From: a virus
Virus record (IMG/VR): IMGVR_UViG_3300020020_000103
Location: 1 to 37,959 of that record
Length of the DNA stretch: 37,959 bases
Direction: 5' to 3' (one strand)
Shown: piece after piece, positions 1 to 37,959 of the stretch
How the letters are laid out: each line of letters starts with the position of its first letter
Position numbering within the stretch: position 1 is the first letter of the stretch
The notes under the pieces: model-generated
Seen by the model: only the letters and a program-made list of their open reading frames with translations
Database searches by the model: none
What the model was told of the DNA's origin: nothing
Position numbers and translations under genes: made by a program

Positions 1-2
1 AT

Positions 3-530
3 GGTTACTATTCATTACAGCATGGAGAATTTACCAGGCACTATGACTTTAAACCTGACGACGTGATTATGTTTTGCGATAGCGATATGGTTTTACAACG
101 TTATTGGGTAGGATTAAGAACTTATCCATCTACTTTTTATTTAACTAATAGTTCTTTTCCACCAACTTATATCTGTAATGTTATCGAAAACATCGGCTGT
201 ACATATCCAGATTTAATCATGAGAGAGTATGATATAGATTACAAAGAAACTGAATTATGTACCTGCTTTATGATAGCCGATATAAAATCATGGAAGCTAC
301 TTTATAAGCGTGTAAAGATAAGGAAGGGGTTTTTAAGGCATTTCAACCATCATGCTACATGGCAATTGTTAATCAGTATTCTTATAAAAGCAACTTTTAA
401 CCACGAGGTTTTATCACCGGTTATTTGTTGCGCCGATTGGTATAGCGGAACACCGGCGAAATATGTAGGTGATAAATTAACGATTGGCGGGACTGATGTT
501 TATTTTAATCATACAAAATTTAAGAAATGA
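3..530 (+). CDS. Glycosyltransferase-like protein, 5' partial
   Basis: The reading frame is open from the first full codon at position 3, so the true start lies before the window; the GTG at 63 is internal. The visible part contains a DVIMFCDSDMV segment, which resembles the DxD metal and nucleotide-sugar binding motif of GT-A fold glycosyltransferases. Later it has Trp, Tyr and Cys-rich stretches (CCADWYSGTP). By analogy it would transfer a sugar from a nucleotide-sugar donor. It is followed by other sugar-related genes, so it is probably part of an accessory surface- or glycan-modification block. The exact GT family is not determined. Confidence 0.55.
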   Translation, partial: GYYSLQHGEFTRHYDFKPDDVIMFCDSDMVLQRYWVGLRTYPSTFYLTNSSFPPTYICNVIENIGCTYPDLIMREYDIDYKETELCTCFMIADIKSWKLLYKRVKIRKGFLRHFNHHATWQLLISILIKATFNHEVLSPVICCADWYSGTPAKYVGDKLTIGGTDVYFNHTKFKK

Positions 531-733
531 GCACATATAGATTATTGGAACGAACAACACCAACTGGTAAAAAGCTTTATCAACTTAAATGTAAATTTCT
601 GTTCTTTTTCTGGGCAGATTGTTATATTGAAAGAACAACAGACCCGGCAGGTTATTTTCCTAGCAAGGGGGAAGCTATGGATTTTATGGATTATGTAAGT
701 CAAGATAAAGGAAAGGTTATAAAAGAAATATAG
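527..733 (+). CDS. Hypothetical 68-residue protein
   Basis: The ATG at 527 overlaps the upstream stop in an ATGA junction, which suggests translational coupling to the glycosyltransferase-like gene. The product is small and mixed in character, with an aromatic stretch (FLFFFWADCY) in the middle and a Lys-rich end. I recognise no domain. It could be a small soluble phage protein with one buried strand; the hydrophobic stretch is too short for a convincing membrane helix. Confidence 0.6.
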   Translation: MSTYRLLERTTPTGKKLYQLKCKFLFFFWADCYIERTTDPAGYFPSKGEAMDFMDYVSQDKGKVIKEI

Positions 734-734
734 T

Positions 735-1394
735 ATGTCAGAAAAATGCAATATCATAAAGGCCGAGCCATTAGTTACACAGTCTATTTATAGCGGACCT
801 GTTCAGCAGTTTGAGGAAAAGATAGCGGCTTTCTTTGGTGCTCCTTATGCGGTGGCGGTTGATAGCTGTACGCATGGTTTAGAGTTGTGTTTAAGGTACA
901 CAAAAGCCCACACAATACTATGCCCCAAAAGAACTTATTTATCAATTCCAACGCTTGCAAACAAACTTAACATTAAACTACGTTGGGCGGATTGGCAATG
1001 GAAAGATTTGTATTGTATATCTGGAATTGAATATAACACTGTTAATATTTTTGATGCGGCGGTGTTATGGAGGCAAAACAGTTACCTATCCGGTTCTTTC
1101 ATGTGCCTTTCCTTCCAATACCAAAAGCATTTAAGTTTAGGCCGTGGCGGTATGATATTATGCGATAATAAAGAGGCGGCTACACAATTAAAGAAGATGA
1201 GTTATGACGGACGGTTACCTAATATCCCGTGGCGTGAACAGAATATTGACACGATGGGTTATCATTATTACATGACACCAGAAACTGCCCAATTAGGATT
1301 AGATAAACTAGACAAGGCTATTGCAACAGAGCCGAGGCAATGGACCGTAAACGATTGGCCGGATTTAACACAAATGGAAATATTTAAAAAGTAA
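735..1394 (+). CDS. DegT/DnrJ/EryC1-type aminotransferase, short form
   Basis: This 219-residue protein resembles the PLP-dependent nucleotide-sugar aminotransferases (DegT family). Near residues 21-50 it has the family's typical start, GPVQQFEEKIAAFFGA, followed by a VDSCTHGLEL cofactor-pocket loop. D107 in NIFDAA matches the Asp that contacts the pyridine nitrogen. The SFQYQKHLSLGRGGMI segment carries K131, the expected Schiff-base lysine. Family members are usually about 370-400 residues; here most of the C-terminal domain is missing and the protein ends soon after the MTPETAQLGLDKL helix. Catalytic residues are kept, so it may be active in a reduced form or act only with a partner. It lies in a run of sugar-related genes. 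Confidence 0.8.
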   Translation: MSEKCNIIKAEPLVTQSIYSGPVQQFEEKIAAFFGAPYAVAVDSCTHGLELCLRYTKAHTILCPKRTYLSIPTLANKLNIKLRWADWQWKDLYCISGIEYNTVNIFDAAVLWRQNSYLSGSFMCLSFQYQKHLSLGRGGMILCDNKEAATQLKKMSYDGRLPNIPWREQNIDTMGYHYYMTPETAQLGLDKLDKAIATEPRQWTVNDWPDLTQMEIFKK

Positions 1395-1410
1395 CTAAAA
1401 ACTAAATTAT

Positions 1411-1653
1411 ATGGATTTTGGATCAGCATTTTCAGCAATAAAAGACGCCACTTTAACGAAAGTGGAAAATAGTAATAAAAAAGGGATGAGGCTGCCAGCA
1501 TGGAGCGAAGATGTTATAATTCGTGTGCAGAAACCTGATGAACATAGTAAAATGACCGCTCCGTATTTGTACGTTGAAAGCCGTTTTGGTAAAGTGCCGT
1601 GGAAAGAAACAATGATTGAATTATTTTCTGATAAATGGGAACTTGTAGCATGA
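1411..1653 (+). CDS. DUF2829 / Tad2-like protein (candidate anti-Thoeris)
   Basis: This 80-residue protein matches the DUF2829 pattern as I know it. It starts MDFGSAFSAIK, has a central strand (DVIIRVQ), then PDEHSKMTAPYLYV, a VPW turn, and ends FSDKWELV. Some phage members of this family, called Tad2, bind the signalling nucleotide made by the ThsB TIR protein and so block bacterial Thoeris defence. Many other DUF2829 proteins are untested, so anti-defence activity here is an inference from the family. The N-terminal half, which usually has a K(V/A)xRxGWNGK stretch, is divergent (VENSNKKGMRLPAW). Its stop overlaps the next start (ATGA). Confidence 0.75.
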   Translation: MDFGSAFSAIKDATLTKVENSNKKGMRLPAWSEDVIIRVQKPDEHSKMTAPYLYVESRFGKVPWKETMIELFSDKWELVA

Positions 1654-2483
1654 AAAAAGCATTTATAACTGGCATTACGGGAATGGATGGGAGCCACTTA
1701 ACCGAATACCTATTAAGTTTAGGTTATACCGTTCATGGCATCATGCGCCGTCATTCAGTAAGCGAAACACAGGACAGCAGGATAGCAAACCTTAATATAA
1801 AGACCTATTATGGCGACCTGTTAGACCAAAGTAGTTTAGAAAGGCTACTAACCGACATACAGCCTGACGAGATTTACAACCTGGCAGCGCAATCACATGT
1901 AAGAGTGAGTTTTGAAATACCTCAATTTACCTGTCTTACTAATTCAATCGGGGTGCTTAATATTTTGGAAGCGTATCGCAAATGCTGCCCGCATGCTAAA
2001 TTCTACCAAGCCTCATCTAGTGAAATGTTTGGCAGTAGTGTAGATGCAGACGGCTTCCAGCAAAAAATATGTAAAGCTGCCGTAAGGATTAAACTAGGTC
2101 TGCAGGATAAGTTAGAATTGGGTAATACTAATTCTTATCGTGATTTTGGGCACAGTAAAGATTACGTGAGAGCCATGCATCTTATTTTACAACAAGATTA
2201 TGCAAAGAATTATGTTGTAGCAACAGGGATTACAAAAAGCATTTATGATGTGGTTGATTATGTTTTCGATAAACTTAATCTTTCAATTACAGATCACCTT
2301 GTGATTGACGATAAACACAAACGGCCAAATGAGTTGGATTATTTAAAAGGGGATAGTAGCAGAATCAGGGCGCTAGGGTGGAAGCCTGAGTACACCTTTG
2401 AAACGCTAATGGATGATATGCTCTTGCATTGGCAGAATTATTACGAATCAACAACTAACGCGACGGCAGCAACATTTTACTAA
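1650..2483 (+). CDS. GDP-mannose 4,6-dehydratase-like protein lacking the YxxxK segment
   Basis: An extended SDR epimerase/dehydratase very close to Gmd. It has the NAD-binding GITGMDGSHL glycine motif at residues 8-17, YYGDLLD, the YNLAAQSHVRVSF signature at about 76-88, and FYQASSSEMFG at 118-128. Family members then have about 60 residues with the catalytic PYxxxK pair and the NHESPRRG substrate loop. Here the sequence jumps from SSVDADGFQQ straight to KICKAAVRIKLGLQDK, so the active-site Tyr and Lys are gone although the frame is intact. Length is 277 residues against roughly 340-370 normally. It may bind nucleotide sugar without catalysis, or be decaying. I chose the ATG at 1650, which overlaps the previous stop, over the in-frame ATG at 1635. 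Confidence 0.85.
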   Translation: MKKAFITGITGMDGSHLTEYLLSLGYTVHGIMRRHSVSETQDSRIANLNIKTYYGDLLDQSSLERLLTDIQPDEIYNLAAQSHVRVSFEIPQFTCLTNSIGVLNILEAYRKCCPHAKFYQASSSEMFGSSVDADGFQQKICKAAVRIKLGLQDKLELGNTNSYRDFGHSKDYVRAMHLILQQDYAKNYVVATGITKSIYDVVDYVFDKLNLSITDHLVIDDKHKRPNELDYLKGDSSRIRALGWKPEYTFETLMDDMLLHWQNYYESTTNATAATFY

Positions 2484-2484
2484 T

Positions 2485-2985
2485 ATGGAAATATGGAAGG
2501 ACATACCCGGTTTAGAGGGTAAATACAAGGTGTCAAACTACGGAAGAATAAAGTCTATCAGGACAAAGCCTCAAAGGGTTAGGTATGGGAGAGTGTATAA
2601 GCCGGAAATTATAAGATTACTTAGTTGTGACGAAAGGGGGTATAAGCAAACATGTTTGTCTATAAGGGGTAAACAGAAAACATACAAGGTTCACAAATTA
2701 GTTTGGGATGCATTCGGAGAAGGAAAAAGGAATGGCAGGACAATAACGGTCGATCATATTGACGGCATCAAGTCTAATAATCATATTGATAATTTACAGT
2801 TACTCTCCAACAGGGATAATAAAATAAAAGGTGTAAAAAGAGATGGCATCCCAACAGGAGCGTTTCTCTCTGGTAAGAAATGGTATGCGAAAATTTACAT
2901 TAACGGCAAGTATAAACATCTAGGCGCTTTTGTTACGATGGATGAGGCAGGCGATGCATATTTAAAAGCGAAAGAGAGTTTATGA
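2485..2985 (+). CDS. NUMOD4-HNH homing endonuclease with AP2-like domain
   Basis: This 166-residue protein is a free-standing HNH endonuclease typical of phages. Residues 1-45 (MEIWKDIPGLEGKYKVSNYG) are a NUMOD4 DNA-binding module. Residues 70-115 hold the HNH core, including VDHIDGIKSNNHIDNLQLL and SNRDN. Residues 122-166 (SGKKWYAKIYINGKYKHLG) resemble an AP2/integrase-type DNA-binding domain. Such proteins cut cognate sites lacking the gene and spread by repair. The ATG at 2485 is preferred because the domain begins there; the frame extends upstream to 2413 only by overlapping the dehydratase gene. Its insertion splits the sugar-gene block. It overlaps the next start (ATGA). Confidence 0.9.
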   Translation: MEIWKDIPGLEGKYKVSNYGRIKSIRTKPQRVRYGRVYKPEIIRLLSCDERGYKQTCLSIRGKQKTYKVHKLVWDAFGEGKRNGRTITVDHIDGIKSNNHIDNLQLLSNRDNKIKGVKRDGIPTGAFLSGKKWYAKIYINGKYKHLGAFVTMDEAGDAYLKAKESL

Positions 2986-3623
2986 ATAAAGTTTGTTTTA
3001 CAGCAATTTTCGGCGATTATGAAGAATTGAAGACCCCTAGTGTTCCGCAAACAGGATTCGATTTTATTTGTTTCACCGACCAACCCCTAAAAAGCGATGT
3101 CTGGAAAATAATTCAAATCAAACCGGACCTACCTAGTCAGAGAATGGCGAGAATGGTTAAAATATTGCCGCATGTATTTTTACCTCAGTACGAATACACT
3201 TTTTGGCTTGACGCAAGCTTTCAAATAAATATCGACCTTAATTTATTTTGGAATAAGTATTTTAAAGCAAGTTTATCAGCTCCGGCACACCCGATTAGGA
3301 ATTGTGTTTACCGGGAGATTGCTAGTTGTATCGCAAATAAAAGAGGTGATGAAGAGCAGTTAAGAAATCAGGAGTTAGTTTATAAACGTGAAAATATTCC
3401 CGCTTTTAACGGCATAATCACAAGCGGGGTATTAATGAGGCAAAAAACACCGGCCTGTATTAAGTATTGTGATGATTGGTGGGAAGAGTTAAGCAAACAT
3501 TCTGCCCGTGATCAGGTAGCTTTTGCGAAAATTAGCGTAAATTGGCAGTACAATACTTTTGTATGGGATTATAGTCAAAGCAAAGAACTAAAGTATTACA
3601 AGCACTATCACAAAAGGCATTAA
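2982..3623 (+). CDS. DUF616/TOD1-like glycosyltransferase
   Basis: This 213-residue protein resembles the DUF616 (TOD1/MUCI70-like) family. It begins VCFTAIFGDYEELKTP with FICFTDQP shortly after. It has the YTFWLDAS motif near residues 72-79, where the Asp is the usual metal-binding position, and HPIRNCVYREIASCI. The end, ARDQVAFAK, is also typical. Family members act or are predicted to act as glycosyltransferases. It is the second GT-like gene in the block before the terminase, so it likely works on host surface glycans or on phage structures; the acceptor is unknown. Confidence 0.75.
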   Translation: MNKVCFTAIFGDYEELKTPSVPQTGFDFICFTDQPLKSDVWKIIQIKPDLPSQRMARMVKILPHVFLPQYEYTFWLDASFQINIDLNLFWNKYFKASLSAPAHPIRNCVYREIASCIANKRGDEEQLRNQELVYKRENIPAFNGIITSGVLMRQKTPACIKYCDDWWEELSKHSARDQVAFAKISVNWQYNTFVWDYSQSKELKYYKHYHKRH

Positions 3624-3625
3624 TT

Positions 3626-3805
3626 ATGTCAGAAGATAAAAAAATAGAATGGGTTAAGCCAAGTAAAGACAACTTACCTCCCCCTTATGAGTATGTGTCT
3701 GTAAAAGACGAGGGTGGTGCGCAATGGCATTCTTATGTTTATCCAAGCGGAGAATGGATGTTTAATAAAACTCCTGCTTTTTGGTGTAAAATTAAACGTC
3801 ACTAA
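3626..3805 (+). CDS. Hypothetical 59-residue protein
   Basis: A short complete frame starts at the ATG two bases after the preceding stop and ends directly before the next ATG (3806), so it fits the operon spacing exactly. It is rich in Trp, Tyr and Pro (LPPPYEYVSV, GAQWHSYVYPSGEWMF), which suggests a compact beta fold. No family is recognised. Confidence 0.6.
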   Translation: MSEDKKIEWVKPSKDNLPPPYEYVSVKDEGGAQWHSYVYPSGEWMFNKTPAFWCKIKRH

Positions 3806-4033
3806 ATGAATCTAGGGTTAGGCATATCATTTGTTTTTAACCAGGAAGAACCGGACGGCTCATTTTGTACCCAATGTAACCATTTAATAGTAACAAAAAT
3901 CAATCATCTTTTTGTTAGCGTAGATGATAACAGCGAGTTAGGATTTGAATTAATTAAAACGAAAATAAAACTTTGTGAACCTTGTAAAATAGAATATGAA
4001 TCACACTCAATTGATCAACCATCTGATAAGTAA
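3806..4033 (+). CDS. Small CxxC/CxxC zinc-ribbon-like protein
   Basis: The 75-residue product has two cysteine pairs, CTQC near residue 21 and CEPC near residue 57, spaced as in a small zinc ribbon. This is inferred only from the Cys pattern. The start abuts the previous stop, and the 3' end overlaps the next gene by 38 bases in another frame. The function is unknown; such ribbons often bind nucleic acid or protein partners. Confidence 0.6.
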   Translation: MNLGLGISFVFNQEEPDGSFCTQCNHLIVTKINHLFVSVDDNSELGFELIKTKIKLCEPCKIEYESHSIDQPSDK

Positions 4034-4571
4034 ACATAATCTTAAGTCTTACCTTGAAATTGGCGTAAATCATCCTGCTAATAATCTGAATAAAATTAGG
4101 TGTAATGATAAAACAGGGGTTGATCCTGCAATTGATTTTATCGGAGTGGAAAGGTGTACTTCAGATAATTTCTTTGAGCACGGCCCGCAAAGAACATTTG
4201 ATTTAATTTTCATTGATGGCTTACACCATGCCGACCAAGTAAAAAGAGATTTTGAAAACTCTTTACGTTGTTTAAACGATGGCGGGTTTATTGTCATACA
4301 CGACTGTTTACCAGAAGATGAAATTACTACATGTGTGCCGAGGGGTAATCAAAAGATGTGGCATGGCGATGTTTACAAATTCTGCATGACGTTAAAGAGT
4401 TATAGCGGCATTGATTTTATTACATACGACTTTGATAACGGATGTTGTGTGGTATGGGAGGATGAAGCAAAAAAAGGTAGTTTGTTGTATCAGGGGCCAT
4501 TTAATTGGACAAATTATAAAACAATTGGCAAAGAATTAATGAACGTAAGGAATGAGCCAGTTACAATTTGA
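3996..4571 (+). CDS. Class I SAM-dependent methyltransferase (Methyltransf_24-like)
   Basis: This 191-residue protein has the Rossmann methyltransferase layout. SYLEIGVNHPANNL is motif I, with an acidic residue followed by Gly. FDLIFIDGLHHADQV is the motif around the strand-4 Asp. The LNDGGFIVIHDCLP segment is typical of the Methyltransf_24 group, often found in sugar-modification clusters. It is downstream of glycosyltransferase-like and sugar-nucleotide genes, so methylation of a sugar or small molecule is plausible, but the substrate is not shown. Both ends overlap neighbours (3996-4033 and 4552-4571). Confidence 0.8.
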   Translation: MNHTQLINHLISKHNLKSYLEIGVNHPANNLNKIRCNDKTGVDPAIDFIGVERCTSDNFFEHGPQRTFDLIFIDGLHHADQVKRDFENSLRCLNDGGFIVIHDCLPEDEITTCVPRGNQKMWHGDVYKFCMTLKSYSGIDFITYDFDNGCCVVWEDEAKKGSLLYQGPFNWTNYKTIGKELMNVRNEPVTI

Positions 4572-5913
4572 CACCAAAGGTAATTTAAAGCAAAAGGAAG
4601 TAGCCCGGCTATGGATTGATAAAACTACCAGCGATATAGTTTACGGAGGCTCTAAAGGGTCTGGAAAATCGTTTCTAGGGGTATCATTGATATTTGGCGA
4701 TGCGCTAATGTACCCAGGCACCCATTATTTTATTGCCAGGGTATCCTTAACTAACATACGAAAATTTACCATCCCATCTATTATGGAGGTTTTTGGTATT
4801 TGGGGAATTACGCCTGAGTATTACAAATACAACGGACAAGATAATTTCTATGAACTACACAACGGTAGCCGGGTTTATTTATTAGATGCTGCACCTCAGC
4901 CTAGAGATGAATTATATATGCGTTTTGGGTCCATGCAAATGACTAGGGGGTGGCTGGAAGAATCAGGGGAATTTCAAGAGGCTGCGAAAAATAACTTATC
5001 CGCATCGATTGGCCGGTGGAAAAATGATGTTTACGGTTTAAGCCCGAAACTTTTGCAAACTTGCAACCCATCAAAGAATTACCTATACCGCGACTATTAC
5101 AGGAAAAAGAAGGATGGTGTTTTAGAAGATTGGAAAGCGTTTGTACAGGCATTGCCACAGGATAACAAGTGTTTACCTGCCGGGTATTTAGAAAACTTAA
5201 ATCGGATATTAAGCCAGACGCAAAAACAAAGGCTACTGCACGGCGATTGGGAATTTGACGATGCTGCAGATATATTAATTGATTATGAAAAGATTTTAGA
5301 TTGCTTTACTAATAGCCATGTAGAGCCAGGTAGAAAATGTATCACGGCGGATTTGGCACGTTTAGGAGGGGATAAGATTGTAAAAGTAGAATGGGATGGA
5401 TTTAGGGCTAAAGTAGAATGGTGGCAGCGTGAAGGGTTAGACGTTACCGGTAAGAGGCTTGAGCAGGCAAGATTAAAAATGGGTATCGGTAAAAGTGATG
5501 TACTGTGTGATGAGGATGGTTTAGGGGGTGGCGTAGTAGATTATGAAAAGTTTAAAGGCTTTGTAAATAACAGCAGTCCTTTACCTTCACCAGATGGTAA
5601 CCTTGACGACAAGGGGCAACCGATAAAAGAGAACTATGACCATCTGAAAAGCCAGTGTAGTTTTAGGATGGCAAATAGAATCAATAAAAATGGTGTATAT
5701 TTACAATGCGATCCTGATATTCGCCAATTGATTATTGAGGAGATGGAACAAGTCAGGCAAAAAAATTTAGACAGCGACCTAAAAAAAGGAGTTATGCCAA
5801 AAGATAAAATAAAAGAAATCTTAGGCAGGAGCCCTGATTTTTGGGACGCTATTATGATGCGTGAATTTTTTGAGTTGAAGCCTGTACGGACATTTGCAGA
5901 TGCAGACTATTAA
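4552..5913 (+). CDS. terL: Terminase large subunit
   Basis: This is the motor and nuclease that packages phage DNA into proheads. The ATPase half has the Walker A GGSKGSGKS at residues 32-40, a Walker B-like TRGWLEESGEF near 131-141, and the coupling motif LLQTCNPSKNYLY around 168-178. The nuclease half starts near 262 with CITADLARLGGDK, where D267 is the expected first metal ligand, followed by VLCDEDGLGGG and SPDFWDAIMM near the end. The 453-residue length is normal for the family. No small terminase subunit is evident directly upstream. It is followed by the portal gene after 18 bases. Confidence 0.95.
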   Translation: MSQLQFDTKGNLKQKEVARLWIDKTTSDIVYGGSKGSGKSFLGVSLIFGDALMYPGTHYFIARVSLTNIRKFTIPSIMEVFGIWGITPEYYKYNGQDNFYELHNGSRVYLLDAAPQPRDELYMRFGSMQMTRGWLEESGEFQEAAKNNLSASIGRWKNDVYGLSPKLLQTCNPSKNYLYRDYYRKKKDGVLEDWKAFVQALPQDNKCLPAGYLENLNRILSQTQKQRLLHGDWEFDDAADILIDYEKILDCFTNSHVEPGRKCITADLARLGGDKIVKVEWDGFRAKVEWWQREGLDVTGKRLEQARLKMGIGKSDVLCDEDGLGGGVVDYEKFKGFVNNSSPLPSPDGNLDDKGQPIKENYDHLKSQCSFRMANRINKNGVYLQCDPDIRQLIIEEMEQVRQKNLDSDLKKGVMPKDKIKEILGRSPDFWDAIMMREFFELKPVRTFADADY

Positions 5914-5931
5914 GTTTAAAATCCAGTATTG

Positions 5932-7236
5932 ATGCAGTTAATATCTAACAAAAAATGGGACACTTTGCAACTAGAAATAAAGGCTTTGCAAAGTAATAAT
6001 TTAGCAAACGCCTTTCGTTATTTCACATCGCAAATCTTCCCGCATTGGGCTGTAGTAAAAGAGTTAGACGCATATCAAACGATTGATGATATTTACTCAG
6101 TTGTGAAAAAACTAGCAACCGCATCGGCATTAATCCCCTTCTATGCTTACGATAAAGCCAAAGATACTGACTTACCCGACACAGATAAATTATACACCTT
6201 TTTAGATACACTGGATTTCGAACAAAAAGAAATCCTTTACACCTTCCTTTATTTACAAGGGGAGGTTTTTGCATATAAAAACATTATCGAAGAGGGGATT
6301 AATAAAGGAGCCAGTAAGCTTACTTTTTTAAACCCGTCAAAAGTTACCTTAGCCCTTACAAACGATTTTCCAATAGAGATAGCCGGGTTTAAATATGACG
6401 ATCCTCAAAGCGGAATTACTAAAGATATTAGCGTAGAGGAAATGGTGTTTATTAAGCTACCAAACCCGTCGGCTAGTAAAGATGAAGAATGGAGAGGGCT
6501 TTCACCTATCAAGGTTTTAGCTCAGCGTTTAACAAGGGTGCAAAGTGGATTAGATGTGACCGTAGCACAATTACAAAACGGTGGTGTACCTGGGATTGTA
6601 TTCGATAAAACGCCAGGTTTAGAAGCCGGGGCAGTAAGTACAAGGCGTGACAATTTCGGGCGGTTTATTCGTAACAAGGATAATAAAGGCGCTCCATATT
6701 TCTCAGCTAATGATCTTGGTTATATCGCACTAGGAACCACGTTAGCGGATATGGATGTAGCAGCTTTAGCAAATATCGACTTTGATAAAATCTGTAACGC
6801 TTACGGGGTTAGCTCGGTCCTGTTCAATAATAAATCAGCCAGCACAGAAAGTAACGTGCAGGAAATGGTAAAGGAAATGTACACCAACACCATTATTCCA
6901 AACGTTTACCGGGTAGAAGGGGCTTTAAATAAATATGTAGTCCCCGACATCCAAACAAAAGGAATTATTAAATGTGACGTAAGCGAAATCGAAGCGTTAA
7001 AAGAAGATCAAACCAAATTAGTTACCGCGTTAAAAGATGCATGGTGGTTAACAGGTAATGAGAAACGGGAGCGCATGGAATACGATCAGGATATAGCTGT
7101 TGAAGAAATGGATAGATACCTTGTACCTTCAGGAGTAATGTTAATTGAGGATTTAAGTATAGTTGTTGATGAAGTACTCAACTCAGCAGGAGATTATTTA
7201 GCACCGGTTAAACCATTAAAACAAGCCAATGGATGA
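5932..7236 (+). CDS. Portal protein, HK97 family
   Basis: The product (434 residues from the ATG at 5932; a TTG codon lies one codon earlier) has the layout of HK97-like portals. An N-terminal helical part is followed by EMVFIKLPNPSASKDEEWRGLSPIKVLAQ, then VTVAQLQNGGVPGIVF, and a stem region with VSSVLFNNKSASTESN. It should form the dodecameric ring at the capsid vertex that DNA and the tail connect to. Position between terminase and MuF-type gene supports this. The last codons overlap the next small gene at 7229. Confidence 0.93.
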   Translation: MQLISNKKWDTLQLEIKALQSNNLANAFRYFTSQIFPHWAVVKELDAYQTIDDIYSVVKKLATASALIPFYAYDKAKDTDLPDTDKLYTFLDTLDFEQKEILYTFLYLQGEVFAYKNIIEEGINKGASKLTFLNPSKVTLALTNDFPIEIAGFKYDDPQSGITKDISVEEMVFIKLPNPSASKDEEWRGLSPIKVLAQRLTRVQSGLDVTVAQLQNGGVPGIVFDKTPGLEAGAVSTRRDNFGRFIRNKDNKGAPYFSANDLGYIALGTTLADMDVAALANIDFDKICNAYGVSSVLFNNKSASTESNVQEMVKEMYTNTIIPNVYRVEGALNKYVVPDIQTKGIIKCDVSEIEALKEDQTKLVTALKDAWWLTGNEKRERMEYDQDIAVEEMDRYLVPSGVMLIEDLSIVVDEVLNSAGDYLAPVKPLKQANG

Positions 7237-7390
7237 ACAACTCGAAAAGGTAATATGTAAGGCTTTACCCTTACCGTCATGCCCGCAAAAAGCTGAAGCG
7301 ATTAAACTTACCCGCGTCTGGCTAAAAAGGGAAATACTAAAATTATATACCCCGCAAATAAATCAAGTTGGACCTACGCAGTTAAAGTAA
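7229..7390 (+). CDS. Hypothetical 53-residue protein overlapping the portal gene
   Basis: The ATG at 7229 lies inside the last codons of the portal gene in another frame and opens a 53-codon ORF rich in Lys and Leu (KALPLPSCPQKAEAIKL). Coupling to portal translation is likely. It ends at 7390, overlapping the 3' end of a convergent minus-strand gene by 9 bases. No domain is recognised; it is a helical, basic small protein. Confidence 0.55.
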   Translation: MDEQLEKVICKALPLPSCPQKAEAIKLTRVWLKREILKLYTPQINQVGPTQLK

Positions 7391-7552
7391 ATCCTTTTTC
7401 TTTAGCTTGGTAATTTCTTTTCTAACCGCAACCTTTACCGGCTCCCGCCATTCTTCTTTAATCCTGAATGAAACAGTTTTCCATTCTATGCCGGATGGTT
7501 TGCGGCCAGCCCCTTCACGTTTGCCGCCCCTTTTTTCTTCTTTCCCTGTCAT
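7382..7552 (-). CDS. Small basic protein, possible DNA-binding (GRKP motif)
   Basis: A 56-codon frame starts at 7552 and shares an ATGA junction with the upstream minus-strand gene. The N-terminus is strongly basic and Gly-rich (KRGGKREGAGRKPSG), a leader often seen in phage and Bacteroidota DNA-binding proteins. It is followed by TVSFRIKEEW and a helix, a pattern close to ribbon-helix-helix proteins. That reading is an inference. It is the last gene of a four-gene leftward cassette lodged in the late operon. Confidence 0.6.
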   Translation of the reverse strand: MTGKEEKRGGKREGAGRKPSGIEWKTVSFRIKEEWREPVKVAVRKEITKLKKKDLL

Positions 7553-7761
7553 TGGTTGTGGTTTTGGTTGAAGTATTGTTCTGCATTTTTTGCAGATGAA
7601 ATCATTTTACCGCCATCTACCCAAGCATCTATTATCTGCTGCTTTTCCAGTTCAAGCAGCTGCTCAATTCTATATCTTATAGAACGGAGATCGTTATCAA
7701 TCTCGCCTTCCCTTGCTAATCTAATAATTTCAAGTGCCTCTTTGATTGCTGTATTATTCAT
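7549..7761 (-). CDS. Hypothetical helical protein, 70 residues
   Basis: The predicted product is almost entirely helical and charged (KEALEIIRLAREGEIDND, RYRIEQLLELEKQQI). The stop overlaps the next start in the cassette (ATGA), so it is co-translated with the small basic protein. Nothing identifies its job. It could be a partner of the basic protein in a regulatory or toxin-antitoxin-like pair, but no toxin fold is seen. Confidence 0.6.
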   Translation of the reverse strand: MNNTAIKEALEIIRLAREGEIDNDLRSIRYRIEQLLELEKQQIIDAWVDGGKMISSAKNAEQYFNQNHNQ

Positions 7762-7766
7762 ATTAT

Positions 7767-8003
7767 TTATTTTAAACTGTCAATGTATTTTTGTCTTAAT
7801 TCAGGAATGGCTTTTGGATAATAAGGCCCGTCAAAAGATATTTCGCTATAACCTAAAAGAAACTTAGCAAATCCGTCCATTACTTCAATGGTTATTTCTG
7901 TACAGGATTGGGCGGCAGCATCTACAGTATTATTATCAAGATAGCCATACTTATTAACGTTTTTATTTACCGCATCTAAGTGTTTTTGTTTTATATTTTC
8001 CAT
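7767..8003 (-). CDS. Hypothetical protein, 78 residues
   Basis: Second gene of the leftward cassette. The protein is mixed alpha/beta by eye, with an N-terminal basic part and a central helix (CTEITIEVMDGFAKFLLG), ending with an aromatic segment (SFDGPYYPKAIPEL). No family is recognised. It lies 5 bases before the next gene and 13 bases after the previous one, which supports a single transcript from the promoter near 8252-8282. Confidence 0.6.
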   Translation of the reverse strand: MENIKQKHLDAVNKNVNKYGYLDNNTVDAAAQSCTEITIEVMDGFAKFLLGYSEISFDGPYYPKAIPELRQKYIDSLK

Positions 8004-8016
8004 GCATTAATTCGCT

Positions 8017-8232
8017 TTATGGGTTTATAATAAAATCCCGACCTTGCAAAAACCATTTCAATAAACTAATTTGTCTTTCTTCGGACAATTCAAATTGCCA
8101 GTTATCTACTGATACACGATTTTCATTAACATAAAATGAATTACCATATTCACGGCTATGTTGATTTTGAAATTCTGCAGCAGCCTCAAGGCTTACTTTA
8201 TTGTCTGTGATAATTGCGATAACGTTTGTCAT
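8017..8232 (-). CDS. Hypothetical protein, 71 residues
   Basis: First gene of the leftward cassette, starting 20 bases downstream of a well-formed Bacteroidota-type promoter. It has a short beta strand start (TNVIAIITDN), a helix, then a Trp-containing segment (VDNWQFELSEERQISLL). No domain is recognised. A stand-alone promoter and opposite strand to the structural genes mark the cassette as moron-like cargo. Confidence 0.62.
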   Translation of the reverse strand: MTNVIAIITDNKVSLEAAAEFQNQHSREYGNSFYVNENRVSVDNWQFELSEERQISLLKWFLQGRDFIINP

Positions 8233-8251
8233 GACCTTTTGATTTAGGATT

Positions 8252-8282
8252 CAAAGATACAACTCTTTTTGATATTACAAAA
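8252..8282 (-). promoter_or_regulatory. Bacteroidota-type promoter for the leftward cassette
   Basis: On the minus strand TTTTG (8282-8278) is followed after 18 bases by TATCTTTG (8259-8252). This matches the Bacteroidota consensus TTTG-N18..21-TAnnTTTG. The first gene starts at 8232, giving a short leader. The same element layout recurs at 33540 and 35955 on the plus strand. Confidence 0.7.
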
Positions 8283-8351
8283 CATTTATCAAAGTATTTT
8301 TAAAATAGTTCAAATTATTTTATAGACTAAATAATTTAGTACCTTTATAAA

Positions 8352-9935
8352 GTGAATCTTAATGAACAAAATGAATACTGGCACAAATGGAACCGCTTTC
8401 AACTGCGGCATGAGGGTATTTACACGCCTAAATACAATAAGGCATTAAGGGAACAAATCAACCAATTTATCGAAGCGGGTACTTTAATGGCGGTTGACTC
8501 AGCGCCTATCTATAAAGTAACTTTAGAACTATACACAACCGTTAGCCCTATATGGGCAGCCGCTTCTACACTTAATCTAAGGCGACAAAAAGCAAGGGCG
8601 CCAATGGGATTTAGTCAGTATATCGTTGATCAAATGGCGATTTACTACGGGATAGACTTCTTGAATATGTCCGATAATATCACCCAAACAACTAAAGATA
8701 CTATTCAGGCCGTTTTAAATCAGGCAGCTTTAGAAGGATTTGGATTTGATGAGGTTGTAAGGCGATTACAGAGCACAGAATTAACAAGGTTTAGAGCTAG
8801 GTTAATTGCTAGGACTGAAACCGTTGGGGCCGCTAATGCCGCTAGTAATATCGCTGCAATTAAAACAGGGTTGCTTTATGATAAAATCTGGATCTCAGCG
8901 CGTGATGCCAGAACCAGACCTCACCACAGAGAAGTAAATCAAAACGTTGTAGGCATGTCTGAAACCTTTACGGTAGGCACTTCACAAATGCAATTTCCAG
9001 GCGATAAAGACGGGGGGCCTAATGAGGTTTGTAATTGTTTTTTACCCGACCAATTGACATCCGTAAACCCCGAAATAATCAATAAGGCTTTCAGAAGTTT
9101 CTACGATGGAAAGGTTGTCACCATCGAGGCTTCCAACGGCAACAGTTTCACCTGTACCCCGAACCATCCAATACTTACAACTAAAGGATTTCGTGTAGCT
9201 GACAGCCTTACAAAGTTTGATAAGTTGGTTTATAGTAGTTTCATTAACGACAAGGTCTCTCCCGATTTTAACATAAACAACAGTAAATCCACGTTTGAGC
9301 AAATATATAATACGCTTAATGAATTTAGGGTGAGTGTGCGGAAAAACGGTAGCGTTATGGATTTCTATGGCGATGGATCCAATAGCGATGTCAATATTGT
9401 AAGTATTGACGGCCAATTGCATAACAGGGTTGAATTGGGTAAGCCTATCAACAACGGATTGCTCCAAAATACCAACTTCAACGAGGCTGGATTGCTTAGT
9501 AATAGCAGCCAAAGCGATCCGCTTACTTCTTTGATCTTGGGTGGTTTTAGCCATCGCTACATTAGCGCCAAAAACGAGCTTTCTCCTATCATCGAAAGAA
9601 GTGTTAGCCATTCTAATAAACATGCTTTCGCTCCTGTTTTTTTGGATAATTCCATTCCTACGGAGACGGTTAACAATAACGCTCCTGCTACATCCGATAT
9701 TAGCGGCGATTTGTTTGACAGAAATATCATCATTGAACATCTTGATAATGAGATCAACGTCAACAATTGTGCGGACATTACGAGTATTAGTCATAGTTAT
9801 TATAAAGGTTTTGTTTATACGTTAGAAACAACCGAAGGTATTTATGACATTAATTCTTTTGTTGCAAAAAATTGCCGGTGCTGTGTTGCGCAGATACCTA
9901 AGAGGGATAGTTCGGGGAGGTTGATTAGGGTTTAA
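8352..9935 (+). CDS. MuF/SPP1 gp7-like minor head protein containing an intein
   Basis: The precursor is 527 residues from a GTG start; an in-frame stop at 8337 excludes an earlier start. Residues 1-228 and 508-527 together form a 248-residue phage head morphogenesis protein. The helix AALEGFGFDEVVRRLQ and TRFRARLIARTET lead to ISARDARTRPHHREVNQ and the conserved C-terminal CNCRC motif. An intein (residues 229-507) interrupts this motif between N228 and C508. After splicing the product would be a minor capsid component near the portal. It is flanked by two minus-strand cassettes, and its 3' end overlaps the convergent gene at 9925 by 11 bases. Confidence 0.92.
   Translation: MNLNEQNEYWHKWNRFQLRHEGIYTPKYNKALREQINQFIEAGTLMAVDSAPIYKVTLELYTTVSPIWAAASTLNLRRQKARAPMGFSQYIVDQMAIYYGIDFLNMSDNITQTTKDTIQAVLNQAALEGFGFDEVVRRLQSTELTRFRARLIARTETVGAANAASNIAAIKTGLLYDKIWISARDARTRPHHREVNQNVVGMSETFTVGTSQMQFPGDKDGGPNEVCNCFLPDQLTSVNPEIINKAFRSFYDGKVVTIEASNGNSFTCTPNHPILTTKGFRVADSLTKFDKLVYSSFINDKVSPDFNINNSKSTFEQIYNTLNEFRVSVRKNGSVMDFYGDGSNSDVNIVSIDGQLHNRVELGKPINNGLLQNTNFNEAGLLSNSSQSDPLTSLILGGFSHRYISAKNELSPIIERSVSHSNKHAFAPVFLDNSIPTETVNNNAPATSDISGDLFDRNIIIEHLDNEINVNNCADITSISHSYYKGFVYTLETTEGIYDINSFVAKNCRCCVAQIPKRDSSGRLIRV
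9036..9872 (+). other. Intein (Hint splicing domain) in the MuF gene
   Basis: The intein covers residues 229-507 of the precursor. It begins with C229 (CFLPDQLTS). Block B is present as FTCTPNHPIL with T269 and H272, followed by LTTKGFRVADSLTKFDKLV. The C-terminal end has the block F/G form GFVYTLETTEGIYDINS, then FVAKN and C508 as the +1 residue. The penultimate residue is Lys506 instead of the common His, which some inteins tolerate. The middle, about residues 296-472, is unusually rich in Asn, Ser and Asp and contains no LAGLIDADG or HNH nuclease in this frame. That central part is where the opposite strand encodes the HTH and nuclease core of a homing endonuclease. Confidence 0.92.
9042..9794 (-). 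CDS. Antisense-encoded HTH + Vsr/DUF559-like homing endonuclease inside the intein
   Basis: This 250-codon ORF lies wholly within the intein on the opposite strand, in exact codon-to-codon antisense register. Residues 11-50 form a helix-turn-helix (VKQIAANIGCSRSVIVNRLR) followed by a basic linker (KNRSESMFIRMANTS). Residues 105-180 look like a PD-(D/E)XK nuclease of the Vsr/DUF559 type. E111, D135 in TYNIDIAIG and E144 in SIAIEIH are candidate catalytic residues, with H146, H153 and H155 nearby, and YLLKRGFTVVYVKI after them. The end has YWMVRGTGE, also seen in such endonucleases. It should cut intein-less MuF alleles and drive intein homing. Its stop is the complement of the Leu231 TTA codon and the upstream limit is the Leu491 TTA. 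Family assignment is from memory of motifs; no alignment was run. Confidence 0.85.
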   Translation of the reverse strand: MTNTRNVRTIVDVDLIIKMFNDDISVKQIAANIGCSRSVIVNRLRRNGIIQKNRSESMFIRMANTSFDDRRKLVFGANVAMAKTTQDQRSKRIALAAITKQSSLVEVGILEQSVVDRLTQFNPVMQLAVNTYNIDIAIGSIAIEIHNATVFPHTHPKFIKRIIYLLKRGFTVVYVKIGRDLVVNETTINQLIKLCKAVSYTKSFSCKYWMVRGTGETVAVGSLDGDNLSIVETSESLIDYFGVYGCQLVG

Positions 9936-10332
9936 TATTTAGTTCCTCTCCCGTTAAGATATGGTAAAGGTTTTGCAGTTGGTGTAGATGCTTAAATTCT
10001 GGTTGTAGTGCAAATTTACCATTGTCCATCTTGTCGTAATTTATGTAAATGGTAAATGTCTCGTCAAATCCATACGCCCAAAATTCAAACTTGTTTAACG
10101 CCCATTTACATACTGTGTAGTTTTCAATATTTTCCCCTGTTTCTTTAAACCCGCATTTCTCTAATATTTCAGGTGTTATTAGGATGCCAAATAAATTATA
10201 ATTTAATGATAATAAACCACGCTGTTCTTCTACCAATATGTCATCTGAATTGTCAAGCCTTAAAACAGTAAATACACCTCCTGTTTCTTTTTGCAACTTA
10301 TTCCCAATTCTTAAATCTTTATATTTTATCAT
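9925..10332 (-). CDS. Hypothetical phage protein, 135 residues
   Basis: The protein starts IKYKDLRIGNKLQ and ends with HLHQLQNLYHILTGEEL. I associate both ends with a common but uncharacterised protein of Bacteroidota phages and mobile elements. It is largely beta strand by eye and has no catalytic motif. It is the third gene of a leftward cassette and ends 130 bases before the start of the antisense endonuclease gene, so readthrough would place that gene on the same transcript. Confidence 0.7.
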   Translation of the reverse strand: MIKYKDLRIGNKLQKETGGVFTVLRLDNSDDILVEEQRGLLSLNYNLFGILITPEILEKCGFKETGENIENYTVCKWALNKFEFWAYGFDETFTIYINYDKMDNGKFALQPEFKHLHQLQNLYHILTGEELNIKP

Positions 10333-10336
10333 ACAG

Positions 10337-10732
10337 TTAATTTTGTTTTAATGGTTGTGTATAATGTTCATTTAAAATCCTTAAAATCAACTTTCTTAAA
10401 GTTATGCCCTCCATTTTTGCATGATTCTTTAATGGCTCAACAAGATCGCCAAGTCTTACAGAACAATCAGCTTTGAATTTTATTGGCTCTCTTGAAAGGT
10501 GGATGTTTTTTAATTTAATCCCTTTTGCAATAAAGTATTTTATCCACTTGCCTTCAACCTTAATTAGCTCCTGCCTGTTTATAAATTCAACCTGCTCTAA
10601 TACCTCAATAGATATATTTTGGCCGTATAAAGTTTTGTGGTTCCAAAGCCTTTGATTTACGTTAATCGTAGACCCGACATAAAATATCTCCCCTGTTTTA
10701 ATGTCTTTTAAGCTGTAGATGAATCCTGTCAT
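10337..10732 (-). CDS. GIY-YIG nuclease with RHH-like C-terminus
   Basis: Residues 1-85 form a GIY-YIG domain. The two-strand signature appears as GFIYSL and FYVGST, followed by NVNQRLWNH with the conserved Arg. E80 or nearby acidic residues in KVEGKWIKYF may supply the metal ligand. Residues 95-131 (RLGDLVEPLKNHAKMEG and LRKLILRIL) resemble a ribbon-helix-helix or other small DNA-binding tail. Such proteins are often homing endonucleases or marker-exclusion nucleases. It sits in a minus-strand cassette between an RHH-like gene and the intein locus. Confidence 0.85.
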   Translation of the reverse strand: MTGFIYSLKDIKTGEIFYVGSTINVNQRLWNHKTLYGQNISIEVLEQVEFINRQELIKVEGKWIKYFIAKGIKLKNIHLSREPIKFKADCSVRLGDLVEPLKNHAKMEGITLRKLILRILNEHYTQPLKQN

Positions 10733-10908
10733 TGTTTTGGTTCGCTATGTTTTATGATGCTAATAACTTTAGTTTCGTTGTCGGCGTCTAGCCATGTTTT
10801 AATTGCTATGTCGGCAACTTTATTCATCTTGAAAACGGGATTTTCAACAACATAGTCAACTAGCTTCTGATGCGTATCATCGCTGATTCTTACACCTTTT
10901 TCTTCCAT
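10729..10908 (-). CDS. Small RHH-like protein, 59 residues
   Basis: The frame begins at the ATG at 10908 and ends in an ATGA overlap with the GIY-YIG gene. The sequence KGVRISDDTHQKLVDYV, followed by a helix with NKVADIAIKTWL, follows the strand-helix-helix pattern of CopG/Arc-type regulators. It is the first gene after a divergent intergenic region carrying repeated TTTTTACTACA elements, so autoregulation or control of the capsid operon is possible. This is inference from pattern and position. Confidence 0.65.
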   Translation of the reverse strand: MEEKGVRISDDTHQKLVDYVVENPVFKMNKVADIAIKTWLDADNETKVISIIKHSEPKQ

Positions 10909-10946
10909 AGTATTTATTAGATTTTAAATAGAATATTAAGCCGTAA

Positions 10947-10954
10947 CAAATATA
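10947..10954 (-). promoter_or_regulatory. Possible -7 element for the second leftward cassette
   Basis: TATATTTG on the minus strand fits TAnnTTTG and lies 38 bases before the ATG at 10908. The nearest TTTG upstream is about 23 bases away, longer than the usual 18-21, so the promoter is weaker evidence than the one at 8252-8282. Confidence 0.45.
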
Positions 10955-10958
10955 CTAC

Positions 10959-11004
10959 TTTTTACTACATCCCTTAGCAAAACATAAAATTTATTTTTAC
11001 TACA
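10959..11004. repeat. Two direct copies of TTTTTACTACA between divergent genes
   Basis: Identical 11-base copies occur at 10959-10969 and 10994-11004, 35 bases apart, with a further partial ACTAC at 10954-10958. The second copy ends two bases before the prohead protease ATG. Position between a small RHH-like gene and the capsid operon suggests operator sites, but no binding is shown. Confidence 0.5.
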
Positions 11005-11006
11005 CA

Positions 11007-11672
11007 ATGTTTAAAAGTCTTACAAGTACCATCAAGGATTTAGACAAACAAGGCCGCGTGATCGTAGCTGCGAATGCGTTTGGTAATGTCGACAGCCAGA
11101 AGGATGTAAGCATGCCCGGTAGTTTCTCAAAAACAATTAAACAGGATTTTATTCGGTTGAAATGGTTTCTTAATCATGATACAAGAATATTATTAGCCGT
11201 ACCGATAGACGCACAGGAAACAAAAGACTATTTACAGGTTACCGGCCAGATAAACATGGATAAGGAGATAGGCCGCGATACTTACGCAGATTATAAACTT
11301 TATGCAGAATACGGGAAGAGTTTAGAGCATTCCATCGGAGTTGATTGTAAAGATTCTGTCATAGATCAGGGAGTAAGAAAAGTAACTGAGTGGAAATGGT
11401 GGGAATTAAGCACACTGACAGCATGGGGCGCAAACGAGCGCACACCGATGCTCGATATTAAGTCTGCTGACCCTACTAAGCAGATTGAATGGATGGCCTT
11501 GCAACTTAAAAAAGGCGATTACACCGACGAAAGATTTACGGAAATCGACAAGGCATTAAATCTTCTTTTAAAATCACTGGTTGAGCCGGACCCGTCCACT
11601 CATGACCAGCCGATCATAGCCAGTGACCTGGCGGGCATTTCAACCACATTCATAAACTCATTAATTAATTAA
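11007..11672 (+). CDS. HK97-type prohead protease
   Basis: This serine protease (peptidase U35/S78 type) removes the scaffold-like N-terminal part of the capsid protein during maturation. The sequence has AFGNVDSQKDVSMPGSF, then LKWFLNHD with H57 and KSLEHSIGVD with S109 as the expected catalytic His and Ser. The domain ends with ELSTLTAWGANERTPML. It directly precedes the capsid gene, as in HK97-like genomes. Length (221 residues) is typical. The C-terminal 60 residues are more variable and may help assembly. Confidence 0.9.
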   Translation: MFKSLTSTIKDLDKQGRVIVAANAFGNVDSQKDVSMPGSFSKTIKQDFIRLKWFLNHDTRILLAVPIDAQETKDYLQVTGQINMDKEIGRDTYADYKLYAEYGKSLEHSIGVDCKDSVIDQGVRKVTEWKWWELSTLTAWGANERTPMLDIKSADPTKQIEWMALQLKKGDYTDERFTEIDKALNLLLKSLVEPDPSTHDQPIIASDLAGISTTFINSLIN

Positions 11673-11673
11673 A

Positions 11674-12921
11674 ATGGCAGAAGAAAAGAAAGCGCCGGAA
11701 ACCGTTACCAAAGAAGCTATCATGGCTGAATTGGGTAACATTAAATCCGCTCTTGACGCAAATCAAAAAAAGGCAATCGCGGAACAGGAGAAAAACCTGG
11801 ACGATAAATTAGCCGCAGTTAACACAGCTATCGAAGCTTTGAAAACAGCTAAGCCAGAAGTAACAATCGAAGAATTCAAAAGGGTTAGCGACGATTTGGC
11901 TATCACTGTTAAAGCTTTGGACGTTGTTCAAACAAGGGTAAAAAGCCAGAGCAATACCAAATCAACCGGACCGAATGAAGAAAGCTCTTTCAAATCAGTA
12001 TTGAGCGCATCTATCGCACAATTGAAAGATAATATTCATGGCGATACAATCAAAGGTGGTTCATTCGTAACACAGATGCAGCTAAAAACTGTTGGTGATA
12101 TGACCATAGGCGCAAACCTTACTGGAAATATCCCTAATACGTATCGCGGTGGAATCGTACCAGTGCCGTTTGAAATGATCCACATGCGCGCGCTTGTTAG
12201 TGTGACACCTTCTGAAACCGATTCATACCATTTTTATCGTCACACACAGGGCGAAGGTTCTATCGCTTTCCAAGTTCAAGAGCTTGAAACAAAAGCACAG
12301 ATCGACGAAGATTTGGCAGAACAAACAGTTAACCTTAACTACCTGGCAGGTTGGTTGCGTATCTCTCGTAAGATGCTCCGCAACTTCAAAGGCTTACAGG
12401 GTTATTTGAGCCGTTGGTTACCTGAAAGATATTATCAAAAAGAAGATACAAAAGCGTACCAGGCGTTAATTTCAGCCGCCACCGGTGTTGCAGATGCTTC
12501 CGGTACTGATATGATTTCAATTATCATCAGGACTATCGGAAAGCAAAAGAAAGCTAAGTATAATGTAAACGGTATTGTAATCGATGGTGAAGTATGGGCC
12601 AAATTGCTTACTTACAAGGCAAGCACTTCAGGTGAATTCACACAGCCAATTGGTGTAGTAACTATCAGCCCTGCAGGTCAGTTAATGATTTGCGGTGTAC
12701 CGGTTTATACTGCTTCATGGGTAGGTGGTGACGAAGCTATCATCGGCGATTGGAATTACTTTGAAATTATCCAGAGCGAAGGTTTATCACTCCAATTTTT
12801 TGACCAGGATGGAACCAACGTAAGGGAAAATAAAATAACAGCAAGGATCGAAGCCTCTGTAGGGTTTGCGGTTCTTGATCCAGCAGCTTTCGTAGTTGCC
12901 GCTTTAGAATCAGTTTCCTAA
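11674..12921 (+). CDS. Major capsid protein, HK97 fold
   Basis: This 415-residue protein has the expected layout. An N-terminal charged coiled-coil delta domain (about residues 1-95, rich in Lys, Glu and Ala) is followed by a Ser/Asn/Thr-rich linker. The capsid core then includes GGIVPVPFEMIHMRALVS, a Trp and Arg-rich strand region (LAGWLRISRKMLRNF), NGIVIDGEVWAKL and the C-terminal IIGDWNYFEIIQSEGLSLQF. The delta domain is probably cut off by the protease encoded just upstream. A hairpin terminator follows. Codon choice is more GC-rich and regular than in neighbours, consistent with high expression. Confidence 0.93.
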   Translation: MAEEKKAPETVTKEAIMAELGNIKSALDANQKKAIAEQEKNLDDKLAAVNTAIEALKTAKPEVTIEEFKRVSDDLAITVKALDVVQTRVKSQSNTKSTGPNEESSFKSVLSASIAQLKDNIHGDTIKGGSFVTQMQLKTVGDMTIGANLTGNIPNTYRGGIVPVPFEMIHMRALVSVTPSETDSYHFYRHTQGEGSIAFQVQELETKAQIDEDLAEQTVNLNYLAGWLRISRKMLRNFKGLQGYLSRWLPERYYQKEDTKAYQALISAATGVADASGTDMISIIIRTIGKQKKAKYNVNGIVIDGEVWAKLLTYKASTSGEFTQPIGVVTISPAGQLMICGVPVYTASWVGGDEAIIGDWNYFEIIQSEGLSLQFFDQDGTNVRENKITARIEASVGFAVLDPAAFVVAALESVS

Positions 12922-12943
12922 TTGAAAAATGGTTTAGTAAACA

Positions 12944-12974
12944 AGGGCCTGCTCTTACCGGGCAGGCTCTTTTA
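12944..12974 (+). terminator. Hairpin terminator after the capsid gene
   Basis: AGGGCCTGC (12944-12952) pairs with GCAGGCTCT (12962-12970), including one G-T pair and a 9-base loop, and is followed by TTTT. Lying straight after the capsid gene it may boost capsid transcript levels over the downstream connector genes. Confidence 0.75.
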
Positions 12975-12978
12975 AAAT

Positions 12979-13515
12979 ATGGACTACACTAAAAATATAG
13001 ATAAGTACTGCGAACCACTAACGGACCTATACAATAGTGTTTTATCCATCAGTTTTAGTGGTGAAGGAAGCGAACCGGTTACACTTGCGGAAGCAAAATA
13101 TTGGGGAAAGATAGAGCAGGATTCAGACGACGATATAATAACCGCTTTGATTACAGCAGCCCGGAGAATGTGTGAGCAGTTTAGCGGAATCGGTTTTATT
13201 ACAAGAACGGTAACAGCAGGTATTAATAATTCAAACGGAGGTTTTGCATTACCATACGGCCCTATCACGGCAGGTCCATCGGCGGTTGATACCGACGGTA
13301 ACACGTTAGACCTGATTTATAATTTAGGGCAGATTGAAAGCCCTTCGGGCCGTATGGTGGTGACTTACACAGCAGGATATAGTTCTTTACCGGAAGAGTT
13401 AAAAACAGCTCTTAAAGCGCAGTTCTTATTCTTATATCAAAACAGGGGGGAGGGAACACAATCTCTTTCTCCGATAGCTCAAATGATTTTAGCACCGTTA
13501 AGAAAGGTTGTTTAA
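12979..13515 (+). CDS. Head-tail connector, gp6-like
   Basis: The 178-residue protein fits the gp6-like head-tail adaptor family. It has PVTLAEAKYWGKIEQDSDDDI, then a helix (ITALITAARRMCEQFSG), a beta part (LPYGPITAGPSAVDTDG) and MVVTYTAGYSSLPEELKTAL. It should form a ring below the portal that extends the DNA channel. It overlaps the next start by one base. Confidence 0.88.
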   Translation: MDYTKNIDKYCEPLTDLYNSVLSISFSGEGSEPVTLAEAKYWGKIEQDSDDDIITALITAARRMCEQFSGIGFITRTVTAGINNSNGGFALPYGPITAGPSAVDTDGNTLDLIYNLGQIESPSGRMVVTYTAGYSSLPEELKTALKAQFLFLYQNRGEGTQSLSPIAQMILAPLRKVV

Positions 13516-13865
13516 TGAATGGCAAAAATGATATAAGTGATCTGAATTTACGCATTGCTATTAAGCAGTGGAATGTGTTACAAGATAACGGCGGTGGTTC
13601 TTATTACGAATTAGCGGCTATCTGGCCAGTGTGGGCGAATAAAAGAAACGTTTCAGGTAGCCAGGTTAATGTAGAAGCTCAACAGCAATTTTATTACGAC
13701 ACAACTTTTAAGGTCCGTTACAATTCAGATTTTAAAAGCAATATGACGGTTGATTACGGATCGGAAAGATGGTTAATTAATTCAATCGAGGTGGATAGTG
13801 AAAGTTATAAAGAGTTTATGTATTTAAGGTGTTCATTAACTGATATAAATATTGATGTAAGCTAA
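13515..13865 (+). CDS. Head closure / head-tail adaptor protein
   Basis: The 116-residue beta-rich protein follows the pattern of the SPP1 gp16/HK97 gp7 head completion family. It starts with LNLRIAIKQWNVLQDNGG, then ELAAIWPVWANKRNVSG, and ends with a strand pair around SERWLINSIEVDSESYKEF. Position between the gp6-like and gp10-like genes supports the call. It overlaps both neighbours by one base. Confidence 0.83.
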   Translation: MNGKNDISDLNLRIAIKQWNVLQDNGGGSYYELAAIWPVWANKRNVSGSQVNVEAQQQFYYDTTFKVRYNSDFKSNMTVDYGSERWLINSIEVDSESYKEFMYLRCSLTDINIDVS

Positions 13866-14299
13866 TGGCAGGGGGAATAACGATCAAGGTTACCGGGATG
13901 GATAAGACACTCGCTAAACTTGACGCAATGAAAGGATTAGAGCAGGATTTGACAGATGAATTAGCAGCGTTTGGAATGGATGTAGCGAGAGATGCAAAAC
14001 AAATTTGCCCGGTTGATGAAGGGTATTTAAAGAACAGTATTTTTTTTGATGCGTCATGGTTGAAAGTTGAAATAGGGGCCCGGGCGAATTATGCGGCTTA
14101 TGTTGAATTTGGTACAAGAAAGTTTGCGGCTGCAGAAGTGGCAACATTGCCGCCGGAAATACAGGCTTACGCAGCGCAGTTTAAAGGTAGGCCGAATTTA
14201 TTAGCAACAGGGATGAGAGCAAGGCCTTATTTATTCCCATCCTATGAAACAAACAGGCTTAAACTCATTAAAAGATTAAAGAACTTATTCAATGCGTGA
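13865..14299 (+). CDS. HK97 gp10-like tail component
   Basis: The protein has the typical layout of the HK97 gp10 family: an N-terminal helix pair (DKTLAKLDAMKGLEQDL), ARDAKQICPVDEGYLKNSI, then VEIGARANYAAYVEFGT and MRARPYLFPSYE at the end. Members lie at the head-tail interface and help join the two. Length is 144 residues. It overlaps the next gene by 8 bases. Confidence 0.88.
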   Translation: MAGGITIKVTGMDKTLAKLDAMKGLEQDLTDELAAFGMDVARDAKQICPVDEGYLKNSIFFDASWLKVEIGARANYAAYVEFGTRKFAAAEVATLPPEIQAYAAQFKGRPNLLATGMRARPYLFPSYETNRLKLIKRLKNLFNA

Positions 14300-15224
14300 C
14301 GTAAATGAACCGGTAAGAGTAGCCTACGCAGCAGCCTTAACAAGCATACCCGGCGTAAATACTTATTACCAATCATTACCGAACAATCTTAACCCTGATA
14401 ACTATATAGTTTTTAGAAGTATAAATAACAATGATGCAAGTACGAAAAGCAGCGCAGATGTCAGTTTAAATATTACGGTTGAGATTCACACGAAAGGAAA
14501 TATTAATAATCCAGGTTTAACGGCAGACACTATTGCGGATCAAGTTTTTCAGTTGATTTACCCGGATAAACAAACGAATATAATACTTAGTAGAGGCCAG
14601 GTATTACACACAGAATTAGCGAATGATGTAACACAAAATTTTGAGCAAAGGAACCAGTTTGGTTATATCAGTCGGTTTATAACTTTTCGTCATTGGATTT
14701 TTGTTGATGGCTCATCAAGTGGAAGCGGTGGAATGACAGGGCAGGGGCAAATATTCAGGTTAGAATATACCGGTGTTGGCAGTGAAGTCGGGTTTACAGA
14801 TAGCCAACTAATCAACAAAAGAGTATTAGCGGTTTTCAATGACGGGATTGAGTTTAGCGAAATAATAACAAGCGGAACCCCGACGGCAAAGCAAGTAAAA
14901 TATACATCAGCAACAGGGGCGATAGAGTTTGCAATACCATTAGAACCAGATCAGGAAGTAGCGGTTTTATATCAACTGGCTAACCCTTATCAAACGTTAG
15001 TTTTTGATTACACAGCAACGGGCGGGGAATTGAGCTTTAGTAGTGTGTTATTGGAAGGTAAACAGGTTTACGGGGTATCGCGGGATGGGGTAAGTGCAAG
15101 TAAGATTTTAAGCTCCGGAACACCGGTAAATAAAGAGGCTCTTTATGAAACAGGAACCGGTACAATTGAATTTGCTAGTGCTTTAGAGCCGGGCGAACAG
15201 GTTAAAATTCTTTATCAACTTTAA
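14292..15224 (+). CDS. Tail terminator-like protein with two C-terminal repeat domains
   Basis: Residues 1-137 fit a DUF3168-type tail completion protein, the hexamer that caps the tail tube: PVRVAYAAALTSIPGVNTYY, then DVSLNITVEIHTKG and a Leu/Ile-rich helix. After a Ser/Gly linker (GSSSGSGGMTGQGQ) come two related domains at residues 155-229 and 237-310. Each runs from a FxYT start through VxNDGIEFSEIITSGTP or VSRDGVSASKILSSGTP to an EP..(E)QV.(V/I)LYQL end. Family members are normally about 130-150 residues, so the repeats are an addition, perhaps a decoration displayed at the neck. The function of the repeats is not known. Confidence 0.75.
   Translation: MRDVNEPVRVAYAAALTSIPGVNTYYQSLPNNLNPDNYIVFRSINNNDASTKSSADVSLNITVEIHTKGNINNPGLTADTIADQVFQLIYPDKQTNIILSRGQVLHTELANDVTQNFEQRNQFGYISRFITFRHWIFVDGSSSGSGGMTGQGQIFRLEYTGVGSEVGFTDSQLINKRVLAVFNDGIEFSEIITSGTPTAKQVKYTSATGAIEFAIPLEPDQEVAVLYQLANPYQTLVFDYTATGGELSFSSVLLEGKQVYGVSRDGVSASKILSSGTPVNKEALYETGTGTIEFASALEPGEQVKILYQL
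14754..15221 (+). repeat. Two tandem protein-level repeats (75 and 74 codons)
   Basis: Repeat 1 is at 14754-14978 and repeat 2 at 15000-15221. They share the sequence order strand, DGxxxSxIxxSGTP, TGxxxY, TGxIEFA, LEPxxxVxxLYQL. DNA identity is low by eye, so the duplication is old or selected for divergence. Confidence 0.7.
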
Positions 15225-15234
15225 AATATAAAAA

Positions 15235-15666
15235 ATGGCAGAACGTAAGATTTCCGGTAATGATGTGTTACTCTTTATCGGTATAGACGGGGTAACATAC
15301 GACACAATCGTTTGTCTTACCTCGCAAAGTATAACCAGGGCTACCAGTGAAATCGAAGCTAACACAAAATGTGGTCCCGATAAATTAGCGGGAACCCAAA
15401 CAAACGCTATCTCTTTTGAAGGTCAGATTATGCTTGATCCGGATTCAGGAAAAGCTTCTACCGATCAGTTAGATGACTATTGGAGAAACAAAACCAATAT
15501 TTATTACAAACTAGGTGAAGTAACACCAACTGAAGGAAGTGTTACTTATTACGGCCAGGGTTTTATCGCTTCTTTGGATGAGGTTTTTGCGCAGGATGCA
15601 CCAAGCACTTTTAGCGGTTCAATTGCTCCATCAGGTTTGATCCTTAAAACTACTGCAACATCTTAA
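15235..15666 (+). CDS. Major tail tube protein
   Basis: The 143-residue protein has the form of siphovirus tail tube proteins (TP901-1 major tail protein group): KISGNDVLLFIGIDG, then VCLTSQSITRATSEIEANTK, a loop, and a second half ending TFSGSIAPSGLILK. Polymerised hexamers of it should make the tail tube. It lies straight before the tail chaperone and tape measure genes. A second protein of the same type is encoded at 20223. Confidence 0.85.
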   Translation: MAERKISGNDVLLFIGIDGVTYDTIVCLTSQSITRATSEIEANTKCGPDKLAGTQTNAISFEGQIMLDPDSGKASTDQLDDYWRNKTNIYYKLGEVTPTEGSVTYYGQGFIASLDEVFAQDAPSTFSGSIAPSGLILKTTATS

Positions 15667-15667
15667 T

Positions 15668-16012
15668 ATGAGTTATATCCAAATAGAAATAGGAGGAAAA
15701 TTAAGAGGGTTAAAGTTCTTACAGCATGCAGTTATAACAATGTCAAAATATGTGGACATTGATAACTACGCTGCAACATCAGGGTATGCAATGGTATATG
15801 GCGGGCTGAAGTGCAATAACTATGTAAAACGGGTAGAGGATGATTTTACTTTTGAGCAAGTATGCGAGTGGGTTGACTTATTGAGCAGAGAGGACCTTAT
15901 AAAAATACACGAAGTATTTGCCGAAACACAGCTTTACAAAGATTTAGTTGATAAAGGGGCTACCGAGGTTATCACAAAAAAAAAGTCGAAGAAAACAGAA
16001 TTGAAAACTTAA
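15668..16012 (+). CDS. Tail assembly chaperone (gpG-like)
   Basis: The zero-frame product is 114 residues. It begins SYIQIEIGGKLRGLKF, has DIDNYAATSGYAMVYGGLK, and ends in a Lys-rich tail coded by the nine-A run. Position between tail tube and tape measure and the frameshift signal near the end are hallmarks of the lambda G/GT arrangement. The short form should bind the tape measure during tail assembly. A -1 slip at 15979-15985 would make a 218-residue fusion continuing to 16323. Confidence 0.85.
   Translation: MSYIQIEIGGKLRGLKFLQHAVITMSKYVDIDNYAATSGYAMVYGGLKCNNYVKRVEDDFTFEQVCEWVDLLSREDLIKIHEVFAETQLYKDLVDKGATEVITKKKSKKTELKT
15979..15985 (+). promoter_or_regulatory. Programmed -1 frameshift site A_AAA_AAG
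   Basis: In the upstream gene's frame the codons AAA (15980-15982) and AAG (15983-15985), preceded by A, form the classic X_XXY_YYZ heptamer within a nine-A run. Slipping back one base continues into an open frame that runs without a stop to 16323. A stimulatory structure downstream is not obvious by eye. Confidence 0.85.
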
Positions 16013-16323
16013 AGTTCGCATTGGGTAAGTTAGGTTGGACTGAAAGAGAATATTACGAGTGTAGCCCTGAAGGATTTTATTATGCCTCTCAGGGCTATTC
16101 TGCAAAATTACAGGATGAAAGCCTGGCAATAAGGAACGCAGCAACTATAATATTTAGAGTGATGGGGGGTAAGGAAAATATGGACAAATTATGGCCGTTA
16201 AAAGGAGTTGATGCGATAAGCGATAAAATCGAGCAACCTAATAAGGAATGGTGGGATAAGATGAAAGCGGCGCAATCAAAAATTGACGAACAAATAAATA
16301 AAGAACGAAATGTCAAACGCTGA
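15985..16323 (+). CDS. Tail assembly chaperone extension (gpT-like), made by -1 frameshift
   Basis: This frame has no ATG near its start. Its only early candidate is a TTG at 16021, and an ATG first appears well inside the domain. The frame is open upstream through the slippery site, reading KKVEENRIENLKFALGKLGW. The product part contains TEREYYECSPEGFYYASQGY, typical of downstream chaperone domains in siphoviruses, and a helical end with EQPNKEWWDKMKAAQ. It is most likely expressed only as a fusion with the upstream 106 residues. It overlaps the tape measure start by 14 bases. Confidence 0.82.
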   Translation, partial: VEENRIENLKFALGKLGWTEREYYECSPEGFYYASQGYSAKLQDESLAIRNAATIIFRVMGGKENMDKLWPLKGVDAISDKIEQPNKEWWDKMKAAQSKIDEQINKERNVKR

Positions 16324-18013
16324 TTTAAGTATAAACATAACCGCGAATACAGGGGCGGCTACAGCTAATATTGACAAACTCAATAAGAGCCTTACTAATA
16401 CAGATAAGGCAGTTAAACAAATTACCCCTGGCGTTAACACTGCGGGCCAATCGCTCCAAAACTTAGGCCGTATCGCTCAAGATGCGCCATTTGGTTTTAT
16501 AGGTATTCAGAACAACTTAAATCCATTATTAGAATCCTTTCAAAGATTAAAAACAGAAACAGGCTCAACAGGTAGCGCATTAAAAGCGTTAGGATCTTCA
16601 ATGTTAGGGGCCGGAGGAATTGGTTTTGCTTTAAGTGTTGTTAGTGCCGGGATATTATTCTTTCAATCCGGCTTATTATCATTTGGTGGAGCATCTAAAA
16701 AAGCAGCAGCAGCAGCAAAAGAATTTGCCGATTCATTAGATGATGCAAGGGCATCTGGGATCGCTTCAGGCTTACAGCTTCAGGCTTACGCAAATATAGC
16801 GGCAGATACTACACAATCACTCGAAACACGAAACACGGCGCTAGAAAAGGCCAATAAAATAATGGGGGATCATGGGGAGAAATTAACCCTTGTTAATGTC
16901 GCAACTAAAGGAGCACGGGAAGAAATAGAAAAATTTACACAGGCTACGATTCAGCAAACATTAGCCACAAAATACGCTGATAAAGCGGCGGACTTAATTA
17001 TTGCAAGGGCTAAAGCATTCAAAGAATTTGCACAGGCAAGAGCTATTTTAGATAAGGTTAATAACACACAAGATATTAATGTAAGTGGATCAACCGGAGG
17101 CGTTGGTACTAACGTTTCAACGCTAGGCAAATTAATATCAGCCCAATCCAGGTACAACGAAAAATTAGAGGCATACCAAAATATTACAAAAGGACTAGGT
17201 GAGGTTACAAATGAATTAAATAAATCACAGGAAGAATCAGCAAGGTTATTTGGTGAGATAGGGAAAAAGGCTCCTGAAAAAGCAACAGCCGCAGTTAAAA
17301 ATATAAAGGCAAAAATTGAAGAAGAATTTAAGGCTGAAAAATTGTTTTTGCGCCCTGAAATGATAGAGATTTCATCAGAGCAAATCAAATTAGATAGGGA
17401 GAAATTTGAAAAAGCATTTCAGGCTTCATTAGGTAATAAATCAATGAAATCGAAACTTCAAATCGAAGCCGGTATAAACTTTTCAAATAGGGAAACTGAT
17501 AAGTCGATTAACGACATGCAGGATAGATTCCTTGAGCTAACCGATTCGATTGGACAAGGTTTAGGGAATGCGATAAGTCAAGGGGGTAATATTTTAGCGG
17601 GTGTATTTGATGGTGTTTTACACACAATGGGTAAGTTCCTTGTGGAACTAGGTAAGGCGGCAATCTTAACATCAAAATTATTCCTGGCAATTAAGGCGGC
17701 AGGTAAAAATCCAATTACAGGGATAGTTGCAGGTATCGCGGCGGTTGCGGCCGGTTATCTTTTACAATCAATTAAAATTCCAGGCTTCGCAGATGGTGTT
17801 ACAAATTTCGGCGGAGGTTTAGCAATGGTGGGCGAAAGAGGGCCGGAATTAGTGAGGCTTCCCAAAGGCTCAGACGTAATACCAAACGGCAGAATGAACG
17901 GAATGTCAGCAGGTGGTGGCACACAGGTTTTTATTGCTGATAATAGACTATCTGGAAATGATATAGTACAATCTTTTAAAAGGACAACTAAAACACTAGG
18001 CAGAAACGGGTAA
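16310..18013 (+). CDS. Tape measure protein
   Basis: The 567-residue protein starts with long polar helices rich in Ala, Asn and Thr. It then has a hydrophobic, Gly-rich segment near residues 92-128 and a second hydrophobic stretch near 450-495 (ITGIVAGIAAVAAGYLL). The end has FADGVTNFGGGLAMVGERGP, a segment widely seen in tape measure proteins. Its length sets the tail length; at roughly 0.15 nm per residue it predicts a tail near 85 nm. The start lies inside the end of the chaperone extension. Confidence 0.9.
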   Translation: MSNADLSINITANTGAATANIDKLNKSLTNTDKAVKQITPGVNTAGQSLQNLGRIAQDAPFGFIGIQNNLNPLLESFQRLKTETGSTGSALKALGSSMLGAGGIGFALSVVSAGILFFQSGLLSFGGASKKAAAAAKEFADSLDDARASGIASGLQLQAYANIAADTTQSLETRNTALEKANKIMGDHGEKLTLVNVATKGAREEIEKFTQATIQQTLATKYADKAADLIIARAKAFKEFAQARAILDKVNNTQDINVSGSTGGVGTNVSTLGKLISAQSRYNEKLEAYQNITKGLGEVTNELNKSQEESARLFGEIGKKAPEKATAAVKNIKAKIEEEFKAEKLFLRPEMIEISSEQIKLDREKFEKAFQASLGNKSMKSKLQIEAGINFSNRETDKSINDMQDRFLELTDSIGQGLGNAISQGGNILAGVFDGVLHTMGKFLVELGKAAILTSKLFLAIKAAGKNPITGIVAGIAAVAAGYLLQSIKIPGFADGVTNFGGGLAMVGERGPELVRLPKGSDVIPNGRMNGMSAGGGTQVFIADNRLSGNDIVQSFKRTTKTLGRNG

Positions 18014-20226
18014 TGGCATACTTTGAACATTATAGGGCAGAATTTGACAGCGTTTCGGAAGAGACGTATAGAATCTATATCTATGAGAAAGATTATGTTG
18101 GGAGTATTGTTAATTTGACACTATCCGCTATCCCTATAAAACACGCATGGAGCACAGACGAGCCACAACCACCAATAAAAGGCAGTTCACTTACTTTCTC
18201 TTACCTCAATACCGGAAGTGTACCTATATCTTCTTTTTATTCTGTGAATGACGATCAATTTAAGATCCAATTATTCAGGGGCGGAGAAATGTTATTTGAG
18301 GGATTTTTAGTACAAGATGATTGCGCCGAAATAATGGTTGATTATACGCATGAAATAACGCTTTCTTTTAATGATAACCTGGGGCTTTTAAAAGATGTAC
18401 CACTGGATAGTAACGTTCCAAATTTAGGGGCATTTACTGCTTCTGCGTACTTTGATTTCCTTTCTCCATCACCATCGAATAACTGTTTTATTTACCTGTA
18501 TAATACAACGTTTATTCCGGTTGTTGCAACGCCGTTTACTATCTCAGGCCACATTGAAGCAGCAGCCAACGCAACGTGGACCCCGACAGCAGTAACCGCG
18601 ATAGGTAACGGTAATTGGAAAGTACAAGTAGCTGACTTCTCATTTATCGACATGCAGGCGTGGCCTTGTTTTATTGCGGGGAGCTCAACCATTGACCTTT
18701 ATAACAGGAATTCGCTTTTGAATATAATTCGGGTTTGTCTTTATAATACCGGGTTAGAATTAGATACGCATATTTATGCAAATATTTTTGAAGTTTCACA
18801 GGATGTTACAAGGTCATTTTTAGAGCAGACTTACATAGATGCGCAAACGTTTATTGAGGGTGAAAGTTTTATGGACTGTTACCGGGTTTTAGAAATTATA
18901 ATGGACCGGTTTAACCTTACTTTATTTCAGGCTAATGGAGTGTGGAATATAGTTAGATGGCAAGAGTTTAGATATTATACATCTCCTTTTCCGTTACCGT
19001 ATTTTATTTATGATTTTGAAATGACTTATACCGGAACCGGTACGCTAGACAAGTTTTATACAACAGGTTTTGAAGAATCTATTTATCCTGAAGTTGGTTT
19101 AACCAGGTCGATTATTAGGCCGTACAATTTTGATAAAGAAACTTATAACTACTATCAGCCAAAGTATTTACTAAGGAATTTCGATTTACAGGATTTAGGC
19201 TCATTGATTACAAGTTATGTAAGCGGGCCAAATACGATCAGTGAATATAATTTAACCGATTGGCATGATGCTGGATTTTCGCCGCAGCCTAGTTATTTTA
19301 TTCGGGTAGTTGTAACTACTGCAACAGGATTTGAGGTTGAAAGGTATGTAGTTGTATCGGGAGCAACCGGCGATAACCCAAGATCAGTAATGTCAACACC
19401 TTTTGAAGTATCGGCAGGTGATAAGATTACGTTTGAATATACTTTTAAAACAACAAAAAGTCAGGCAGGTCCCGGAACGGTTGTTTTAGCTTTAAGGTTA
19501 TACGATTTATCTACTACAAATTACGCAGATGAAGACCCAACCGTTAACTGGAAAGTAGGTGTAGGGTGGAATTTCACAATTCCAAGCGGGGGTAATACAA
19601 ATGTGAATCAAACTGTAACTATTGACCCCGGGCAGATACCTTTTGATGGGCTTATCTACTGTTATTTACCACAGGCTGACCAAACGGCTGCCGGTGGCGA
19701 TGAAACGCAAATAAAGGACATCAGGATAACGTACACGCCATACATCAATGACAGTGTTAAGATAAATGGCCAGGTCCATACGAGCACACAGAATGTCAAT
19801 ATAAAAAATAATGAGTCAATAGAAATATTTACAGACGACTCACCAAGAAACAGCATCAAAGGAACCTTGTTTAAACCATCGTTTGCAACTTCTATTCAGG
19901 ATAAAACATCGCAGTGGTATCGCATATCTAACCCATCCGAAACATTAAGAATCGGAGAAATAACAACAGGTGAACAATTAAAATGGAGGCAAATATCAAG
20001 GGCAAAATTAGAAGGTACTTTTTACGGGTTGGTTCAAACGAATAATGTTTCAATGTTGGCAATTTTAACTAACACCGCTTTACCCGGACTGAACTTCATT
20101 TTTGGCATGTTAGAAATTGATTATAGAAACAATTCTTTTAACGGCACACAGTGGGAAATATACGAGGACGGCGAAAGTATCGCGGAACCAATTGTTTATG
20201 ATTTTAAATACCTGTATAGCTCATGA
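18013..20226 (+). CDS. Distal tail / tail hub-like structural protein
   Basis: The 737-residue, beta-rich protein begins right after the tape measure gene, where siphoviruses encode distal tail and tail-associated proteins. The first 110 residues (AYFEHYRAEFDS, RIYIYEKDYVGS, FRGGEMLFEGFLVQDD) look like the hub domain of Bacteroidota phage tail proteins. Near residues 430-580 there is a jelly-roll or carbohydrate-binding-like part (VSAGDKITFEYTFKTTK, NQTVTIDPGQIPFDG). The last 90 residues have WRQISRAKLEGTFYGLV. Role is inferred from position and composition; the receptor is unknown. Confidence 0.7.
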   Translation: MAYFEHYRAEFDSVSEETYRIYIYEKDYVGSIVNLTLSAIPIKHAWSTDEPQPPIKGSSLTFSYLNTGSVPISSFYSVNDDQFKIQLFRGGEMLFEGFLVQDDCAEIMVDYTHEITLSFNDNLGLLKDVPLDSNVPNLGAFTASAYFDFLSPSPSNNCFIYLYNTTFIPVVATPFTISGHIEAAANATWTPTAVTAIGNGNWKVQVADFSFIDMQAWPCFIAGSSTIDLYNRNSLLNIIRVCLYNTGLELDTHIYANIFEVSQDVTRSFLEQTYIDAQTFIEGESFMDCYRVLEIIMDRFNLTLFQANGVWNIVRWQEFRYYTSPFPLPYFIYDFEMTYTGTGTLDKFYTTGFEESIYPEVGLTRSIIRPYNFDKETYNYYQPKYLLRNFDLQDLGSLITSYVSGPNTISEYNLTDWHDAGFSPQPSYFIRVVVTTATGFEVERYVVVSGATGDNPRSVMSTPFEVSAGDKITFEYTFKTTKSQAGPGTVVLALRLYDLSTTNYADEDPTVNWKVGVGWNFTIPSGGNTNVNQTVTIDPGQIPFDGLIYCYLPQADQTAAGGDETQIKDIRITYTPYINDSVKINGQVHTSTQNVNIKNNESIEIFTDDSPRNSIKGTLFKPSFATSIQDKTSQWYRISNPSETLRIGEITTGEQLKWRQISRAKLEGTFYGLVQTNNVSMLAILTNTALPGLNFIFGMLEIDYRNNSFNGTQWEIYEDGESIAEPIVYDFKYLYSS

Positions 20227-20639
20227 GTTTAGTAAATGGTAAAAATGTGAGGATGTTAATTTATGATTCAGGTCGTTACCGGCTTTATGCGTGTGCTACA
20301 TCCTGCTCAATTACTATATCTACAACAGTAGTCGAAACAAGTGTAACGGGTTCGGGTATGTGGGCTACGATTATGCCGCAAAAACATTCATGGAGTGGTA
20401 CACTTGACGGAGTTGTTAATCTTGACGATCCTGATAATTTAACACTAGAGGAATTAATTGGATTACAGATAGCAAAAACAAAATTAGTTGTAAGGTTTGA
20501 AAATATAGACGAGGCGGGAAATCAAAACGCGCTAGGTGGCGAGGCTTATATAATCAACTCATCAAGCACAGGGGATGTAAATAACGTATCAACTTTTTCA
20601 GTAGAAATTCAAGGAACAGGAGCTTTAATACAATCGTAA
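20223..20639 (+). CDS. Second tail tube-like protein
   Basis: The 138-residue protein has the same plan as the major tail tube protein at 15235: KNVRMLIYDSGRYRLYACAT, then SITISTTVVETSVTGSG, a WSGTLDGVVNL strand and the final VSTFSVEIQGTGALI. It could cap or line the tail tip, or join the tube to the spikes. Overlaps the preceding stop in ATGA. Paralogy to the tube protein is suggested by layout, not alignment. Confidence 0.65.
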   Translation: MSLVNGKNVRMLIYDSGRYRLYACATSCSITISTTVVETSVTGSGMWATIMPQKHSWSGTLDGVVNLDDPDNLTLEELIGLQIAKTKLVVRFENIDEAGNQNALGGEAYIINSSSTGDVNNVSTFSVEIQGTGALIQS

Positions 20640-20640
20640 G

Positions 20641-23600
20641 ATGAAAAGAATAATTATTATATTATCAATGTTATTTGGATTCGCAGAGGCGCAACAAATT
20701 ACATATACACCTATGACGGCGGCAGGGTACAGGTATAAATATCTACTTGCTGATTCCGGATTTGCGTTACCTTTTAGAGATACTACAATTGGCAGGGGAA
20801 CAGATAGGCCAGGTTCTATCGTGTGCCGTCCTGCAGATAGTTTAGTTTATATCTGGAACGGTTTAATATGGGATTTCTTAGGCGGCGTTTCAACTACGTT
20901 TGTTACCAATTATGTTGATAGCTCAATAGCAATTAATAACTATTATAATGGCATCGATTCTTCAACAGCAATATTGTTTCCTTTCGGGGCTGTAATATGG
21001 GATTCTTTATTAGTCTTTCACACCACAGAATATCATTATAAAATAAACGGTGTGAGGTATTCAGCCGACGCGGTGCCGAGTATTACACTTACGCCAGCAA
21101 ACCCGAGTGCTGACAGATACACAATTTTCTATGGTGATACTTTGGGGAATATAGGAACCATTGACGGTTTATATTCTAATCCTGCAGACATCCCCGGCGT
21201 TGACCCGGCAAGTCAAATATTGTTGGCTACTTATTTAATCCCGGCGGGCGCGGTAACACCTTATCAAATCACAAATAACGTAGTCTATAAAGAAAATGTT
21301 GAGTGGGCTGTAACAACAGGAACAGGGGTAACAGCAGCAAGGATAAACCCACTATATACAACAGCGCCATTTCAAGGCACTTACAGTTTATTCGATAGTA
21401 GTGTAGTGGCGGGGACATATATTGAGTTTACCTATGGATCAGACATAGTATCGGACAGCATTAGCCTATTAGCAATGCAATTAAAATTACTATCAACTTT
21501 TAACACCAATACGAGATTAAACTTTACATTCCTGCATAATGGCAGTATTGTTTCCCAAAATTCTTACGCATTAATAAGTGGCAGTAATGGGTTTAATAGG
21601 GCGGTAGTGGGATCTTATCAGGCGATAGGAATACAAATGAATTTATTTAGTTTTTATAGCGGGGTATTTAATAAGATAAGAATATCATTTACAGGCCCAA
21701 CAAATACGAGCGGTATTCAGATAGATAATTTTGTTTTAATCGCCAATGACCCTAACGCAACCGGCACAGGCAATGTAGTTAATTCATGGCGGGGTATGAC
21801 AGGACCGCCAAGAACAGGTAACGTGCAAGCGGTAAGAACAGATTACACAACATTCTTTGATAGTATAAAGTTAAGGGCAACAGATTCATTGTACTATGAT
21901 TTATATAATAACGGCGTTCTTAAAATGTCTGTTCCAACGCTGTATAAAAAATTAGTAAATAGCGCAACAGTAACATGGGATACTACTGCAAATGGTGATT
22001 TAAGAGCAACCGCAATAGGCGGCGGCGGCGGTGGTGATTCAGTTATTTACTATGGCTTAAATGCGAGTTTAGATAGCACTATTTTAGAAATGTTTGATGG
22101 AAGAAGATTCGCTGCTCCTTTGGGTGGTGGGACGGGAGGCGGTGTATCAAAAGCTCAACTCCCATTATTAATTAATGCAGCAGGTGATTCGGTAACAAGA
22201 AGGTGGAATGTACTTGATTATTTACCTGGTTTTGTTTCAGGGGTTACAGATGCAACATCAGGTATTCAGGCAGCTATTAATGCGTGTAGCGCAGGCGGTG
22301 GGGGTGAAGTTTTCTTCCCAAAAGGGAGATATAAAATAGCGGGGCCTTTAGGTTCAACCAATTCTCAATTATTCGTTCCTTATATTCCATCTACAGACAC
22401 ATTAAGAAATAGCATAAAACTTATAGGCGAAGGCTTGCCTACATCTACTCCCGTTGGTTCTGCATCAATATTTCATACTACAACAAAATCAAATAGTACA
22501 GTTGTTTTAATATCTACATTAACATCAGGGGCAGCCGGGGCGGCAATATTAGGGACATCTTCTGCTGGGTTTAATTCTACATCACTAAGTGTTGAAAACA
22601 TAAATTTTGAAGTAAAAAATAACCCTTCTGGTTCAGGCCCTGTCGTAGGTGGAATTAACTGGAGGTATGGATCAAATATGTATATTAATCATGTTTTTAT
22701 TTACACCGACACAGCAGCATACAATACTACATTTCCGGCAATAGAAGTATCAGGAATTGAAACACCAGATGATGGCTCTGCCGAACAGTACACAATTCAA
22801 AATACCACAGCTTTGGGATTCAGGAACGGGTTTAAAGTTGGCGAACATGTGGTATTAAATCAAGTGGCTGCATTTGGTTGTTATAGAGGGTATCATTTCA
22901 AATTCGGCAACCATACATTAACAGGGGAAAGGGTTTTAGCCCAACAATGTGCTTATGATTTATATTTTAGCGGAGCATTAACCATTAGTAATTTCAATTT
23001 AGATGGAGAGTGGCTTAATCAAGGTAAATGGTATGATAATATTGCAACAATAAAAGATACTGCAAACATAGCTTATGGACAGGTTTTTTACACAATCATA
23101 GAAGGGTTTGTAGGTAAAAATAATTCAAAATTTTCAATAAGCGGCGGGGCGAATTTACATTATTTGTCGCACGATTTAGGCGTAGCTTCTCCCGTAAGAA
23201 TAGGCGATCCTATTATAAACGCAACAGTAAATGGAGTTTTTTATGCGGGAACCAACGGAAAATTAAGGGAAAGTGATTCATATTTTGTTTATGACTCAAC
23301 AAACAAGCGGCTAGGAGTAGGAGTAGGTACGCCGCAAAATACTATTGACGCAACAGCGACAAATCCGTTTTTAAGGCTTAATACCACATCCGCAAATACT
23401 ACACAATCCGGCATTGTATATACTCGGAACAGTACCCCAAAATGGCTATTAGAAATGAATGCTTTTGGTGGAAGTACCGATGATTTTCAATTATTAGACG
23501 GGGTAAATAGTAAAGCCGTTATTTACGCTAACGGAAGCGGCGCACTTAATTTAGGAGGTACGGCAACCGCTAATAGCGCAGCCGCTATAACAATAGGTTC

Positions 23601-24318
23601 AACTAATAATGTAGGGTTTGATAATTCAGCTTTCTTATGGAATAGCACTAACCATAATCTAACAATCACCACAGCTTCCGGCAATCACACTTTAAAGCTA
23701 AATGGCAATACAACTTCTGATCCTCAATTTCAAGTGGGCGGTCAGGTTATTCAATCATATAGTGATAGAAATGCCTTTGTTGCAAACAATGCTTATTTCA
23801 ACGGATCAAATTATAAGTACTTAACAACAGGGGAAGCAGCGCAATTTCAATTTACAGATGGTGTAATATATTTTAAATCTGCTCCATCAGGTTCAGCCGG
23901 AGCAAATGCGACAATGACCGCAAATATAACGGTTGCGAATAACGGCGCAATAGCTTTTAACACCTACACAGCAGGTACATTGGTTACAGATGGAAGCGGG
24001 AATATAACAGCATCTTCGGATAGAAGGATTAAAAACTCAATAAATGATTTTAACTATGGACTTGCTGCTATAATGAAACTAAAGCCGTCAACATTTATCT
24101 ACAATGCGGATAAGTCTAATACTGTAATGAATGGTTTTATTGCACAGGATGTACAGAAAGTAATACCAACCGCAGTACACGCAGCAAACGACAAGATTGG
24201 AACATTATCACTTGAAACAAATGCTATTCTTGCTACCCTTGTTAATGCTGTAAAAGAGCAACAGGCGCAAATTGAAGATTTGAAAAAACAAATAAAAGCA
24301 TTGACAATAATAAAATGA
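20641..24318 (+). CDS. Tail spike/fibre with beta-helix and S74 intramolecular chaperone
   Basis: This 1225-residue protein starts with a Sec signal-like sequence (MKRIIIILSMLFGFAEAQ). The middle (about 520-800) begins WNVLDYLPGFVSGVTDAT and FFPKGRYKI, the usual start of a pectate lyase-like right-handed beta-helix. The last 100 residues form a peptidase S74 chaperone domain: SDRRIKNSI with S1126 and K1131 as the catalytic dyad, NGFIAQDVQKVIPTAV, and a terminal coiled coil. That domain helps trimer folding and then cuts itself off. The protein is probably the receptor-binding, possibly glycan-cleaving spike. Confidence 0.87.
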   Translation: MKRIIIILSMLFGFAEAQQITYTPMTAAGYRYKYLLADSGFALPFRDTTIGRGTDRPGSIVCRPADSLVYIWNGLIWDFLGGVSTTFVTNYVDSSIAINNYYNGIDSSTAILFPFGAVIWDSLLVFHTTEYHYKINGVRYSADAVPSITLTPANPSADRYTIFYGDTLGNIGTIDGLYSNPADIPGVDPASQILLATYLIPAGAVTPYQITNNVVYKENVEWAVTTGTGVTAARINPLYTTAPFQGTYSLFDSSVVAGTYIEFTYGSDIVSDSISLLAMQLKLLSTFNTNTRLNFTFLHNGSIVSQNSYALISGSNGFNRAVVGSYQAIGIQMNLFSFYSGVFNKIRISFTGPTNTSGIQIDNFVLIANDPNATGTGNVVNSWRGMTGPPRTGNVQAVRTDYTTFFDSIKLRATDSLYYDLYNNGVLKMSVPTLYKKLVNSATVTWDTTANGDLRATAIGGGGGGDSVIYYGLNASLDSTILEMFDGRRFAAPLGGGTGGGVSKAQLPLLINAAGDSVTRRWNVLDYLPGFVSGVTDATSGIQAAINACSAGGGGEVFFPKGRYKIAGPLGSTNSQLFVPYIPSTDTLRNSIKLIGEGLPTSTPVGSASIFHTTTKSNSTVVLISTLTSGAAGAAILGTSSAGFNSTSLSVENINFEVKNNPSGSGPVVGGINWRYGSNMYINHVFIYTDTAAYNTTFPAIEVSGIETPDDGSAEQYTIQNTTALGFRNGFKVGEHVVLNQVAAFGCYRGYHFKFGNHTLTGERVLAQQCAYDLYFSGALTISNFNLDGEWLNQGKWYDNIATIKDTANIAYGQVFYTIIEGFVGKNNSKFSISGGANLHYLSHDLGVASPVRIGDPIINATVNGVFYAGTNGKLRESDSYFVYDSTNKRLGVGVGTPQNTIDATATNPFLRLNTTSANTTQSGIVYTRNSTPKWLLEMNAFGGSTDDFQLLDGVNSKAVIYANGSGALNLGGTATANSAAAITIGSTNNVGFDNSAFLWNSTNHNLTITTASGNHTLKLNGNTTSDPQFQVGGQVIQSYSDRNAFVANNAYFNGSNYKYLTTGEAAQFQFTDGVIYFKSAPSGSAGANATMTANITVANNGAIAFNTYTAGTLVTDGSGNITASSDRRIKNSINDFNYGLAAIMKLKPSTFIYNADKSNTVMNGFIAQDVQKVIPTAVHAANDKIGTLSLETNAILATLVNAVKEQQAQIEDLKKQIKALTIIK

Positions 24319-25643
24319 GAATCTTATTAATCATATTACTTCTTTGTCAGCAAGTTTTTGCACTCAATGTAAAGACTATTGGAGACATTGAAAAGTACAA
24401 GGGTACAGCTACACAAATATTTGTACAGGAAGAAAAGCGAGGCGGTTTGTTTTATCGGGATGGTGTGGGTGTTGCAGATGGTGGTGTAATTTTTAAAGAT
24501 GGGTTGGGTAGGTTATGGAGGCGTGAATACGATCCAGCCAATGGAGTAAGCCCTTGTTGGTGGGGTGCTAATGGGGATGACGAAATAGATGATATAATTC
24601 CTTTTGAAAAGGCGGTTAAATTCTGTAAGGTGGATATGAGTCATGGGGCTTTAATAGAATGGACTTGGTTACCTCTTATTAATGTTTCACGTGGCGGCTT
24701 GTATTTATTTTCCAGACCGCTTAACATTGGTGGTGCTCCATGCAGCCCGAGTGATGCAATGAAATTAAATTGGTTCAACAGGGATTTACAAAGTTATAAT
24801 TGGCCAGGGCATCAAGCTATTGCAGGTCAGCTTCCAATCTCTATGAAGTTTAACCAACGGGCGTATATTAAAGCCAACTTTAGGCCCGATACATTAACTG
24901 CGGTTATCGCTTACGGTAGTGATGGATGGAGTTACGGCGGTTGGGATATGCAGAACGCTACCATTGAAGGATTGAAAGTTTGCGGGCCGGATGGAATGGA
25001 TATGTATAAGCATGGCAGAGGGAGTAATTTGGTAGGGTTAATGATGTACGGTGGTAAGAGTACAATATTAACGGGATGCGGCTTTTATAATCTTGAAGTC
25101 GGCCTGATACAAAACTGTACCTACTTCGGAACTATCATACAACCGCAATTTAGAAACTGTGGTATAGGGTTTTTTACACAAGGGAGCCACAGAACAGATG
25201 GTTTTAGTTTTCATGCTTATTCCTGTGACGTAGCCTTTGAGGTAAGATCAGGGGCTTCGGCGTTCATTGGTATGAGTACAGAAGAATGTAAAAAAGCATT
25301 GGTAATTGGTAATGGGTTTAATAGTTTCATTGGTCTTTATTTTGAAAAATCTAACACAGAGCCGGACGACACCACGAACTATCAAATACAGATTGGTTAC
25401 GATGAAGGGCAAGACCCAAGAGGCGATAATTTGGTAAGGTGTACCAGTATTCAATCATTAACTATATCAGGTGGAATCAATGGTATTTTATTAAATGAAA
25501 CTGCAAGGTCAGTAACTATTGCTGGAAGTGCAATTACAAGTATCAAGGTAAAGACAACACATCCTGAAAATAAGATTATTAGCCTGGATACTTACGGGGA
25601 GATATATAAACCGCAAATAGGAGAAACTTATTCAGCATTTTAA
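24315..25643 (+). CDS. Second spike protein with right-handed beta-helix
   Basis: The 442-residue protein has a hydrophobic N-terminal signal-like segment (MRILLIILLLCQQVFALN). A small strand-rich domain (FVQEEKRGGLFYRDG, FKDGLGRLWRREYD) is followed by WWGANGDDEIDDIIPFEKAV, the usual entry into a pectate lyase-type beta-helix. Coil-like stretches follow (ATIEGLKVCGPDG, STILTGCGFYNLEVGL, FIGMSTEECKKALVIG). It resembles phage tailspikes that bind or cut surface polysaccharide. Overlaps the preceding gene in ATGA. Confidence 0.8.
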   Translation: MRILLIILLLCQQVFALNVKTIGDIEKYKGTATQIFVQEEKRGGLFYRDGVGVADGGVIFKDGLGRLWRREYDPANGVSPCWWGANGDDEIDDIIPFEKAVKFCKVDMSHGALIEWTWLPLINVSRGGLYLFSRPLNIGGAPCSPSDAMKLNWFNRDLQSYNWPGHQAIAGQLPISMKFNQRAYIKANFRPDTLTAVIAYGSDGWSYGGWDMQNATIEGLKVCGPDGMDMYKHGRGSNLVGLMMYGGKSTILTGCGFYNLEVGLIQNCTYFGTIIQPQFRNCGIGFFTQGSHRTDGFSFHAYSCDVAFEVRSGASAFIGMSTEECKKALVIGNGFNSFIGLYFEKSNTEPDDTTNYQIQIGYDEGQDPRGDNLVRCTSIQSLTISGGINGILLNETARSVTIAGSAITSIKVKTTHPENKIISLDTYGEIYKPQIGETYSAF

Positions 25644-25652
25644 AATAATTAT

Positions 25653-25901
25653 ATGACCAACTGTTTAGGGCAAACGACATTAATAAGTGCAAGTAGAAAG
25701 CCAAAGGTTTGTTATGAATTTGAATACAAAAAGAAAACAACTTTGGGAGAAGTGCCGGATGCTGAATTTTTTGCAAGGGTAAAAGGGGGTACTATAATTT
25801 ATAGTGTCATCAAGAAAAATAAAAAGACAGTAGTTTTTACTTCTTTGAAAAGCAATTTAAGTTATGAGATGAAAAACAAAACTATCGTATATGTTTCGTA
25901 A
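25653..25901 (+). CDS. Hypothetical protein, 82 residues
   Basis: The frame fits between the spike gene and the next coiled-coil gene, overlapping the latter by 11 bases. The protein is basic and beta-rich (ARVKGGTIIYSVIKKNKKTV, SNLSYEMKNKTIVYV). No domain is recognised. It may be a small accessory of the spikes. Confidence 0.55.
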   Translation: MTNCLGQTTLISASRKPKVCYEFEYKKKTTLGEVPDAEFFARVKGGTIIYSVIKKNKKTVVFTSLKSNLSYEMKNKTIVYVS

Positions 25902-26172
25902 AATAATATTCATCATACTAATAACGCTATCCGGCAAATGGTGTAATGCGCAATTGAGCAACAACCAATATAAGCAGGTCACAGGTATGATAAAAACACA
26001 AACTGATATTCTTAATAAGAGGATTGATAGTTTAAAAGCACGGGTAAAGGTTTTAGAGGATATAAATAAAAAATACAAGTATATCCTAGAGTTCGACACA
26101 TCGTCAATAGGCGGGTTTAAATCTACCCCATTAGACACAGTAAGGTTTTTAATGCAAATCAGAAAACAATGA
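25891..26172 (+). CDS. Signal-peptide coiled-coil protein, 93 residues
   Basis: Residues 1-21 (MFRKIIFIILITLSGKWCNA) look like a Sec signal peptide. They are followed by a coiled coil (KTQTDILNKRIDSLKARVKV) and a short tail. It lies among the spike genes and overlaps the next start by 4 bases. An exported trimerising helper or an attachment stalk is possible; its job is not known. Confidence 0.6.
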   Translation: MFRKIIFIILITLSGKWCNAQLSNNQYKQVTGMIKTQTDILNKRIDSLKARVKVLEDINKKYKYILEFDTSSIGGFKSTPLDTVRFLMQIRKQ

Positions 26173-29100
26173 GATTACTTACAATAATATTTCTTTTAAT
26201 TACTTGCACAGTTAATGCGCAAATAGGCGGCAGGTTTTGGGTAACCACTTCAACGGCTCCGGTAAATCAAGCGCCTACTGCAAACGCAGGGGTAAATGGA
26301 ACTATTACATTACCGACAAATTCTACCGGCTTAGTTGGAAGCGGAACGGATGCAGACGGCTATATTTCAAGTTACTCATGGGTTCAAATATCTGGCACAT
26401 CAACGACAGTATCAAATGCAAATATTTCCACACCTTCTATTGCGTTTACAATTGCGGGGGTTTATCAATACCAATTAACGGTTACTGATAACAACGGAGC
26501 AACCGGAAAAGACACTGTAAGCGTAACAGTAAACGCAGCCGCTAATTTACCTCCAATAGTTATTGCAGGAGCGAACATAGAAATAACGGCGCCGGTATCA
26601 ACCACTACTTTGACCGGGTCAGCCACAGATCCCGACGGCACAATTAGTTTAGTGGTTTGGACCAAGTCAGGAACCGCAGGAGGTAGCATCACTTCGCCAA
26701 ATTCTACAACCACAGGACTGACCGGATTAGTGCCCGGCACGAACACATACACTTTAACCGCAACGGATAATGCAGGAAGTGTTAGTACATCTTCCTTAGT
26801 AGTAACAGTTTTACCCGCAGTTGCAAGCGCAAACGGTGTTTATACATTTAATGTAACAGGATCAACACAAACAGTAAGCGCCGGGGTATTTCGGGATGAT
26901 AGTATATTAATTAAAACATTGTTTGGGCCGGACACTTTACCAGTTGGCTCTTATATAAGGTATTGGGATGGAACAGACGACGCAGGATTACCGATCATTT
27001 CACCGGATGCGAACTATAAAGTAAAAGTCCTTACTAATAATGTAGCCTATACCTGGCAGGGAACAATCGGTAATAACAGTGATTCAATGGTAGGTGGAAA
27101 TAAATACAGGGGTTATCAATCGATTAACAGTATAGCGTTTTCAGGAAGTACCGGCTATTATTGTTTAGGGTATTCTGAAGGTTTTTCGTCATTGGGTAAA
27201 TTCAGCACTTCAACGCCAAACATAAGAACTGCATTTTATACAAGCGAGAGCATAACCGGAGATATTAAATTTGTAACCACCGATGGGACTACGGTTTATT
27301 GGGCTGTTCATGATTCTTATTCACCAAACAACTCTTTCGTATTTGGCACAAATGTTTCCAACGATGCAGAAACAAGTTTTTCAAGCGGCGTATCTTACGG
27401 GTTAATGTGGGGCAAAACTTACAGTTCTGTAATTTCTAAAGCAAATAGTTTAAATTCTCAAATCACAGGATTAACGGTAAGCGCAAATTATTTATTTGTA
27501 GCTCGTGGCGCGTTAGATCAATTACAGGTACTTAATAAAACTACCGGCGCATTACTTCAAACTTTGTCTTTTAGTAATGTAAGGGGTTTATGCGTAGATG
27601 GAGCAGATAGGCTATGGGTTCTTTATTCAACCAATACAATCCAGCGTTACACGATCAATGTTGGGGGAACATTAACATCAATCAGCACTTTAAGCGGTCC
27701 TGTTGCAGCCCTTTCTATTAGTTATGGGAACGGACTGATTGCGGTATGTGACGGCAGCACAAGCCAACAAACAAAGTTTTACAATTATACTACTAGCGCT
27801 TTATCAAGCACGTTAGGAACAGCCGGAGGTTATCAAAGCGATGCAACGGTTAGTAATTCTAAATTCATGTTTTCAGATGCAAGGGTTACTTATCCGTCAT
27901 TTGTTGCCTGGCAGTCGGATAATAGTTATTGGGTTGGGGATGTAGGTAATAGCAGGGCGCAACACTACAACAGTAGCAATGTTTTTGTAAACAGAATTGC
28001 CTTTTTGGGTCCTACTTATAGCACATGGATAGATAGAAATAATATCACTAGGGCATTTGCAAGATACTTAGAATTTGATATTGATTATTCAGTTCAAACT
28101 TTAACAGGTTCTACCGGGTGGACATTAACAAAGAATTGGGGCGCAAATGTAACGAGCACTTACAATGATTCTCATGACAACATGCGGCCAATAACACTCA
28201 GTAACGGGAGGACATACGGGCTTATTCAGGCGGGTATAAATTTAGAAGTTATAGAGTTAGTTTCAGGTGGCACAATGCGATTCACAGGGGTAAATAAAAA
28301 CACTAATACAGGCGGTTGGTTCTTATGTACGGATGGAAGTTTACAGCTTTATAGGGATTCGGCTAATTATGGAATAGTTACACGCTATCCATTAACTGGT
28401 TTTGACGGCTCAAACAATCCAACATGGAGCAGTGCAGCCGAGTATTTAGCAACGGCATTGCGTGACGATAATGCCCCGGCGGCCGTTGGTAATTCTATTG
28501 CACCGCCAAAGAATCAAGTATTCTCAACTACTAATAAAATTGTATTTTTTAATTATAAATTATACTCAAATAACACCGGCCCTGTTGTAAGTTCGGGTTA
28601 TCATTTAGGATCAATGCAACGTGGAGCGAATAACGCTTACTTATTCCAAACAGAAAAGAGCACCCATAGGAGTTACATAGGTGACTACCCGAAAGCCTCA
28701 CGTTTTGATGTAGGTAACAGTGTAACCGATTTTGCGGGGGGTAATGTAAACATCGTTGATAGTATTATAGTTACTTCTTATCATGGCGAGGCGTGGAAAT
28801 TAACCCAAACAAATAAATACAATGTGTATTATCTAAACGGGTTGCCATTGGGCCAATTCGGAACAACAAGGCCGCAAACTACCGGACAATCTCCATCTAT
28901 GATGGCGGGCAATACCTTAACGCCTGTTATGGTAGACGCTGGAGATAGCCTTTATTTATACGGAGGTGATGAAAGCGATCACTCAGGCATTCATAGGTGG
29001 AAAATAAACGGGTTAAATACAATAGCGGTACAATCTACCACAATTGCCTATCCGACGGCCTACGTGGCTCCATCGCTTAATTACACCGATTTAATGGCCG

Positions 29101-29717
29101 GGTTGCCCTGGGATTCACCACTCGCAAACAATACCGCAGGGTGGACCCGTTCACCGGCTGCTGACACATCAATTACATGGTGGTCCGATCAGTGGAAAAT
29201 AAGAACTAGCGCAATGAAATTTGATCGTTTATCATCGGTTGATTTATATACCGAATTTGGCAACCCGGGATTAAAAACTTATACCCTTTCCCGTGACCTC
29301 GGAACCAATAACGTTTCTACAAATTGGAAGATCACAGGTAATGTAAATTTTGGGAACATGCCAAACGGTTTAGGCAATAATGTTTATTTAGAAGTACTTG
29401 ATGTGACAGGTAAATTATTAACAACGCTCTCAACTATTAGCTGGACAGAAGCGGCTGGATTATATGGAAACACGGTAAAAGTTTTAGCTACCGCTTTACC
29501 TACGCTATCCTCAACTAATGCGTTTGAAATTAATATAGTTGCAGGTACGGTTAATTTCACATACGGCGGATATGCGTTTACGCCTACAACTATTTCAGAC
29601 GGTACAGGTGATTGGACAAAACCAAAAACATTACGGGTAAGATTTAACAGCAATGGGGGATCGAATAACCAGGTTACAAATGATATTTCTGATTTACAAT
29701 TTTATAAAGATTATTAA
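26169..29717 (+). CDS. Large exported adhesin-like protein with PKD domains
   Basis: This 1182-residue protein starts with a signal peptide (MRLLTIIFLLITCTVNAQ). Residues about 34-124 and 127-217 are two PKD-type Ig domains (PTANAGVNGTITLP, YSWVQISGTS, YQYQLTVTDNNGATG; then PPIVIAGANIEITAP, TDPDGTISLVVW). Next is a FlgD Ig-like part (IRYWDGTDDAGLPI). The rest, about 310-990, resembles a beta-propeller (VDGADRLWVLYST, NSYWVGDVGNSRAQHY). The last 150 residues are a jelly-roll-like end. Likely a host-binding fibre; an origin from a host surface protein is plausible. Confidence 0.8.
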   Translation: MRLLTIIFLLITCTVNAQIGGRFWVTTSTAPVNQAPTANAGVNGTITLPTNSTGLVGSGTDADGYISSYSWVQISGTSTTVSNANISTPSIAFTIAGVYQYQLTVTDNNGATGKDTVSVTVNAAANLPPIVIAGANIEITAPVSTTTLTGSATDPDGTISLVVWTKSGTAGGSITSPNSTTTGLTGLVPGTNTYTLTATDNAGSVSTSSLVVTVLPAVASANGVYTFNVTGSTQTVSAGVFRDDSILIKTLFGPDTLPVGSYIRYWDGTDDAGLPIISPDANYKVKVLTNNVAYTWQGTIGNNSDSMVGGNKYRGYQSINSIAFSGSTGYYCLGYSEGFSSLGKFSTSTPNIRTAFYTSESITGDIKFVTTDGTTVYWAVHDSYSPNNSFVFGTNVSNDAETSFSSGVSYGLMWGKTYSSVISKANSLNSQITGLTVSANYLFVARGALDQLQVLNKTTGALLQTLSFSNVRGLCVDGADRLWVLYSTNTIQRYTINVGGTLTSISTLSGPVAALSISYGNGLIAVCDGSTSQQTKFYNYTTSALSSTLGTAGGYQSDATVSNSKFMFSDARVTYPSFVAWQSDNSYWVGDVGNSRAQHYNSSNVFVNRIAFLGPTYSTWIDRNNITRAFARYLEFDIDYSVQTLTGSTGWTLTKNWGANVTSTYNDSHDNMRPITLSNGRTYGLIQAGINLEVIELVSGGTMRFTGVNKNTNTGGWFLCTDGSLQLYRDSANYGIVTRYPLTGFDGSNNPTWSSAAEYLATALRDDNAPAAVGNSIAPPKNQVFSTTNKIVFFNYKLYSNNTGPVVSSGYHLGSMQRGANNAYLFQTEKSTHRSYIGDYPKASRFDVGNSVTDFAGGNVNIVDSIIVTSYHGEAWKLTQTNKYNVYYLNGLPLGQFGTTRPQTTGQSPSMMAGNTLTPVMVDAGDSLYLYGGDESDHSGIHRWKINGLNTIAVQSTTIAYPTAYVAPSLNYTDLMAGLPWDSPLANNTAGWTRSPAADTSITWWSDQWKIRTSAMKFDRLSSVDLYTEFGNPGLKTYTLSRDLGTNNVSTNWKITGNVNFGNMPNGLGNNVYLEVLDVTGKLLTTLSTISWTEAAGLYGNTVKVLATALPTLSSTNAFEINIVAGTVNFTYGGYAFTPTTISDGTGDWTKPKTLRVRFNSNGGSNNQVTNDISDLQFYKDY

Positions 29718-29718
29718 G

Positions 29719-29943
29719 ATGGATGCATTTACAAATTTACTCCTAGTAACACTTATTGGCCTGGTTGCCTGGATCGGGAAAGGCGCTTATGATAAGATCA
29801 ATACTATTATTGAATTGATAAAAGGGCTTGCTATTAACCATCAAAAACATGAAAGTGAGATTGAGCAATTAAAACGAAATGCAGAGGACCATGAAGAAAG
29901 GATAAGGAGCCTGGAAACTAGCACAAGGGATTTTTTAGATTAA
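29719..29943 (+). CDS. Membrane-anchored coiled-coil protein, 74 residues
   Basis: The ATG at 29719 comes one base after the previous stop. The frame also extends upstream to 29653 inside the adhesin gene, but that start is less likely. Residues 5-21 form one membrane helix (LLLVTLIGLVAWIGKGAY). The rest is a coiled coil (KHESEIEQLKRNAEDHEERI). It begins the lysis region, so it may be a holin partner or an anchored structural helper. Confidence 0.65.
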   Translation: MDAFTNLLLVTLIGLVAWIGKGAYDKINTIIELIKGLAINHQKHESEIEQLKRNAEDHEERIRSLETSTRDFLD

Positions 29944-29964
29944 TAAACTTTTAAAATTAAAACT

Positions 29965-30237
29965 ATGGGATTCGGTCCAAGTCAACTCACAAAAACAACT
30001 CCGCAGATAATTAAAAACATAAGGGATTCGATCTTATATTTTTTAATTGGAGCACTTGCATTTGCAAATTTATTCGCTCCAAAACTTCATATTACCGGCG
30101 AGGATTACGCAATGTGGATCGGGTTTATAATGTTGGCGGTTAAATCAATTTCTAAATTCTTTGGTATCAATGAGGATGAGGCGGTTCAAAACGTAATGGA
30201 TTCAGTAGAAGAAGTTAAAACAGGAACAAAACCATAA
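29965..30237 (+). CDS. Putative holin
   Basis: The 90-residue protein has two hydrophobic segments (SILYFLIGALAFANLFAP and MWIGFIMLAVKSISKF), a short polar N-terminus and a charged C-tail. That fits a class II holin. The position upstream of spanin-like and endolysin genes supports a lysis role. Holins share little sequence, so the call depends on topology and context. Confidence 0.6.
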   Translation: MGFGPSQLTKTTPQIIKNIRDSILYFLIGALAFANLFAPKLHITGEDYAMWIGFIMLAVKSISKFFGINEDEAVQNVMDSVEEVKTGTKP

Positions 30238-30238
30238 T

Positions 30239-30841
30239 ATGAAAGGAATACATTTCGTCTTAATAATGGCTGTCTTAATTTCAGCCCTAATCCTTTTTAA
30301 ATGTAATTGCGGCAAAGTAGAAAAACCGGAGGTTATACCCGTAAAAGAACAGGTAAAAGCTGTTGAGAAAAAAGAAGCCGTCTTTATTCCTAAAGTTGAT
30401 TCCATCGAATTAGAGGTGAAAATCCGAGACAAGAAAATTGAAGCCTTAAACAAATCGCTTAAATATTTACAGAGCGAAAATAAGCGTTTAGGCGGGCTTG
30501 CTTTAACTATCGACACGGTTTATAAAGACATACCAACAACTGACTATTTATTGATTCAGGACCTTGTAAATAACGCAGCAGAAGCAGATAAGGCGTGTAA
30601 TGAAACAGTGACAGCTTTAGAGCTGCAGGTTAATAGTTATGTAAATATTGTCAGTGCAAAAGATTCAATGTACATGGAACTTCGCCGGGCATTCGGTACG
30701 GCTATGGATCAACAAGAAATCTGCACAGGTTATTCAAAGAAACTCGAAAAGAAAGTTAAGCGGGTACAGGCTGGAAGATGGGTATGGAAAGCGGTGGCGC
30801 TGGCAGGGGGTTTATTCATCTTGCAATCAGTTGCTAAATGA
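30239..30841 (+). CDS. Spanin-like (Rz-like) membrane protein
   Basis: The 200-residue protein has an N-terminal membrane segment (FVLIMAVLISALILFKC) followed by a Cys pair. A long periplasmic helical part comes next (VKIRDKKIEALNKSLKYLQS and TVTALELQVNSYVNIV). A C-terminal hydrophobic stretch (WKAVALAGGLFILQSVA) ends it. With membrane anchors at both ends it could act as a single-protein spanin that disrupts the outer membrane during lysis. The start follows the holin-like stop by one base; its stop overlaps the next start. Confidence 0.6.
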   Translation: MKGIHFVLIMAVLISALILFKCNCGKVEKPEVIPVKEQVKAVEKKEAVFIPKVDSIELEVKIRDKKIEALNKSLKYLQSENKRLGGLALTIDTVYKDIPTTDYLLIQDLVNNAAEADKACNETVTALELQVNSYVNIVSAKDSMYMELRRAFGTAMDQQEICTGYSKKLEKKVKRVQAGRWVWKAVALAGGLFILQSVAK

Positions 30842-30978
30842 GGGCAGTAAGGATCATATTACTTGTGTTCCTTTTAGTTGTTATGTCGTCCCTTTGTTAT
30901 CTGTGTAAAAGCGCATTTTTTGCGGTGGTAACCTGTTTAATATTTGTCATTTTAATACGTGAAATATTAGAATTATGA
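30838..30978 (+). CDS. Small hydrophobic membrane protein, 46 residues
   Basis: This short frame has ATGA overlaps with both neighbours (30838 and 30975), strong evidence that it is translated. The sequence is almost wholly hydrophobic (IILLVFLLVVMSSLCYLC, then FFAVVTCLIFVILI), giving one or two membrane helices. Placed between the spanin-like gene and the endolysin, it may be a holin, antiholin or second spanin part. Confidence 0.6.
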   Translation: MRAVRIILLVFLLVVMSSLCYLCKSAFFAVVTCLIFVILIREILEL

Positions 30979-31553
30979 ACCGACAAACCTTTTTTAGCGA
31001 AATAAGAGCTTCCCTTTTTGGGAACAAATTAAGCGAGGGGCAGGTTGAAGGGATGGAGGCGCTACTTGATGAGTGTAATACTCAGGCGGTTACGGATAAA
31101 AGATTTATAGCCTACATAATGGCAACAGTTTACCATGAAACCGGTAAAACAATGCAGCCTATCAAGGAAATTGGCGAAGGTAAAAATATGAGGTATGGTA
31201 GAAAGATTTGGTACAATGGAACTCAATACAATGACATTTCAATAATCTATTTTGGCCGGGGCCACACTCAAAATACATGGCGGGATAATTATGTATCTCT
31301 AACAAAAGCAGCAAGAAAACAGGGGAATGATTGGGATTTTGAGCATAAGCCGGAATTACTTTTAATCAATAAGCAATCAGCTTGGGCAACAGTTTACGCA
31401 ATGAGCACAGGGCTTTACACAGGGCGTAAATTATCCAATTATTTCAACCAGGTAGATAGTAACTCTATTGGAGCGAGAAAGATTATAAACGGGGTGGATT
31501 GTGCCGCTAAGATTGCGGGTTACTATGATAAGTTTTACGACGCATTAACCTAA
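30975..31553 (+). CDS. Endolysin, GH19-like muramidase
   Basis: The 192-residue enzyme resembles glycoside hydrolase family 19 lysozymes of phages. It has IMATVYHETGKTMQPI with E55 as the catalytic acid, then IIYFGRGHTQNTWRDNY, and ends with ARKIINGVDCAAKIAGYYD. It should cut the glycan strands of peptidoglycan during lysis. No signal peptide is seen, so release depends on the holin. It is overlapped by the upstream membrane gene. Confidence 0.88.
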   Translation: MNRQTFFSEIRASLFGNKLSEGQVEGMEALLDECNTQAVTDKRFIAYIMATVYHETGKTMQPIKEIGEGKNMRYGRKIWYNGTQYNDISIIYFGRGHTQNTWRDNYVSLTKAARKQGNDWDFEHKPELLLINKQSAWATVYAMSTGLYTGRKLSNYFNQVDSNSIGARKIINGVDCAAKIAGYYDKFYDALT

Positions 31554-31562
31554 AACCACAAT

Positions 31563-32417
31563 ATGACAATAGTCGAACAAGGCAGAAATGTACACCGAAT
31601 AACTATTCCTTATAACAGAGATAATCAGGAGTTTTATTTTTTACTTTCTTCCGACCATCATTGGGATAATGTAGACTGTAAACGGGATATGATTAAAAAA
31701 CATTTACAGGAGGCGGTAGATAAAAAAGCAAAGGTTTTCATTATTGGAGACTTTTTTTGTGCTATGCAAGGGAAGTATGACAAGCGGAGTAGTAAGATAA
31801 AATTAAGGCTGGAGCATCAAACAGAAAACTATCTTGATAGTTTAGTAAACACGGCGGCTGAATGGCTAATGCCGTATCGTGAAGTGATTGCAGTAATCGG
31901 ATTAGGTAATCATGAGACGGCAATAATGGGGAAACACGAAACTAACTTAATTGAAAGGTTGGTTGAGCGGTTAAATATTGGGAACCCCAATAAGGTTTAC
32001 ATGGGTGGTTATGGCGGGTGGATCCGGTTGAACTTTGAGCACACAGCCGGCGGCCATCGTTACCCGATTAATATAAAATATTTTCATGGATCGGGAGGCG
32101 GCGGGCCGGTTACAAAAGGAACAATACAGAGCCAGCGGCAAGCAGTTTTTTTACCAGATGCGGATATTGTTATAAGCGGCCACGTTCACGAACAATACAC
32201 CATCTGCCACATGCAGGAGAAATTAAATGATGCCGGGGTGGTGTCATTAAAAGAGCAATGGCATGTAAGAATGCCGACTTATAAAGATGAGTATAAAGAC
32301 GGCAATGGTGGATGGCATATAGAAACAGGTAAGCCGCCTAAACCAATTGGGGCGTACTGGTTAAAGGTAAGTGTAAATACTCAGGGGATTCATTACGACT
32401 TTTTAAATGCGAAATAA
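31563..32417 (+). CDS. Calcineurin-like metallophosphoesterase
   Basis: The 284-residue protein has the complete metal-site set. SSDHHWD has D31 and H33, IGDFF has D63, GLGNHE has N116 and H117, YFHG has H175, and SGHVHE has H207 and H209. Members hydrolyse phosphoesters; phage versions may act on nucleic acids or cyclic nucleotides. The substrate cannot be told from sequence. It follows the endolysin by 9 bases, outside the usual lysis set, which suggests cargo or a late DNA-processing role. Confidence 0.85.
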   Translation: MTIVEQGRNVHRITIPYNRDNQEFYFLLSSDHHWDNVDCKRDMIKKHLQEAVDKKAKVFIIGDFFCAMQGKYDKRSSKIKLRLEHQTENYLDSLVNTAAEWLMPYREVIAVIGLGNHETAIMGKHETNLIERLVERLNIGNPNKVYMGGYGGWIRLNFEHTAGGHRYPINIKYFHGSGGGGPVTKGTIQSQRQAVFLPDADIVISGHVHEQYTICHMQEKLNDAGVVSLKEQWHVRMPTYKDEYKDGNGGWHIETGKPPKPIGAYWLKVSVNTQGIHYDFLNAK

Positions 32418-32590
32418 TGAAGAAAAAAGAAAGAATAGAAGCAAAACTGCAAAAAATGAATGTTGAATTTAACGAGTTACATCGCAAAGCTAAACACATA
32501 AAACAGGATATGGCAAAATTAAGGGCAGAATATGATAACACCCCGGCAAATGTAGAAGAAAGAATTGATGAACTTATTATGAAAACATGA
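32417..32590 (+). CDS. Small coiled-coil protein, 57 residues
   Basis: The start overlaps the preceding stop (TAATG). The product is highly charged and helical (KERIEAKLQKMNVEFNEL), typical of a short coiled coil. ATGA overlap with the next gene at 32587 supports translation. Function unknown. Confidence 0.6.
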   Translation: MKKKERIEAKLQKMNVEFNELHRKAKHIKQDMAKLRAEYDNTPANVEERIDELIMKT

Positions 32591-32832
32591 AAAACATCCT
32601 TATTATATCGCTCTTAATGCTTACTACCTGTATAGGTCATAAAGAAATACAAGTAAGGCATATCTATCTAACGGTAATGGATATTGAAATAAAAGAGCGG
32701 TATAATCAGGAGTTAAAAATATGGGTGCATTTCAAAGGTGATAACCGGGTAGATTATTATATGGAGGCTAACCTGGCAGATAGCACTTTTTACAGAGTTG
32801 ACAGTGTTCACCCTTTCCTTGTAAATCGTTAA
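32587..32832 (+). CDS. Putative small lipoprotein, 81 residues
   Basis: The N-terminus (MKNILIISLLMLTTC) ends in a Cys after a hydrophobic stretch, as in lipoprotein signals. The mature part is beta-rich (RHIYLTVMDIEIKERY, ELKIWVHFKGD). Small phage lipoproteins at this place can act as outer-membrane spanins or superinfection-exclusion factors. No family match is recognised. Confidence 0.6.
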   Translation: MKNILIISLLMLTTCIGHKEIQVRHIYLTVMDIEIKERYNQELKIWVHFKGDNRVDYYMEANLADSTFYRVDSVHPFLVNR

Positions 32833-32834
32833 AT

Positions 32835-33050
32835 ATGAAAATAGAACAATCATATTTCCAGCAAATAAATACACTTGATGTATTCAATGAAAGGTTTAAA
32901 CTAATAAAGCAAAGGGTAACAATACCCGCACCAACAACAGCCGAAGAGCGAAAGCAATTAAGAAAAATGTATGTGGAGTTATTAAAATATTACAGGGAGC
33001 AGATAAAAGAAATAAAAGAAAATATTTTACCACGATTAACACAAGGGTAA
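32835..33050 (+). CDS. Hypothetical helical protein, 71 residues
   Basis: The product is helical, with VFNERFKLIKQR and AEERKQLRKMYVELLKYY segments, and has no recognised domain. It starts two bases after the previous stop and overlaps the next start by one base, in step with the operon. Confidence 0.6.
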   Translation: MKIEQSYFQQINTLDVFNERFKLIKQRVTIPAPTTAEERKQLRKMYVELLKYYREQIKEIKENILPRLTQG

Positions 33051-33343
33051 TGGTGCACACTCAAAAAAGGCTGAAATTTAGAAGGGTTAAAGGTCTTAGG
33101 GATGATACCGGCGTTAAACTGCATGGGTTAGCAGATTATTACCCACTTCGGATTGAGAAGAAATTAAAAGGTAAAAAAGAACTTGAAATTTACCTGCATG
33201 AAATGTTGCACTATATCTACCCTTTAGCAGAAGAGGAAGAGGTTGAAAGGATAGCAATTGTAATGTGCAATACTTTATGGTTTGAAGGTTTTAGAAAAGT
33301 TGACAATAGCAATACGATTCCTATGCAAGATGGTTCTTTATAG
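33050..33343 (+). CDS. Small HExxH metallopeptidase-like protein
   Basis: The 97-residue protein contains LHEMLHYIYP with H50, E51 and H54 forming an HExxH zinc motif, followed by AEEEEVERIAIVMCNTLW. The short size and charged context resemble small phage metallopeptidases of the SprT or minimal gluzincin-like types. Catalysis is inferred from the motif alone. It is the last gene before the terminator at 33379. Confidence 0.65.
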   Translation: MVHTQKRLKFRRVKGLRDDTGVKLHGLADYYPLRIEKKLKGKKELEIYLHEMLHYIYPLAEEEEVERIAIVMCNTLWFEGFRKVDNSNTIPMQDGSL

Positions 33344-33378
33344 CAGCAGTTGGTTTTTTCATACTTTGGTTATTAATT

Positions 33379-33406
33379 GCCCCTTTATTCTTATCGGGGC
33401 TTTTTT
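33379..33406 (+). terminator. Terminator at the end of the late gene block
   Basis: GCCCC (33379-33383) pairs with GGGGC (33396-33400) across a 12-base loop, followed directly by six T. It separates the late/lysis genes from the early block that starts at 33588. Confidence 0.7.
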
Positions 33407-33448
33407 ATATCCGGCCAAAACTAACTTTTTTAGCACACATTTGGCGGT

Positions 33449-33465
33449 GTTCACGATCCGTGAAC
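33449..33465. promoter_or_regulatory. Perfect palindrome GTTCACG-ATC-CGTGAAC
   Basis: A 7+3+7 perfect inverted repeat lies between the late terminator and the early promoter. Its form fits a dimeric HTH repressor operator. It is too short and not followed by a T run close enough to be a strong terminator. The regulator is not identified. Confidence 0.5.
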
Positions 33466-33506
33466 AAAGGTATTTTTAACGTCTTTTAATATTCCGTTTA
33501 CCATTA

Positions 33507-33521
33507 TGCAACAATGTTGCA
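33507..33521. promoter_or_regulatory. Inverted repeat TGCAAC-AAT-GTTGCA
   Basis: A 6+3+6 perfect inverted repeat sits 18 bases upstream of the -33 element of the next promoter, a good place for an operator or activator site. Confidence 0.45.
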
Positions 33522-33539
33522 ATAATAAATTTTGTTTAT

Positions 33540-33571
33540 TTTGAGTTTTGCAAAATATATTATTATGTTTG
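33540..33571 (+). promoter_or_regulatory. Promoter of the helicase-methyltransferase gene
   Basis: TTTG (33540-33543) and TATGTTTG (33564-33571) are 20 bases apart, matching the Bacteroidota TTTG/TAnnTTTG promoter. The ATG is 16 bases after the -7 element. Confidence 0.75.
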
Positions 33572-33587
33572 TAAAAAAAAATAACAA

Positions 33588-35774
33588 ATGACAGATTACC
33601 AATCGTTTTTAGAAAGTAAACAAAAGGCACATATTTACTCAGGGTTTGATATTGATGAAGGCGAATTAAACCAGCTAATGTTCCCTTTTCAAAAGTTTAT
33701 TGTTAAACGGGCTTTAAGAGCGGGGAAGTACGCAATATTCGCTGATTGCGGTTTAGGTAAAACTTTAATGCAGATTGAATGGGCTCATAAGGTTAATCAG
33801 GAAACTAATAAACCTGTTTTGATATTAGCGCCATTAGCGGTTGCCGGCCAAACTATTTTGGAGGGTAAAAAATTCCATATTGATGTTTGTAAATATGATG
33901 GCAGTAACTCACCAATTCAGATTACCAACTACGAACAATTAGAAAATATTGATACATCTATTTTTTCAGGTATCGTTTTAGATGAATCAAGTATTTTGAA
34001 AAACTTTGAAGGGGCAACCAAAAAACTTATTTTGGATTTATTTGCCAATACTCCTTATAAACTCGCTTGTACTGCAACACCTTCGCCAAACGACCCGATG
34101 GAATTAGGGAACCATAGCGAATTTTTAGACGTAATGGGCCGTAATGAAATGTTAGCAATGTACTTTGTTCACGATGGAGGGGAAACGGCCAAATGGCGTT
34201 TAAAAGGTCATGCTACAAAGTTATTTTATCAATTCATTGGTACGTGGGCTATCATGTTAAATAAACCACAGGATATTGGTTTTACTATGGATGGGTATAA
34301 TTTACCATCATTGAATTTGGTTGAAAGGCAAATTGCCACCCCTAAACGGGATAATGGATCGTTATTCAATGATGCGATTATTTCAGCAACAAATTTCAAT
34401 GCAGAATTAAGGCTAACTAAAAAGCAAAGACTGGATGAGGTTGTAAGGATTATAAATAGCAGACCGGATGAAAATTTTATCATTTGGATTAAGCAGAATG
34501 AAGAAGGGGAAATGCTTAAAAAATTATTACCGGAAGCAATCGAAGTAAAAGGTGCCGATAGTAACGAATGGAAAGAAAAGCATTTGTTAGGTTTTGCAGA
34601 AAACAAGTTTAGAATTTTAATCAGCAAAACAAAGATTGCATCTTTCGGGATGAACTACCAAAATTGCCGTAACCAAATATTCGCTTCATTGGATTTTAGC
34701 TTTGAAGGTTTATACCAGGCAATCCGCAGATCATACCGTTTCGGGCAAAAAAACGAGGTTAATATCTACCTTATCACAACTGATACCATGAGTAATGTAA
34801 GGCAATCTATTGATAATAAACAAAAACAATTTGAAATTATGCAAGACGAAATGAGTAAAGCTATAAACGCTAACCTGAATAATAAGTTAATGCAATCTGC
34901 AGATTACGATATTGAAGAAGTTAAAAATGAATGGTATCAAATAAAGCGTGGTGATTGTGTTCAGCTTATCCCTGAGCTTGAAAATGAAAGTGTAGGGTTA
35001 AGTGTTTTCTCCCCGCCATTTGCAGAGCTTTACACATACAGCAGCCATTTGGAAGATATGGGTAATTCAAAGGATTATAACGAATTTTTAAAGCAGTTTG
35101 GTTTTCTTATAAAAGAACTCCATAGGGTAATGATGCAAGGTAGAAATGTAGCGGTTCATTGTATGGATTTGCCGGTACAAAAAGGGAAACATGGGTTTAT
35201 CGGATTGCGTGATTTTAGCGGGTTACTTTTAAAGGCTTTTGAAGATGCTGGGTTTGTTTATGCTAGCAGGGTAACCATTTGGAAAGATCCGGTTGTTGAA
35301 ATGCAAAGGACTAAGGCATTAGGATTGCTTCATAAGCAAGTAAAAAAAGACAGCACCATGAGCAGGGTTGGCATTCCTGACTATGTAATGATTTTTAGAA
35401 AGGATGGCGAAAGATCAAACCCAGTAACCAATACTGATATCCCGGTTGACCTTTGGCAGAAATATGCTAGCCCTGTGTGGATGGATATCAATTATGGTAA
35501 CACTCTGCAGGGGTTTAGAAATGGCCGCGACGACAACGATGAAAAGCATATTTGCCCTTTACAGCTTGAAACTATCGAAAGGCTAATTCATCTTTACAGC
35601 AACAAAGGAGATACAATATTTACTCCATTTATGGGCATTGGCAGTGAAGTTTACCAGGCAGTAAAAATGGGCCGCAAAGGGGTTGGATTTGAATTAAAAG
35701 AAAGCTATTATGACTTAGCCAAATCAAATCTTGCATCATGCGTAGAAAGTAAAAAACAATTATCTTTAATATAA
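33588..35774 (+). CDS. Helicase-DNA methyltransferase fusion
   Basis: This 728-residue protein joins two enzymes. Residues 1-430 form an SF2/SNF2-like helicase: Walker A ADCGLGKT at 52-59, LDES at 131-134, TATP at 162-165, and QAIRRSYRFGQ near 377-387 as motif VI. Residues 445-728 form an amino-methyltransferase with SPPF (475-478) as catalytic motif IV and FTPFMGIGSEVYQAV near 678-692 as the SAM-binding FxGxGS motif. This order (IV before I) is the beta class of N4C/N6A enzymes. It likely modifies phage DNA against host restriction, possibly coupled to replication or translocation. No restriction nuclease partner is encoded nearby. Confidence 0.9.
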   Translation: MTDYQSFLESKQKAHIYSGFDIDEGELNQLMFPFQKFIVKRALRAGKYAIFADCGLGKTLMQIEWAHKVNQETNKPVLILAPLAVAGQTILEGKKFHIDVCKYDGSNSPIQITNYEQLENIDTSIFSGIVLDESSILKNFEGATKKLILDLFANTPYKLACTATPSPNDPMELGNHSEFLDVMGRNEMLAMYFVHDGGETAKWRLKGHATKLFYQFIGTWAIMLNKPQDIGFTMDGYNLPSLNLVERQIATPKRDNGSLFNDAIISATNFNAELRLTKKQRLDEVVRIINSRPDENFIIWIKQNEEGEMLKKLLPEAIEVKGADSNEWKEKHLLGFAENKFRILISKTKIASFGMNYQNCRNQIFASLDFSFEGLYQAIRRSYRFGQKNEVNIYLITTDTMSNVRQSIDNKQKQFEIMQDEMSKAINANLNNKLMQSADYDIEEVKNEWYQIKRGDCVQLIPELENESVGLSVFSPPFAELYTYSSHLEDMGNSKDYNEFLKQFGFLIKELHRVMMQGRNVAVHCMDLPVQKGKHGFIGLRDFSGLLLKAFEDAGFVYASRVTIWKDPVVEMQRTKALGLLHKQVKKDSTMSRVGIPDYVMIFRKDGERSNPVTNTDIPVDLWQKYASPVWMDINYGNTLQGFRNGRDDNDEKHICPLQLETIERLIHLYSNKGDTIFTPFMGIGSEVYQAVKMGRKGVGFELKESYYDLAKSNLASCVESKKQLSLI

Positions 35775-35779
35775 AAAAT

Positions 35780-35947
35780 ATGATCATGAAAAAGAAAGCC
35801 GGAAGGCCTAGAAAAAAAGAAAAGGTAACTTTAATGGCTGCTTATTTGCTACCAAAAGAGAAAAGGTATATCGTAAAAAAATACGGATCATTAACCGCTG
35901 GGGTTAGGTCCCTCTTATTAGAAAAAGATGAAGAAAAAAATATTTAA
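35780..35947 (+). CDS. Small basic RHH-like DNA-binding protein
   Basis: The 55-residue product starts with a basic leader (KKKAGRPRKKEKV) and continues LMAAYLLPKEKRYIVKKYG and SLTAGVRSLLLEK, like short strand-helix-helix regulators. The start may be ATG 35780 or 35786. It lies right after the helicase-methyltransferase gene and before a new promoter, so it may regulate one of them. Pattern-based call. Confidence 0.6.
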   Translation: MIMKKKAGRPRKKEKVTLMAAYLLPKEKRYIVKKYGSLTAGVRSLLLEKDEEKNI

Positions 35948-35954
35948 TAAATAA

Positions 35955-35986
35955 TTTGGTATTATGCAAAATAGTTTTTACATTTG
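35955..35986 (+). promoter_or_regulatory. Bacteroidota-type promoter
   Basis: TTTG (35955-35958), 20 bases, then TACATTTG (35979-35986), followed by an A/T leader and the ATG at 36005. Same spacing as the promoter at 33540. Confidence 0.72.
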
Positions 35987-36004
35987 ATTTATAAATAAAA
36001 ATAA

Positions 36005-36187
36005 ATGAAACTCTTAATCGCTCTTTTTATTCTCGCTTCCTGCCAAACAACAAAGCCAATAATACAGGGGGATAAACTAATGGTTGATGATAGCGCATAC
36101 CAAATTCATAAATCTGAGGCCGGGCGTAGTTACATAATTAAGGACGGTAAGAGGGTAAACATTTTCAGATACGAACCAAAAAAATAA
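36005..36187 (+). CDS. Putative small lipoprotein, 60 residues
   Basis: The N-terminus MKLLIALFILASC is a clear lipobox-type signal. The mature part is about 48 residues (SEAGRSYIIKDGKRVNIF). It is the first gene after a strong promoter, so it is likely expressed early. Early phage lipoproteins sometimes block superinfection, but that is only a possibility. Confidence 0.68.
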   Translation: MKLLIALFILASCQTTKPIIQGDKLMVDDSAYQIHKSEAGRSYIIKDGKRVNIFRYEPKK

Positions 36188-36192
36188 AGATC

Positions 36193-36396
36193 ATGTCAAT
36201 GAAAAGCAAATTAGCAGAACTATTAATCGCTTCATCTATTATGGGTGGATTAAGCACCCCAATCGGTGGCGCAATAAATAGAAAAACAACTGAGCCAAAT
36301 GGCAACAGCCGGAGAAAGCATAAGGAAAATGTAAAGCGGAAAAAGTTAAGACGAATATCAAAAATATCAAAACAAATAAATCGCAAAGCAGCTTAA
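36193..36396 (+). CDS. Small basic protein, 67 residues
   Basis: The N-terminal 30 residues are mildly hydrophobic (LAELLIASSIMGGLSTPIGG). The second half is very basic (RRKHKENVKRKKLRRISK). This could bind nucleic acid or membranes. It is 5 bases after the lipoprotein gene. No family is recognised. Confidence 0.55.
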   Translation: MSMKSKLAELLIASSIMGGLSTPIGGAINRKTTEPNGNSRRKHKENVKRKKLRRISKISKQINRKAA

Positions 36397-36406
36397 ATAA
36401 TTAGCC

Positions 36407-36670
36407 ATGATTATTACCACCCAAATAGAATTCATGGACACCGAAGGAGACTTCGATTGTTTTGACGCAGAACTCGAAGGGAACCCGGTAATGCAAGATG
36501 ATAGTTACAGTGACGAATACGGGTTAGTAAAGATTGAACCCTACTTCGTTTTGGATGGTGATGTAACCTGGAAAAGAAAAGATTATACCGATCTGCAAAA
36601 CTGCCAGATCGCGGACTATATAAAGGCCAACACAAAAGCTATTGAGGAACTGTTTTTTAATGCATTTTAA
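36407..36670 (+). CDS. Acidic hypothetical protein, 87 residues
   Basis: The product is strongly acidic (FMDTEGDFDCFDAELEG, MQDDSYSDEYG) with a beta-rich middle (VKIEPYFVLDGDVTW) and a C-terminal helix. Small acidic early phage proteins are often DNA mimics or inhibitors, but nothing here proves that. Followed by a hairpin at 36736. Confidence 0.6.
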   Translation: MIITTQIEFMDTEGDFDCFDAELEGNPVMQDDSYSDEYGLVKIEPYFVLDGDVTWKRKDYTDLQNCQIADYIKANTKAIEELFFNAF

Positions 36671-36735
36671 GAAAAGAGACTCCTATAATTGAAAGACCAA
36701 ACACCTTATTAACCCAAAGAGTTTTAGCCCATTTT

Positions 36736-36754
36736 AAGGTGGTGGGCACCTTTT
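36736..36754 (+). terminator. Possible weak terminator hairpin
   Basis: AAGGTG (36736-36741) and CACCTT (36747-36752) pair around a 5-base loop, and the T run TTTT covers 36751-36754. It lies in a 96-base gap without another gene. Confidence 0.5.
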
Positions 36755-36766
36755 AAAATTATCGTC

Positions 36767-36910
36767 ATGTTTATAATGTTATCAAAAAAAGAATTACTGG
36801 AGTGGCAGATATGGTTTTATGAAAAAAGATTAAGTGAAGAAATAAGGCCAGAGGGTAAACGCTTTTTAAAAACACAATTATTCAACTTAAAAAATAAACG
36901 GTTATGCTAG
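36767..36910 (+). CDS. Hypothetical helical protein, 47 residues
   Basis: A short frame rich in Lys, Leu and Trp (LSKKELLEWQIWFYEKRL) fills the gap after the hairpin and overlaps the next start by 7 bases. No domain is recognised. Confidence 0.5.
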   Translation: MFIMLSKKELLEWQIWFYEKRLSEEIRPEGKRFLKTQLFNLKNKRLC

Positions 36911-37221
36911 TCAAATCAGTTACAACACAGGAAGTCATTTCACAAATTGAAGTAAAGACACCAAGCTTTTGGAAGTATAAAGACGGCAAGGCATTAGCCG
37001 CGATTTATTCAGAAGAAAAAACAGTTTTAATTGAGATTCCAACTGACACCTACGCTGATATATATACTTGCCCTTACTCATCAATATATGCCCCCTGGCG
37101 AATATTTGAGGGCGTTGAGATAACAGAACAGGCGTTTAATGCTGTTAGGGCAGATGTGATATTTAAGGTTGCCGGTGTTGAAATATGCGAACCAAATTTG
37201 ATTACCTCTGAAACCAACTAA
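36904..37221 (+). CDS. Hypothetical protein, 105 residues
   Basis: The protein begins with a strand and helix (LVKSVTTQEVISQIEVKTPS) and contains many aromatic residues in YTCPYSSIYAPWRIFEG. It is beta-rich without a known motif and lies in the early gene series before the recombinase. Confidence 0.6.
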   Translation: MLVKSVTTQEVISQIEVKTPSFWKYKDGKALAAIYSEEKTVLIEIPTDTYADIYTCPYSSIYAPWRIFEGVEITEQAFNAVRADVIFKVAGVEICEPNLITSETN

Positions 37222-37223
37222 CC

Positions 37224-37445
37224 ATGCAAACCTTAACATTCAACTTGCCTTTAGTAGAGTTATTCTGGATATGTGTTTCATTGTTCCTTTTAACATTGAT
37301 AACAGCGTTTTATTATATCATGATACAACCAAAACAGCATGAGAAAATTGAAAGTCGGAGACCCACCAAAAAAGAAATTGACTATAGGTTTGATAAAAAT
37401 GATCCTTTCTCAGAAACGGAACTCCAGGGACTTGGCAATAACTAG
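37224..37445 (+). CDS. Single-pass membrane protein, 73 residues
   Basis: Residues 8-33 form a membrane helix (ELFWICVSLFLLTLITAFYY), followed by a charged cytoplasmic-type tail (KIESRRPTKKEIDYRFDK). It is two bases after the preceding stop. Function unknown; immunity or exclusion roles are common for such proteins. Confidence 0.6.
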   Translation: MQTLTFNLPLVELFWICVSLFLLTLITAFYYIMIQPKQHEKIESRRPTKKEIDYRFDKNDPFSETELQGLGNN

Positions 37446-37475
37446 GCTTTTCAACATCGAACTAAATAAAAACCA

Positions 37476-37700
37476 ATGAACATAAATATCAACATACACC
37501 ACCACGAAAGCAACCCTTCGCATGTGGATATGGAAAGAATTTTTTCACTTTTAAATACAATCCAAATGACAGAACAGGAAGTTCTTGACAGAATCGAAGC
37601 CTCAAACTCTAAGGCTGAAAAAAACAAAGCTGAAGTTATCGCGGTAGTCGCAGAATTAAAAGATGCAATTGCAAAGCAGGCTATTTTAATCAAATGCTAA
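37476..37700 (+). CDS. Hypothetical coiled-coil protein, 74 residues
   Basis: The N-terminus is Asn, Ile and His-rich (NININIHHHESNPSH), followed by a helix with heptad-like pattern (LDRIEASNSKAEKNKAEVIA). It lies directly before the ERF gene, where a small partner of recombination could be, but this is unproven. Confidence 0.6.
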   Translation: MNININIHHHESNPSHVDMERIFSLLNTIQMTEQEVLDRIEASNSKAEKNKAEVIAVVAELKDAIAKQAILIKC

Positions 37701-37712
37701 ACATTAAAGATA

Positions 37713-37959
37713 ATGGAAAAGAGCGAATCTATCAAAAACATAGCAACCGCATTATTGATCTTTCAGATGAAAGTTGATAAGGTTGGAAAGGATGCCACAA
37801 ACCCATTTTTTAAATCAAAGTACGCCAGCCTATCAAATATACAGGACGCTATTTTGATACCGTTAAATGAATCAGGATTAAGCTACATGCAATTTCCTGA
37901 CGGGCAGTATGGGTTAACTACAATTATAATGCACGAATCTGGCGAGTGGTTGCAAAGTA
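37713..37959 (+). CDS. erf: ERF-family single-strand annealing protein, 3' partial
   Basis: The visible 82 residues match the ERF family start: TALLIFQMKVDKVGKDATNP, then FFKSKYASLSNIQDAI, GLSYMQFPDG and TTIIMHESGEWL. ERF proteins bind and anneal single-stranded DNA in phage recombination and replication. The reading frame runs off the window end. This places the recombination/replication module to the right. Confidence 0.88.
   Translation, partial: MEKSESIKNIATALLIFQMKVDKVGKDATNPFFKSKYASLSNIQDAILIPLNESGLSYMQFPDGQYGLTTIIMHESGEWLQS

Follow-up and report, generated by a model that had tools for sequence, protein, structure and literature searches.

The MuF-type head gene at 8352-9935 (+) of the window, the whole 37,959-base virus record analysed here, is split by an intein whose complementary strand encodes a second protein. 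Together they very probably constitute a mobile intein whose own antisense strand carries the gene for its homing endonuclease (HEN). Translation of the head gene from the plus strand would run through the intein, and the Hint ends (about residues 1-70 and 240-279) would splice the intein out. The minus strand of this DNA, read codon against codon, would give a separate protein with an N-terminal helix-turn-helix (HTH) domain and a Vsr/EDxHD-like nuclease. In a co-infecting phage that lacks the intein in MuF, this nuclease may cut at the conserved N^C-R-C site; repair templated by the occupied allele would then bring the intein in. Here a splicing element and a putative endonuclease share one DNA segment on opposite strands, in many phages of unrelated hosts and with measurable selection on both.

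Two protein-coding strands in one intein

In terms of Pfam families the sense gene reads as Phage_Mu_F split by Intein_splicing, and consists of the following parts:

8352-9035 (+): N-extein of the MuF-type minor capsid/head morphogenesis gene, GTG start; Phage_Mu_F 8e-11 at residues 116-229, phrog_15127 head protein 1e-54
9036-9872 (+): intein of 279 aa, C1 to N279 and then Cys+1, insertion site N^C-R-C; Intein_splicing E 1.6e-8, 34.9 bits, just below the Pfam cutoff of 35.8
9147-9179 (+): splicing block B (FTCTPNHPILT), facing the C-terminal region of the antisense protein; sense-constrained
9363-9374 (+): sense FYGD (DFHGD in the family), opposite the antisense active-site strand; both frames constrained, pLDDT about 73-88
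9435-9692 (+): sense residues 134-219, predicted disordered (pLDDT < 50), largely a mirror image of the antisense gene; changes mainly at sense codon position 1
9810-9872 (+): splicing blocks F (FVYTLE) and G (VAKN)
9873-9935 (+): C-extein, starting C-R-C-C

Splicing blocks A, B, F and G are all present, with C1, TxxH, the terminal N and C+1. The Hint fold is predicted with pLDDT > 90 at both ends of the model, and the top Foldseek matches are inteins, Mtu RecA and Mxe GyrA (prob 1.0, partial coverage). The original prediction, made from the letters of the DNA, had stated that the sense frame holds no nuclease. Family searches agree, as they found Hint blocks but no nuclease family in the sense frame of the window intein, the middle of which is predicted to be disordered. 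The opposite strand carries:

9042-9794 (-): antisense homing-endonuclease-like gene, 250 aa, in codon-to-codon register with the intein; supported by family alignments and an AlphaFold2 model
9654-9761 (-): HTH DNA-binding domain, residues 12-47; HTH_38 5.7e-5, with HTH families matched in most members
9129-9479 (-): Vsr/EDxHD-like nuclease core of the PD-(D/E)XK type, residues 106-222, assigned by VIA-align Z
9462-9464 (-): E111 (sense codon CTC); Glu in 79/80, opposite sense L or F
9390-9392 (-): D135 (sense codon GTC); Asp in 80/80, opposite sense V or I
9363-9365 (-): E144 (sense codon TTC); Glu in 79/80, opposite sense F, L or I

A 250-codon ORF lying wholly inside the 279-residue MuF intein had been the core of the original prediction, and 250 codons plus a stop are indeed found within 9036-9872. 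Could this frame simply be open by chance or through sense codon bias, its homology being the mirror of sense similarity? The codon-to-codon register is where chance antisense ORFs run longest in GC-rich genomes, a general point in favour of such a reading. In this register an antisense stop arises wherever the sense strand uses TTA, CTA or TCA, and in this AT-rich genome Leu is most often encoded by TTA and Ser by TCA. When the sense codons were re-drawn from the window's own codon usage in 5000 trials, 22.0 +/- 3.4 antisense-stop codons were expected in the intein; it contains 2, neither of them within the ORF. Its longest stretch without an antisense stop spans 259 codons, compared with a maximum of 105 in the synonymous recodings. 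Sense similarity alone does yield some antisense score, since recodings average 46.8 +/- 10.5 bits (maximum 90.6) against an HMM built from 79 other loci, but the window scores 195.7 bits. With its nearest relative (L127) it shares 45% identity in the antisense protein versus 32% in the middle of the sense frame.

A comparison of selection on both strands in homologous inteins, proposed along with the original prediction, supports coding on both. The ratio of changes at sense codon position 3 to those at position 1 is 1.53 in the exteins, 1.62 in blocks A-B, 0.78 in mid-intein and 3.60 in the last 20 codons. Changes at position 1 exceed those at position 3 in mid-intein in 14 of 14 independent pairs, with the reverse in Hint ends and exteins, and antisense identity is higher than sense identity in all 14 as well. 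The pattern is thus antisense-type in the middle and sense-type at the Hint ends.

Individual residues follow the same division. The antisense frame has A77, N133 and D135 in every one of 80 distinct inteins and E111, Y132 and E144 in 79 of them, whereas the sense residues opposite conserved antisense columns vary (G/S/R/C, V/I, L/F). In block B the situation is reversed, the sense His being present in 80/80 and the Thr in 79/80 opposite varied antisense residues (V/M, G/C/S). At the sense FHG motif, antisense Ala142 is encoded by GCC in 76/77 and Val143 by GTG in 71/72, a preference not shared by the other Ala and Val columns, and therefore both frames appear constrained there. Antisense selection is the main force that keeps the middle of the intein, sense selection keeps the Hint ends, and the FHGD/active-site segment is under both kinds. 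On the recoding test and the codon-position pairs we reject the shadow-ORF and mirror-similarity readings; adding the independent homology to HTH and nuclease families and a high-confidence structural model, a chance origin of the frame becomes exceedingly improbable.

A separate observation concerns the sense FHGD motif, which in the window (9363-9374) and in the family alignment is constrained in the sense frame too, beyond the antisense active site. More generally, the locus is a natural example on which long antisense dual coding can be studied.

The antisense protein and its start signals

Several features had been read from the antisense product by eye: an HTH region, a core with E111, D135 and E144, and a resemblance to Vsr/DUF559-like nucleases. 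Searches against nuclease families and structure prediction of both products, the checks proposed at the time, uphold all three. The HTH is recovered at residues 12-47 and the three acidic residues lie where they were placed, conserved as listed above. Family members match several HTH families as well as MTES_1575 (6.6e-6) and DUF559 (2.1e-4) in Pfam, and a profile of 54 antisense proteins matches PDB entries 3hrl (6.9e-7) and 3r3p (9.2e-5), the latter being the catalytic domain of the EDxHD homing endonuclease I-Bth0305I. Structure prediction returns a nuclease-like fold for the antisense protein, alongside the sense Hint ends with their disordered middle. The AlphaFold2 model of the antisense protein has a mean pLDDT of 89.2, and Foldseek ranks 3r3p first for it (E 0.015, prob 0.97). 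VIA-align gives Z 9.5 to 3r3p (over 108-200) and Z 9.2 to E. coli Vsr 1vsr (106-222), values just modestly higher than those of the next unrelated rows (Z 8.5 and 7.6). Because this margin is modest, the fold is assigned from structure, profile homology and conserved residues taken jointly.

The start of the antisense gene is embedded in the sense splicing signals. In most relatives its ATG is the complement of the His codon before VY(N/D)L in block F, and a Shine-Dalgarno-like GGAG/GAGG upstream of it is formed by the Leu and Gln/Glu codons that follow. This His codon is CAT in 49/57 relatives, compared with 38% in exteins, with P values inflated by the relatedness of the sequences. The Leu codon is CTC in 56/72, compared with 23% in exteins, and 45 of the 57 relatives having the block-F His carry a GGAG/GAGG within 18 nt, both counts again coming from related sequences. 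The window ORF has no block-F start; it begins at codon 26 from the intein end, 6 codons to the plus-strand upstream side of the block-F start, and the same variant start is seen at codon 25 in L127 and L128. Upstream of it, on the minus strand, lie:

9795-9814 (-): region just upstream of the antisense ATG, no Shine-Dalgarno, unlike most relatives
9925-10332 (-): phrog_10066 protein (6e-16), ending 130 nt ahead of the antisense start codon
10337-10732 (-): GIY-YIG domain protein of the same minus-strand run; Pfam GIY-YIG 1.9e-5, above the cutoff
10729-10908 (-): minus-strand ORF, first in the run toward the antisense gene
10947-10981 (-): Bacteroidota-type promoter-like site TTTG-N23-TAnnTTTG, with 7 matches in the window versus 3.2 by chance

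The promoter-like site at 10981-10947 thus precedes the minus-strand genes that lie ahead of the antisense gene, which is probably expressed by read-through from them. Scans of 7200-11200 for sigma-70-type promoters and terminators gave counts near the shuffled expectation, and no tRNA was found in the window. Placement on the antisense strand would allow the endonuclease to be expressed independently of the late structural gene. Minus-strand gene runs lie on both sides of the MuF gene, at 7549-8232 and 9925-10908 (-), each preceded by a TTTG-N-TAnnTTTG site (that of the 7549-8232 run at 8281). Klebsiella RCIP0054, Edwardsiella MSW-3 and Pantoea AH01 likewise have small antisense-strand genes flanking MuF.

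Is the window copy itself still active? The window copy has the EDxHD motif only in part: E111 and D135 are near-invariant, while the downstream His, found in 59/80, is a Phe (F151) in the window; the AAHxAVRG motif is degenerate there as well (AANVAMAK). Because these two elements diverge, the activity of the window copy is less certain than that of its relatives, and it could be diverged or inactive. The missing His, the degenerate motif and the missing Shine-Dalgarno might together mark a once functional HEN now in decay, with the element at the degeneration stage of the homing cycle. We consider this unlikely: the frame is fully open despite the AT-rich genome, it keeps E111, Y132, N133, D135, A142, E144 and R161, and its close relative L127, which has a variant start region too, is also intact.

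Recurrence and alleles at the MuF site

The pairing of intein and antisense HEN was found in well over a hundred phage sequences. By tblastn, the antisense protein is matched opposite annotated head genes in Gordonia, Idiomarinaceae, Klebsiella and Edwardsiella phages, and likewise in Cronobacter, Salmonella, Pantoea and Vibrio phages. Searches of viral contigs with single query proteins gave no matches; pattern scans built on a closer subset of the antisense alignment, the full one being too divergent, brought in a further 80 of 177 viral contigs along with 7 bacterial ones (Actinobacteria, Chitinophaga, Firmicutes).

All 99 phage or prophage loci obtained by antisense-protein searches have the HEN frame opposite an open frame that matches the intein profile, and in codon-to-codon register with it. 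Of these loci, 94 gave complete inteins, 80 of which are distinct; the antisense frame stays open across 84% of the intein at least and 95% in the median. A second sample comprised the best 80 loci fetched with the sense intein via a pattern in block B and ranked by similarity over the whole sense intein. Every one matches the antisense HEN profile at E < 1e-5, and in 79 the antisense frame is open over 75% or more; the remaining locus, L173, has two inteins. Stop codons scattered through the antisense frame of homologues, which the original prediction had named as evidence against itself, were seen in neither sample, both of which, having been gathered by similarity to one strand or the other, favour intact pairs. 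The N-exteins match Phage_Mu_F in 44 of 65 cases, Phage_min_cap2 in 9 and VG15 in 4.

Among the full-length matches fetched there was no free-standing full-length homologue of the antisense protein. Weaker Bacteroidota matches are mostly short frames that span the nuclease core only, and one near-full weaker match (L114) is likewise antisense to an intein. Two loci, L084 and L173, have two inteins per MuF gene, one after an ARTE motif and the other at an N^C-R-C type site, and antisense HEN profile matches lie opposite both. In the annotated phage records examined, the feature tables name the head protein only and never the antisense gene, a practice that would leave a large set of homing endonucleases hidden from annotation.

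The same insertion site is polymorphic among close relatives. Gordonia Vividuovirus phages, with exteins mostly 90-97% identical, have this one site either empty (Shivanishola, Brandonk123) or filled by different inteins. Vivi2-type alleles carry an intein with an antisense HEN of the window family, Kewpiedoll combines a different intein with the same HEN family, and a third intein, making up a fourth allele, is found in Thing3, Lennon, Nordenberg and Barsten. Salmonella Jerseyvirus provides a further example of intein presence and absence, including an empty allele, so that polymorphism at a fixed site is seen in both the Gordonia and the Salmonella relatives.

Opposite the third Gordonia intein runs an ORF that includes a LAGLIDADG-like motif, AAYVAAFIDGEG, and has no Pfam match. 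This ORF matches the phrog_5046 endonuclease (2.2e-15, labelled HNH there) and, weakly, I-MsoI 3fd2 (1.3e-3). Between Lennon and Barsten, changes within it number 51/6/16 at sense positions 1/2/3, and identity is 92% in antisense versus 72% in sense, a pattern that is reversed outside the ORF. It occupies the same Gordonia site, and the antisense architecture thus appears with two unrelated nuclease families. The LAGLIDADG-like frame lies at L103:1188-1775 (-) and also in L102, L107 and L108, with strongly antisense-type codon evolution.

These alleles bear on what the antisense protein does. A real antisense protein need not be a homing enzyme and might instead serve as a DNA-binding regulator, a repair or anti-competitor nuclease, or an intein-linked exclusion factor; its cleavage activity is a prediction, HTH domains occur in regulators too, and the nuclease core is also found in DUF559 and Vsr proteins with no homing role. 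Yet every examined copy sits inside an intein at a conserved MuF site, close relatives have empty alleles, an endonuclease family unrelated to this one is encoded at the same antisense position there, and the best structural match is the catalytic domain of a homing endonuclease, I-Bth0305I. A role other than homing is therefore quite improbable, and we retain the mobile intein with an antisense HEN as the preferred reading.

Relation to known mobile elements

Canonical mobile inteins such as PI-SceI and TliVMA (PMC3943268, PMC8966425) have, like the element described here, a Hint domain in a conserved motif of the host protein and a HEN carried within the intein, and homing by double-strand break repair is expected of both. 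The intein HEN is described as being translated in fusion with the intein (PMC3943268), whereas here it is a separate opposite-strand protein and the sense frame is without a nuclease. The element would work like a mobile intein, but its gene architecture departs from the in-frame layout: no in-frame HEN lies between blocks B and F of the window intein.

Other systems share single aspects. In red algae, nuclear group I introns have antisense His-Cys box HEGs, so that there, as here, the HEG lies on the complementary strand of a self-splicing element; those HEGs lie opposite an intron extension that is not translated, and degeneracy is described for most copies (PMC2585584), while here both strands are protein-coding. 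I-Bth0305I (3r3p) resembles the antisense protein in its nuclease fold, profile homology and modular DNA-binding part, but is a group I intron enzyme in sense orientation; here the HTH comes ahead of the nuclease, in a gene that overlaps an intein coding for protein. Fractured genes, reported by Dassa et al. in 2009, are said to link the Vsr-like HEN family to inteins as well, but with the HEN gene reportedly between the halves of a split intein, and here it overlaps an uninterrupted intein frame. Our search of the open-licence literature found no description of antisense HENs in inteins.

It seems likely that we are dealing with a distinct class of mobile intein, in which splicing domain and HEN are antisense overlapping genes, block F containing the start and ribosome-binding site of the HEN and a conserved sense motif facing its active site. 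This class would have arisen with at least two unrelated nuclease families at the MuF site. HENs are known to decay in the course of a homing cycle (PMC8966425); the overlap would tie loss of the HEN to damage of the intein and possibly slow this decay. Whether such an overlap shields selfish endonucleases from decay thus becomes testable.

Inteins examined beyond this family appear to show both layouts. The methyltransferase intein of Lactobacillus phage Nyseid has a LAGLIDADG-looking region (recognised by eye) in the sense frame and no long antisense frame in codon-to-codon register, which is the conventional arrangement. The MuF-like genes of Vibrio phages 1.082.O and 1.265.O (L109:1215-3341, L110:1221-3314) contain inteins of another Hint lineage, and opposite these runs an antisense frame of about 256-259 codons in which an HTH and a DUF559-like part can be recognised by eye.
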